Source: Pochonia chlamydosporia 170 (lineage: Eukaryota; Ascomycota; Sordariomycetes; Hypocreales; Clavicipitaceae). From it: a DNA stretch of 64,000 nucleotides. Location of the stretch: positions 930,001-994,000 of the forward strand of contig NC_035794.1 of NCBI RefSeq assembly GCF_001653235.2, read 5' to 3'. A model generated the notes under the pieces. That model was not told where the DNA came from. It saw only the letters and a program-made list of their open reading frames with translations, and made no database searches. The position numbers and the translations under genes were made by a program. Below, one piece after another: positions 1-64,000 of the stretch (position 1 is its first letter; each line of letters begins with the position of its first letter).

Positions 1-1154
1 ATACTAAGTTAAAATAAGAAGAAGAAACTATAGTAACTATAAGTTACTATTAAGTAATAATATACTACTTATAAGTAGTAGTTATAGGCTAAATAGGAAT
101 ATTAGCTAGTAATATACAGGCAATTACACTAGATAACTACACACTAAATGCGCTTTAGCAAAACTAGTTAGCCTATAGGCAACCTAATAGGTAGTCTTAG
201 TATAGTTAAAACTATAGGTAAGGTCTAGTAAAAGCTAGGCAAAATAGAGGCAAGTTATAGGCATAAATACCTAAAACCTATTATTATTCTCTAGGTTATC
301 TAGTTACTTCTCTTTAGGGACTATTACTATAATTAAGCTGCATAAAAACTCTAGAAGCTAGAGAAAATCCTATATATCTCCTGCTATTCTAGCTATAGGC
401 TATATATAAATATTAGTAAAGGAAAAAAGAAAGCATAATAAAGATATAGTAACTTACTGCTTTATAGGTATTAGCACGCATAATATACTACTAGCATCTC
501 TTACTTAGCTCTTTCTTAGAGTTAATCTTAATATTAAATTAATAGTAAATCTCTAGCACTTTAGAAGTACTTATCCCTCTAGCGTGGAATTTATTAATTA
601 TAGTTTATAGGCAGTATATATAAAAGTGCTTTTCTATAGTAATAAAAGTTATTTTAGCAGTAATTAGGTAGTAATTTACTTATAAAAATAAGTTTAAATA
701 GTAATCTAGAGCAGAGAATAGTAATAGAAAAGATAGTATAGTAGGAAGAAAAGATAAGTAAAGAGTAGGCAAAGGGGCAGCAATATATACATAATATTAG
801 TTACTATATAATAATACCTTAGGTTATATATACTAATATTTTCACAATAATAAATAGTTATATTAATATTATAAAGTAATTTATAACCTAATAGCTAGCA
901 AACTAACTGTAAGGCTATCTAGCAACTAGCTATAGTAGGGGGGGGATAATTATAAGGTGCGCAAGCATATAGACCCTACTTTGCTACCACTCACATATTA
1001 ACATATAATTGCTGCTATTTAGCTAGCACCTTACACATCTAGATGTGCGAGAGTAAGCTTAAGTCTTAAATATAACGTACCCTCTTGCTGCTACCTAGCT
1101 TTATCTTCTAATACGCTGTGCACGTTACAGGTTGCTCTAGGCCCTTTAGCCATT
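1..1154. other. AT-rich, RIP-like degraded DNA with no recognisable gene
   Basis: Very AT-rich sequence made mostly of short TA-, TAG- and CTA-containing words, with stop codons dense in every frame. This composition, plus the transition-biased decay of the LTR copies next to it, fits repeat DNA damaged by repeat-induced point mutation. No coding region, tRNA or telomeric repeat was recognised. The last part, from about 1120, resembles the inner part of the inverted-repeat arm at 3629-3665. Confidence 0.6.
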
Positions 1155-1508
1155 TATAAGAGAAAAAGCTTCTATAAGAGAAGAATACCACAAGCAAATT
1201 TAACCAATAAGAATACTTATATATTATTAGTAAGCAGGATATTTTACTATATAAAGAGGGAATTCCCTCTCTAAAGATAAAATTAAACTTTATTCTTAAT
1301 ATATTTTTTAATATAATAATAATATATTCTTATTCCTATATTATTTCTAAATTATATTCTATAATAATAGCTTACATAATAATCTATTATTCTAAGCTAT
1401 ATATATTAAGGTTATATCTGTATTATATTTGTATAATAACCTTATTTCCATCTTATTCCCGCGCATAACTAAACCTCCCTTTTACTTAAAAAGGCTCTAC
1501 CTTTTACA
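1155..1508. mobile_element. Solo LTR, RIP-decayed copy (LTR family A, copy 1)
   Basis: This 354-bp block aligns along its whole length with 3842-4197, differing mainly by C-to-T or G-to-A changes. It ends in CTTTTACA like the other copy; its start reads TATAAGAG where the other reads TGTAAGAG, a G-to-A loss of the TG end. It is flanked by ccatt (1150-1154) and ctatt (1509-1513), a 5-bp target duplication with one mismatch. The joined flanks match an uninterrupted stretch around 3629-3665, which shows the empty target site. It contains a TATA-like TATATAAAG motif. No internal retrotransposon coding sequence accompanies it, so it is best read as a solo LTR. Confidence 0.75.
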
Positions 1509-1549
1509 CTATTACAGCAAAAGGGGACTGGGAGCGTTCCTCCCAGATG

Positions 1550-1592
1550 GCTGCGGCTAGCACCCGCGATGGCCCAATCGGGCTAGACCATG
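1550..1592. repeat. Isolated copy of the inverted-repeat element terminus
   Basis: The block containing GCTAGCACCCGCGATGGCCC is the reverse complement of the left end of the element at 3578-4922 and near-identical to its right end at 4885-4922. It shares the flanking TAGACCAT (in reverse, ATGGTCTA) with the left end. It marks a second, rearranged copy of the element, whose arm was split by the solo LTR just upstream. Confidence 0.6.
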
Positions 1593-2317
1593 ACAAATAT
1601 AGTTTTTATAGTTTTAGCTTTAACTAAAGCGCTAAAACCTCTTTTCTTAGTAAGCTTAGAAATTAAGAATCTATTTTTTAGGGGATTTTATATTCTTATA
1701 AGCATTTTAGTCTATTTTATATAAATATTTTAGGAAAATAAAAAAACTACATAAGCTATATTTAATAATGCTCTGTTTATAGCAATACTCAAACCGTTAG
1801 CTCCTACTTGCCTACAGGACGCAACGCAGCCCCTTTCTACTCCCCCATTCCCAGTGTAGTATGGATGATATAGAGATGCACGGAAAAGCTCCTAGTAAAC
1901 AGGAACGTATCGACTTGAAGTGCGCGAAGTGCGGGCGGTGCGAAGATAGCTAACTCGACGGATTTACTGATCCTTGCAGAGGGCATAATAGCCCCTTAAA
2001 GTGCATCTGCGCTTTGCGCCTATTTCCGTAGGACACTAATAATGGCAAATTAGCTTTAATATTTGGATAGACTTGGTATTTAGGTGACTGAACGTACTGG
2101 CGATGACGAAGCACATGGGGTCTGAATGTTCTCGCCGTTTTTGGTTACATGGCAAGTCCCACTGCCATGGGTTGATGGGACGCACTGTTATTATTTCACA
2201 CAATTAGTACAGTAATATTAAAGTGCAGGAAACGATCAACTGGTTAACGTGAGCAGAATAACATTTAAACATTTAATGTTAAACTGCCTGCACGTGGGGT
2301 TATAGAACTAGTTATAG

Positions 2318-2509
2318 TCATACCGCAGGTATTTCCGAATGCCTGGCGGGCGGAGGAGGAGGCGTACCCGGCCGAGTCGGAGAAGGCGGGTCACTCGGTA
2401 ACGCACCAAGTAAATGCGGCCGAGGCAGCCTGCCACGCAGCTTACGCCCCATCGCTGGTGAGATCATGAGAACCGCTATAGCAGCAACAGAAATACAAGA
2501 GAGTTGCAT
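2318..2509 (-). CDS. Small open frame with signal-peptide-like N-terminus (doubtful)
   Basis: A 63-codon frame whose first 20 or so residues (Met, then a hydrophobic run rich in Ile, Val, Ala, Leu and Met) look like a signal peptide. It is followed by a basic stretch and a Pro/Arg-rich tail. It sits in a short GC-rich island (about 2330-2470) inside AT-rich decayed repeats. No cysteine pattern or homology was recognised, and the Pro-rich tail may only reflect base composition. Small secreted proteins do occur in such settings in fungi, but this could equally be chance. Confidence 0.15.
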   Translation of the reverse strand: MQLSCISVAAIAVLMISPAMGRKLRGRLPRPHLLGALPSDPPSPTRPGTPPPPPARHSEIPAV

Positions 2510-2747
2510 CTTAAGAGCTAAGAGACAAGAGATATAAGATAAGAGTTAAAAGTGTAAATAAGCATAAAGCTAATAGAATATCTAGTGCTAGAGGACAGAG
2601 ACGACTTTAGTAGTAGACTTAAGTAGATTCTAAGCTCTACAGTCTAGTTTAGATTTCCCTTAATATATATATTAACACGTTATCTAGTTGCTTACTCTGC
2701 GCGCCTTTATTTAAGACATATAGCTCTATGTCTATAGTCTACAGACA

Positions 2748-3353
2748 GGATACATAAACGCGCAGCGGGACTTTTTCCAATGCGCAGCAGACCTAGTCCT
2801 AATCTAGCGACAAAAGCCAACTCTTATCTCTAATTAAAGACTCTACTTTTATACTAACAAATCTACCTCCCAAGAAGATAGAGAGCTCTCTAGAGCAGCC
2901 AGACTTAAGGAGAGAGCACCACCCACAACAATATATTCTAGCCAGAGCATTGCTTGTATTGTATTTATTGTATTTTTTAGGGGTTGCTTGTATTTTGTAT
3001 TTTATTTTTTTTGTACTGTATTGTATTTGTATTTTTTACCTACCCTATGTATTGTATTTTTTGGCAATGCTCTAATCTTCAGTCATCTTCGCGGTTATTG
3101 TTGCGGATATCTCCGCAGTTATCTTTGCGGTTATCTTTAGTTAATTTTGCATTCAATTTTGCAGTTAATTTAGCAGGCAGTGGGAAAGTCAGGGGCAAAG
3201 AGAGGCGCAGAGAGAGGCACCCACGCAGAGAGAGGCACACGCGCAGAGAGCAACACAGGCATATCAGTATGCAGGTAATTGTGTTAGTAAAGGTGGGGAA
3301 AGTACTGAGGCTGCTGCGCATTTAAAAAAGTCCCGCTGCGCGTTTATGTATCC
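2748..3353. mobile_element. MITE-like element with 43-bp terminal inverted repeats
   Basis: Positions 2748-2790 (starting GGATACATAAACGCGCAGCG) and 3311-3353 are reverse complements over 43 bp with two mismatches. The 606-bp interval includes T-rich tracts of TTGTATT-type words (2955-3060) and purine-rich tandem words of the CGCAGAGAGAGGCAC type (3200-3260). No transposase is visible, so this would be a non-autonomous DNA element. A clear target-site duplication was not found, leaving the outer limits uncertain. Confidence 0.6.
2950..3064 (+). repeat. TTGTATT-type T-rich tandem tract
   Basis: Irregular tandem copies of TTGTATT and close variants on the plus strand inside the 43-bp-TIR element. 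The frame across it reads as hydrophobic Phe/Leu/Tyr/Val-rich peptide only because of the repeat and is not a gene. Confidence 0.6.
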
Positions 3354-3577
3354 CTATAGACACCGCACTACATTGTCTGGTATTGCTAGGAGTAACTATA
3401 CCTGTACATAATAAGCTACTAGTGCTTTCACAAGACTTAACGCAATTGTATTGTAGATAATATCTAGATCTGCACGTGAGACCTAGCGTGGGTCTCTTTC
3501 TGCCATAGCACTAGATAATCCTATTGTTTGTAGCTATTATATTTAACACTATATGTTAGAGGCTAATCGCCAGTAAT

Positions 3578-4922
3578 GTTATGGTCTAGCCCGATTGGGC
3601 CATCGCGGGTGCTAGCCGCAGACATACCGGTTGCTCCGGGCCCTTTGGCTATTACGGCAAAAGAGTACGAATTGAACTAGTCCCTTGTGACTGCTCAATC
3701 TAGCACTATACAGGCTCCCTCAGTTGCACACACAAGACTGGGCTTAAGCCCAGACCTTTACAAGTAAGCCCAAAAGCACAAGCCTGCTAGAACTATAATG
3801 CCCCAAGATATTAGGAGGCATTAGCCTTAGACTAGCATTGCTGTAAGAGAAAGAGCTTCTATAAGAGAAGAATACCATAAGTAAATTTAACCAATAAGAA
3901 TGCTTATATATTATTAGTAAGCAGGATTATTTTACTATATAAAGAGGGAATTCCCCTTCTAAAGATAAAATTAAACTTAATTCTTAATTAATTCTATAAT
4001 ATAATAATAATATAACCTTATTCCCGTATTATTCCCAAATTATATTCTATGATAATAGCTTACATAATAACTTATTATCCTAAGCTAAATATACTAAGGT
4101 TATATCCGTATTATATCCGTATAATAACCTTATTTTTGTCTTATTCCCCCGCATAACTAAACCTCCCTTTTACTAAAAAAAGGCTCTACCTTTTACAATT
4201 GCCTTACCGCTACCCCGCTTTATGTTAAAAAAAAAGGGGAAGAAGGCCGCTTTAGAACGAAAGAGGTTAGAGATTAAGACCATTATAACCCTAGCTGCTA
4301 ATTATCTGCTACTATCCTTCTAATATAACACTCTCTATCCTTTACTCTGCTTATCTAGACACCTAGCCTAATATTACATACTCTGTACCTAGAATTAATT
4401 AGCGCGGCTAGACCAAAGTGTGAGTAAAGGCCGCAGGATGGGCCGACTGCAGAAGTTGCCCCACGCTAAGGCATAAATAGCGCGGATAAATGTCGGGCAG
4501 TGTAAAGGTCTGGGCTTAAATGTAACGGGCTGAGCCCGGTGGTGGCTCGGCTTGCACTCTCGCCTTCGTCCCCAGCCTTATTGTTGGTAACCCCTAGCAA
4601 CAAGCGAGATTAGCAGAAGCAAGCTCACAAGGCTACAAGAGCTCTGCGAGCTCTTTCCTTCTTGCTCTCCTTCTCCTTTTCTCCTCAGCTTTGGATACTT
4701 GTTCATAGTCACCTAGCCAGTTGTCAATATACTCGCTTGGACCGTTACATTAAAGCCCAGTCTTGTGCGCAACTAAGGGAGCCTGTATAGTGCTAGATTG
4801 GGCAGTCACAAGGGACTTGTTCAATTTGTACCCTTTTGCCGCAGTGGTTAATTGGCAGAGGGCCCGGACAACCGGTATGTCTGCAGCTAGCACCTGCGAT
4901 GGCCCAATCGGGCTACCATAAC
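3578..4922. mobile_element. Inverted-repeat DNA element (about 1.35 kb) carrying a nested solo LTR
   Basis: The left arm (3578-3746) and right arm (4751-4922) are imperfect reverse complements over about 170 bp. Both run from GTTATGGT through AGCCCGATTGGGCCATCGC to a motif ending in GACTGGGCTT. The left arm has two extra bases near its end. The interior holds the solo LTR at 3842-4197, which was therefore inserted after this element. No transposase frame survives. The size and long arms suit a non-autonomous DNA transposon; the superfamily cannot be assigned, although a TA lies close to both ends. Confidence 0.65.
3842..4197. mobile_element. Solo LTR (LTR family A, copy 2) with perfect 5-bp target duplication
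   Basis: This 356-bp block starts TGTAAGAG and ends TTTTACA, the TG...CA ends of an LTR. It is flanked on both sides by attgc (3837-3841 and 4198-4202), a perfect 5-bp target-site duplication. It is homologous end to end to 1155-1508 and better preserved. Because each copy has its own duplication, the two are separate insertions reduced to solo LTRs, not the two ends of one retrotransposon. Confidence 0.8.
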
Positions 4923-5309
4923 AGGCAACCGTACTAATTAAGAAGGGATTACTCAATAAACTCAGAACAACCAAGTAATTATACGCACAGATAGATCGCC
5001 TAGATCGCAGAGAGCATTATGGTAAGCCCAGTAATCCATAATAAGCCTTACAGTATATAGATACCCTAAACTTTCTCTTTCTTAGATAGCTCTTAGTTCT
5101 TAGCTTTAATAGTAATCTTAAGCACAATTCTATGTAACACCTGGAGTAACTATACTAATTAACTAGTTACAGTCTTAATATACTACTAATATAATATTTA
5201 ACCGCTTAGACTAACCAATATAAATGTTTCTGCTAACATAAACCTCGTCTGGTTTATCCCTTGAGAACCCTAGCTGTTACAGATATAAGTGCTTAGTGTA
5301 TTTATATAT

Positions 5310-5522
5310 TGTTACGTGCCAGAATCGGCAGGAATGCTGTCGGTTCTGGTACGTGCCGTGTAAGTATCTTCGTGTCACATAGTAGGGTCATAAGGTAAAG
5401 AAATGCAAGTACGTCTAAATTCTGATATCTGAGAGTTATTGAATCCTACTCCCTGGATGCTAGACCTGACTAAATAGGGGCTAATTCTTGTCACGTGCGA
5501 CTTGTCGGTTTGTACCGTAACA
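5310..5522. mobile_element. Short solo LTR-like element (family B)
   Basis: A 213-bp block begins TGTTACG and ends CGTAACA, a perfect 7-bp terminal inversion of LTR type. It is flanked by tatat on both sides (5305-5309, 5523-5527), matching a 5-bp duplication, although that word is common in this AT-rich setting. Near its start, GTGCCAGAATCGGCA and CTGTCGGTTCTGGTAC form an internal inverted repeat. No coding sequence is present. Confidence 0.55.
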
Positions 5523-5529
5523 TATATAT

Positions 5530-8500
5530 TGCCTAGCTATATTATACTAATTATTTTCTAGTTTAGACCTAAGTCTAAACTAACTTATAGACTCTATACT
5601 ATATCTATACTATCTAGTATACTATTTTGGTATAATAATAAAGGGAGGGTATATAGTATAGATAGGGGTTATACTATACGTGGACCGTAACCCCCCTAAT
5701 TTTTACTACTGTACCAGTAGCAAAAGGACGCATATAGAAGGAATGTCGTCATTTGTCCACATCCAAATTGTCGTGATGAGAATCTGCCCATTCTAGTCTC
5801 ACCTTTAGACCCGATTCAGCTACAATTTTAGTGGGAACCAAATGAACAGTTTCTTCGGTAGTGTCAAGTTCCTTACGCCTTGGCTCATCAGCCACAGAAC
5901 TAGGGTCGTGCCCAGCCAGCCTGCCAGCGTCGGATTTCGGCTCAGGGAGGGCACCAAATACAGGTCGGGAGAAATGATGCTGTCGCCTGTCTTCCAGGGT
6001 ATCAACGGAGAACACAGCCCGCCGAATACCCAGATGTCGTTTTGAGCCTTGCCGTGTCATGACGAAACCGTGGTGGTGGTTTGCTCATGCCCGTCACAAT
6101 CGGTATTCTGGGATGAACCCAGATGGCGAGCTTCACAGTTCCAGTTGCGGCTGAAGATCATCTGCATCTGTTGACCCACTTCTGAGGTGGTTGAATAACC
6201 ATCCTGCCCTTTCCTTGACTCGTCGAAATGATCTGGAATTTCGGATCAATATGCAACAGACCCCTGCCTCATCTCCGAAAGGCTGTGCTCAATCGCCCCT
6301 TTGACTAGCTTACAAGGACCTGGGACTGCACCAAAGATTGAACTTTATCAACAATAATGGAGTCTCAACACTCAATTTTATCGGCCTAGGTGCCGGGTAG
6401 CTAGGATTGGGAGTATTTGTCGAGGTAACGAATTTAAGGCTAAATGAGCAGAACGCAATTATTGCGACAATACGACATACCATCGCATCTCCTTGACTCT
6501 TAGCGAAGCACTACTCACTGCTGTGACGACATGTTGTGTCAAAGAATCAAATGATACGAATCTATTTAATCTACTAATGTCGCTGTTCCAATGATCAACC
6601 AGGCCGCTCCATTGTCAACTCTACATCTGCAAGGGAAAATACCATCTTCAGAACTCTAGTCCTTGCTGCCCAGCCATCAGCGATAAATCCTACCGATAAT
6701 ATTACGAGTAGTGTAGCATACTTGACCTTGTACGGACATTGGCGATTATTCGGTCTGCAAGTGCCGATCCAATTCCTGCAAGACGACGGAGTATAAGCGG
6801 TGAGGCCTTTCGCAATTTCTTCAAGAAGAACCCTGTAATTTGCACAGCTACCACGTGGGGGTGGTTCCATCGCGAGTTCACTCATCTTCACTGGACGGAG
6901 TCCGGAGTAGACCTTGGTGCAAGTTTCCCAACATCAAGACGCGTCAGAGCGGATTGCTGCGCGTCCGCTTACAATCTCGTGCACTCGTACGCAGACAAGC
7001 TTCCCGGCGTCGAATTCGTGCCTGGCTCGCATGTATTCCTTTGCTTTGCCCAGACGCAACATTGAATACTCTACCAGAATGGCCAGTGCTGTGGCAGGTG
7101 GCGGTGCGACATTCTGCTGCAGGTTTCACATTTCTGCTGTAAGTTGAGATATTCCTCATGTCCTGATTCAAAATTTTGAGACGCCAAGCATGGGTTAGTG
7201 GTGCAGTCCTAAATCGGGCCACAGGAATGAAGCAGGAGCCATTCCACGTCATCCTTCATCTACGAGAGCTGGTGCTTGATTTGACACTTGGGACAGCCGT
7301 GGAAATGCTGAACCGAACAACCCAACGTGGTCTTTTTCCAAGAAGCATGAGGACAAAAGGCACGACACAAGATCTATCGCATGCTGAACAAGACGCTGGG
7401 AGCTGTCTGATCGGTTTGTATGGCTAAGTTTGTTCTGGACTTGAGGCGTTAAAACTTTGACCAGTGCATCTCAGCAAGGTTTACGGAGTATATGAGTGTT
7501 AGATGCCGAAGTAAGACAAAAAAAAAAAAAAAGGGAAGACGCTAAAATTGCACTAGAAGCGGATTTTGTTGGTGATGCTGGCAATATAGTTTCTTCTTTC
7601 CACTCGGGTTAATTGCCCTTGAACTCTTTTTTCATGTTTTTTTTTTGGTCAGGTCCCGTGTCTGGTGGTTTATCAAGTGCATATGGAGTCTGGTACTGGG
7701 CACAGAGACAGAGCATTGGCAGACGGGATGAACCGTGCCCTGCCTTTACAACACAATGAATCAACAAAACGAACTGCTTCGAATTACCGGCAGAGACAAC
7801 ACCCATATCTCATCACAAAACTTGTTAGTGGTAAGATGACTTTTGATTGATGGGATACATTTAGTGCGCAAGCTGGTTGGTGGCCGAAGCTCGAAGCTCG
7901 AAGCTCGAAGCGGGCCTTACCGGGCTGGGGCTGGGGCTGGGGCCGAGTAGGAGTAGCACGGCGGCCAAAAGTCAGACGCCAGTGCGGTTCTCGACGTCCC
8001 GTATTGGCGACGCCACCTCAGATGCCAAGGTCCAGAGCGGATATTTTTGAACTGGTCGCACAAAGGAACGAGGGTGATGTGCTGCGTGGCTGCAGTGGCG
8101 TGCACACCAGTTGGAAAGGTGGGCTTGTCGACTGGACAACGCGGTTGGTTGTCGTGTGCAAAATATCAGCATGAGGGGATGAGGCTGACCTTGGAGGCAG
8201 TATTTGGATACCTAGGTAAGTACCGCTTGTTAAGGGCACCTATATTTGTTCATTTGCCCTGGCAGAAGTGGATGGTGGCTCGTACTGAAAGGCGGCTTCT
8301 CTGGCTTGTGTGACAGCATTGCATTCGAGGACTGTATCTGCAGGTACTTGAAAGATTTGTTCAGTCCAGACGGCCCCCCTTTGAACGGCGGAAAAGCCGG
8401 GGGTGAGAGTTTAGGTCTGGTGCTCGAATGATGCAGGCTGAGCAGACTGTCCAGCGAATTGTGCTGTACGGAGCACCGTGGGCTGTGTTTACGTGGCAGT

Positions 8501-9430
8501 GGAAGTGAAAAATACCAAACAAATATCAACATCAATGGCCACAGGATGGAAACTGTGGTGTTTGGGTGGCTTGATTTGCCGCACTGTATGGTTAGCTGCG
8601 TTGTGGGTTGATGCACTGTGCGCATATTGTGTGAATTGCACACTGGTTGGGGTAGTTGAAAAAGAACATTGAAGGGAGAAAACATCGAACCTTGGCAGCA
8701 AGGTACAGGACGCAGCAACCGGGCTGCCGACATGAAGCTCCCAGGCCATTTGACACAAGTCACAGCCCTGGGCTGCTGAGAGTCGACACAAGGACAGTGT
8801 ATTGTTATGGAGCACTCGAGGGCGGAAACGAGGACGATCAAAGTAAGGGGTCAAGGTCAAGGCTGGCTCCACGGATCAATCGATTGCTCTTCATCTACAT
8901 CTACGGAGTACTCGGCAACAGACAGTTGCATCAATGGATTGCAATACTCCGCAGCGAGCAGGTCTTTCTGCAGTATTCTATTTTTGCCTTCGCTAGCCAT
9001 GTGTTTTATCAAGATAGCCGTGCGACGAGCTGGGACTTGTGAGCTGTCATGTTGGATCCGATCGCTTGTTTTTCTTGTCATTAGATTGAAAGCTTGGGCT
9101 TCGGCACAGCACGGGCTTGTGAGTGTGAGGTCAAGTCTGATCTGGTCTGGTCTGGTACAAGTACCAACAACCAATATCGAGTAAAGGGCCAGGTAGCATC
9201 CAATGCATTCGATGGTCAGGTGGGACGTCGACGGGTGGAACTGGGAACTTGTACTTGACCAGTCAGGGGCTCGGCAACTCTGAACTCAATCCTCGACTTG
9301 CGGTGGCCCATTGAATGTTTGCACAGGTGTCTTTGAAGTCAACTGGTTCATGTCTGGGCCCACCAGGCTTGGGTTGGTTGGCCCTTCAATGCTAGACGAG
9401 ACTGCGGCGACTCTGGCTGGCACAGTGCAG
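5530..9430. other. Long stretch without a confident gene; includes distal chitin synthase upstream region
   Basis: The first 170 bases are still AT-rich. From about 5.7 kb the composition returns to genome-like values. Minus-strand frames at 5749-6060, 6595-6891 and 6944-7252 are short, share no recognised motif and could be remnants of a dead gene. From 7.4 kb onward only overlapping chance frames are seen. Short direct repeats occur: GAAGCTC units (about 7886-7912), GGGGCT units (7924-7943) and CTGGTCTGGT units (9138-9156). Confidence 0.45.
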
Positions 9431-9432
9431 TC

Positions 9433-10439
9433 TTGAGTTCCCTGTTCCTGTCTGGTCTGGTCAGGCCAGGTCAGGCCAGGTCAGGTCAGTCCTTGTTCCT
9501 GTTCCCGCTCCCCAGTCCCAGTCCCAATCCGTTTTTGCTCTCCTCCACGTCCTTCTTTGCCCACAGCAACCAGACGCACGCCTCTCCACCACCACATCCA
9601 TCCCCCCCCGGTGATCACTCGTTTCTTGTTATTTTAATTTACCACGGGGGACATTCGGCACCAAGGAGAACCCAAAGGACCTTGACATTGAGAAAAACGA
9701 ATCGTGCCAGCAACCCAGCGCGGCGCACCTTTCTTTTCTCACCAGCGTCGTCCTTTCGCCTTCGTTTCCTCACTTGGCCGATCAAATCTTTCGTTTTTTT
9801 TGTAATATTCTTTTTTCTTCACCACTCTCCCAAACGACAAACAGGAGGCATCCGTTCGAAACATTGCATTTTTTTCTCTCCAACTCGGCGCTCGACTCGA
9901 CTCGGCTCGATACGACACTGCGCATTTGTGAAACCGCCTTGGCAAGTTGCGGAACAGGCACCTGAGATTGTGCCTGGGAACGATCGCTGCCCGTTTCGCC
10001 ATCCTCTGGGCAGAAATCGCATCGTCGACGGAGCACCTTGCTTGCTTGATCTTCGCACTCTCGGAGAGGCCTTTGACCTCGACGAACATATCCAGCCTTG
10101 TGAGTATACCCCGCTGAATGATGGATCTATTGCTCTTGAAATGTTTTGTTTTGAGTTTTCTGGGGTTTGTGTGGTGATTTTGGTCGTTGCTTGACTGGCG
10201 CCCCCTTTCCGACCCAACTTGCGACGGACTCCCAACTGGCAGAATTATCAAACTTGATGAGCATTGCAAAACTTTTTTCAAATTTGGAAAAGTTTCCTGC
10301 GAACATTCTACATACGCCGAGACTGTCCTATGCGGAGCTTACCTGCAAATCCATTCTACGCCCCCTGTTGTCGTCGACTTTATGATTGTTCACCACACTT
10401 TGGTTCGACCTTTTTTGCTGACATTTACGCCTCAGAACC
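9433..10439 (+). promoter_or_regulatory. Chitin synthase leader region with probable 5'-UTR intron
   Basis: This interval is pyrimidine-rich with CTGGTCTGGT and CAGGTCAGGC direct repeats at its start, as expected of a long fungal 5' leader. A GTGAGT donor at 10100 and a CTCAG acceptor ending at 10435, preceded by a CTGAC branch-like motif, define a likely 336-nt leader intron. It ends four bases before the chitin synthase ATG. The 253-codon open frame over this stretch is low-complexity and is not treated as a gene. Confidence 0.45.
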
Positions 10440-13400
10440 ATGTCACTCCCGGAGCGACCGGGCGGCAGTCCGGTCTACGAACATCGCAATGTCTACCGAA
10501 ACTCGCCTTCACGACGCCCTCGCCCTAATGATATAGAGACTGGCTTTCAACCTGTGCCAAGAGCAGGACATGAACGTGGGAAATCCGTATCCTCTTACGC
10601 CGAGACTATTTCCAACCCTAATGTCAATACAGAGACGCTCCCTCTGTCACCGACGAATCCTGCGGCCTCCCCCCCGCCGCACAGCCCCGACCAACCTTTT
10701 ACGCGCAAAAGGAGTCTGATTCGGCCGGAGCGAAATAGGATCGGAAAGGATCACAGAAACTACCACTACCACAGGCATGCCGCCAATATGGAGACCATGC
10801 CCTCGTCCACGGGCAACGATCCCATCTTGGAGAATGTCGACGGCTCTACCGAACAATCGGGTGGCTCGCAAACCCACGGCAGCTTCGCAGATAGCTCTCC
10901 ATCTCGACATCACCGGAGTCGGAAGACGAGTGGTGGTGACCAGGAGAAGGGTAATGCTCACGTTAAATCACATCCTCATCGCAGCAAGTCTGGCAAAATT
11001 ACCAAGGAAAGTAGGCACAGCAAGCACGGCAAGTCGCGCAAGAACCCTGCCATGGCCGAGCAGATTAGACCTCCGAGTGCTTGGAACGTTTACTGCGCCA
11101 TTGTCACCTTCTGGTGCCCAGACTTCATGTTGAAGTGCTGCGGAAAACCTACAAAGGCTCAGCGCCGAGCCTGGAGAGAGAAGATGGGCCTGATAAGTAT
11201 CATTCTTGTCATCATGGCCATTGTTGGTTTCCTCACCTTTGGATTCACCGCTACCGTGTGCAGTGCTCCTCCCGAGAGATTGAGAGTCAACAAGGTAACT
11301 GGCGGCTACATGATCTTTCACGGTGTTGCGTATGACTTGTCAAGCTCCCATCATCCTCCCGCTGAAGGCATTCCCCTCCGACAAGATCGTACGGGTGCCA
11401 ACGTTTTGTTCGACTTGCCCGAGAAACACGCAGGTCAGGATGGCAGCTTTCTCTTCCAAAACGTCAATGGCCACTGCAAGGGACTCATCAACAAGGCACC
11501 AAACTCGGATGTGCCTACCAACAACAACGGCGAGTTGGCCTGGTACTATCCCTGCACAACCTTCAACCAGGATGGTTCGACACGCCCCAATTTCACCAAC
11601 CCGTATTATCTGGGCTATGCCTGTCACACTAGTTCGAATGCTCGAAATGCCTTTTATCTTGGTCTGAAGGGAGCAGCCGATGTCTACTTCACCTGGGATG
11701 ACATTCGCAACAGCTCTCGCAATTTGATTGTCTACTCTGGCAGTGTGCTCGATCTCAATCTGCTTAACTGGTTCAACGAGACGGAGATTACGGTCCCCGA
11801 TCGCTTCAAAATTTTGCGAGACCAGGACAGCGCAGTCAACAGGGCTATTCGAGGACGTGACGTAACGCGCATGTTCCAGTCTTCTGGCGACAAGCAGGTT
11901 GCTCAGTGTCTTGAAGAAATCACCCGAGTTGGATTTGTCGATACGGAGACTGTCGGCTGTATAGCGTCCAAGGTCGTACTTTACTGCGCTCTTATCCTGA
12001 TTCTTTCTGTTGTCGGAACGCGTTTTGTTCTGGCCTTGATTTTCCAGTGGTTTATCAGCCGCAAATACGCAGCCTCAAAGACGTCGCAAACCTCGGACCG
12101 TAGAAAGCGTGCCAAGCAGATTGAGGACTGGTCCGAGGACATTTATCGCGCTCCTCCTCGACTGCCAGGCGATGTTGGTAGCTCTGCCATGGGTTCCGAC
12201 CGAACCAGCAAGCGAGGCTCGTCTTTCTTACCAACCACCTCGCGATTCTCTGCAGTCTACGGATCCGACCAACCTACCAGAGCCAGACGGCAGCCTACAA
12301 CCATGGCCAGCCAAGGTCCCGGCAGCTCTCTGCTCAACCCTAATTCCATTTATAGACAAGCCAACGATAGCCGTGCCAGCTTCCTGCGCTCCGACCCTTA
12401 CTCCAGTGCTGCCAGCCCCTCCGATGGCCCTGGCCCTGCAGGTTTTATTCACGATGCTGTCGTGCCTCAGCCACCGTCTGACTGGATGCCATTTGGTTTC
12501 CCCCTTGCTCACACTATGTGCTTGGTTACTGCTTACTCGGAAGGCGCCGAGGGTATCCGCACCACTCTCGACTCTATTGCCATGACCGACTACCCCAACA
12601 GCCACAAGGCTATCGTTGTTATTTGCGACGGTATTATTAAGGGTAAGGGCGAGGCGGTCTCTACCCCGGACGTCTGCTTGGGCATGATGAAGGATCACTC
12701 CACGCCCCCAGAGATGGTTGAGTCATTCTCCTATGTGGCTGTTGCCAGCGGGTCGAAGCGCCACAACATGGCCAAGGTCTACTGCGGATTCTACGATTAC
12801 GGTAATAAGAGCCGTATCCCGGTTGACAAGCAGCAGCGTGTGCCCATGATGCTCATTGTCAAATGCGGTACTCCGGACGAGGCTGACAAGGCCAAGCCTG
12901 GTAACCGTGGCAAGCGAGACAGTCAAATCATTCTGATGTCGTTCCTGCAAAAGGTCATGTTTGACGAGCGAATGACGGAGCTGGAGTACGAAATGTTCAA
13001 TGGTCTTTGGAAGGTCACGGGAATCTCACCCGATTACTACGAAATCGTCCTCATGGTTGACGCCGACACCAAGGTATTCCCCGACAGTTTGACGCACATG
13101 GTGTCTGCCATGGTCAAAGACCCCGAGATCATGGGCTTGTGTGGTGAGACCAAGATTGCCAACAAGCGAGACAGCTGGGTCACTGCCATTCAGGTGTTTG
13201 AGTACTTCATTTCCCACCACTTGGCCAAGTCGTTTGAGTCAGTCTTTGGTGGTGTTACGTGTTTGCCTGGTTGCTTCTGCATGTACCGTATCAAGGCGCC
13301 CAAGGGCGGTCAGAACTACTGGGTGCCCATTCTCGCCAATCCAGACGTTGTGGAGCACTACTCTGAGAATGTGGTTGAAACGTTGCATGAGAAGAACTTG

Positions 13401-14194
13401 TACTTGCTTGGTGAGGATCGATACCTGACGACTCTGATGCTGCGCACGTTCCCAAAGCGAAAGCAGGTGTTTGTGCCTCAAGCTGTGTGCAAGACGACGG
13501 TACCCGACAAGTTTATGGTTCTGCTCTCTCAACGCCGTCGCTGGATCAACTCGACTGTTCACAACCTTATGGAGCTTATTCTGGTTCGAGACTTGTGCGG
13601 TACATTCTGCTTCAGCATGCAGTTTGTTGTCTTTGTAGAACTTGTGGGCACGCTGGTGCTGCCGGCTGCTATTGCTTTTACCTTCTATGTTGGTAAGTAA
13701 ACTTAAGTCCCCCAAGAACTGAATCCTCCGACACATGCTAACCACTTCTTCTCCTCGCAGTCATCACCTCCATTATACACTCACCACCACAAATCATTCC
13801 CCTAGTGTTACTTGCCCTCATCCTCGGTCTACCAGGTCTCCTCATCCTCGTCACAGCCCACTCATGGTCCTACGTCGTCTGGATGTTAATCTACCTGGTT
13901 TCGCTACCCATCTGGAACTTTGTGCTCCCGACATATGCCTTCTGGAAGTTTGACGACTTCTCATGGGGCGACACGCGTAAGACGGCAGGAGACAAAGTCA
14001 AGAAGGGCGGCATCGAATACCAGGGCGAATTCGACAGCAGTAAGATTACCATGAAGCGATGGGCCGAATTTGAGCGCGAAAAGCGCGCCAAGTCCGCCTA
14101 CTTTGGGTCACGGGAGAACGTGGTAGGCGGCCATGGCAGTTGGGCTTTACCGCCTAGTCATTCTCAAGCGGATGGTTATTATTCTGACGCGTAA
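10440..14194 (+). CDS. chs4: Class IV chitin synthase (Chs3-type)
   Basis: Exons 10440-13692 and 13761-14194 (68-nt intron, GTAAGT donor) encode about 1228 residues, normal for class IV. This plasma-membrane GT2 enzyme polymerises UDP-GlcNAc into chitin. A basic, Ser/Pro-rich disordered N-terminus (about 1-210) is followed by hydrophobic segments near 250-272 and again before 530. The catalytic part contains VICDG near 727, VDADTK near 873, GEDRYL near 990 and the product-binding QRRRW near 1030, then C-terminal membrane helices. There is no myosin motor, which excludes classes V/VII; the QRRRW context and length fit the Chs3 family. The stop at 13698 would truncate the last helices, so the intron is well supported. 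The symbol follows Neurospora usage; other genera number this gene differently. Confidence 0.93.
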
Positions 14195-15269
14195 ATGCCG
14201 GGGGCGTCTGGAGAGTCCTTTTTTTTCATCTTGTTTTTAATTAACGGAGTATGATGGGTCGTCTACCTTGTACTGGTGGTGTTCTTTTTTGTTTCAAACG
14301 TATCTGATGGAGGGCTGGCACGAATGCTCTTCTTGTTTCTTAATCATGGCTTGTCTTGCCTAGCGAGTGGATAGCAAGCAGTGCTGGTGGTCGGTTGCAT
14401 CGCATGGCTGGGCTTGTATACAGGGTCAGCGTAATAATGGCATTGGCCATCATTTGTATTGTGGTCTATGGGTTGCGTCAAGTAGTTTTATTTGGAGTAC
14501 ATACCTAGGTAGTGGAATACGAAATAGGACTAGTCATAGCGTTTTCTTGCCTTTCAGCTGTGCTGATAATGGTGCCTTCAGATCTGTTTGGATAATTGTG
14601 ATAGTTTGATGCCCTGATATTGTACCAGCCATACGCATCAATTGATTTGAAGCTTCCAAGTACCAGAACCACCAGACACTTGAATACCTATGTACTACGA
14701 CACCTCATTACCTACCTAGGTACCTAGATATCTATGTACATACGCACATCATGTTACTCGTAGGCACTGCACGTAGTACGGCAAGAACACGACGATGAGA
14801 TCACAAAATACGCTACAAAACACACAATACAAGACACCGTGGCATAACGTAATAGTCATTAAAGGAGGGTACGAATAGGTATCATCAACCACAACACCAT
14901 TTTAACAATCCCACCTCAATCTCAGTCCAATTGAACTGAAAAGAAAGAAAAGCACACGCACAGAGCACAGGGTCATTATCGATCGTCTCATGTCCCGCGT
15001 ACGCCATGACAAAAGTGATCCGATCCGTCAACGCCGGCAAAGCTCGCTACAGCCAAAACAACAAGAAAAAAAAATCAGAAAAGAAGAAGGCAGAAATGGA
15101 CAAAAGTTAAACATGTGCCAAGAAGACAGCCCCAAAAATATTACTGGCAAGCTCTGTTACTTGCCACTCCCCTCGTTCTGTTTGTTTGTTTGGACTCTTG
15201 GCCATATGAAACGTAAAAATAGCCGGTTGGCTGGCCTTCTGTCTCTCCCAACTTGGTTCAAGTCAAGAA
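14195..15269. other. Convergent intergenic region between chitin synthase and Polo kinase
   Basis: This is the 3'-flanking DNA of two convergent genes. It holds several overlapping ACCTAGGTA-type palindromic words (around 14500-14520 and 14700-14735) and A-rich stretches after 14780. No coding frame with recognisable features or RNA gene was seen. Confidence 0.6.
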
Positions 15270-18200
15270 TCATTTCTTGGAGCTGTCAACCTCTTCTTCA
15301 CCCAATTCCCAGGGTTTGCGGGGATCGACAAGTGTTGACAATCGCTGGTCTCCCCAACGAGCACCAATCGTGACCCAGACGTGCTTCTGGGGAATTGTTG
15401 TGTTGACCAGCTCTCGGAATCCTGTCCACCGTAGGCGAGACTCTCTGCTCATGGAGCTGTTTCCAAGACCACCATTGGAAACCCATTCTTTGACGACATT
15501 CTTGATAAACTCAATCTTGCGTCGAAAGTCGTTGGCGGCGGGAATGCCTTGGACTTCGGGATCAATCTCGGGTCGTTTGCGAGTGCTGGCCGAGCGGCTA
15601 GACGACCTGCTTTGGAAGTTGAGCAGCGTCTGCAATGGATACGACAGCGTTGCGCGGTCGTCCAGGGCCGCTGCGCCTATCGTGCCTGTGGACGCCAGCC
15701 TTTCCGCAGCGTCCTGGGGGAGATGCCAAAAGTGACACCAAGTGCCAGTGGCATCCAGTACAATCTTGGTGTGATCAGGAAAGTTGAACTGAAGATGCCC
15801 GTCACAAAACACCCAGCAGCCGACATCTCCAAACCTCTGGTAAAAGGTTACGAGCTCCGCCATTGTGCCTTTGGCCCCTGGCGACATGACTCCTTGCCCC
15901 TCAGTCTCTTCAACAGGGAGGTTTTCGTCTCTGCCATAGGCAATCATGTAGTTGGCAAACTTCTTCCAGAGAATGATTCTCTCCCGCTTGCGATGCTGAT
16001 AAATGTCCTTGCCCGGATTCATCTTACCAGCCGTGCCGTCGTCGCCAATAGACACCCGAAACTGCTCGGGCGAAACGTTGACTTCGGCCAGGCCACTCTC
16101 GCCGTTATTTTCAAAAAACTTGATTGCCTCTGTCATGGGAACCGGCTGGCTCCGGTCAAAGTAGGATTTATCCTCCCGACGGAGAATATGTTTTTCGGCG
16201 CCTCGAATGAAAATTCCCGCTGGTGGCAGCATGACGGTTTTGCTGCCCTCGGTAGTTGGAATATCTCTCAATACACATCCAACGCTGCCGTCATTCAAAA
16301 TATAACCAAGCCCAAACTTGTTGGTATAGTCGACCCATTTGACCACTACGTGCGGGTGAGGAGGTGATACAGTCTTGGAGGAAATAATGGCCATGGTCCG
16401 TGAGTTCAATGCCCTCTCCAATTCTGCTTGCAATTTTCTCAGTCGCTCAAGGATAATGTCTGGCTTTGAACCAGCAATGCCCTCTGTCTTCTCGGACGGG
16501 GCGAAGAGAGTCGTCGACCGAATGGATTGTGAGTTTGACCTCTTGAGTGGTTGTAATGGAGCAGATGTCATGGTGGCTGCCCGCTCAACAACCTGCAGAC
16601 TCGGGGCTGAACGTGTTGTTGGAAGACCTGTACGGGTAGAGCCGCGGGCACTCTTGTGAGATCCTTCTGAAAGTCCCTTTGAGGCTGTGTCCCGAATAAC
16701 TTCTCGGCGCAATGACCCCCGTACACTTTGGCTAGCTGTCAGGGCAGGGTCGACAGGAGGATTCGATTTGGTGGTAGATGAAGATGCAGTAGGTCTGCTT
16801 TGAGCTCGCTGCTGAGCAGCAAAGCTCTGGGGAGGCTGCCTCAGCAGACCTAAAGATGTCTTCTGGGCATTATTTTGCGGTTCCTCCGTAATTGGTGCTA
16901 CTTGCGTGGTGTGAGGGCCGACTGAGTTTGAGAACTTGCTCCTTTGCGGCATATGTTCTCGCAACCAGTCGTCAAATGGTCGATACACTATGTTCTCGGC
17001 AAGTGGAATCGTGGGAGTCAGGCCAACCTTCTCCTCTTGTGCCATCTCTTTCCAAACTTGCGAGTGGATGACCTTGGCGTCAGACCAGGGACCAATTCCA
17101 CTCTCCCGGCACATTTCTTTCAAATTTCGGTAGGAAGTAGCCTGCATAGAGCTGCCCATTCGAGTGGCATAAAACTCCTGCCGCTCCGGCGGTAGTTCAC
17201 GGAGCCGGTAGCTCATGTCGATGTCTGTGGGCATGTACCCACAGGTGAAGAATGGGTGTTGAATAATATCGTCCGGCTCAGGGCGACGGTCCGCGTCCTC
17301 CAGCATAGTGGCGACCAAATCTTTAGCCTCCTGGCTAATGTACTTTTGAGACGTTTCGCTGGTCGGCCACTCGTAATCTCTCTCCCTGGCTCGGCGGTAA
17401 ATCTCATCCGTAGTGGAGGATTGGAACGGAGGTTTTGATGTGAGCATAGCGAACCTGGTTGCGGTTAGTCACATGCACCACGAAAGCAACATGAACGAGT
17501 GTAAGTTCATATTTGATAGGGTGCTTACATGATAATTCCCAAGCTCCAAATGTCGACCATGTGGTCGTGCCCCTTCTTACCCTTTTCCAAGATTTCAGGG
17601 GCAATGTAGTTGGGCGTTCCGCAGAGCGTTGTACGGCGAATGGTTTGCATGTCCCTACCAGTAACAACCAAAGCTGCTAATCCAAAGTCACCAATCTTGG
17701 CGTTCATGTGAGAATCTAAAAAGATATTGCCCATCTTCAGGTCACGGTGAATGATGCCTTTGGCGTGCATATATTTGATTGCTCCAGTGATTTGAACAGA
17801 GTAGAAGCGAACTTCGGGTTCGGTGATCCCCTTGCGGCGCTTGACCATATCCATCAATGAGCCGTTGTTGCATTGTTCTAGGACGAGATATGCGCAGTTG
17901 TCGAAAGAAAAGGCCCGAAAGAACTGGACAATGTTCTTGTGCTTCATTTTGGAGTGTATTTGAAGCTCGGTTTGAAACTAAAAAGTAAAATAGGTCAGAC
18001 GAGAACTTCTCGCGGCGTAACAGCTGGAGTGAGTATGACGGACTTTTTGCTCCATCTTTGGAGGCATTTTGCTCTTGACAATCTTCAAAGCATATTTTTG
18101 CTTGGTTGCTACGTGCAAGCCGCTGTAGGCAATGGCGAAACCACCTTTCCCTAACAGCTTGCCTACTTGGTAGGTAGCTCCATCTGGGCGATCGGAGCTA

Positions 18201-18382
18201 CATGGCTCAAAGACTTCGGGAGGCGGAGGCGGAGGATGCTCCTTGTCTTTTGCAGCTCGAAGTTGTGCTGCCGTCTTGACTTTGTTTTCCGTAGCTTTGG
18301 GCAATCGTTGGGCGTTGGCATCTCTAGGAGACAAAGCCTCGAGATCAACGCCGCCTTTGGTCGCCGCCAACCTATGGGCCAT
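15270..18382 (-). CDS. CDC5: Polo-like serine/threonine kinase (Cdc5/Plo1)
   Basis: Exons 18044-18382, 17529-17977 and 15270-17454 give about 990 residues. Polo kinase drives mitotic entry, spindle and septation events. The kinase domain near residues 70-330 shows the glycine loop LGKGGFAIAYSG, ALKIV with the catalytic Lys, HRDLKMGN, DFGLA, the activation segment TLCGTPNYIAPE and VDIWSLG. A long low-complexity linker follows. Two polo-box regions lie near 630-720 (VKWVDYTNKFGLGY) and 800-870 (FYQRFGDVGCWVFCDGHLQF), which target the kinase to primed phosphosites. The C-terminal extension after the second box is longer than in yeast or animal Polo. Introns are 66 and 74 nt; the first has a GTCCGT donor. 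The conserved run FQTELQIHSKMKHKNIV is restored across the first junction. It converges with the chitin synthase gene. Confidence 0.95.
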
Positions 18383-19592
18383 GGCTTCTAGGTAAGGCGT
18401 AGATTACCGCGTGTTGTATCAAAATACTGATGCGTGGTCGAGAGTGGATTGAGACGATTGGTTTTTCCGTTTGTGATGTCGGCGGTGGTAAAGGAACGGC
18501 AAACGAGGAGCCTGGTGTCAAAGATAAGTATGGAGATTGCTATTGTTCGTTGCTCAATTATCGTGAATGCGTAGAATCCTGAGTAGTTCATCTACATTGC
18601 ACAGAAACCGATTGAGGCAGGAAGAGGAACAGACTGAGGATGTCCAAGGGGCCAGATTGCGGGCTTAGTATGAAAAGGTAGGAGGAAGTGATAACATACA
18701 ATTCAAACACGTACGGCATTCGCAGCGAAGCAAAGCCACAGTGAGCCAACAGTGAGGTTGTTGGCGTTGGCTTCTAGAGACGCCAAAAAGACATTTAGCA
18801 ATGTTGGATTGTCGATGTGGATGCTTTTGTGTGTGCATGTGTGTGTCGGAGACGGAGAGCACAGCCAAGGAGCATGGAGATTGGGTTGATCAAATTGGAC
18901 GTAGCAACCGGACAGCTACACGAGTCTCTTGCCTATTTCCATGGGCGGTTTGTGTACTTTGACCGTGACTTGTCGTTGCCGGGGAACCAAGCCACTCCGT
19001 TCATCTGGTTTCCGTCCAATGACAGCGCTGCATCAAGGAGCTTGGAGATGCTCTTAGTGGCTGTCAGCACCCACACCAGTCCCGATTTGGCGGCAAAATC
19101 AATTGATGCCCACCAACCAGTTGACCCACCAGACCTGACACTGAAGAGCACAACGAGCCAGCAGCATTGGCGGTGGTGCTCCAGTGCCTGGCTGTCCCTC
19201 CTTGGTCCCTGAATCAAAGGCTAACCAGAGATGGACCAAGACTCGTGGCGATGACTGCACTTGGCCTCAGCCGGGAGACTGCGGGATCTTGACATCACAG
19301 TCATCGGCCATCGCGGATTTACGGCTGGGAACAATTCCTTTTCATCTGTTCCCGGACTTGACGACGACAAGGACCATTTCATTCTTTCCCAGACTGCCGC
19401 ATTATGCAATAACGATTTCTTCCTCTCCATCCCAAGAGTGCACTCCTCGAATTCTGCGTATATCAAGCACACCCCACCTGAGGTATCTTCCAGGTGCCTG
19501 GCGGCAACCTCAGCTTCCTGTCAACATCGAGCTCCTATCACGACCAATTCAAACCCAAGCACGGTCTCTGACCACAACGCAACTGGCAAACC
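18383..19592. other. Divergent intergenic region (Polo kinase / OPA3-like)
   Basis: About 1.2 kb separate the Polo kinase start (-) from the OPA3-like start (+), so both promoters must lie here. The region just upstream of 19593 is CA- and pyrimidine-rich, as in a fungal leader. Open frames here are short and unlike known proteins. Confidence 0.5.
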
Positions 19593-20314
19593 ATGGTGCC
19601 TCTGCCCCTATTCAAGCTCGCGTCGCTCTTTGTGCGGCACATTTCCAAATATGGCGCCGTAAGACCTCATTCTCCGTCAATTGCTGACCTAGTCATACGC
19701 CGCAAACTGACACTTCCAAGAACCAAATCAAGGCCCAAGCCCACGATCACCCGCGATTCCGTGCATTCGCCGCCAAATATGGCCAACACATCCATCAACT
19801 AAACATGCGCATGTCCGTCGCCCTCCTCCGCGATCCCGAAGCAGAGCGCCGTGCAAAAGAACGAGCCGAAGCACCCACCGTCAAAACCGAAGAGCAACAC
19901 AAACGCGACGAAGCCGCAAGACTAAAATCCAGCACGAGCAGCTCCTCGTCCTCCTCACAATCATCAAAATACCCCAGATTCACTTTTCAAAACGTGTGGA
20001 AGAGGAAGTTTCGGCCCCTGCCAGAAAACAAAGCCGTCGATCTTTTTGCAGACGTGATTGGCGACACGTTTATCCTCGGCGTGGCAGGCGGATTGATCAT
20101 ATACGAGTCGTGGAAGGCGTTGCAAAAGCCAGATGTGAATAAGCAGCGGATTGACGATTTAAGTGAAAGAGTAGAGGCACTGAGGAGACGGGAGGAGGAG
20201 TTGGCGGATGTCGAGGAGAAGCAGAGACAGAGATTTGAGGCGTTGGAGGAAGCCCTGAGGGCATTAAGGGATCCCAAAACCAAGCAGCCCCTGTTACCGA
20301 CATTGCAACCTTGA
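19593..20314 (+). CDS. OPA3: OPA3-like mitochondrial membrane protein
   Basis: Exons 19593-19658 and 19721-20314 (62-nt intron) encode 219 residues. The N-terminus PLPLFKLASLFVRHISKYGA followed across the intron by NQIKAQAHDHPRFR is the typical OPA3 start, an amphipathic mitochondrial-targeting region. A hydrophobic segment (DTFILGVAGGLIIYESW) and a C-terminal coiled coil rich in Arg, Glu and Leu follow, with a Ser-rich insert around residues 105-120. Family members sit in mitochondrial membranes and affect morphology and lipid metabolism; human OPA3 is mutated in optic atrophy. The exact biochemical role is unknown. The intron junction is supported by the conserved motif spanning it. Confidence 0.88.
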
Positions 20315-20686
20315 ATGCCGAATGGGATGGGTATTTGGGAGCTAACCAAGGCTCCCCTTCTTTTTGTTGTCGGTGGAGAATTCGGTGATGAGCCACATCA
20401 TGGTTGGAGTTTGAGCGGCCGATACCATTGTATATTTGGGCACATGGGACTTTTTTTGTAAATTCTTTTGTACACTACATCTTCTGGGGCGATCTGAATC
20501 AGCATGAATACGGAACTTGGGGGAAAGACAGCACGTCCACTCCAGAAAAGGAGGGGCCGAAAATGGGTAGAATAGGCGAGGGAAGGCAAGAAGGCAGACA
20601 GCTCTTTCCACTCTTGAAATTAGACTTAGAAACCCCGAGGCCGTCTGATCGAAACAGCTGCAAAAGCAAAAAAAACACCTCAAATT

Positions 20687-21479
20687 ATGGCATTAACTCA
20701 CGACGTCAATCACCAGAGCCATCAGCCATGTTCAGTTCCTCACTTCGTCAGAGGCACGAATGGGCAATACTGCTTGCACATCTGGATAAATCTCCCTCGA
20801 AATGGAAAGGTACGAGTCGTGAGTCAGTGTAACTTGGTAGTCCAACCCATTGACACGCGAACGCGAACAGAAACACAACTGCCAAACCACGACCTTGAAT
20901 TTCCCGTTCAAGGATCGGCCAATCGCTCGGGAACCTTTCGGATGGTTCTCATCTCTACACAGAATGTAGATACAAATGCCATAGCTCGCAATCTCAGTCA
21001 TCTTTCCAAACATAGCGTCGGCAAGCGCGGCGTTGTACTTTTGATGCAAGGGCATGACGCCATGTCGTCGTTCATGCACATCCAACTACAGTACGTGTAT
21101 GAAAGCTCTACGGCCAATGCCCTTCTCATGAAATTATAGAGCGCTTAAGTATGGCAACATCTCTGTCATGCCTATTTCGCACCTCGGTCAGCTCATTGCC
21201 CAACTAGAGTCACTACGGAATCATGACGGTCTTGGTGTAAACACACTCGGTCAAGTTAAAAGCCGGGCGGTCCGAAGGAATCTTCTTTGTCATTGCGTTC
21301 CTGGGTTCCCTCTGTCCGTGGAACAGGCAGATGTACTGTTAAGCTCGGCTAAAGATGTAAGGGGGTTGGCCAACATGATACAGACCCAAGAAGGACAACG
21401 GCAAATCTGTGAGCTGCTGGGTGCCACTGATGGTCGCAGGCTGGCTACATATTTTACTTACGGCCCGAAGCCGATCTGA
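20687..21479 (+). CDS. Unidentified conserved-looking two-exon protein
   Basis: Exons 20687-21090 and 21140-21479 join in frame through a 49-nt intron (GTACGT donor, TTATAG acceptor) to give about 247 residues. Removing the intron turns two broken frames into a continuous one, reading MHIQLQ then ALKYGNISVMPISHLGQL, which is good evidence for a real gene. The N-terminal half holds a beta-strand-rich stretch (FRMVLISTQNVD; GKRGVVLLMQGHDAM). The C-terminal half has a helical stretch ending in LATYFTYGP. The pattern of a regular alpha/beta domain is visible but no family was recognised. The start could lie at an upstream exon. It is tandem to the OPA3-like gene, 373 nt downstream. Confidence 0.55.
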
Positions 21480-24400
21480 AAGTATGTCATAAACTTTAAG
21501 GGGCCGGAACGATGGAGCTAGAGAGAAGCGGTAGGTGTACGCACACGCCCTTGACCAGAACACACCAGGCAAAAAGACTGAAAAGTGAAGGGGCAGTGTT
21601 GTTTGGTGGCAAGGCATGGTTATACCTCAAGGCTGAAGTGGGAAACAGATGAAATATGGCTATCGAATCGATACGCTTCGAGGTGTCAATTACGCGGCGC
21701 TTTATGAAACGGGAAAAAGCCAACGACAACCCGCCGTTGGCCGTCCGTGCTATATCCCGCAGCCGCGCGCCTGATGATGATCTCGGGCTGGTTTCACAAG
21801 AGAATGATGAAGCCCAATAGAAGCAATCCGGCAGCCAAAAGCTTACCACCATCACGATATTTTGTAAAACCTATGGATTCGCCCAAATTGAATGGACAGC
21901 TTTGCTCAAATTGTGCCGATTCTGCGGCCTCCGACTGTTCTGGCTACTTCGCACGTCGCCCAACAATTCTATGACAAGGCATCAGCTGGTCTATTTTCGG
22001 CTCGAATTGGCCGACTCTCATAACTACCCGGCTGAGCCCAATCCAAAGTATGGAGTGGTCATAATGTGACGATTGAGGACTCTGTCATAAATAGGGAATA
22101 TTGAACGAGTTAATTTATTCACTCTCAGTGATGTCGCTCATGGCGACCAATTGAAGCGGTGTTCCCGTTCCAACAATAGAAACAACTATTTATGCACGCC
22201 GAGCATAAACCATGCTGGTATCAAAAGCCACACCTAACCTCAATGCGGGTGAGAAATCTATGCAGAGTGGGATAAATTGTGGGTAACAGTAGAATATCTC
22301 TGTAGACTGTCAGGCAGTTCATGAGAAGATACACACCAAAAGTTTTGATTTAAGGACGAACATCATTCGAGGCTCCCTGAATATATCTTCGTGCCACTCT
22401 GTTCAGGTATTGACTTCTAAGGAGAAGAAAAATGGTTGATCTGAATCACAAGCAGTCGGCCAGGTCATTATGAGAATCGCGAAGCAACACCGCATGTTGG
22501 ATGGAATGGCCACTGAGGAAGTCGATCGATTCTGTTGCATCTGCATGTCTTGAACAAGAGTGATACGGGATGTGGTTGGCTGCTTATTCGTCATTGAGGT
22601 GCCACAACCACGGTTGCCTCCAATCAACGATGTCGAGCAGCCGCCCGCTGTGACCAGGGCACTCTCGCTTCTCTCATTATGACAGATCCGCACAGGGACA
22701 TCAGCCAAGCTCCAAGGGTCCATCAGTATGGAAGTTTGTTAAATACCGAGGCAGGATTGACCGATATGCCAGTCATGCGCAAAAGGCTGCTCAACGGCCT
22801 AGACCTTGAAGCGACTGGATTAATTGAGGCTGATATCATACGAGGCAAAAACTTTGCGTTCTTGGCGGTAATATTGAAAGATGGTTTGGGAGCCCGCCAT
22901 TTCCCTACCCAACCTAAGTTGCCGTCGCAAAAAGTCGAACTGACAGAGCGGGATGTGCTCATAATAGCATCGATCATAAGTTGGCTATCCGAAGCGGATA
23001 CCGCGGAACGGAGTATGTAGGTTGCGAAATACGCAACTTTGCTTCTGGTGCGCAAACCTCTATTGATCATTCAACCCCTCGATAGCTGCAGGATTGGGGA
23101 ACAATCACCGAGATGTCCATGAAGTGCAGCATTTACTTTGGACAGGAGGGTCGTGTTTTGGTTCGGGTTTACCACCTGCTGTTGCGGTATCATATTAGAC
23201 TCGACAAACGAGGATGAAAATTGTTGGTACCAGCCTGTCGGTGTTGAAGGCTGTTGGGATACGCACGTGGCCAGCGAATGGAAATGAGTGGAAGCAACGA
23301 ATTCGATTGATCCAAGGCAACCTGATGAGTTCCTGTCGAAGAGCAGGTGTGCAGTTCACCGCATTGTCGGGACTTGAGAGGGGCAGAAACCTCCACAGGC
23401 CTCATGACCATTGCATGACATGAGAGCTGGAGTGGACCTGGCAGACGGATACAGGGCCGGGTTGACAACTTGACCCACAAGCTTCTTGGAACCATCAATA
23501 TAATTGCATTGTTGTTTCTGGTTCTCGAGTATCTTGACAGCGGGGCTTTCTGTGAAGCAAGGTCCGGTGCAAGTGGGCTGCAAGTGATTTCATCGTGTTC
23601 GTCGGGGGCCTGTCGTTGAAAGTCAATCGGCTGTGGCTTGACCAGGCACTCAGACACCATGTGCTTCACCACAGCACCCTTGTTGTCGCACAACTCACAC
23701 GAGACCAGCCACCGTCGCGCCTGTGTTGGGGACCAGTGTCAGGACGAACAGGAACAACAACTCCTGGCGGCGAAGCAGGAAGACGAAGGAGTTTCCTGCT
23801 ATGCTGCCGTTTCACATAGGTCACCCGCTTTGCGACCAGATGTGTGATAATCACATAGCCTGAACAACTATTCTACCGGGAAGACCAGATGGCGTAGCCT
23901 TAGGCTTGGGTGGTTGTCTGGTGACAATGCAATAGCGGATCTTGATAAGATTCCATGGGCACAATCCCAGGACAGTGTTCGGACTCGAAAATAGGAACTT
24001 ATAGGCCGAATGCGCTATAGCCGACTGATAGTGCTTGATTTGTATGCATGAACGAGCAAACGGTACTTCGGTGAAGTGATGGCATCGTTGCCGTGGCTTT
24101 CGAAATTGGCTGGAGTGATGGAGACCAAGCCGGGTCTTGGTTTTGCAAAGGCTGACGATTCAGAAGCCAAGAAACGCACGGGTATTCGCCGAAAGGACCA
24201 GTGACCATCGCTCGAAATGCCAGAGGCTGCAGTAACATCCAGAGCCGTCCTATCCCGTTGCAGAGAAAGACTGCAGAGGCATCCCAAACGGCCGTTGCGT
24301 GACGAGGGGCGACTATCGAACACGGTGGGACTTTGAGGGGACTTTGAGGAGGTGTGAAGACAGGAGTGACAGTGGCTGCCACGAAAAGTACCTCGACCAA

Positions 24401-26214
24401 CAGCCAGATCTTGCGGGCGCCAACGGGTATCTGGCTGGGGGCTGGCTACTCGTCGTGCAGGGAAGGTGCAGGCCAGATGCACTCTGCAGCAACAAATGCG
24501 GCACCTTCCCTCACCCGACCAGGAAATGGCAGGGGCAACCCTTGACACCCTATTAGCGGCAAGGGTGCTGATTGGCTCTCCGCCAATGTGTAACCGCCGG
24601 GCTTGCTCCAATCACCTCCAGCCACACCACCAATTGACTTTGAAGACTGGACTTCTCTTCTTTTCCACACCAAGACCTAAGACAACACTCTCACATTCAG
24701 TATATGCCATACCAGCCTTTTTGGTCTCCGTGCCGCTTCTATTGCTCCGTTCGCAAAATAGTCTCTTGCCTGGATTGGCCGCTCCAATGGGCTGCCGGTA
24801 CGATGGGCCTGCTTCTTGGCTGACATGCTAGTGCCTTAGCTCTGGCCGTTCTTGCCTAGCCACGCAGGTCTATCAAGGTCTTGAATGGTTCTTGTCTGCT
24901 GGTCACCATACATGGCTTTCATTGTGCTGGCCATGACGGCCTGTGGCTTTCAAGGTTCTCCTCACGCCTTTCTTCACGTATCCACGCCGCAACAGACAGT
25001 ATGTATTGCCACATACGGGGCAGGTTGCCGGCGTCTACCCCGGTGGTTGCACTAATTGACACCGCAGCCATGCAAACTGCATATGCCATGCCACACCATG
25101 TTGTACTATATGTCTCTTAAATCTAGAGTCCCAGCTGCTACCGCCCCAGTCTCAACCTCCTTGATCCTCTTTCCCCCTCCAACTACTCTTCTCCTTGCTT
25201 CAGGTTTCCGACAACCTCTTGTCTGATACCGACAACTTCAAAACACTGCCCGGTTCATGTTCACGCTAATAACGACGAACTTCGCTGCTTCCCGCCACGA
25301 ATTCAGACGAGACCGCCTCATATCGTACCCGGGCCCGCTCAGGAACCACCTGTTACGTCTTACACGCAGATCAGACGACGACGTTTCTTAAATCTCCACA
25401 CTCAAAACCAAGACAGCAAAGCTTCTTTCCCCAGGGCTCAGGGCATCCCAAGACTCAATCTTAATCTGCACATGTTTCTACTCGAGCACCACAGCCTGGT
25501 CGCAAGAGGTTAATGCCGCACGGATGCCTGCTGTCAAGAAACAACGGACTCAATTCCAAATTTGCCCATCATCACCAAGCCGGCATTATCCCATACTGTG
25601 TCCGTCGCGCTAGCTGTCAGTATCTGATACAGGGCTGGAGTTAGCCTCGCCCCTTCCGGCACCGGGTTCAGCCCTCCGGCGGCTTGCTTGGCTTCCTAGT
25701 CTTGCTACCGACTGGGCTGTCAAATCTTATTAGAGCGTTCCGTATCCATATTCTCTCCCGGAACAGCTGGGTCTCTTCTTCATCTCTGGAGATCTCATCC
25801 CGTCTTTTTCTTTTCCGGTTTCCTTCGTTTCCTTCGATCAGTCTGGACCTATCGAGGACCGTCTAATATCCAGTCCGTCATTCACTTGCTCTTGCTTTTG
25901 TTACTTTTCTTCACCCCAACTGTGTCGGTCTGGTTACCAGCACTTTCTTTTTTCTTTTGCGACTTCGACTTCCTCGCAATCGGCTCGCGCCAACCTGTAC
26001 TATTTACCCGCAAGAGAGATTTTGGGGCCTCGAAGGCAAATCTGGTGTTTTATTCCGACTTGTCACGGGTATTCTAGACCAGGAAACGACTTACGAGGAT
26101 ATCGAGGCTTCCAAGAGTACCGCAAGGCAAAGGCTTGGACAATAAAGGCAGAAGGTCAAGAAAGAGAAAGGAAAAGAAGTGCGAATCTGGTCAAAAGGGT
26201 CATTATTCGGCAAA
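21480..26214. other. 4.7-kb interval without a confident gene; last kilobase looks like a leader
   Basis: Only short frames occur. Opposed frames at 22679-23020 (+) and 22723-23070 (-) overlap, and neither has a recognised motif, so both are left uncalled. From about 25130 to 26214 the plus strand becomes pyrimidine-rich (CTTTTGTTACTTTTCTTC-type runs). That fits a long 5' leader for the membrane-protein gene starting at 26215. Confidence 0.45.
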
Positions 26215-26773
26215 ATGGGCAGACTTATCAAGAACCACTGGGGTCGACTCATCATTCTCACCGCCGCAGCTTGTAGGTTTTGACAAGAAGAACTTTACAT
26301 TGGCCGCAATCACTAACGATTCATTAAACAGATCAAGTTGCTGCCGCCATTGAAGGGTTCATTTGGCCCAAGATCTTTTGGGATTTCCTCACCAAGAACC
26401 TAGACCCAGCAGTGAAGCCAATTCCTATCCTGCAGAGTATCAACCTCATCTTCGGCCTCGGCATGTTTGCTCTTGAGTGGCCCTTGAGTTTTATTGCCGG
26501 ATCAAGCCTCCACCGATCTCTGGAGTTTCGACTTGCCATCCTGCCACTAACGGCACTCGCCTCAATCTTGATGTACCAATCCACCAACCCGGCAATCTAC
26601 TATGTGATTGGAATGATAGTGTACTTTGTGGCGTATAGTGAAGGCGAGGTATGTTTACATGGTGGCCGTCTCGCAGCCTTCTGGCATACTAATTTGTTCA
26701 TTAATAGATGATTTGCGCAAAGCCGTGGACCTTGCCGCAAAGGGGCATGAATGGGCCAGGAATGCGGGCATAA
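26215..26773 (+). CDS. Small four-helix integral membrane protein (fungal DUF7727-like)
   Basis: Exons 26215-26272, 26332-26648 and 26708-26773 give 146 residues. The protein starts MGRLIKNHWGRLIILTAAAY, continues with AAIEGFIWPKIFWDFLT and holds about four hydrophobic helices (first near 8-25, then roughly 58-75, 85-105 and 110-128). It ends with a short polar tail. Short four-helix proteins beginning with this HWxRLI pattern are widespread in ascomycetes and have no assigned function; the family name is from memory and not checked. All three exons are needed to keep the frame: the intron after the first exon splits a Tyr codon, and the last exon starts at an ATG-reading codon after a 59-nt intron. 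Confidence 0.72.
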
Positions 26774-28499
26774 AAATATCCGGAGCAACTTTACGCAAGA
26801 CGCATATATCTTCTGCCATTTATTTCTATCTATCATTACATTGCATTTAGCGCCGGCGTTTTTTTGACCTAATTTCCACTCGGAACTTCACGGAGCATTT
26901 TCAGCATGTCCAGCGGGTGGTGGACGGCAGCATCATATACTTTCAGTGTTTGTGTGGATTCTGAAAGTGGGAATGGGAGTTACTATGTTGCCGGGGACGG
27001 GAGTCGTGGCAAGATTTGCCCCCAGAGACACATATGGCCTTTCATTCTGGAAAATCCATTTTGGCCCTGTCGGATAATACTAAATGGCACTTGCTGCTGT
27101 AATGTACTGAGCTTGGCTGCCCTTGGTGGCGATGCAGTCGCAGACATGAGTTGCTGCGTAATATGGCGGCTGAGCAGGGGACGTGGCCAGAGTAGTCGAA
27201 TTTTCTGTTCCTTGTTGACTAGCTTTGAACATCAGCAGAGAAATTTCCATCAGAAATATTTTGCAACTGAAACAATTAGCCTGTATCGTATCTCCGTATA
27301 TGTGACGTATGCTAAGCCACCAGGATGTGCCACCACAGTTTCATCATCCTTAATCACGATGGAGCACGATACATCCCGTATGGAGCCCTAATAGTTGACG
27401 GCTATTGTGTTTGAGAATTCGCACGTCTCGAATATGCTAAATTGGTACTATGAGCCCACCCCGTCGACTCTGTCTATGAATCATCACTGTGAGCATGCCT
27501 GTCCGGTACACGGGCGACTTGTTCATTGCACTACGATGAAATACATCACACTGTATTAGAAACGAGGATCCCACCTGCTGGTCAAACTGCAGAGCAGCAC
27601 GCCCATATCAGATTCTAGCAAGCGGTCCCATCCCGACGAAACAGTGCAGACAGCCAGGCAGCGGTTTACTGACTATTGGTGGCTCCGCACGGAATGTATC
27701 ACCGCTCATTGATGCGCCAAGGGTTGGTGTTTCTAGAATGGTGAGGGCAAAGGCACTTCTTGGGTATTGCCTCAGAATCCCATATGAAACCAGTTGCATT
27801 ACTGGCATCGAGTGAGAATCGTCATCTACATGAGTACTTGAAAGGGGCTGGATGCAAGTAAGCGGACCATTTTATCTTCTTTAGATGATGTGTGTATTGA
27901 AATGAGGCCGTTTGTTCCTGATGACTCGATATGGGCGACACAGAAGATTCAATATTGGGATGTATTTGGAAGTCGAGATTTTTGAGATGTGGCTGGGTGT
28001 AGGGTATGTTGATGATGATTGCAAGGTAGGATGGTTTTAGGTTGGGGAGTGATGAAAGGAGTGGGTGTAGGGATGGATGGACTGAATATAAATACTACGG
28101 GCCTGATGACGGGGTGCAAGACTTGGTTTACTGGGGGTTGTGATCTTACGGATTCTTTTTTGAGACGTGGTGTCGATGTTGCTCCCAAGCATAACATCTA
28201 TCGCAGTTTCGGGTACGACATGCCACAAGGTCTCGAGGGAGGTGTCACTGACAGCACGGGACGCCAAGTCGACATTGTTTCTTGCCAGAAAATAAGTGAA
28301 ATGAAGTTTCAGAAGCACCATGAAATCCATGGCAATAAACAAATCAACAAAAATGTAGTTTCTTCATGGGCTGTTCAGATCACGCAGCACTTCACGTCCA
28401 TCACCATCAACACCGCCCCACAAAACTCATCCTCACGACTAGCAGTTCACAACCCACCTCATCACTCACTCACTCACTCACTCACAACTCCTCAGCACC
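26774..28499. other. Intergenic region with no recognised gene
   Basis: The interval separates the small membrane protein from the MHF1 gene. The open frames at 26906-27391 and 28019-28516 lack recognisable domains and typical coding composition. A CTCA tetranucleotide run (about 28462-28489) lies immediately upstream of the MHF1 start codon, in its leader. Confidence 0.5.
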
Positions 28500-28928
28500 A
28501 TGGCCGAAGAAGATGACCGCGAAGTACGTTCCCCCTCCCCCTCCATCACCCAACTAACCCCCCCAGCGCCTCAAATCAGCCCTCTGGTTCGCCGTCGGCC
28601 AAATCGTCGACGAAGAATGCCTCCGTCGAAACCGCAACGCAACACCCCAATTCATCGGCGCCCTCACAGAAATGGTCTGGACGCAAATAGGTTTGTATCC
28701 CCCCCCGCTCACCACGGCTAAAAGCTAACCTAGGCAGAAAACGTGGCCATCGACCTCGAAAGCTTTGCCAACCACGCGTCCCGGCCAAACATCACCACCG
28801 AAGACGTCCTCCTGCTGGCGAGGAAGAATCCCGACCTGCAGCAGATTATGGGGGATTTTGTGAATGAGAGGAAGGGGGTTAGGGAGGCGAAGATGGGGAA
28901 GAGTAAATCTGCGGGGAGACGGCGATGA
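28500..28928 (+). CDS. MHF1: MHF1 / CENP-S histone-fold protein
   Basis: Exons 28500-28523, 28567-28690 and 28738-28928 encode 112 residues, the usual size. MHF1 pairs with MHF2 in a histone-fold complex that binds DNA with FANCM/Mph1-type helicases at stalled forks and, as CENP-S, takes part in the inner kinetochore. Family signatures are clear: LKSALWFAVGQIVDEEC, then TPQFIGALTEMVWTQIENVAIDLE, then the third helix ITTEDVLLLARKNPDLQ, with a basic C-terminal tail. Introns are 43 and 47 nt, at the short end for this window; both junctions restore conserved residues. Confidence 0.92.
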
Positions 28929-30056
28929 TAGCTGATGTCATGAGATGGTTCGGAACGAAAGTATCAGGAACGTTGTTCAGGCGCGTACGCGAGCATTTCG
29001 ATATCTTATCAGCGCGGCTCCCGCCGTTTTTTGTGTGTGAAGAACAGCCGGAACCCACCGTGGGGCGAACATCCGGACCGCGGCGGCAACAGCGGGTCTT
29101 GGGGGGAAGGGAGAGAGTACTTTGTGTGTATGGTTTGCCGCGCGCCGTTATGGCTTTTGGGAGTACATGTCACGTAGACGTCACGGAAGCTATGAGGATG
29201 CTGGATGGATGAGCTAGTGCCGATGCCGGATGTGTTTGTGTCGTGGTTGTGGGGATGAATTGGAGTTGTGCTCTGTGCTGCTGGATGATTTCCCCGTGGG
29301 GTGCGGGATCGTAGATTCGGATCTTGGAATCTGTTGTTATACCATTATACAGAATTGTATTTCTATTCTAACGGGCAGCTTTTCACCCATGTTGGTGCCT
29401 TTTCTGGCCGATTCCCCAACCTAGATCCAAATTTCGTTGTTGCGCTTCTCCATACGCACATGGTCATTACCATCCCATTTCGCTAATCCAAAGATATCAA
29501 ACACCGCCAATGCCGCTTTGTATCCCATAAAATCATGTGTATAAATCATTTGTAGCCGCTGCAAGTTCAAGTTTTGTATTCAACCCTTGCGGGAAACTCT
29601 TGGAATTACATCCCGTTCCGTTCCGCGCTCTCCCGAATATGCATTCCCCGTCCCGACTGTCTGCAACCTTTCCCATGTGTTTACCATTTCAGCACGCAAG
29701 TCCAGCTTACTGCTGCTGCTTCTCGTCTGCAGAGGGGTGCATGACACCCTCTCTGCGCTCCCGTGATGGTAAAGTCCACGTTCGTGATCCGAAAGATTGT
29801 CGCCAAATCTTTGCAGACTGGCGCAGGAGTCTGTCCATTATTCGTCTGGCATGTGGGAGAGCCTTTTATCGCCTCGGTCGTTGTCTGTGTAGAGTCTCAA
29901 AGTACACACCCGAGGATTTCAATCGTCTCGTGAAATTCTTTCTCATTAATCTCTTTATAGACAGGTACCTGATACCCATGTCTTATGCATAAAAATAACC
30001 AAACGCTTGTGTATCTAAAACAATGAAAAACCATGAAAACGCCATTTTTCGTTCAT
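28929..30056. other. Convergent intergenic region (MHF1 / serine dehydratase)
   Basis: About 1.1 kb of 3'-flanking sequence between convergent genes. A frame at 29537-29992 (+) is open for 151 codons but has no recognised motif and a random-looking composition. No RNA gene was seen. Confidence 0.5.
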
Positions 30057-31156
30057 TCAGATCTTGATGGTGGTCTTGTTTCCGTACTCCCGTACGTATT
30101 GGTCAAGAATGCCCAATGTGACCCCAGAGCCACCACATACGATGATGACAATGTTCTTCTGGGCCCATTCGGCGTCAGTGAGACCACGGCCCAGGCGTTC
30201 TCGTAGGTCACCCTTGTAGACAGTGGCCAGAGCGGCGCCGCAAGAAACCTCAACAAGGTGACGGGCATCATCGGCGAAGCGGACGCAGCTGATGGCTGCA
30301 TCAGCGTCTGAGACGACCAGGCTGTGAGTGTTGGGGTATTGGCACCACTTCCACGTCTCAGCGGAGACGCGGGAGCAGCCCAGAGAGGTAGCAATGGATG
30401 TGATCTCGGGAAGTGTAATGTGAGCGTTGGCCTTGAGCGAAGCATTCATGCTGTCGGCACCAAGAGTCTCGACGCCAACAACCTCGGGTTTGGAACCTGA
30501 CCAAGGGAAGTCCTCGATGCCCTGCATAAGACCGTTGAACAAGCCGCCACCGCCAACACTGCAGACAATGGCATCAATTGGCTCGTCCATCTGCTCCCGG
30601 AGCTCAGGGATGATGGTAGAAGCACCGTCCCAGACATGAGGATGGTCAAATGGAGGGACATAGACTCCATGGGGGTCCTTGGCGAGAAGTTCTGTGCGCA
30701 GATACTCGTCGGCGGCGGCCAAGTTCTTTCCCGTTTGGTGCACTTCAACACCAAGATCCAAGAGCTTATTCTTCATCATCTCCGAAGTCGTCAGTGGAAT
30801 GACAATCGTCGCAGGGCGCTGAAGAGCAACGGCGGAAGTGGCACAGGCAAGGCCGGCGTTGCCTCCAGATGAACAGTAAAAGTGTACATCGCCAGCACTG
30901 TTGTTGGCGGCACGGGTCATGAGGTTTCCGATTCCACGGGACTTGAAGGAACCACTAGGCTGGAGGTTATCCAGCTTTAGGTAGATGTTGCTAAAGAAAC
31001 ATGGTGTTAGTGACAACCAGGAACCCCTTGGGTGATGTGGTATCAACGCCATCGTGCTGGGAGTGCTTACCATCCTGCAACACGAGTAAGTTGAGGGCTC
31101 AAGACACAAGGAGTCTTGTTCCAGGGGACCTTAGGCTCAGGACCGAGAGAACCCAT
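30057..31156 (-). CDS. L-serine/L-threonine dehydratase (PLP fold type II)
   Basis: Exons 31071-31156 and 30057-30990 give 339 residues, normal for the cytosolic eukaryotic serine dehydratase group. It deaminates L-serine (and usually L-threonine) to pyruvate or 2-oxobutanoate plus ammonia. The PLP-binding lysine is Lys45 in PSGSFKSRG. The phosphate-binding loop region SSGGNAGLA lies near 70-78, VGGGGLFNG in the middle, and the cofactor-contacting CGGSGVT near the C-terminus. The 80-nt intron splits a Cys codon and restores AGCNIYLKLDNLQPSGSFK. A neighbouring function such as threonine deaminase of isoleucine synthesis is unlikely because there is no C-terminal regulatory domain. Confidence 0.93.
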
Positions 31157-34100
31157 TGTGAAGGTTTGGATTTGGCAACTGATGAGTGAGTGAGGTGAGA
31201 AGAGATGAAGCCTTGATGGAGATTGAGTGGAAGTTGGGTGTAAGCGGTACGGGCCAGTTGATAGGATCCCGAGTTGTTGAAAACAAGTCAAGTTGCTATT
31301 AGTAAAAACACATAAATAACAACTCTTCAACGACGGTTTCAAAACAATACGGGTCGGGAGGCGGACTTGATATAGGTTTTTGGGTCGGGGCGGGCCAGCA
31401 CTGATACTGGTACACAGGTATCCGCCGGAAGCCGACCAGGGAGTGAGTTTACGGCGGTGCCCTCAAAGGTACTTGGTTGTGGAGAAGATATGGATCGTGG
31501 GATGGAGGCGACGCCATTGTTGGACTAATTTGTACACCTCGCAATTCACCATGTACTGTCGGGGCGTAAGATTACCGTGAGTACCTAGCCATTGACGCAA
31601 GGTACGTGGACACGGTGTCCGTCATCTTGATTCATTCAATTCCTTTGTGATGGCTATCCTTTGCAATGAAACACCTGTAGTCGCTGCATGATCGAGATAA
31701 CGAATGGAATTGTAGATAACAAAGGCGTGGACAGAGGGCCGTACAAGCGAGCGCGGCTAGCCAGACAGTGTGTTGTGTCGTGGCAACGAAGCGAAGAATT
31801 TTTTTGTCTAGTCGTCTCAAGTGCTCTTACACGCATTGGCCGCGACGCTGACAGTCGCCCAAAACAGGCACACAGCCCAGCTGATTCGGATGCACACCGT
31901 TTTTGGCCTTGGTTTCTGGACCGTTCCTGAGATAAAAAAGCATGGTCATGTCCGTGCCAGCAACTGTTGTCTTGCCTTCCAAGCGTCAAGATTTCTTTCC
32001 ACACGCCCCCGCGTGATGGGGACCACTAAACTCCGTTGGGCAAGTATGATGGAAGACTTTTGCCTCCATCAAATACACAGTGGACCAGCATTGACCGGGG
32101 CAGCACAGTCCTTTACCAAAAAAAGGTCATTTTGACTGCGTAAGACGAAACTTAATGGTCGTAATTGCTCTGTCTCGATGCCAAAATTTTGGTGACGGTG
32201 GTTCTTGGCTGCTGTCGACGCGGGGGAGGGGGTGCAATGTGGTCAACTGGTGTGACTCTTGCTGTTATCAGAGACACGGCCAGGATGTTCGCTATCTCGG
32301 GATGTTGCACAGTGTAGTGGTGGGAGGACCTGTGGCAGCCCATTGATACTGTTGCTGGAGCAAAGTCTATGATAAGAAGTGGCTGTGGCGATAATAACAC
32401 GGATGGCACTGGGTGCTTTTACGAGGACAACAATGTAGTGAGGAGGAAACGAAAGCCTCACGGAAATCAAGCTGCAAGCATGACGGTGTGACAAAAAAGG
32501 CAAGAGCGGGGAGATCAAATGGCTGGCAAGAGCTGGCAAGAGCTGGCAAGAGCATCTCTGTTGACATCAATGAGCAAGATTGCGAGATTATCACTACCAA
32601 CTTTCTTCTCGCGGCTCTGGTCCCGAGTTCCCAACAACACCACAACTGGACATGTGCCTTGTATCTCGATCATTGCCCACGCGCACGCAGCTGCCACATG
32701 GTAGGGCGGGCAAAGTTGCAGCAGCTGGCTCTGCTGTAGCATCTCACGGCCGGAGGCGCACCGCGCTATCTCCCTGCTGAGCATCAAGACTCGATCCATG
32801 GATCCATGGTCGTGGAAGAACGAATGGAAGAACGGGACAGCACCGCGCGGTCCCAGGGCCAACAAGGGGAACGAAGCGCTTGGCTGGCAACCTGGTACTC
32901 CGTACATTCAAGTACGTCGACCTCTGCCGATGCAATGTTATCAGCAATGTACCTGATTGCCTGCACCAGCCATCTGCACGTCCTGCACACCCCTGGCATT
33001 TCTGGAGTCGCCGTGGCCCCGTTGGGAAGCTTGTTGTGCCAGATTACGTTGTTATAGGGTAAAAAATAGATTCTATGGGGTAATCGCACCCAAGTTATAG
33101 GGTAAAAAGATCCCGATCCAAACCTCGACGACCCACCAGCATCCGGGGGCCGCAAGGGGGGCGTGGAGAAAAGGAAAAGTATTTTTTTCTTCATCTCGGT
33201 GCAATCATGAAGTTATTACAGTGCTGAAATGAACAAAGGACCTCCGGTGATTGAAGAGGCGGTAGGTGGCATAGATTGCTTTTCCTAGCCCGCCACCCCT
33301 TGCTGATTTATCACACCTGCACACCTTCTCACAGTACTGTACCGGTATCGCCTCGGACGAAAGATGTCTTTCACGACACCAAATCGAGAACGGAGATGGT
33401 TCGGTATTTGTGGGTTTTGGGCCACGCCACGGAGCTGCGGACTGAGGAGCCGGGACGGTTGACTGGAGCCGTGGAGCCAAAAGGCTGGCAACTCAACACC
33501 TAGCAGAGTCATCACATGCCTGGCAGCTCAGCTTCAAGCTCCAGTACTGCATGTTTGAGAAGACCAGGCTTTGTGCTTGCAACAACATTGATATCTACCA
33601 GATTGTTGAGAGACACTTCACTTCCGAAGCAGTGTGCAGCCTTTGTCAGACTGCGGCCAAAGAGGTACTGGTAACATGGTTTCACTAAACTTACCGCAAG
33701 ATGCTGGCCTAACCGTTCGTTTCATCAAGCTCATGTGACCAACTTGTCACAACCAGGATGGATACAGGAATCTGCGTCTCAGTGGAATCTTCTGACATGT
33801 AATGTTCCCTAAGATGGTTCGAGTACCGGTAAGCCGTGCGAAATATGATCAACTACCTACCTAGTAGGTAATAATGGATGGTTTCGCGCCGCTTGGCGTC
33901 TAGTTGACTCCTCAACAACATGGCATGCCAGCCGTCGTCAATGATGATTTCCACAACACCAACTCCCGTCGTCTCCGAATTGATGGAGGTACCAATCAGC
34001 ACCGTCGTGAAGCATTTCTGGGCCAGCAGAAGCCACCAAGATAGTGATTGAATTGAGGTTACCGCCCTTTGTTCACGCAATCTGGGACTCGCGCATTCCC

Positions 34101-35354
34101 CATTCCCAGCATATTGTATGTATGGCGTTGGAGAGGACCTGAATGAGTCCCACATTGGAAGAGAAAGCACGGGCAATAGGCTCCATGCCATCTATCTTCA
34201 AAATTATGGCCTGTTTGACAAGAACTCGGCTGGCGCTTCACATTCATTGATGCGGGCGCTTTGATATTGAACCACACTCACACCCGTCCTGGTCTTGTCA
34301 ATTTGCTCTTGAGTGGTATGAGAGCCGCAAATACCTCGGAATCGCGCGTCGTCCGCCGGCATTTTCTAGCCATTTCGTTCCCCCCATTTCATCAAGATCG
34401 ACGTTAATCGCGTCACCACGCGACTTGCTCTTGTACCACCGAACTTCATGCAAACGATGCCGCACCCCAAATTCCGAGCTTGTCCGTGGCATCCTGCCGA
34501 AACGCAATCTATCAAAGATTGCGATTTTGAGCCGGGTCTGGATCTGCAGCCACTTTTGGAGCCACGTTTGGGGTCATGGCGCTGTGACTTGTGAGGGTTC
34601 TTTGCAACTTCACACGGTGTGGTCATGTGGACAGCAGGTCGTCTTTGCTCAAGTGAGATGCAAGGAACCTTGCTCGTGAGCCAGATAGCAAACGAAAGTT
34701 GTCGCTGCACGTTCCTTGTCACCGACTTTTGTGCTATTAGCTTGTCGAGACACACTCATCAAATCTGGGGTTCAACTCCAGGTGTTGCCTTGGCACACCA
34801 ACACTTCACCCTGACCAACTTAGACCACTTTGCAAACGGAGACAGCAGACCGGAACCAAACCTTGCACCTCAGGCTGCCGAACATTGGCTATTGTATTAG
34901 AGGCCATATCAGAAATCTGGGAAGAGTACGAAGTAACGAGTTGGCGAAATCGAGATGCTCCTGAGTGGCTCAACAGCTGCACAACCAACCTGTCCAGTCA
35001 AAACACTGGCACCTACTACACACATCAACACACTCACAATTTCACTCTCACACTCACACCCACACCTTGCTTCCCTCTTTCCTTTCATTCTATGCCAGAT
35101 GGTGGACTGAGCTAGGCTCAACTGAGAAAAAGCATAGTATCATGCGCATTGGGAAATTTGTATTCTTACCTTGCTCACATCTTTTTTGTTCCATACATTT
35201 TGTTTTACCCAGTCAACTATCAACAACTCAAATATTGCGGAATCACGACAGGCACAAACTGCCCAAGTTTATTGACTTCATTTATCCCAACATTCTCCAC
35301 CAAAATTTAGGTCCGCATCTAGTTTTATTGCCAGCAACCACATAAACATCCACG
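31157..35354. other. 4.2-kb interval without a confident gene
   Basis: Divergent flanks of the serine dehydratase (-) and the F-box-like locus (+). Overlapping short frames on both strands show no family features. Local repeats include three copies of CTGGCAAGAG (32523-32552), two copies of GTTATAGGGTAAAAA (33050-33064, 33094-33108) and CACTCA-type microsatellite (about 35026-35073) in the probable leader of the downstream gene. Confidence 0.5.
32523..32552 (+). repeat. Three tandem copies of CTGGCAAGAG
   Basis: Three perfect consecutive copies of a 10-bp unit in intergenic DNA. No function is evident. Confidence 0.85.
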
Positions 35355-35729
35355 ATGGCAACTGGAGAGCTTGGCGCCGGTTTCCCTGATGACAGCCCGG
35401 AGCTCCTCTTGTTGCAGAACCTGGCACCTATTCTTCATCGAGATACAACAGAAGCGACTGACAGAACAGATGCCGTCGCAGAAGATGATTCTACTTTCAT
35501 TGCAGAGCAGTGTACGCCTGCATCTGCCCAAACCGACGACACCCAAGAGTCTCAGAGATCCACACGAAATAAACGAGCTCGTTCGGCAAGCCGACCAAAG
35601 AGTAAGCGAAGCAAGAAACGAAAGATAATCTGTTCTGGAGAAACACAACCATGCAATTCTGAGTCACAAGGACCAGTAGGAAAGGTAGACTGGGAGAAAA
35701 AGCTAAATGAGATGCGCGGCGTGAACTAG
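35355..35729 (+). CDS. Upstream part of F-box-like locus, or separate small basic nuclear protein
   Basis: This frame encodes 124 residues: an acidic, Leu-rich N-terminus (SPELLLLQNLAPILHRD), then a strongly basic tract RSASRPKSKRSKKRKI that looks like a bipartite nuclear localisation signal, then a short tail. It ends at a single TAG (35727-35729). The same reading frame stays open for 13 codons to the ATG of the next frame and onward to 37040. It may therefore be the first part of one 561-codon protein cut by a premature stop. Alternatively, a very short 39-nt intron (GTGAAC donor at 35721, ACAG acceptor at 35759) would remove the stop. If separate, it is an unidentified short nuclear-type protein. 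Confidence 0.45.
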   Translation: MATGELGAGFPDDSPELLLLQNLAPILHRDTTEATDRTDAVAEDDSTFIAEQCTPASAQTDDTQESQRSTRNKRARSASRPKSKRSKKRKIICSGETQPCNSESQGPVGKVDWEKKLNEMRGVN

Positions 35730-35768
35730 GAGACCTCAACGCGCAGACGACTGAGACAGCCAACAAAT

Positions 35769-37040
35769 ATGGCACCATTTCCCAATATTCCGGATCCATT
35801 TGACGATGATTCATCTGGTGATGAAAAACCACAGCAAGCTGATGATGAAGCTACCGTCTCTCAGTCTATTCATACGGCGCCGAGAGCCTCAAGCATTGCC
35901 GAAAGAAACAATTTGGGCAACAGACAGCGGGTTGACTTGATCAGAAGCTCGACGAGACGTCCCCCTGCATCCCTTTTGCATCGATTTCCCACAGAAATAA
36001 GGCTAGCAATATATAAACATCTCCTTGTGACTAAGAAGGAAATACAGGTTCATTCCGGCTGGGAGCAGGTCTATAGACGACAACAGCTAAGTATTCCGAC
36101 GAGTATCTTGCGTACCTGCCGCGGCATTTACAACGAAGCTATTGGCGTTTTATATGGAAGAAATAAGTTTTTGTACAAATTGCGAGACCATGTTCCCCGA
36201 GTCACTGACGTCGACCAAGTGGCGCAAATTGACGACTATGACACGGCTTTACCAAGCAATACCTTCATTCAGGGAGATAGTGAGGACTATGATGAAGAGG
36301 ATGAAGAAGACGGCGACTCGGACTGGGAAGAGGAGACAAGTGTCTCAAGTAGACACCAGCCACGAAGCACTAGGCGTCGAACCGCGCGACGGGCTGTGGC
36401 AGAGCCAGATATCAACGTCAAAAAGCACCTGCATCTCTTTCGGCGCATCACCATAGAAGCTGAGCAGAATCGGTACCTAAAAGCTACAAAATTACTCATG
36501 GCAAGTGCCATTGCAACGTTTGAGTACAAACACAAACAAGGCACACCAGATCATGCTTTATCAGCCCACCTCCAGATGTTGACCGTCCGGATGCATCCAA
36601 GATGGGAGCCCACCGAGGACACAAATAACGAAGCAGGCGGCGAATATACATTCGTCGATTTCTTCCATAAACAGTCACCAGTAATAAGGGCAATCCGAGG
36701 TCTAGACTTCCAGTTTCTACGCGTGGAACTGATGGGCTGTCGCAGAGGCGACGAAGAGGTCAAAGGCCGGACCTTCCAGATGGACTTTAGATGTTCACGG
36801 CCCAACAATGGTAAGAATGGAAATATGGCGTCTGTTTGGGCCAATGACGTGGTGATGCAGATCGGACGACGCTGCAGGGCAGCCAAAGCGGCAAATGCAC
36901 TGGATTCGTTGGATGAGCGTTTTGCCGAGACGTGCAAAGAGTATTTGAAGAAAGCGGACTGGAGTTGGGATGGGGTTTACCACGATGATGGGGAGAGTGA
37001 GGATGACTTGAATCTTGACGACGTCGATATATCATTTTGA
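35769..37040 (+). CDS. F-box-like / fungal-specific protein with acidic tracts
   Basis: This is an intronless 423-codon frame. Residues about 70-85 read LLHRFPTEIRLAIYKHLLVT, the degenerate F-box-like motif that opens a large group of ascomycete proteins. It is followed by the usual ILRTCRGIYNEAIGVLYGRNKF. An acidic insert (EDYDEEDEEDGDSDWEEE) and a basic Arg-rich run sit in the middle, and the C-terminus is again acidic (ESEDDLNLDDVD). These proteins are presumed substrate receptors or scaffolds, but few have known function. It is tail-to-tail with the polymerase delta subunit gene (202 nt apart). The actual start may lie at 35355. Confidence 0.7.
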   Translation: MAPFPNIPDPFDDDSSGDEKPQQADDEATVSQSIHTAPRASSIAERNNLGNRQRVDLIRSSTRRPPASLLHRFPTEIRLAIYKHLLVTKKEIQVHSGWEQVYRRQQLSIPTSILRTCRGIYNEAIGVLYGRNKFLYKLRDHVPRVTDVDQVAQIDDYDTALPSNTFIQGDSEDYDEEDEEDGDSDWEEETSVSSRHQPRSTRRRTARRAVAEPDINVKKHLHLFRRITIEAEQNRYLKATKLLMASAIATFEYKHKQGTPDHALSAHLQMLTVRMHPRWEPTEDTNNEAGGEYTFVDFFHKQSPVIRAIRGLDFQFLRVELMGCRRGDEEVKGRTFQMDFRCSRPNNGKNGNMASVWANDVVMQIGRRCRAAKAANALDSLDERFAETCKEYLKKADWSWDGVYHDDGESEDDLNLDDVDISF

Positions 37041-37242
37041 TGCGGTGATGAATACGTAGTTGAGAGCGTTTGACGAATGGGACACCCGGCATTTTCACAG
37101 ATTAGCGCGTAAATTCGGGCCGTAATTTGGTCATAAGTCGTAATACTATTTTTGCCCTACCCTTGCTACATATCACCAATTGTGAAAAGTATCTTCAAAC
37201 CGGGTATTTCCACTGAAATTTGTACCACCACGGCTCTTCAGG

Positions 37243-38929
37243 TTATCTCTTCTTCCCAAACCCAACCAACTCTACCTCCATCGTTTCCATATCAACAAGC
37301 ACCAGCTCCTTTGTCTCCGCGAATGACGGCACAGTAACTAGTCTGACGGATTGGCCCTCGGGTCCAGCAATCGTCTTTGTCGAAAACTCAGGCTGGCAAC
37401 CCACAAAATACAAATGCGGACACGTACTCATGACAAAAGGATCGTCTTCCTGAAACGGATAGCTCCCTACCACCAGTTAGCCTAAACCGAGCACCACGGG
37501 CCATGGCACAACAACTTACACAATGTATCAGGGGCGGTTGGCGCGCAACACCTCCATCTACACATGGCCTCCATCATGCCCAGTCTATCATCACTATCCA
37601 CATACTTGCACACATCATCTACGTTCTGGCCCCCCGTACCCAGGACCCTCCACCCCTCGATCTCCGCCTCCCACGGATTCGTGACCGCGTCAAACCACCC
37701 CGGTTCCTTGGAATTGGCCGGCTCAGGACCATATGCCCTTGCGCGAGGGAACATGGCCATGTGGATAGGTTGCTGGGGGTAGCTTGCGTTGGCGGGATCC
37801 TGCGCCCCCGGGAGAAGCGTAACCGGCATAGAAGGCAGCAACACACTGACGAACTCGTCGAAGAGCTGTGACGGGACGGCATTGTAGGAACTTGCGTCGT
37901 AGCCGTACTTTTTGCTGCCCTTCTTCTCGACTTCCTCTTCTTTGCGCTCCGTTGTAGTGGAGATGGAGTTTCCAGCAATGATGAGCCTGCTTATGGATGC
38001 GACTTCTTCCTGGTCAGTCGAGGCGAGTGCCTCGCCGAGGAGGTATTCTTGTAGGAGGTTGAGTTCGATGGCATGAGAGGCGTCCGTGTTGGAGAAGGAG
38101 AGTCCTGATACGATGGCGATTTTTTTGCTGCGCGATGAGACGTCCGTCATTTCCTCGTCCTCATCCTCGTCTTTGATTTGTTTCCGCTTGCCGTGGCCGT
38201 TTGTGCTGGGTTTCTTGGAGAGGGCCCATCGGTCGGGTTGGGCGGGGAGGTCGGGGAACTTGAGGTCGATGACTTCGAATTCACCGCTGCTGTTTTCGGT
38301 GCCCATGACGGCGATTATGCACCCCGTTACGAGGGGGATGCTCTGTAACAGGTCTCCTACTAGACGGATGCGGCCGGAGTCGTCTTCCAGCATGGTTTGG
38401 TCGGAGCCGTCGTGGGAGAAGTAGGTCTGCTGGGTTGATATGGGGGCGGAAATCCACCGCTGTGATTGTTAGCATGATGCTCGGTCCGTGAAAAGCAGAG
38501 GGAACTGGCGTCTTACGTCTTTGGACACATCTTCTAGAATGTTAGGCTTGAGCGGCATATCCATGTATACTGTGCCCGCGACCCAGCAAAGCTCGCCTTG
38601 GCGGACGTCAAGGACTCGTTCGACTTTTTTCACTTCCTCGCCGCCGATGACGGTTCCTTCCCAAGCGGTTGATGCGACTTGCTCTACGGCGGGCTTGATC
38701 TTGGTGAGACGGAGGAAGTACATGTCGCCATATTGCTGCTTGTAGGACCGTTGTTTGTCGAGTTCGAAGGAGGGGAGGGGCTTGTATGAATCGGCGACTC
38801 GTTCGAGGGTGGTGGTTGCGCCATCACTGGGAGGGATGTTAGATTGGAGGGATGTGTGCAATTGAGGGTGAGTTGGACTTACGATGCGGATTTGGGGATG
38901 AGATGGGATACCTCGTCGAGGGTCACCAT
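37243..38929 (-). CDS. POL31: DNA polymerase delta small (B) subunit, POLD2/Pol31/Cdc1
   Basis: Exons 38883-38929, 38517-38826, 37520-38459 and 37243-37466 encode 506 residues. The B subunit scaffolds DNA polymerase delta and is shared with polymerase zeta. The N-terminal OB-fold region carries QQYGDMYFLRLTKIKP and GELCWVAGTVYMDMPLKPNI. The inactivated calcineurin-like phosphoesterase domain follows, with IAIVSGLSFSN, LIIAGNSIS and MPVTLLPGAQDPAN. The C-terminus PTAPDTLWSYPFQEDDPFV and CPHLYFVGCQPEF is diagnostic and is completed only by the 53-nt last intron. Other introns are 56 and 57 nt. A Lys/Glu-rich insert in the middle is longer than in yeast. The start ATG reads MVTLDEVSHLIPKSAS; an upstream in-frame Met exists but lies in less protein-like sequence. 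Confidence 0.94.
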
Positions 38930-39716
38930 GTTGGGTGGCGAGTGCTCTGCGTTGACGCAGATTGTCGATGGATGCAAAGAGGATAGGATTGGTAGCCTGG
39001 TAAAATGGAGCTTGTGAAGTGTGGTCTGGTGAGACGCGTCGAGGTTTGTCAATTGAGTGAGGCGCGTTTGCAAGCTGCGGGCACTTAAAGAGGTGAAGTG
39101 GGGTTACGTATATGCACGTTTAACCTGGAGCTGGAGAGGAGGGACTTCAATGTTGGCGGGGCAGAATTGATTGACTTCAAGAACTTTGAACACGAACATC
39201 GTCCATTGTGTTTCCGTAATGCACATCAAGTCAATGGCGATGATAGCACGAGGATGTTTTCGACTACTTGTAACTGGACATAATGGAGTTGGTAGTACTT
39301 GATGTGTATGGAGCCAAGCATCCCAAGACCTTTGGAGCCTACATGTGACGCGAATGGACGCAGGGGCAACGCCTCATCACTTACTTTTATCATGGAATCT
39401 TTGCAAAACTGTTATTGACTGCAGCTTCATGCTAAAAATCACCTTGTGTGGCGTCCTTGAACCTGAACTTGACTGCATCATATCGTTTGAAGTCGCGACT
39501 TGACCGCTCTGGTCACAGGTATGACTCATCTTTCCTTGCTCTGTGACGACATGCCTGAGCTGAAGCAACATTGAGATCAGTCAACTCTTTTAAAAGAAGC
39601 AATCGATACTTGACCTGTGATATATGAATAACAACTCATAAAATATATCCGGTCACGCGCCTAGATCCACAGACAGAGGTCCCTCCATCGCATTCCCTAC
39701 CTATCATTATATCAGA
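38930..39716. promoter_or_regulatory. Divergent promoter region (Pol31 / GNAT)
   Basis: A 787-bp head-to-head spacer between the polymerase subunit (-) and the acetyltransferase (+). Frames here are short. No specific operator was recognised. Confidence 0.45.
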
Positions 39717-40259
39717 ATGCCCCCTTCAGACGCACCATGGACATCATCATCTCCAGACGCCACCGGCCGAAAATTAATACAGCTCCCTCTCCCTGTGCTA
39801 GACGCCCTCGGCAACAGTCAGCTTGAAAAAGCTCGCACCCTGTCAAACCTACCGCTCACGCCGTACATCGCCACCGAATGCGCAAGAGTATGGAGAAGGC
39901 GGGCAGGCCAACTACGTGCAAACCCAGATGACGCACCATGGGTCACTCGGCTACTAGTAACTGCGGATGGCACAGTTGTAGGACGAGCCGGGTTTCACGG
40001 GATACCTGACAGCGAGGGAATGGTCGAAGTAGGCTACTCGGTTGATCCACAGTACCGGAGACAAGGACACGCCCGTGCCGCTCTGAGGATTATGATTGAT
40101 GTAGCGAAGAGTGTACCAAGTGTTAGGAAAGTGCGAGCGACAGTTGCGCCGGGTAATGTAGCTAGTAGGGCTTTGGTTGACAGCTTTGGATTTGTAGAGG
40201 TTGGGGAGCAGTGGGATGAGGAGGATGGGCTGGAGATTGTCCTTGAGATTGAGTCGTGA
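39717..40259 (+). CDS. GNAT-family N-acetyltransferase
   Basis: An intronless 180-residue protein with a typical GNAT core. The strand TRLLVTADGTVVGRAGFHG precedes MVEVGYSVDPQYRRQGHARAA, in which RRQGHA is the acetyl-CoA pyrophosphate-binding R/QxxGxG/A loop (Ala replacing the last Gly). The final strand/helix APGNVASRALVDSFGFVEVGE is the usual end of the fold. The layout resembles RimJ/RimL-type small-molecule or N-terminal acetyltransferases, but the substrate cannot be told. It is tail-to-tail with the phosphatase-like gene, 280 nt apart. Confidence 0.85.
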   Translation: MPPSDAPWTSSSPDATGRKLIQLPLPVLDALGNSQLEKARTLSNLPLTPYIATECARVWRRRAGQLRANPDDAPWVTRLLVTADGTVVGRAGFHGIPDSEGMVEVGYSVDPQYRRQGHARAALRIMIDVAKSVPSVRKVRATVAPGNVASRALVDSFGFVEVGEQWDEEDGLEIVLEIES

Positions 40260-40539
40260 GGATGAGGATATAAATTAGTTGTTGAGTGCATTGGATTCTG
40301 GGATTACGATTAGAGTACGTGGTTGATAGCTGATGCGTATGGCTCTTTCATGTATATATACTTAAGTAAGTAGTCCCCGGCACGGGAACTCCAAGCGCCA
40401 AGGTTGAACAGTCCAGGCTAATGTCCCGCCTCAACTTCTCCTCGGTTCCATCTATAAGGAGAAGTTGTTCCCTCTATCACAAGCAATGCACTTTTGTGTG
40501 CTTTCCCTCTCCTTGCCACACAGGAATGTCCAAGACCTC

Positions 40540-41961
40540 TCACTTCCCCACAACAGTTCCATTATTGGAATTAGTATAAAACGAGATCGAATCCGTCGAA
40601 TTGTCATAAGAGTTACCGCACACCTTCGAATAACCCTGAAACATGCTTTCTCGCTGCCGCAGAAACTTTTTTAGTCCGTCCGCTGAGCAACTTTGTCCAG
40701 GACCGTCGAAACAACCCGGCAAGACCTGAGGACTCTGGTTCAGCAGAACTCGATAATATGTCGATGTAGTAGAGGAACCCGAACTGCTACTTTTGTCTTC
40801 CGTGGTTGCGTGGCCACCGTTTGAAGTACAGTTCATGCGCTCAATGGCAATGTTCGTAAGAAACGGAAGAATACGACTTGAGATCCATGCGCGATTATAA
40901 TTGATCTGGTCCAAAGGCATGGTGGCGTTGACATCATTCCCTCCAGAGAAGGCACTGTTGTTGAACAAGCCCATGGCGACGAGGACCGTCGGCGGCAACT
41001 CGCGATGCGAGAAGGAGACATACAGATCTTGGGCAGAGCTGCCAGCAGACAAGAGGTCCAGCGTCCTGTTAAGCCACGGGAAGCCAATGACGCCAGAATA
41101 CGGACTACCATATCCAGTGTTGTAGTGGTACTGAATGTCTTGGCCGTACTCGAACTGCAGCCACTCGTCTGGTGTGAAGAGTTCAGTCGAGCAGAATGGC
41201 GACGAGCCGCGGATGACTGTGTCGTACCCGCACATTGCTTGCATCGCCGTGACATCGTCAGACGTAAAGTTGAATCCTGGGGCAAGAGACTTGAGACGAG
41301 CGATGATGGGCGCAGTGTACGTCTTGATATATGTGCTTTGTTGCTTGGAACCCGCGTCAGCAGCATAGCGGCTACAACTCTTATATGGTGTCAAACTGTC
41401 GGCGCCAGCCTTCTTCCCCTCTGGAATCTCGACTACGTTGATGGTATTGTCGTCCATTTCGAGACCCCGAACGAAGCCTCTGGCACTTTGCACGGTTCGC
41501 TCCGCCGTTGAAGCCCATACCCGCTGTGGTAGTCGCAGTTTCGGATACCTGTATGAGATGGAGAGTCCGAGTTGGGCGGCTTCCACTTTACCCGTTCTCG
41601 TTAACAGTTCCTGCTCACCGAACGATGGGGCCTCCCAGTTTGCTAAGAAGGCAAGTTGCGGTATTTTGGACCAGTCGACTGTTGCGTTGCCTAACTTGTG
41701 GAGGAATGGTTCTAGATACTCCTCAAAGTCGAAGTCGTTTGCGTTGATAGCTGCGTGTCGTACGAGGTATGCTGCTCGAGTCACTGTGCAGCCCTGAGGA
41801 GGTTTGGGATCTCGAGGAGGGTCTGCGGGCTCGTAGTATGGTGCGATTCCTGCGAGATGCTCTAGGGGATTAAAAGAGTATGTTGAGTAAAGGGTCTGGA
41901 ACTGCATGGCCGTGGTTGTTGCGACGATAGCAGAGGAAACGAGAAGTTTGGCCGACTTCAT
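40540..41961 (-). CDS. Secreted histidine-phosphatase superfamily protein with altered active-site motif
   Basis: An intronless 473-residue protein with an N-terminal signal peptide (MKSAKLLVSSAIVATTTAM) and many Asn-X-Ser/Thr sites. It belongs to branch 2 of the histidine phosphatases (acid phosphatase/phytase fold). YLVRHAAINAND at residues 66-76 holds the catalytic RH pair, and VSFSHRELPPTVL holds the distal motif. Both depart from the usual RHGxRxP and HD motifs: the second Arg is missing and HD is replaced by HRE. Cysteines in paired positions suggest disulfides. It could be an extracellular phosphatase with unusual specificity or a non-catalytic relative. The conserved overall length argues against a pseudogene. 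Confidence 0.82.
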   Translation of the reverse strand: MKSAKLLVSSAIVATTTAMQFQTLYSTYSFNPLEHLAGIAPYYEPADPPRDPKPPQGCTVTRAAYLVRHAAINANDFDFEEYLEPFLHKLGNATVDWSKIPQLAFLANWEAPSFGEQELLTRTGKVEAAQLGLSISYRYPKLRLPQRVWASTAERTVQSARGFVRGLEMDDNTINVVEIPEGKKAGADSLTPYKSCSRYAADAGSKQQSTYIKTYTAPIIARLKSLAPGFNFTSDDVTAMQAMCGYDTVIRGSSPFCSTELFTPDEWLQFEYGQDIQYHYNTGYGSPYSGVIGFPWLNRTLDLLSAGSSAQDLYVSFSHRELPPTVLVAMGLFNNSAFSGGNDVNATMPLDQINYNRAWISSRILPFLTNIAIERMNCTSNGGHATTEDKSSSSGSSTTSTYYRVLLNQSPQVLPGCFDGPGQSCSADGLKKFLRQRESMFQGYSKVCGNSYDNSTDSISFYTNSNNGTVVGK

Positions 41962-42961
41962 TTTGGCGATGGGCGGTGAAAATTGTTAACTATGTCTCGT
42001 TTTGTGCTGTTTATTGTCTTTAATTTCTTGTCATTATCTGGCCATGGTTCGGTAGGAAGAATGAGGTGTCAAGGAATGGTCGACTGACAGGCCACTTGGA
42101 GAAGAAGAGACGACCGGTATAAATGTAATTCCAGAACACGACTCCTTGAAATGGTTTACTGCAGTGTAAACTGCAACACAGCTACTGGGCAGTGGATAAA
42201 AAGCAAATCCATGGATAATTGGGAGCAATTAAAAGGACATATACGTCAGACATAAACTAGTCGTCAGCAGAAAAGCTTGGAACTAATGCTAATCTTTGCT
42301 CTTGTTGGAAACGAAGCTTTAGTCCTGCATGGTACACTAGAGCTTAGCACTAAATTAGCCAATTCCACGTTGTTGTACGTCATTGACGCAGCAGTATCTC
42401 GATCGAAAGTCGATCAAGACTGGGGTAGCCAGACAAGAATGGTAAGATTAATAAATACAATAGGTCTAGCTCCATGGCCACATCTCGGGTTTCTTCCGGC
42501 CGCCCTCTCTCCTTGGGTCTCAGGAACAACACGTCCGCCACAATTCTTTAACCTCGCATGCTGTAGTATGTATGTTCTGGGTAGTGGCTCATTTGTGGTT
42601 CCTACGTGTTGTGCTAACGCATCATTCCGTCACAGTTAAAGGCGTCGCTTTGGCCGGCTAACTGCCGTGATTAATCACTACTCTTAGACCCAAGAGCGCA
42701 TCCAGGTGCGAAAAACAGTGCGATACGATGCAGTGGACTATGGCGGCATTCGTTTCCTCAATTGAATGCTCAGATTGAGAGAAACCGCCCGTTTCAAGAG
42801 GCATTCGTACCCACGGCCGGTATCTAATTACATGTCGAGCACCCTACCCAACACGTCTTGTGCATCAATCTGAAGTCTAAACTGAGAGCCTACTTCCATG
42901 CATCTTCTTACCATCTAAGCAATCATTTCAAGACTTCTTGATCGCTATTGGCATGAAATGT
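41962..42961. other. Intergenic spacer between two minus-strand genes
   Basis: This is 1.0 kb of 5'-flanking DNA of the phosphatase-like gene and 3'-flanking DNA of the hydrolase gene. A frame at 42277-42639 has no recognised motif. No repeats of note. Confidence 0.5.
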
Positions 42962-43942
42962 TCACAGTTGCCTCCAAACCTTGCCGATATAGTCAGCAAC
43001 CTCTCTCGCCCTGTCCCTTACAACACCATGTCCAACATCGGGAACAACGGCAACATTAGTGAAACCAAGGTCGTTGAGCTGCTCCTCGGTACACAAGTCA
43101 TCTAGACCCCCCAACACAACCAGAGAAGGAATCCCGGTGCCCACAGCCCTGGCGAACTCAGCGTCATTATCCATTACACTAGCATCTCTGACCACTGCCA
43201 CGACAGAAGCCACATGTCCCGGATGTTCACGCATTTGCCATTCTCGTACAGCTTCGGCGACGACCTCGCCATTTCTAACACGCTCCTGCCAATCCGAAGG
43301 GACCATTAGCTCACCACCCTCCAGGAACTCCAGCACCCATTTCCGAGCCGCAGTTTCGTCGTCACAGTCTATTCGCAGATGTTTGCGCTCTTCCTCAGTG
43401 AAATTCGCCGAGCGAATAAGACCAGCTGGTGCGACAAGGGTGAAGCTCGAAACCCGTGATGAGCGAGAGGCAGTGTATCCTGCAGTCAGGGAGCCGCCAA
43501 ACGAGAAGCCAACGAGGTGTGCTGACGGCCACTCCAAATGGTCTAGCACAGAATCTAGAAGCTGATGGAATAAGCTGGCATCGTGAGGCATGACAGGCGT
43601 GTCACTAAGCCCGTGGCCCCAAAGGTCGATGAGAACGAAATGGGCGTTGGGAAAGGATTCTTTCAGGGCACGGGCGAGCGGGAACATGCCCAGAGCTGGA
43701 GTTTGCACGCCATGGATGAAGAGTACGCGATCTGGGGCGCTGGAATTGTTCCCAGGGACAGACGGAAGAAACTCGTAGTAGGCGGCCTTGCCGTTACTCG
43801 TGCTCACGTATTTGGCGGGTGGGAGAAGCGTGCCAAAGGTTGATGTGAATGAAGCCTCGGTTGGGCCGGAGATTGGCGGGCTCGATGGGCTCGTTTTTGC
43901 ACCTGGGCGCGGGAGAACAACGTCGCTTGAGTCTAGGGGCAT
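42962..43942 (-). CDS. Alpha/beta-hydrolase fold protein
   Basis: An intronless 326-residue protein. The core fold starts near residue 70 (DRVLFIHG, oxyanion His77-Gly78). The nucleophile elbow is GFSFGGS with Ser147, the acid is Asp281 or Asp282 in VVLGGLDDLC, and the catalytic His is His305 in PDVGHGVV, so the triad is intact. IDLWGHGLSD (around 105-114) is the usual strand-4 motif. The helical cap region (about 180-245) holds EEERKHLR. The arrangement matches epoxide-hydrolase/lipase-like class IV hydrolases of broad esterase or C-C hydrolase activity; the substrate is unknown. No signal peptide is seen, suggesting a cytosolic location. Confidence 0.85.
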   Translation of the reverse strand: MPLDSSDVVLPRPGAKTSPSSPPISGPTEASFTSTFGTLLPPAKYVSTSNGKAAYYEFLPSVPGNNSSAPDRVLFIHGVQTPALGMFPLARALKESFPNAHFVLIDLWGHGLSDTPVMPHDASLFHQLLDSVLDHLEWPSAHLVGFSFGGSLTAGYTASRSSRVSSFTLVAPAGLIRSANFTEEERKHLRIDCDDETAARKWVLEFLEGGELMVPSDWQERVRNGEVVAEAVREWQMREHPGHVASVVAVVRDASVMDNDAEFARAVGTGIPSLVVLGGLDDLCTEEQLNDLGFTNVAVVPDVGHGVVRDRAREVADYIGKVWRQL

Positions 43943-46060
43943 TGCGAATAAGTCTGAATTGAGGTTTGGGCGGAGAAGAGCTACGGATTGCTGGTGCGGG
44001 TTTTATGGTGTTGTTGGTGAATAAGCAGGATGACGAGTATCTTAGTGCTGATGGTACTGGAGCAGTGTCATCATGATGACTCTTACAATGAAGGAATTTT
44101 GACGTGTGTATTCTAAAGCTATACTTCTTGACAAAAGCCTAATAATTTGGTTTCTTGCTTCTTGAAAATAACATGTACGAGGCCAAACTTGGGACACTTC
44201 GTCTTTAGTAATGCTGGAGAAAGCTGGTGATGTGGGTCGACGATGTGTGTCGGATATAGCAGCGTGGACAATATTACGGATAAATGCTAATTACCCGGGT
44301 CAATTCAATGCCCGGGGAGAATCACGACCACTCTTGACAGGTCGGGAAATAAAAAGGAGAGTTTCGAAACTTATATCGACGATACACGGTGTTATGATCT
44401 GATAAGAATGCGGCCGACCTTCCCGGCCACAAGCAAATGCAACTGCCCTATATCTTGCTTCCTAGACTTTCTGGGGGTACAGTATTTGGTCATATCTTCA
44501 TGTCATAATGTGACAGTAGCAAGAAGGGTATTTACAGGAGGGCATCAGAGCCGTGTTGATGACAATAACTGGGAACCTACCCAAACACTCTGGATTCTAC
44601 CCAATATCCAGATTCCAGATCTCATGAACACAACCGCCCGTAGTCGGATTGCAAACTCACCACCGATGCTGACGAAGTGATTGGAGCATTGATCCTTGTG
44701 TAAACTACCTCAACCATGTCCAGCACTCCCTCCCTTAGAAAACACCCACCGAAACGAGCACGACTCAGGAGCAACACCACCCTCATGCTACCAGCATCAA
44801 CTCCATAAGCACATATTTGATAACAAGACGCGACTGGTGGCCTGTAGGTACCGATCACCCATTACCGCCAACCGTTCTCGTCTGATTCCCAACATGAAAC
44901 GAATGCACGACTCCGCCTTCGGGTTTGCGTCAGCCCGCTCAATGGCTCTGCGCCACGAACATCACAAACCAACAGACTCAACACAAGCAACAACAGCACA
45001 TCAAATTTTCACGCAGTAGATTGATTTTAGTGCGGCAACGGCCCGTGTCGGTTCGTGCCCCTCTGCGCTAATCATCCCACATCCCAGATAACGCCGCCGC
45101 TTGGACCTCGCATTGTCTCGTGCTGTCTTAGCCCCTGGCTGTCAACGCCACGTTCCGTAATAGGTCGGCGGTGATGTCAAGTTCGAGCGGAATTACGCCA
45201 GGAAACATCAACTGCGCGAGTTGACAATATGTGGCTTTTCTGCCTGGCTCTGGCTGCTCATGTTGTTGGAGATCATGTCATGGCGATGCGGAGTTGTCGG
45301 ACAATTGGTAGACCGCCAATTTAGACTGGACGTGATGGTTAGATTTGCAGCATATCGTAGCCTTGGTTCGATGTAGTTGTCTATGGTGCTGATTTCGTGT
45401 TGGAGTCTGACAAGAATGTGGCATTTACCTCTAAATGGTGGCCATATTAGGTGTAATATATTCATGGGCTGGATCTGATAAGACCCAAGATGAACCCCAA
45501 CCCAGAAATCTCGGCCCTTTGCCCTCTTTGCAACTCCTGGTCATTCCGGCAGTCGGCAGTTGACTCGTCATCTTGGAGCGCATTATTTCCTCCGGTCTGC
45601 CCAAATGCTTGTCGGAATGTACGAATTGGTCGCAGCATGACGCTGCCCGCCCAATTCGAGGGAACCCCTTGTCTATCACAGGGATATTCTCGCCCTCAGC
45701 AACTGAAACGTATTCTTCAGCAGGTTCAAAGCGGCCAGACGCTAACAGCGCCGAGAAAATAAAGCGACAACATCGAGGTGTGGCTGAGAGAACGATGTTT
45801 CAATATGCTTGGTAGTACATGCATTGGAGATGCCACAGACGTCTTGTACTCTCGTAAATGTATTTACCTTTCTCTCCACGATATTGCTCCTTTACGTATT
45901 CACTACACATGCGACTACCTCGCATCGGGAAGTAGTAATCCATTACATCATGATTCTGGTTTAACAAGAGACTGGCCAAAACGACCCATTCCCATCTTCT
46001 ATATCGGAAATGACTACCAGATGCTGAGCCTCGCCAATCTTTCAACTACGCTACTCCGAA
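43943..46060. other. Intergenic region without a confident gene
   Basis: This 2.1-kb stretch separates the divergent hydrolase (-) and surface-protein (+) genes. Several frames of 80-110 codons overlap one another without motifs. An upstream small exon for the surface protein could hide near 45.9-46.05 kb. Confidence 0.45.
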
Positions 46061-47389
46061 ATGGTTTCTCCAACGGCCACTGGTACCCTGTTTATCCTCC
46101 TCGGCCAGACCTGGGGTTTCAAATTACGCAAGTTTAGACTAAAAACCCGAGAGATACCACAAGAACACTCACATGACCTCTTTCTCACAATAACACAAGA
46201 AGCACTACTGAGAGATAACCCAAAGAACATAACGGATGCCGTCTTTGGGTTAGTTGGCATCCAGTCGGCTAGATTCGGGGCAGGCACCGTCAAGAACCTC
46301 GACTGTCTAAAGCAGGAGATTGCAGACCAAGCATTTACAAACGGCAAAGCGATAAAGGATCTACGACTCATGGCAGGGGCTTTAGTATACCAAGCATTAG
46401 AAGTGAATACCATTCGAGTCGGATTAGCGAGCGCATCATGTACCGACAAGGCGAGGAATCCACAGGTAGGAGCCATATCACAGCATCAAGATCCAGCATC
46501 ACCTAATGCTGCGAATATTAATAAAGCTGTCACGCTGGAGTTAGCCAGACAACTAAAGGGTATTGGGGCGGATCCTAATCTTGCTTTGCTCAGCGGCACC
46601 TTTGCCCCTGGTGATGTATGTTTCCGCAGATGGGTTAAACTGCAGAGATGATGTACTGACTGGAGGCAGTTGAATGATTCGACTTTAAAGGGCAATTCGT
46701 GCAACACTAAGGATCTACAGTTCGGATGCATATTCAGATTGAAGAAACTCGTTCTTGACGTCACTCAGTCAGATATTGCGGCGGCAGTCGCAACCATACC
46801 GCAGACCTTCACAGGGACAGGAGGCATACGGGCCACGGATCTGGTTGATTTGAATTCCTTTTCTACGCAAAACGCACCACAAAGAGACAATGGGTCTTCT
46901 ACGACAAGAACCACTCAGGGGTTATCAACGGCGGCTATAGTTAGCATAGCGGTGGCGAGCCCCATTGTCGTGGGGGTGTTGATAATAGTTTGGTTTCTGT
47001 GGAAGCGTCGCCAAAAAGGACGACCGGCGGCGGAAATGTCAGAAGGGAGTGGAAGTGTTTATGAGAAGCCTGGAACAACGGCAGGCATCGAAATGGATGC
47101 TGTTGATACTGCTATTGCGGAGTTACCGGCGACGAGCATTGCCGAGGCTCCTGATCAGGACTATCAGAGCAGCGAGACTGATGTTTCGCCTCTATCGATT
47201 GGGAAGAGTGAACAATATCCTCGCGTGTTTCTTTACCCTCATCCTGGAAGACCTCTTAGCTACATTTCTGGATCTGTGGACCACATAGACGTGGGTAGAA
47301 GGCGGGAGTCGGATGCTGAGCACTTTGCCAATACTAAAGCTCAAAACAGGAGATGGGCAGTCTATGAGAAATCGAGGGAATATTTGTAG
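46061..47389 (+). CDS. Fungal single-pass surface protein with short cytoplasmic tail
   Basis: Exons 46061-46615 and 46670-47389 (54-nt intron, GTATGT donor) encode 424 residues. A weak hydrophobic start (TGTLFILLG) may be a signal sequence. The extracellular part contains an all-helical stretch with LELARQLKGIGADPNLALLSGTFAPGD and CNTKDLQFGCIF, a pattern common to secreted ascomycete proteins of unknown function. A Ser/Thr-rich stalk leads to one membrane helix at about residues 273-295 (AAIVSIAVASPIVVGVLIIV), then the basic stop-transfer WKRRQKGR and a 125-residue polar tail with Tyr-containing motifs. Splicing is needed to join the two frames. It could be a cell-surface sensor or adhesin; this is inference. 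It is tail-to-tail with the regulator gene. Confidence 0.68.
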
Positions 47390-47675
47390 ATACAGTAATC
47401 TGCAGCATCACAGTTTTATCACTGTTGTGGACACCTGTATTCTGTTTGAAGCACGTGCGGGAAATGTCCTGTATCATAGAATTCACATTGACATGGTTCC
47501 CACTGTCATATATTGTCAATGCTTACTCACTTTTTCATTCCAAGACGTCGTAGTTGCTCTGGGTATCTAAAAGGGACAAACTGGTGGCGAAAAAAGTTGC
47601 ACCAACCGCACACTTTCCACCTACCAAGAACCATTTAATACAATCCATCAGCAAAAGTCCCAGCTTCACACACGC

Positions 47676-50107
47676 TCAATCCGAACCATCAACGGTAGTA
47701 AGCTCCTCAACCAAGATAAGCTCATCAAACTTGAGTGACATAAGCCGCATCTGCGCCTCCGACGGCGACGCCAATGACACAAGCCAGTCAAACACAAAAC
47801 TGGTCGTAGGATCCTCCGCAGCAGCATGATGAAGACCAGACTTTTCAAACTCATCCATCAGGGCTCTAGCCTCGGATTTCGCAAACGCCCTTTTCTGCAT
47901 TGCCAGTGACAGGATCCCCTTTGCGATGTCGTGAAAGACCGGGAAGCAAACATACAGACTTTTCCAGCAGTAAAAGGCGATTAAAAAGTAGGGCTTCCAC
48001 TGCGGATCGGGGATATCTACTAGCAGGGCGGTGCAGAGGGTGAGCAAGCCTGGGTTGAGGAGGGCGCAGCGAAACGTGGTGAGGTTGTACGTGTAGCATT
48101 GGAGAACAAGCTGTTTTATTTGGTTGATGGACGCGGCGTAAATGGCTCTTGGGTGGCTGTCGTACGAAGTGAAGGATCGTAGACGATGTGTTCGTGGGCT
48201 GTTAATAAAGGGATGTAGAGTGAGGGCAACAGTGTAATGTAGCATCAAGCTGTAAACCTGTCAGCAAAGGTTTGAGCGTCAAAGGTTGTTTAATGTAGAT
48301 ATGTTGACTGACTGGAATATAGTCATGTTTAGGGGACTGCACGCATCCAAGGCGGCGTCATGTTTGATGGTGTTCGCCCAAGCGAATAGCTTGCGACACT
48401 TGGCCTCTGCGAATGCCATGGGAACGCGCTCACGAACAGGAATGTCGCTGTCCATGCGGTAGACAGCGGCTACTTCCTGAACGATTGTCCATAACTTGCA
48501 CGACGAGGGGAATTCCCGTCCCACAAAGCGACACAAAGGAAGTGGCAGCGCTTTCAGAGTGTTGTTATCAGATACTCTGGTGTCTCCGGGGACTGGTAGA
48601 CTTGGTGGAAAATGGATCGGCTGCTGCTCCAAGAAGAAGACGATGGTTCTGTGATTTGGAGACTATCTTAGCTTACATGTAGAACAGTACAGCTCGGATT
48701 ACTCACGTTAACCAGTTGTATGCTCCCCAGGCAGTGTATGAAGCTGATCTTACGCGATCTGGTGCCATATCGTGGAGAGATTGCGCAAGAGGGTGCTCAA
48801 AAGGGACTCCAAAGAGACCTAGTCGTTCGGCCATGCACCGTCCTGCTAAGGACGCCTCCCTGCCTAGAGAGTCGTTTCCGTGAAGCATGCACGCGAAGCT
48901 GAATATTTCGATTGCCGCCACCGTTGTGACCGAGTCGTCGGCCATTTCGCCGTGCTGTAGCATCTCTGCCTCTTGGAAGAAGGCGGTCGTGAGGTATGCC
49001 GATTTAGGATCTACAGCTGTGTACCCTTGCTTTACGAATTTATTAGGAATTACTAGGATCGTAGGTAGACGAGGATCGTTACTTACACTCGACAAGTACA
49101 ATATGGAGCAAACTAAAAAGGCGGAGCAAAACTGGAGGCCATGGCCGACGAGGTCTTCCAGAAATAAATCGCTGTCAAAAATACCAAAAATAGAGTGGTC
49201 GGTCGTGAGATAATAGGAAATAAGTCTCGCGGCAACCTCATTTGATACGGGTACTTTGATCCAGTAGCTGATGTCTAACTGACGCAATATGCTGTCGCAA
49301 TATAGAGGAGGTATTGATGGCCCTATTGGGGATGAAAGTTGATGAAACGCTTCGCAATGGTTCCTGGATACCGGCTCATCACTATGGCTGCCATCCAACA
49401 CGAATGATTCTTTTCCTTGGTTGCTTTGAGTTTTTGGCATGGAAGCCCTGGATTTTCGACCCGGGCTGTTGAACACGCCATCACCACTCTCCAGATCGAC
49501 AACAGGGAGCTTCGGATACGCCGTCTGATACTGTGCCATTAGCTCAAACTCGACCTCCGACTGCGTAGATGGCGACATTGCGCGGGCGGTCTTGTGTTCA
49601 GAGAGACAGTTCCGCAAGAACACGCCTCCATTAGCCCTGGAGAGCAGGTAAGAAACATCTGGGACGAGGCGTAGTTGGGCGAGTACTCCCATGGCCTCAT
49701 GGTCCGGTAGAAATCGGAGATAGTCCAAGAAATCTTGGTGATTCTTCAACTGATGCTGGAGCGCTCCAAGTTGCTCCGTGGTTCCAGCATTGCTGCCTCT
49801 TTGCCCTTGTCGGTAAACGCAATCCAGCTGTCGTCGACGACATGTCGTGCAACGCGGCCGCTTTCCATCACACTTCAATGTTGGCTAATCAGCAGACTTT
49901 CCTCTAATTAAAGGCCGAAGCGCACGCAAAGTTCTTTTATCTTACACTCTTTTTCTGAAGCCTACAATTATTACATGCAATGTGTGCGGGCCGACGTCGC
50001 TGCTTGCGGGGCTGAAAATCCTCGTCTTCTTGTTCAAGCTTGTCCACCGCTTCACTAGGTCGGGACGATGCAGGGAGGATAGGACGCTCTCTCTTCCTCG
50101 CCTCCAT
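47676..50107 (-). CDS. Zn2Cys6 transcription factor with fungal-specific TF domain
   Basis: Exons 49946-50107, 48707-49872, 48313-48648 and 47676-48249 encode 745 residues. The binuclear zinc cluster is complete only after splicing the 73-nt first intron: ACNNCRLQKKS from exon 1 joins CDGKRPRCTTCRRRQLDC of exon 2. This gives the exact Cys spacing 2-6-6-2-6. A basic run (RKQRRR) precedes it. QGQRGSNAGTTEQLGALQHQ follows as linker and short dimerisation helix. The middle-homology (fungal_trans) domain spans about 250-560, with the typical WGAYNWLT followed across the second intron by TIVFFLEQQP. Such proteins activate nearby or dispersed pathway genes. Targets are unknown; the RiPP pair 7 kb away is one possibility. 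Confidence 0.9.
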
Positions 50108-51273
50108 CACTTCACATTAGTAGGACTGATATCCTCGTACGATGATGGATGGATCGGCGGGTACGGCATCGAGAAAGGGGTGGTTGAAACGGCAAAGTTG
50201 GACGGGAAGTTGCCGAGAGGCTTTTGGCTTCACGCTACGGAATATTAATCCGCCTGGCGAAAATGTCTGGTACACTTGCCTGGTAACTTCCTATTAGGTA
50301 TCAAGTCATCGGCTTCGGACGCTATCAGGATTCAGGAGCGGGGGGAGCGCCTCGATGCATAATTGGCTTGCTGCATGGGGTGTGTTTACATTCGCTGCTT
50401 CATCTCATTGGATTATTTGCATCTGGGGCCATCCCCGTATGGTGGAGGACAAACTATTGGTGAAGCTGAACCTGTCATTTTTTACGATGTGTATGTTGAG
50501 CTGGCGTGGCTGTCTTGTAGGATTTGATCGAGACTTGGACTTGGATGTACGTCAAACACAACTCGGATTTTTGTTTGCTGATGCTGTCTTATGCTTTGGC
50601 AGCCACAGAATAAAGAGGGTGTGATGTGCCAAGTTTCCTTCCGTGGCATGGCGAATGATATAGATTCTTCTGCCGCCGCCATAGAGTTGACTAGAACCTA
50701 ATCAAAAGCAATTCTGGTCCCAGTTCTGTTCCGCTGACTAAGTCTGGGACCAATTCTCATCTCCGGGGTGATTGCGCCTGTATAGCCGTTTGAGAAAGTT
50801 CCTGTATCATGTTACCCAAGCGCTTCTTATCAGGATGATCTGTCATATCCACAGTATCAACAGGATACTGTGCCTGGATGTGCTCTGCACGTAAACGACT
50901 AGACCCATCAGGTGCTCTCCCGCACGTCAAGGAAACTCGGTAACCCATCCACGTCATCGGGAGCTAATTGGCGCTTAATAAGCTTAAAAAGTGTATAGGG
51001 GGTATAGTAGTTTTTGCCCTGCTACTAGTTCCTTTGCAGCCAGATACACGGTACTTCGCGAATCAATAATGCCATTCGACAATGCCAGCGCATTGGAGGT
51101 CACAGCAGGGTCAAGTTGACCTAGTTCTGTGAATGCCATGACGGCAGGGTATCCGTCAGGTACGTATCTGAATATCGGTATCGGTATAATTGCCGAAGAT
51201 AGTACAGACGTATGAGAGCTTCGAAAGTATTACAATACTCGAGGTTCACGGAGCTAGGTGCGCAATATTCAAG
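50108..51273. other. Intergenic region with no recognised gene
   Basis: Upstream DNA of the Zn2Cys6 gene. Small frames at 50355-50624 and 50482-50682 oppose each other and have no motif. Nothing else was seen. Confidence 0.5.
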
Positions 51274-51973
51274 TCAGAGTCGGAGGGACTGGAGGATTTG
51301 CTGGTTGTTGGCTCGTGAAAGTTGAATACAACGTTGTGAAAGAGCAGGCTGACTAGCCTGGGCCACTTGTTTAATAATCGGTGGCTTCACAAAGTGATAT
51401 GGTTGTAGGCTGGAGCTAGCTAAGGTGCTACTTCTTGGGCTCTCGCACAGTTTTACCTCGTCCAGCTGAACAGGCTCCAGGCTGTGAAGTTGTTGGAAAT
51501 GTGTTTTTTTCTCCTCGACAACGATGGATTTAAGTCATTAAAGATACATAGATCCTGGGTCATAGCTATAGCTTGTACAGCGTAGGCCATGCCTAATTTG
51601 TCCATAGACTGCTTGCCGTACACGGTATTTAATAAGGCTTCACTTGATATTGTGCGGTGCGTATCCTTTGTTTAGACTTTCTACAATGCTCACAAGCCAT
51701 AGGGGCTGACTTGCAAGTTGGTACAGGTGGGTTTGGTGTTTGAGTCTCAGAAAGGTCTTCACTTGGCCGTGGAAGAATTGGGCGAGGCATACTACTTATA
51801 TCATGTATGGTAGGATGTGTGGAAAAGTTGGGGAAACTGCTCATGTCAACGGAATATAACTTAAGCCTTCTATCTGAATTAGCGAAGTGTTCCATTTTGC
51901 TGGTCAAATGACCTAGCGGGAATTTTCTTTGATAGCTCTTCTCGTCAAAATGTTTGTGCATGATATCCTTCAT
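51274..51973 (-). pseudogene. Decayed or unusual regulator-like gene with half zinc-cluster
   Basis: Reading from a Met at 51973, a coherent frame (starting MKDIMHKHFDEKSYQRKF) leads into ACEHCRKSKQRIRT. That resembles the first half of a Zn2Cys6 cluster but lacks the third cysteine at the required position. The frame stops soon after (51629). A second coherent frame, reading VEEKKTHFQQLHSLEPVQLDE on to LSRANNQQILQSLRL, ends at 51274 and could be a later exon. No splice path restoring a full cluster was found. The locus may be a pseudogene, or a short protein whose CxxC pair has another role. Confidence 0.3.
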
Positions 51974-53287
51974 AGTCTGCGCTGCACTGACAGGCACAAT
52001 TCGTTGGAGACGAGGAGTGGCGTTGAGGCTAAACTGGACAAGAGCATTCGAACATAAAGCCCAGGCTGGACTGTTTGTTGACCATCTTGTGCGAGTGTCA
52101 TCTTCTCTGCCAGCGAAACAAATCGTGCGCACCTGGGTTGAAGGACATCATGCACAAACATAGATGATTGCAATATTGTGACACAACCTCAACACAACAT
52201 GAGGACGGCCGACCTGCTTCTTTCAGGTCTAGTGAAAGACATTTTCCCCTTGGATGCATGTACGTACTTGACATTTTGTTCGCTGGAGCCGCAACCGGCG
52301 TGCGTAATTTATATCTCACCTGCGCCCAAGACAAGGCAGGCATCTCACGACATCGTTGAGACAGAAGACACCATCATTAATAGCAAAAAATGAGCTGCGA
52401 AATCAGAAATCCCAAGTAGGCATCAATTTGACGCACAGATCTGCCAAGGCAGCAACGTCAACCAGCAATTTGCGAGGTTGGCGATCTGACACGCGGCATG
52501 CATGCAAACGCTCGAGCCAGGAGCTGCCAAGACGAGCTGTAAGTTGAGACAGGTTGCAAGGATCTTCAATACTCTTCTTTTCTGGGCATGCTAAAACTCT
52601 TTTGGGGTATCGGACCCTTTTACGCATACATAGTTGTGCGGGCTATCAATCTGACAGACATCAACCTCGTCATCTTGGCCCCTTCACACGCAACATGTCG
52701 CAATAGGATGGGAGCAATATTTTCCAAGGAAACGATTTACTGAAATGTATTGTGCGCAGTGCTCGTAGTAAGCATGTGCTAAGCTTATGGTCCTGCGAGC
52801 GACAACGAGTATGGTTACTCTAAACCGTGAGCATTCCATTTGGCCAAACCTCCAAAACCGTCAATCCGTCAATCCGTCAATCCGTCAATCCTTCAAACAT
52901 GATCTCCAACTGCAAATCTGTCACAATGCAAAAATACTGCACACATCTCCTTCTCAGGCCCTACTGCATCTCCCACCCTCATGTCGGCAAATCTACCCTT
53001 AATCAAGCAACCACGACCAAGTTGCGGTCCGTGGGCCAACAGCAAAACCACAGCTGAAGGATATTCCTGGCAAGGTTCCATCCCGTCAAGTCCATGCCAT
53101 GGGCCGCGAAGCACGCAATGCACCCCCAAAATTATGCGCACCATCCATCACCACCCAGATATAAACTGAGCACAGCCGTTGCGACATGTCCCCATCGCTC
53201 ATTCGTAATGGACGCTTCGGTCGCGCAGACCAAAGTCGCCAGCCGACCACGCAGAGAAAGCAGTCCAATTGAGCCCGAATAGCAGAA
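51974..53287. other. Intergenic region upstream of the GPCR gene
   Basis: No gene recognised. The interval contains a CCGTCAAT octamer tandem repeat (52858-52892). It becomes CA-rich toward the GPCR start, as in a leader. Confidence 0.5.
52858..52892 (+). repeat. Tandem CCGTCAAT repeat (four copies)
   Basis: Four consecutive copies of an 8-bp unit (CCGTCAAT), the last followed by a partial unit, about 400 bp upstream of the GPCR start codon. Confidence 0.85.
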
Positions 53288-54581
53288 ATGATGGAAATCA
53301 GGGCCAACGTAGCCATTACGGATGAGCAGCGGAAAGTCCTGGAGATTGTCGCGCGGACTGCCTCTACGCTGTCGGCATTGGGCGTCATCACCATCATTAC
53401 TGTGTTTTCCTTGGCGCGGCATTTTCGAAATCCCATGCATCGTCTCATCTTCATCAATGCCTTTTACAACGCCTTTGATGTTGTGTGCACCATGATATCC
53501 ATCAGTGGACCGGCGGCTGGGAACGATTCTGCTTTATGTCAGTTTCAGGGGTTTCTCAATCAAATGTGCGTGCCAATTCGTTGAACCCTATTCCAGCGTG
53601 TATTGACAATAAGTTGCTTGCAGGTTTCCTCTCGCCGATGTATCCTGGACGCTTGCCATGGCTGTCAATGTCTTTCTCATTGTTTTCCGTCGATACGATA
53701 CCGTGGCGTTGAGGAGGCTTGAGTGGAAGTACATGGTTGGGATAACTACACTTACATTCATTCCTGCATTTGCCTTTCTCTTTGTACAGACTCAGGACAA
53801 GGGTCACTTGTACGGCAGTGTAACGGTAGGTTGCTCTTAGATGCCACTGCCTGTGATGGACTGAATGAAATGCTAATCTTAGTAGGTGTGGTGTTCAATC
53901 GCTCCGAAATGGGTGCTTATGCGCATTCTTCTCTACTATATTCCTATATGGTACGTCCCGTCTGTCATCTTTTCTTTCCGCTCCGGGCTAACTTGGCCAC
54001 TTCCTATTTTCAGGTCTATGATTTTCGCCGCCATGGTGCTCTATGTTCTCGTCGGGGTCGAGATTTTCAGACGCGGAGGCATCTTCCAGTCTGTCAACCA
54101 AGACTCCATCCGGTTAGATGATGGTGTACCTTCCACTGCCGGCACTGCTTCTCCTCACTGCGACAAAGAGGCGGACTGGGCCGCCGAAGTTGACTTCCGC
54201 TCACAACCTGATCATGTCTTCGGGTCACACTCTAGAGTTGAATCGTTACCTGGGACGCAGAAGCACTCCATTATAACCACTCGTAGCGACGCCCCAATCC
54301 TCCCCGTTGGCACGCCTCGACACTCTTCCTTATCACTAAGACAATACATTCTCATGCCGTTGTTTTTCTTCCTGGCGCTATTGACGGTTTGGGTTGCGCC
54401 GTCGACCAACCGTGTCGCTTCCTTCATCAACCCCGACTATTCATCCTACCCGCTCTTGGTTGCGGTTGGCGCAACAGGGAGTCTGCGGGGCTTTTGGAAC
54501 GGAATTATCTTCATCACTCTAGGTATGAAGTCGTGGAAGAAGGATAATCAAGAACAGAGGAGGGCGAGACACCAACAGTGA
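53288..54581 (+). CDS. cAMP-receptor-like G-protein-coupled receptor
   Basis: Exons 53288-53565, 53624-53825, 53886-53950 and 54014-54581 give 370 residues. Seven hydrophobic segments are visible. TM1 starts near residue 20 (STLSALGVITIITVFSLA). HFRNPMHRLIFINAFYN precedes TM2. CQFQGFLNQMFPLADVSWTLAMAVNVF forms TM3 with its conserved Cys. LYGSVTVWCSIAPKW is the second extracellular loop, with the Cys partner and the typical Trp-Cys. A long Ser-rich third cytoplasmic loop (about 190-285) precedes TM6 and TM7. This layout matches fungal receptors related to Dictyostelium cAMP receptors, which signal through G-alpha at the plasma membrane; ligand unknown. The third intron is 63 nt and keeps the frame if unspliced, so retention would insert 21 residues into TM5. 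Confidence 0.85.
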
Positions 54582-55370
54582 CAGCTGCGTACATGTATGA
54601 CGAAAAGAAGATCAAGATATTAGTGTTCATCTAGAGCGGTCAAGGGATTTGTGAGGGGTGAAATCCATGTATCTGTAGTTACGGATAATTGGGTATTTCG
54701 TGCGCTACTTGCGGGTTGGTATATTCTGCAGGATCATGGGCATTGTACGAGTCTTGTAAATGAGGTATGACTTTTGAGCGATAGCCACTTCTAACTTCTA
54801 ATACATACTTTGACGCTTTGACAAGAAACTTGTTTATAGACCAGAGAGCTGAAGCTTCTAAGAAGGGTGCAAAGCGGCTTGTCATACTTGTGTCAACCGT
54901 TCATAGCATTGTGTCCTTGTTTACATTCCAAAGTAGTAGTGAAGAATGAGCTCTCGCCACGTAACATACGATATCAATGATGCAGACAACTGAGCCATCT
55001 TCTCGTGTACATCACAGTTTCACTAATGATCATCCAGGCAAATGCAAGATTCACGTATGTGCTTAAGGTCGAGCAGTGGCCCAAGTTCCTCACAGGATCA
55101 CATTTTGGACGCATGCGGCATTAAGCTTTAGGTGCTTAAATTGTCTCATGCGGATGCAAAAAAGGTCAGAATTTCCTCGAAGATGCACCCAAAACACTAC
55201 CAATACAAAAGTACCATAACGCCTTGTTACATAAGAGACGAAATTCTATCGCTTCAGTTGAACCCATTCGCATCACGGGACACATGGAAAGTTTTGCCCT
55301 CGGTCGTCTGTAGCGTATATTTATGCTGCAAAACTCATTCGGTGCTTTAAAGACGCTAGGAATTCGCATG
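54582..55370. other. Convergent intergenic region (GPCR / kinase)
   Basis: 3'-flanking DNA of two convergent genes. Frames at 54679-54885 and 55132-55350 are short and featureless. Confidence 0.5.
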
Positions 55371-56543
55371 TTAGGCATTGGGTTTGGCAATATGAGGTAC
55401 TCTACACTTCAGCAAGCTCACAACCCTTTGATCAGCGACGACCTCACGTATCGTTGCGCGTTGGTTTGGATCCGTATTCACCATGCGTCTGACTAACGAC
55501 CGCCATGTTTCTGGAATATCCTTGAATGTGTCATCCATAGGCTGCTTAAGGAAGCCACTGAAGTTTACGTCCTCTGGCACGGCTTCCTCCCAAGGCATGT
55601 GTGCGGTCAACAATCCAAAGAGCATTATACCCAAAGCCCACACATCTGCTGCCATAGGGCTATAAGGCTTTCCATCAAGTATTTCCGGAGCAAGATATGC
55701 CGGATTGCCCTTGATCTCTACTTAATTGTTAGCTAGCAATGTGCCGTATGGGGAGGAAGGACAAGTACAAGTAAAAAGCTTACCTAGACTCAGAGAAGAA
55801 GCATTCACTTGAAGGGCGCTGCCAAAGTCAAGCAACTTAACCAATCCAGTCTCTTCTCGTAGAATGACATTGGCGAGAGACAAATCCCTATGTGCGATGC
55901 CCTTCCCATGTAGGTAGCTCACCGCGCTTACGACTTGTGCAAACGCGCAGTCAACTTCATTGCCGCCACGTAATCTGCCCTCTGCGATCATGGCCTGAAC
56001 GTCCTTTGGACCAGCGTGTTCCATGAGCTGTGTCCATAAACCCGTTCGTTGGTCTGCTTTGTAGCGGATAAGCACAAGCGGTTGAATGATATTAGGGTGA
56101 TGTAAATTTTGCAAAAAGTCAAATTCTTTGTAGATTGAATTCTCATAGTCGTTTTCGCTCTCGTTCATGTATCTTGGTTTGAAGACTTTCACAGCGGCAA
56201 ATTCTTCGACCTCGTTGGCTGGCTTTCTCTGAGCGAGCATGATGCTACCGAAAGAGCCATCTGCAAGCATTTGAAGGTAACGAAAGCCTTTGAAGGGAAT
56301 ACCAGCTCTGCAATATGGCCATGATACCCCTAAATTTGGGTCGTTCCTGACAAGGCAGGAAAACCCTTGAGGACAGATGGCCGGCCCTGTGACAGCTAAC
56401 CATGAGGCTTCCGCTGAGTCAAGACAAACCCACAAAAGGGCAATCAACAGATAGCTCACTGTTGACATTGGCAATGTTGGTATCGAGTAACAGATGTGCC
56501 CGCTGCTGTCACAAGGGAAACCCGAAAAGAATGTGCCGATCAA
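55371..56543 (-). CDS. Protein kinase with hydrophobic N-terminal segment
   Basis: Exons 55784-56543 and 55371-55720 (63-nt intron) encode about 369 residues. All key kinase elements are present: LADGSFGSIMLAQ (glycine loop), FAAVKVF (catalytic Lys), IAHRDLSLANVIL (HRD-x4-N), LLDFGSAL (DFG), GNPAYLAPEIL (APE) and DVWALGIMLFG. It closes with NQRATIREVV (subdomain XI). It should be active on Ser/Thr. The N-terminal 95 residues are unusual: MSTVSYLLIALLWVCLDSAE could be a signal peptide or membrane anchor, followed by a Cys-containing stretch. A GTGAGC-to-CACAG candidate intron overlaps that hydrophobic part but would need another upstream exon in a different frame, so the N-terminus is uncertain. 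The family is unassigned (broad CAMK/AGC-like). It lies 606 nt downstream of the RiPP precursor on the same strand. Confidence 0.75.
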
Positions 56544-57148
56544 CAGGGGCGAGGTAGCTGAGGTGTCAATGGGCTATGTTGACGGGTATGCCTTGAAGTG
56601 GCCAGGGTGCCCGTAATGTTTCTAGAGGGGATCGCTCCGAACGGTCGTTGGACGGAGGAGAAAATGTAAGATGACGACCAGAGAGTAGCGCAGAGTATCT
56701 AGTGTGTCTCAGGTAGTTCTTTAACACTGTCTTTCGTTGGAGCAGAAGGGCTGCGCTTATGCGCCAACTGAAATCTCACTAGCTGAAGAAAGGTCGGTCA
56801 ACAGGCCGCGTGACTTCCTTCCGTATTTGCAATAGTGAAGACAAGGGGGTTATTTAATAGTTACGACATAAGCTGACTGCATACAGCAGATCTGACAAGG
56901 GCCGTCCCGATTGACGGCAGACGCACCAACCCTGACCGGCCACCATTCTTGAGGCTGAACGGGTCATACTACAAACGGATGGAGCGGCACAATATAGTGA
57001 ATACTTATCGAGTTAGAGAGTAACTGACTGTTGTCTATTTGTCTAGAAGAAGGATGAGCTAATCTACGTGCTACGGGTAGCAGTTTACGCCATCGTCTTG
57101 CAACAGCCACGCAGCTATGCGCTCTACAGTTATCTTCTCCGTTAGATC
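56544..57148. other. Spacer between kinase and RiPP precursor genes
   Basis: About 600 bp containing the 3' flank of the precursor gene and the probable promoter of the kinase gene. No open frame of note and no recognised motif. Confidence 0.5.
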
Positions 57149-57935
57149 TTAGGTCTCAATGACAGCCGCCTCGCGTTTCTATCTTGTTAGTCATGAAGTA
57201 AGCCCACCAGTGTAGATTCACGTACCACAGTGTATCGGCGTCCTTGGCCGATGGCAAGGTTTTCCACCGCGGGGGCTGCCTCGCGTTTCTATATTGTTAG
57301 TCTTGAAGTAGACCCAACAGTGTTATTGACGTACCACGGTGTATCGACGTCCTTGACCGATAGCAAGATTTTCGACCTTAGGAGCTGCTTCTCGTTTCTT
57401 TTGCAAAATGTTAACCAAGAGTCCTCAAGTTCCTAGATGATTTCACATACGACAGTGTATCGACGTCCTTGACCTATGGCAAGGTTTGCCGACTCAGGAG
57501 CTGCCTCGCGCTTCTTTTAGAGGATATTAATCAAGAGCTCTCAAGTTCCTAGATAATTTTATAGATTCACATACCACAGTGTATCGACGTCCCTGACCGA
57601 TAGCAAGGCTTTCCACTTTAGGGGTAGCCTCGCGTTTCTATTGGAACCAGTATGTTAATCTGGCGTTCCTGAATAATATTGTACATTTACTTACAACAGT
57701 GTATCGACGCCCTTGGCCGATGGCAAGATTGTCCACCTTAGCGTCACGTTTCTTTTGGAGAGTATTAATCAAGGGCTCTCGAGTTCCTAGATATTTTTGT
57801 AGATTTACATACGACAGTGTATCGACGTCCTGTGCCGATGGCAAGGCTGTCCACCTTGGGAGCCTCAGCAGCAGGAAGAGCATTGCCAAGCATAGCCAGA
57901 GAAAGAGCCGCCGAGAGAACCGAAGTAGGCTTCAT
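57149..57935 (-). CDS. Repeat-type RiPP precursor (UstA/dikaritin-like), one repeat per exon
   Basis: Seven exons: 57813-57935, 57695-57751, 57575-57637, 57451-57513, 57335-57397, 57226-57288 and 57149-57178; 153 residues. A 20-residue signal peptide (MKPTSVLSAALSLAMLG...) is followed by six copies of a unit whose invariant part is LAIG-x-GRR-YTV. Each ends exactly at an intron, and the next exon opens with Lys-Arg followed by Asp-Ala or Glu-Ala. Lys-Arg is the kexin site and the following dipeptides suit Ste13-type trimming. One Tyr per repeat is available for UstYa-type oxidation. Exons 3-6 are 63 nt, exon 2 is 57 nt, and all are phase 0. Introns are 61, 57, 61, 53, 46 and 47 nt with GTAYGT or GTAAGT donors (one GTACGTC). 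The final exon adds KREA and a short tail. The product is a secreted, cleaved peptide set; its structure and activity are unknown. Confidence 0.88.
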
Positions 57936-58704
57936 CTTGATTGATCTATCGAGATTAATATATCGAAACTAGAAAGTTGCTGTTGATTTGTCGAAACGTG
58001 AGTCTGATGAATGCGATGAAAGAAGAGCATGTTTTGGAAAGAAAATATACTCTATGGCCCCGTTGCATGCATTTATACTCATGAGATTACGATGATATAA
58101 TGTTTGCTAGTTCTATACAACAGTGACTTACATGACTTCAAAGAAAAATGCCACGGGAATTTCCTAATTTGAAATTGACTGAAACCGGGAATGTCCTACT
58201 TTGGAATGTACCGAATCCCCTGAATTCAGATCATCCTCGACTGGCTAACTGGAAAAGGAGGTAACCGAACTAAAAGACAAAGAGCTCGGCATAACTAGGC
58301 CAGCCACATCTGCAAGATGGTTGGGGGCGGTTTGTATTGCAAGCTTCCTTCTATTCACAACAATGGCCTACGTACACCTGGTCTGCTCGGGCCGCTCGAG
58401 ACTTGTCTTCTTTGTGGTCCGATTGACAACAGTCAAGTTCCTACTCCAGTCATTCTTTTTTTTTTAACAATAGCAGGATCAAGTAAAGAGCTCGTTCAAG
58501 ACTACGACGTAAAGCTTCTTGTTAACCGGAGTTATCAAGCCAGTGAGCTTTCAGTGGACACGGGTGCAGTATTGGAGGACACAATTTCCTACCTCTCTGG
58601 ACACAGAAACAAAGTGATACTCGGAGCTATCTAGTATCACTAATAAGCCGAGGAGATCGTGCTTTGATCGAGATTGACCCAAGGGTTCAGGGCTTTCAGA
58701 CAGC
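57936..58704. promoter_or_regulatory. Bidirectional promoter region of the RiPP precursor / UstYa pair
   Basis: A 769-bp head-to-head spacer between the precursor (-) and the oxidase (+). A TATAAA box on the minus strand (58072-58077) lies 137 nt upstream of the precursor ATG. The frame at 58317-58634 has no recognised motif and is not called. Shared control of both genes is likely from the arrangement; no operator was identified. Confidence 0.5.
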
Positions 58705-59766
58705 ATGGATGATGAAAATTTCGACGCCTGTCATGAGGAACAGGCCGAGCATTTGCTACCCGAGGCCGAAAAGCGTCGTCGCACAAGCAAATTTTCCAAA
58801 TCCTACTGGGGTTTACAGATTATCTTTTCCTTCTCACTCGCACTTTTCATGCTCTTGATCATGAACCAAATACAACAGAAATCTTCCTGTGACAGACAAG
58901 AGAGCCTGTACTGCAAGTAACAGTCTTTCCATTTACCCAAAGAACAATGTTAAGTTAACATAGAATTAGCAATAACAAACCTGGATATGAAGTACGAAAC
59001 TGTTCGATTTGGAAGGAAGTACGATCGATGGATGGGCGACCCCCGACCTGAACTGGAGGAGGCTTGGGACAGTGTCATTGAACATGGTACGTACCGAGTA
59101 AACATGCAAATCAAATATGACAGACAGCCTAACCGTGAAGAAGTTCGCGATATTCCTGTCAGTGAGGCCACTATTAAGGGCTTTGGCATTCCAGTGCCTA
59201 TCGAATCCATGGCCAGATTTCCCACAGACCAAGGAGGGGATGTGTTTGGTGAAGTTGAGTTCAAGCACCAACTTCATTGTCTGGTGCGTTAATACGAATT
59301 CAACAAGAAGGACCGGTGTGTTTATTTACCGCACAGAGAGAAGCTAACTACCTTGAGAACACAGAGATCCCTTCGCGAGTCGAATTTCCTATACTATACA
59401 CATTACAAGGACGTGGAACAAAGGCAAATGTTGAACGTTGAGGATGTTTACGTCAAGCAGCACATTGATCACTGCATAAATTACTTGCGGCAGATTCTCA
59501 TATGCAACGCAGATACTGGTTTGGTTTTTACCTATTGGATGGACAATCATGACGAGCCAAAGCCCGACTTCAACAGCCTTCGAGTTTGTCGAGACTTCAC
59601 CCAAGCGCGTGACTGGGTACAAGAGAATGGCAAATCGCTCTCAGGTTCACTGACTATGTTGCCGGGGCAAGCTAATCTAACGAGGTACCCTCAGGAGTTT
59701 GATAGGGACTATGATAGAGAGGTGCTTCATTTAAAACAAAGCCAGTGGTACAATATAGAACCTTGA
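58705..59766 (+). CDS. UstYa-family (DUF3328) peptide-cyclising oxidase
   Basis: Likely exons 58705-58888, 58970-59283 and 59365-59766; about 299 residues. A basic cytoplasmic stretch (EKRRRTSKFSKS) precedes one membrane anchor near residues 33-54. The lumenal domain carries the family hallmarks: MGDPRPELEEAWDSV, the first HxxHC in FKHQLHCL, and the second in VKQHIDHCINYLRQ. UstYa proteins are thought to be metal-dependent oxidases that form the ether or C-C links of dikaritin RiPPs in the secretory pathway. The second intron (81 nt, GTGCGT donor, ACACAG acceptor) joins HQLHCL to RSLRES cleanly. The first junction is uncertain: the only frame-compatible donor keeping YETVRF is a weak GTGACA at 58889. 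An alternative, 58917-59015, would delete that motif. The divergent precursor neighbour supports the function. Confidence 0.85.
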
Positions 59767-61455
59767 GTAATAATGTAGACCTTTCTACCTAGACTATTCT
59801 TCGCTCGTTTTATAATTTAATTGTGGCTTACTACACATACTACATTGCCAATTCAGGTAGAAATAGCCGTGACTCGCCATGCATAATAAATGCAAGAACT
59901 AAAAACACCAGAAAAAATAACGGCTAGGTCATTCCAGCAAAAGCCAATGCTCCGCTGATGCAAAGAGATAGTACAGGTTATATTCTGTTAACAATTAACC
60001 TAACCCGGGAGTATTTGCTTGCCTTTCATCTTGTATCTGTAGTACATAACTAATGTTTCCCGGAACTATCCTTCTCTTTACTAGATTACCAAGGCTAATA
60101 TTTTATATTTGGAATTAGTATATCAAGCCTTACTATTACTACAATACCGGAGGACAGTAACTCAGCTAGCTCAGACGAGGATGTTGCTGTAGGGGTCTTG
60201 GTCTGAACAGGGCGCTTCATAACAGAGAACTATTAAAAACAGGGCATTTGTTAGGACAGTAATATGGCCGTGGTGATGCAATTCTGCTCAGACCAGATTT
60301 AGCAGATTCTGGAGTATGTAGTCTTGCGCATTCTGCGCCTTTAGATTCGAGAAGGAAATTCACTTCCGAAGTCACTATAACCTTGTCCCTCGACTGTTAG
60401 GTAGTCATATATGACAACACGAGTGCCAAACCGATACATCTTTTAATCTGTTTACAAGTTGCCACGTCTAAGACCGTCTCAGGGCTCTGACGCTTTCAAA
60501 CCATCACACCGATGACCCGAATGACTGACCGCTGCATTTCATCAGCAGCATGACAGACGTATCCCCGGCAAGCATCACGGATCCTTGCTGCAGCTGCATG
60601 GCGAATAGACAGCGTGACACAGGTTTTGGCCGCTTACAAAGTGCCAAGTCTTTTTGATGCCCCCTGGTGATCATGCAATGTAACACTGAGGTTCCAAGAG
60701 CCGACTTGGCGCGTCTTGTATTACCAGAGACAGTACTCCGTAGGGCTGTCAATCTAAGCAATTGAATACGACGCTAGTAATAGGTTATATACTATACATG
60801 GTAATTAGTGTAGTTACTAAAGTGTAATGTCAACGCCTGAGTAACTATATCTAACTCTATGCCTAGGTATGGCGCATTAGCAGATGCGTCACCCTGTTGC
60901 GCAAAATAGGAGAAATGTCTCAAACAGGCATTAATTTACACAAAATTTCATTGATTCACGGTCCATCAAGCTAAGACCTCCTGGGGAAGCACTGTTAAGA
61001 TCATCACCTTTTCTTTAAGGCATACTAACGCTTCTCAATATACGAAATTTTCGAGTGGTCGGTATGTCCAATGTATCGGAAGGTCAAATTTCTTTACAGC
61101 TGATCTGGAACAGTTGTTGCTACATTGGGGCACACGAGATGTCGCCTAGAACCAGATTCACCAGCTGAGTGCAAGGAATTAAAGTAATATCGCAGTTAGA
61201 CTCATAAGCACGCCTGTCACCACTACGTTAGAAATCTCCTCTACTGCCTCTAACCTATGCTTGCGATCTAGGACGACTACACTCTATAAATGGGAGAATC
61301 TCCACTTCATGGGCAAGAAGCGTATGTATTTTCACTTGATCCGTGAGGCCAAGTGCCGGGCTGCGAGGATGACGACAGCATCTCCATCGTGGGGACGCGT
61401 CCCTTGACAGAAACTGACTTATAAAGCCAACTGTTCATACTGTGCAAGGACCAGC
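59767..61455. other. Convergent intergenic region without a recognised gene
   Basis: 1.7 kb between the UstYa gene and the F-box gene. The part from 59800 to 60200 is AT-richer than its surroundings. No further RiPP tailoring gene (second UstY, tyrosinase, methyltransferase, peptidase, transporter) was found here. Confidence 0.5.
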
Positions 61456-64000
61456 TCAAGTGAGTAAGAATGGGAACATAGACGCCAAGTCGAAATCATC
61501 ACCAGTGTTGACTGCATCGGGCACAGCGCCCACGAGGCAACCCTCTCCACCAGACACCCAGAGAAGTTTGTCGCCCTATCTTACGCATTAGCCAATGATC
61601 CGAATCCAAAAACAATCAGGAAAAAAATAACCTACCTCATTGACATCCATTTCATGCGAGTAGACATTCGGGTCGTCCCAAATCTCCCCGCACTGTATCG
61701 TCCGCGAGTCGTCCAAGTGCAAGACAAAGCCTGAAATCCGCGAGCAACCACGAGCCCAATTTCGCGGCATATAGGAGCAAAGAATACGCCGTATTTTCCC
61801 CGAAATCTCAACAGTGGGCTCGTATTCCTCAGATATGCTATCGCGTCTGTAGAATTCGCCCAACACGACGGGCAGCCTATCATCGTGATAGACAATCCTC
61901 ATGCCAACGAGTGGCTTCCTCGTGAGAAAGTTTCCCGTTGACAGGTTGATTTGCAGCTCACGATAGAGCGTGATATGGGAGATGTTCTCTAGGGAGGCAG
62001 TTTGAAAAAATGCCGGCCCGAGGAGGGCGTGGTTGCGGCTGGTGACGGGTAGGGGAAGCCAATCTGCCGGCTTGGTTACAGCTGGTGCATCTATCTCTGC
62101 TACGGAGGGTGAGTTTCGCGGTTGGAAACAGCCGAAGCATTGGAGCACCCAAATGCCGGGCGCCTTGCGGAAAAGTCTCATGTTAGGTTTTGCGATGTCC
62201 ATAACTCAAGAGTTTCCATGCAACTTACCTTGCTCGAAAAGAATAGCCCATTGGGAGCCTTAATCACAGTCCAGTCCGCCGCCTCGGGATCACCAATGAG
62301 GACCATGCGGCCAAAATTGGTGTAAAACTAGATGTTCTCGCTTGTCAGTGTACGTACTCTCAATGAGAACTTCCGAGTTGTTCGTCATTGTGTTCCGTTT
62401 GACTTGCCTTGAGTGCAACTGAATCTCGGGCCCCTCTTGCATATCCAACAGCACAAACAGCCTCTCCTTGATCACGATTAAGCACAAAGGCCATGCTCGG
62501 CTTGCGTCGAGCTGTGCCAGATAAATGTCCTATTGTAATATGTTCTTCGTCATCAAACATGATATAAAGCGAGCGTACTGTGGGAAAGTCAACCTCGATA
62601 TGATTCCAACTAATCCTGCTTATTCCGCTGACATTGCGAGCAAAATACTTGTAATTGTCGACCTGAGGCTCCTGAGGGAGGAAATCAACTAGGGGCACTG
62701 GGATCAGGTTCACTGGAGGAGGGTTGTCTTGCCACGACACCGGCCCCAAACCAGAACCTGCATCAAGTAGGATGCCTGTGATGACTATGGACTATGGGAC
62801 CGAGTCAAAATCAGGTCAGGAGGGTAGCAAAGGGGCCATGGTAAACAACTTACATTAAAGGAGACAACCAAGCTTCCAGTAGCAGAACCCGGAATCCACT
62901 CCAATAGTTTCCTTCTTGGTCCAAGTGTTTCACGTAGCCGGTAGCCTGGATGCCAGGTCCTGTCCCACACGGCGCCAGACTTGATCTGGACGGACGAGAA
63001 TGTGCGGTTCCAGCATGCCATCCGAATTCCACTCCAGGAGGAGGGACATACATCGATTGTGCTATCCCCCTTCCAGCCTACCACGTTGCCGTCAATTTCG
63101 ATCCCGCAAAAATTGTTCGAGACATCATCGTCAAACACTTGCGGCCAGATTCGCCTAGAGGAAGATTCTCCACCGCGTAAAGGTACGAAGTGCAACTTCA
63201 CGCGGGATGCGCTCGCAATGGAGGAAAGGGGGATCTCGGCCTTTTGATTATCGCGGACAAAGTCCTCTTCAACGCAAACTTGGTTTCTCACGAAATCTTT
63301 CCCCATGATCCTCTCCATATGAGCTAGAATATATTCCACATTGTTCCAGACAAGCTGAAGAGATAAAGAGTGCGGAAAATCACCATAATCTGTATTCCAA
63401 ATGCAACACTGAATTCGTTTGGCCGTCTCTTCGGGTGACCCTCGTGAGATGCGAGCATCGGTCACTAGAAAGCGACGACCCAGGGACCTCCAAACATGAG
63501 GGCTAGGACTTTGAAGAGCTACGCTTTCCAGTGACCATATGTCCTCAGGGTCTTCTACCTGCAAGAAGATCAAGTCCATAATTTCTTGAGGGAGGTTGAG
63601 CTTATCGAATATCCCGCGCTCGTGCTCATGCTTCGCGGAGAGATCCACCCGAGGATATGGATCCTCTTCGTGGTCTTCATCAACGCCCTCGTCTAGGATA
63701 TCAGGTGAGGCCTCAGAAAGGCCCGTAAGGTTTGGAAGAAAACGGAACACGTCCGTGATGCACTGGCGGAAACACTTTAGCCACTCTGGATGAAACTTGG
63801 AGAGACCTGATGCTCTTTCCACAACACGCCAGCACGCAGCGTGATAGACGTTTCCATCGCGTAATTCATATTTTCCCTTTAGCGGAAGATGGTTTGGTTC
63901 GATGATTAGCGAGGCTTCCTTTTTCTTGTTTAGTTGTTGGAGGAGCTGGAACTCCGTATCCCATAACTCTTTCTCGCCATTGCGACGTTGAGGAACGAGA
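61456..64000 (-). CDS. Large F-box domain protein, 5' end beyond the window
   Basis: Exons 62854->64000, 62408-62791, 62229-62327, 61636-62163 and 61456-61575 give at least 758 residues. The frame is open to the right edge, so the start is outside. YHAACWRVVERA precedes the F-box (KLNLPQEIMDLIFLQVEDPEDIWSLESVA). The long C-terminal region belongs to a common ascomycete architecture with ISRISWNHIEVDFPTV, FYTNFGRMVLIG and a late GDKLLWVSGGEGC. F-box proteins normally recruit substrates to SCF ubiquitin ligases. Introns are 62, 80, 65 and 60 nt. The second uses a GC donor (AAG|GCAAGT), which matches the known GC-AG class and is needed to join two conserved blocks. The last exon restores the expected C-terminus. 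Confidence 0.75.

Follow-up and report, generated by a model that had tools for sequence, protein, structure and literature searches.

A putative secreted repeat-peptide precursor gene with one repeat unit per exon beside a UstYa gene in Pochonia chlamydosporia

Six short repeats ending in Tyr-Thr-Val follow one another in the genome of Pochonia chlamydosporia 170, and the question that they raise is whether they are exons of a single gene and, if so, what kind of peptide that gene would make. The repeats lie in a window of 64,000 nucleotides (C5:930001-994000; the genome comprises 44.2 Mb in 49 contigs), and positions given below are those of the window unless a contig is named. We confirm that a repeat gene with one unit per exon is present at 57149-57935 and is more than a chance arrangement, its splicing being predicted from the sequence. 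Starting from what was observed directly, namely the anatomy of the sequence, its coding constraint, the UstYa neighbour and the kexin genes elsewhere in the genome, we consider it quite probable that the gene is an intact, Kex2-processed repeat precursor of the dikaritin or epichloecyclin kind, with predicted splicing, secretion, cleavage, trimming, cyclisation and a putative exact core.

On the minus strand the gene model runs from an ATG at 57935 to a stop codon ending at 57149, exactly the span given in the preliminary description, and comprises seven exons of 123, 57, 63, 63, 63, 63 and 30 nt encoding 153 amino acids. Exon 1 (57813..57935) carries a predicted signal peptide (MKPTSVLSAALSLAMLGNALPA...) together with unit 1, which ends in IGTGRRYTV. 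One unit each, 19 or 21 amino acids long, is held by exon 2 (KRDAKVDNLAIGQGRRYTV, 57695..57751), exon 3 (KREATPKVESLAIGQGRRYTV, 57575..57637), exon 4 (KREAAPESANLAIGQGRRYTV, 57451..57513), exon 5 (KREAAPKVENLAIGQGRRYTV, 57335..57397) and exon 6 (KREAAPAVENLAIGQGRRYTV, 57226..57288), and exon 7 (57149..57178) reads KREAAVIET and a stop. The earlier statement that every YTV repeat is its own exon is therefore correct for units 2 to 6, but not for unit 1, which shares its exon with the signal peptide, nor for exon 7, which is a tail. All six units end in GRRYTV, with Arg-Arg immediately before YTV in every one. The signal peptide is predicted from hydropathy alone: the most hydrophobic 12-residue stretch starts at residue 6 (mean Kyte-Doolittle value 2.06), and the maximum for stretches starting past residue 25 is 0.6. 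A possible TATA box (TATAAAT, 58071..58077, minus strand) stands about 140 nt before the ATG.

The six introns are 61, 57, 61, 53, 46 and 47 nt long (57752..57812, 57638..57694, 57514..57574, 57398..57450, 57289..57334 and 57179..57225). As originally described, the gene model places all of them in phase 0 at the identical position, between Val and Lys-Arg. From the first to the sixth they read GTATGT...AAAAG, GTAAGT...AATAG, GTATGT...AAAAG, GTATGT...AAAAG, GTACGT...CTAAC...TATAG and GTACGT...CTAAC...GATAG. Each has an in-frame stop, which in intron 2 is the TAG of its own acceptor, so the long product requires splicing; without it the frame would end after the cores read up to that intron. 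AAG is a less usual acceptor in fungi, and its presence at three of the six introns (the other three have TAG) counts against a gene of the dikaritin or epichloecyclin type. These acceptors, together with the termination of the frame by any unspliced intron, would suit a gene that is real but in decay or poorly spliced, in which inefficient AAG sites lead mostly to truncated products with one or a few cores. We regard such decay as very improbable, given that the frame is unbroken, that all six donors fit, that the peptide is constrained as synonymous sites drift and that AAG also ends one of the four introns of a second precursor described below.

Tandem repeats spaced 109-124 nt apart make up the region, and a 115-aa open frame lies on the plus strand at 57597-57941, both of which would be explained by a non-coding repeat or a plus-strand gene that mimics exons. 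The codon positions speak against this. In a manual alignment of the six units (unit 1 is short of its first four codons and unit 2 of two), the variable columns at codon positions 1, 2 and 3 number 4, 5 and 18 of 21 each, that is, 18/21 third positions versus 9/42 for the first and second together (Fisher p = 1.5e-6, columns taken as independent). Inside the block LAIGxGRRYTV they number 1, 1 and 8 of 11. Over the ungapped 45-nt part of the alignment, the proposed frame has 63 synonymous versus 38 nonsynonymous pairwise codon differences and zero stops, and the runner-up, a plus-strand frame, has 44 versus 38 and three stops, one in each of three of the six units; the remaining four of the six possible frames have 5-15 synonymous versus 69-94 nonsynonymous differences. 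The minus-strand splice sites, signal peptide and stop all agree with the proposed frame. Plus-strand coding and a non-coding repeat are ruled out by the frame comparison, and we give them virtually no chance.

We also searched the 44.2 Mb for an intron followed by Lys-Arg and an acidic residue, using the pattern GTANGT-N32..62-AGAARCGNGA. It has 25 matches genome-wide (35 for the reversed pattern), six of which are the precursor introns, spanning about 640 bases; the other 19 are scattered, with no pair less than 100 kb apart. The introns diverge by up to 59% pairwise while the peptide block is near-invariant, which suggests that selection has probably long maintained the peptide. Pfam searches with the precursor gave seven matches up to E 0.1, all under their own cut-offs and unrelated in kind, and Rfam at gathering scores gave no match between 54000 and 64000. 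A search of the same genome with the precursor repeat had one other match, at C9:605690-605932 (E 0.013). It sits inside a long frame that we call beta-glucosidase-like from reading its translation, and was rejected as a paralogue and taken as a chance match.

A UstYa gene (58705..59766, plus strand, 307 aa) lies 0.77 kb from the precursor in divergent orientation. Its protein, taken from a gene model made by hand, matches Pfam PF11807 over the full length (E 5.1e-41, profile positions 3-220 of 220) and has both HxxHC motifs, HQLHC and HIDHC; in the whole-genome search with PF11807 this is the single UstYa match at the locus. Together with the hydropathy of the precursor, it bears out the initial description of a secreted repeat precursor with a UstYa neighbour. 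No solved structure was similar in sequence to the UstYa protein up to E 1. Two introns were modelled, 58913-58969 (GC-AG) and 59284-59364. The first reads GCAAGT...TTAG, and a weak upstream GT donor (GTGACA) would join in frame too. A third intron, 59087-59127, was dropped because it breaks the frame.

To which class would such a gene belong? DUF3328/UstYa is quoted as the class-defining dikaritin enzyme in PMC12048977, where an older five-gene definition of the dikaritins is also quoted, along with later work that dropped parts of the set. The locus shares with the dikaritins ustiloxin, phomopsin and asperipin-2a a predicted signal peptide, repeated cores parted by Kex2 sites, a core Tyr and a UstYa gene beside the multicore precursor, and its single UstYa gene is as reported for asperipin-2a (PMC7329392). 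The older definition is matched in part only. Ustiloxins and phomopsins need a tyrosinase (PMC7329392), and the tyrosinase family PF00264 has no match on contig C5; its five exon-wise matches in the genome are on C1, C3 and C20. The proposal of a dikaritin-class precursor is thus upheld as regards UstYa, the signal peptide and the Kex2 repeats, but the five-gene set is incomplete. Secretion as judged by hydropathy, repeats and KR or RR sites are also the features of KEX2-processed repeat proteins (KEPs), and the precursor has all of them.

Kexin candidates, taken as S8 and P-domain matches close together, are found on C6, C12 and C15. None is beside the precursor: the listed S8 matches on C5 lie far from 987 kb, and P-domain matches occur only on C6, C12 and C15. 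The absence of a tyrosinase from the contig and of a kexin gene beside the precursor and the single UstYa match count against the dikaritin or epichloecyclin reading. The three kexin-like loci are at C6:2569639, C12:363678 and C15:14833. Over 3372 nt the copies on C12 and C15 match at 99.97% identity, and both share about 93% identity with the one on C6; the C12-C15 pair is either a recent duplication or an assembly duplicate.

The processing signals favour, in part, a different kind of product. Kexin sites and Glu-Ala trimming motifs are present as first proposed, in the form KREA, except that exon 2 has KRDA. KREA or KRDA followed by XA and XP dipeptides is the described signature of processing by KEX2, KEX1 and STE13 (PMC6339444), and the authors of that survey describe the STE13 signature as restricted in general, within Ascomycota, to alpha pheromones that carry no modification, a point in favour of a linear product. 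The gene would then be a spliced precursor of the pheromone or signal-peptide type, whose linear peptides are released by KEX2, KEX1 and STE13 and whose UstYa neighbour is incidental; the lack of a tyrosinase match on the contig fits this as well. Nevertheless, we find it unlikely. The precursor shares its KREA/KRDA and XA/XP motifs with KEPs and ascomycete alpha-pheromone precursors but holds no pheromone-like peptide: its 153 amino acids include no Trp, Cys or PYG, so neither of the pheromone motifs described in PMC6339444 (Cys with PCW; PYGXPXG) is present. The UstYa gene is adjacent and divergent, and in a survey of 7878 repeat proteins a DUF3328 neighbour is reported for 0/227 members of the yeast alpha-factor group and 3/216 of the fungal-pheromone group (PMC7329392).

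For a precursor of the dikaritin or epichloecyclin kind, the sequence suggests two candidate cores. Five units contain IGQGRRYTV and unit 1 contains IGTGRRYTV, with Ile at position 1 and Tyr at position 7, ending at Lys-Arg. Epichloecyclins are nonapeptides with an N-terminal Ile and an internal Tyr (PMC9233826) and have a seven-residue ring closed on Tyr (PMC6514808), which places their Ile at position 1 and their Tyr at position 7; IGQGRRYTV fits this geometry by position. The GigA precursor of Epichloe is likewise secreted, with imperfect repeats, kexin processing and one DUF3328 gene in a small cluster (PMC7317419). However, its repeat is 27 aa long versus 19-21 aa here, its cluster includes the kexin gene kexB and a fourth gene (PMC7317419), neither of which was found beside our precursor, and it differs from our precursor in the inner Arg-Arg. 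The nonapeptide stands 8 or 10 residues after KR, and no cleavage signal stands before its Ile, which counts against it as the core; the inner Arg-Arg is another kexin site, where a cut would split the nonapeptide. The conserved block is LAIGxGRRYTV as a whole, with variable residues upstream, which favours a longer core.

The alternative core is the tripeptide itself. The ustiloxin and phomopsin cores YAIG, YVIG and YVIP carry a crosslink from Tyr1 to Ile3 (PMC7329392). Tyr-Thr-Val has the same spacing of Tyr1 and a branched residue at position 3, but this residue is Val rather than Ile and nothing follows it; the one-unit-per-exon plan and the contig without a tyrosinase are further differences from the dikaritins. 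Kex2 cuts on both sides of Tyr-Thr-Val would yield a bare tripeptide that UstYa closes from Tyr1 to Val3, a step that we think improbable, since both the conserved block and the geometry of the epichloecyclins point to the longer core. As judged from the sequence, an epichloecyclin-geometry core appears to be an equally good or better label than a ustiloxin-type dikaritin.

The preferred reading, an intact Kex2-processed precursor, would then work as follows. The symmetrical phase-0 exons of units 2 to 6, one apiece, and exon 1 with unit 1 and the signal peptide would be spliced into the 153-aa precursor, which would enter the secretory pathway. Kexin would cleave behind each Lys-Arg, a dipeptidyl peptidase of the STE13 type would then remove the XA and XP dipeptides, and the adjoining UstYa oxidase would probably crosslink each unit's Tyr. 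A peptide with IGQGRRYTV at its end (a nonapeptide with Ile1 and Tyr7) is a more likely product than bare YTV, for which kexin would also have to cut at the inner Arg-Arg. Tandem duplication of exon-plus-intron units is the most likely way in which the gene grew, and the relatedness of introns 1 and 3 (87% pairwise identity) and of introns 5 and 6 (85%) fits this, the lowest pair being 41% identical. With lengths of 57 or 63 nt, all multiples of three, and phase 0 on both sides, the internal exons would allow units to be gained, lost or skipped in frame.

Is this arrangement peculiar to one gene? PF11807 has 48 exon-wise matches in the genome, which we grouped by eye into 27 places. Ten of the 27, including the window's own place, were scanned to about 10 kb on either side for peptide words repeated in any frame, which gave the window gene and five others; two of these six precursors or candidates have one unit per exon. 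The second such gene (C5:4003013-4003630, plus strand) is modelled as five exons encoding 132 aa, with four WVNYITYD units, one per exon, and introns of 49, 58, 52 and 60 nt, all in phase 1. In its core block, 7/10 third positions are variable versus 1/10 and 2/10 for the other two, and UstYa matches adjoin it at C5:4004733-4009153, the nearest about 1.1 kb off. The two genes are alike in having one unit per exon, spacers that contain Ala-Pro, an intron at the very end of the block that contains Tyr and Arg-Arg before that block (in two of the four units of the second gene). They differ in that the second has the core WVNYITYD, introns in phase 1 rather than 0, four units and no Lys-Arg starting each unit. 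They may share common descent with a shifted intron, or they may have originated separately.

The four other candidates near UstYa genes have their repeats in one frame, with no introns between them. They comprise six full copies of SEAQSPDILYNNQAGWGKR in one open frame beside UstYa matches (C2, about 6.111 Mb, minus strand), a KYEPL repeat with 15-aa units that have no dibasic site (C6, about 1.083 Mb, plus strand), a Lys-rich RHHQGAK... repeat with KR sites (C2, about 1.191 Mb, plus strand) and a GLGHK...NSI repeat near C7:260966 (about 0.261 Mb, plus strand), whose leader was left unassigned. Two of the four are not clear Kex2 precursors.

According to the gene models, the window gene and the second precursor, with their different cores, represent a recurrence of the one-unit-per-exon plan within one genome. 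A far-reaching view of this recurrence, which we offer as speculation and rate as rather unlikely, is that these RiPP precursors evolve, and are dosed, exon by exon: symmetrical exons with one core each, having arisen more than once in the genome with different intron phases, would let cores be added, lost or skipped in frame, and splicing would set the number and choice of cores. Its boldest form includes the Kex2 cuts on both sides of Tyr-Thr-Val.

The kind of gene is known, as the larger survey counts 1758 repeat proteins with a DUF3328 neighbour among its 7878 (PMC7329392). Nor is it new in itself that such genes contain introns, since work on mushrooms obtained 'intron-less KEP gene sequences' by amplification from cDNA (PMC9769878). 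The unusual part is the one-unit-per-exon plan, and this may already be known in gigA, the closest relative in design. By word search, neither 'intron' nor 'exon' occurs in the main text of either large survey (PMC7329392, PMC6339444) or of PMC12048977, PMC7099791, PMC10512285, PMC6514808 and PMC7317419; in PMC9632046, PMC9233826 and PMC3532157 the words were found in other contexts only. The preliminary description held that such genes are easily missed, which is right in principle: internal coding exons of 57-63 nt can lead gene callers to miss or shorten them, and the larger survey began from annotated protein sequences and required repeats within one protein (PMC7329392). If the plan is general, the known precursors are undercounted, and a repeat precursor may exist in some UstYa clusters reported to be free of one. 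It would also be a simple route to alter the number of cores, and possibly their choice, through splicing.

Pfam searches of 18 open frames, selected within about 17 kb and taken unspliced, gave no clear methyltransferase, transporter or peptidase gene. The frames match a protein kinase (55725-56573), a Zn2Cys6 regulator (48703-49881), an alpha/beta-hydrolase that also matches serine aminopeptidase S33 (42962-43999, E 2.4e-8) and a histidine phosphatase (40540-41982), and none of the selected neighbours clearly belongs to the pathway of the precursor. Outside the window, Pfam matches mark acyl-CoA dehydrogenase frames and, just past its end, an open frame that matches the alkylmercury lyase MerB (C5:994841-995242, PF03243, E 3.9e-22).
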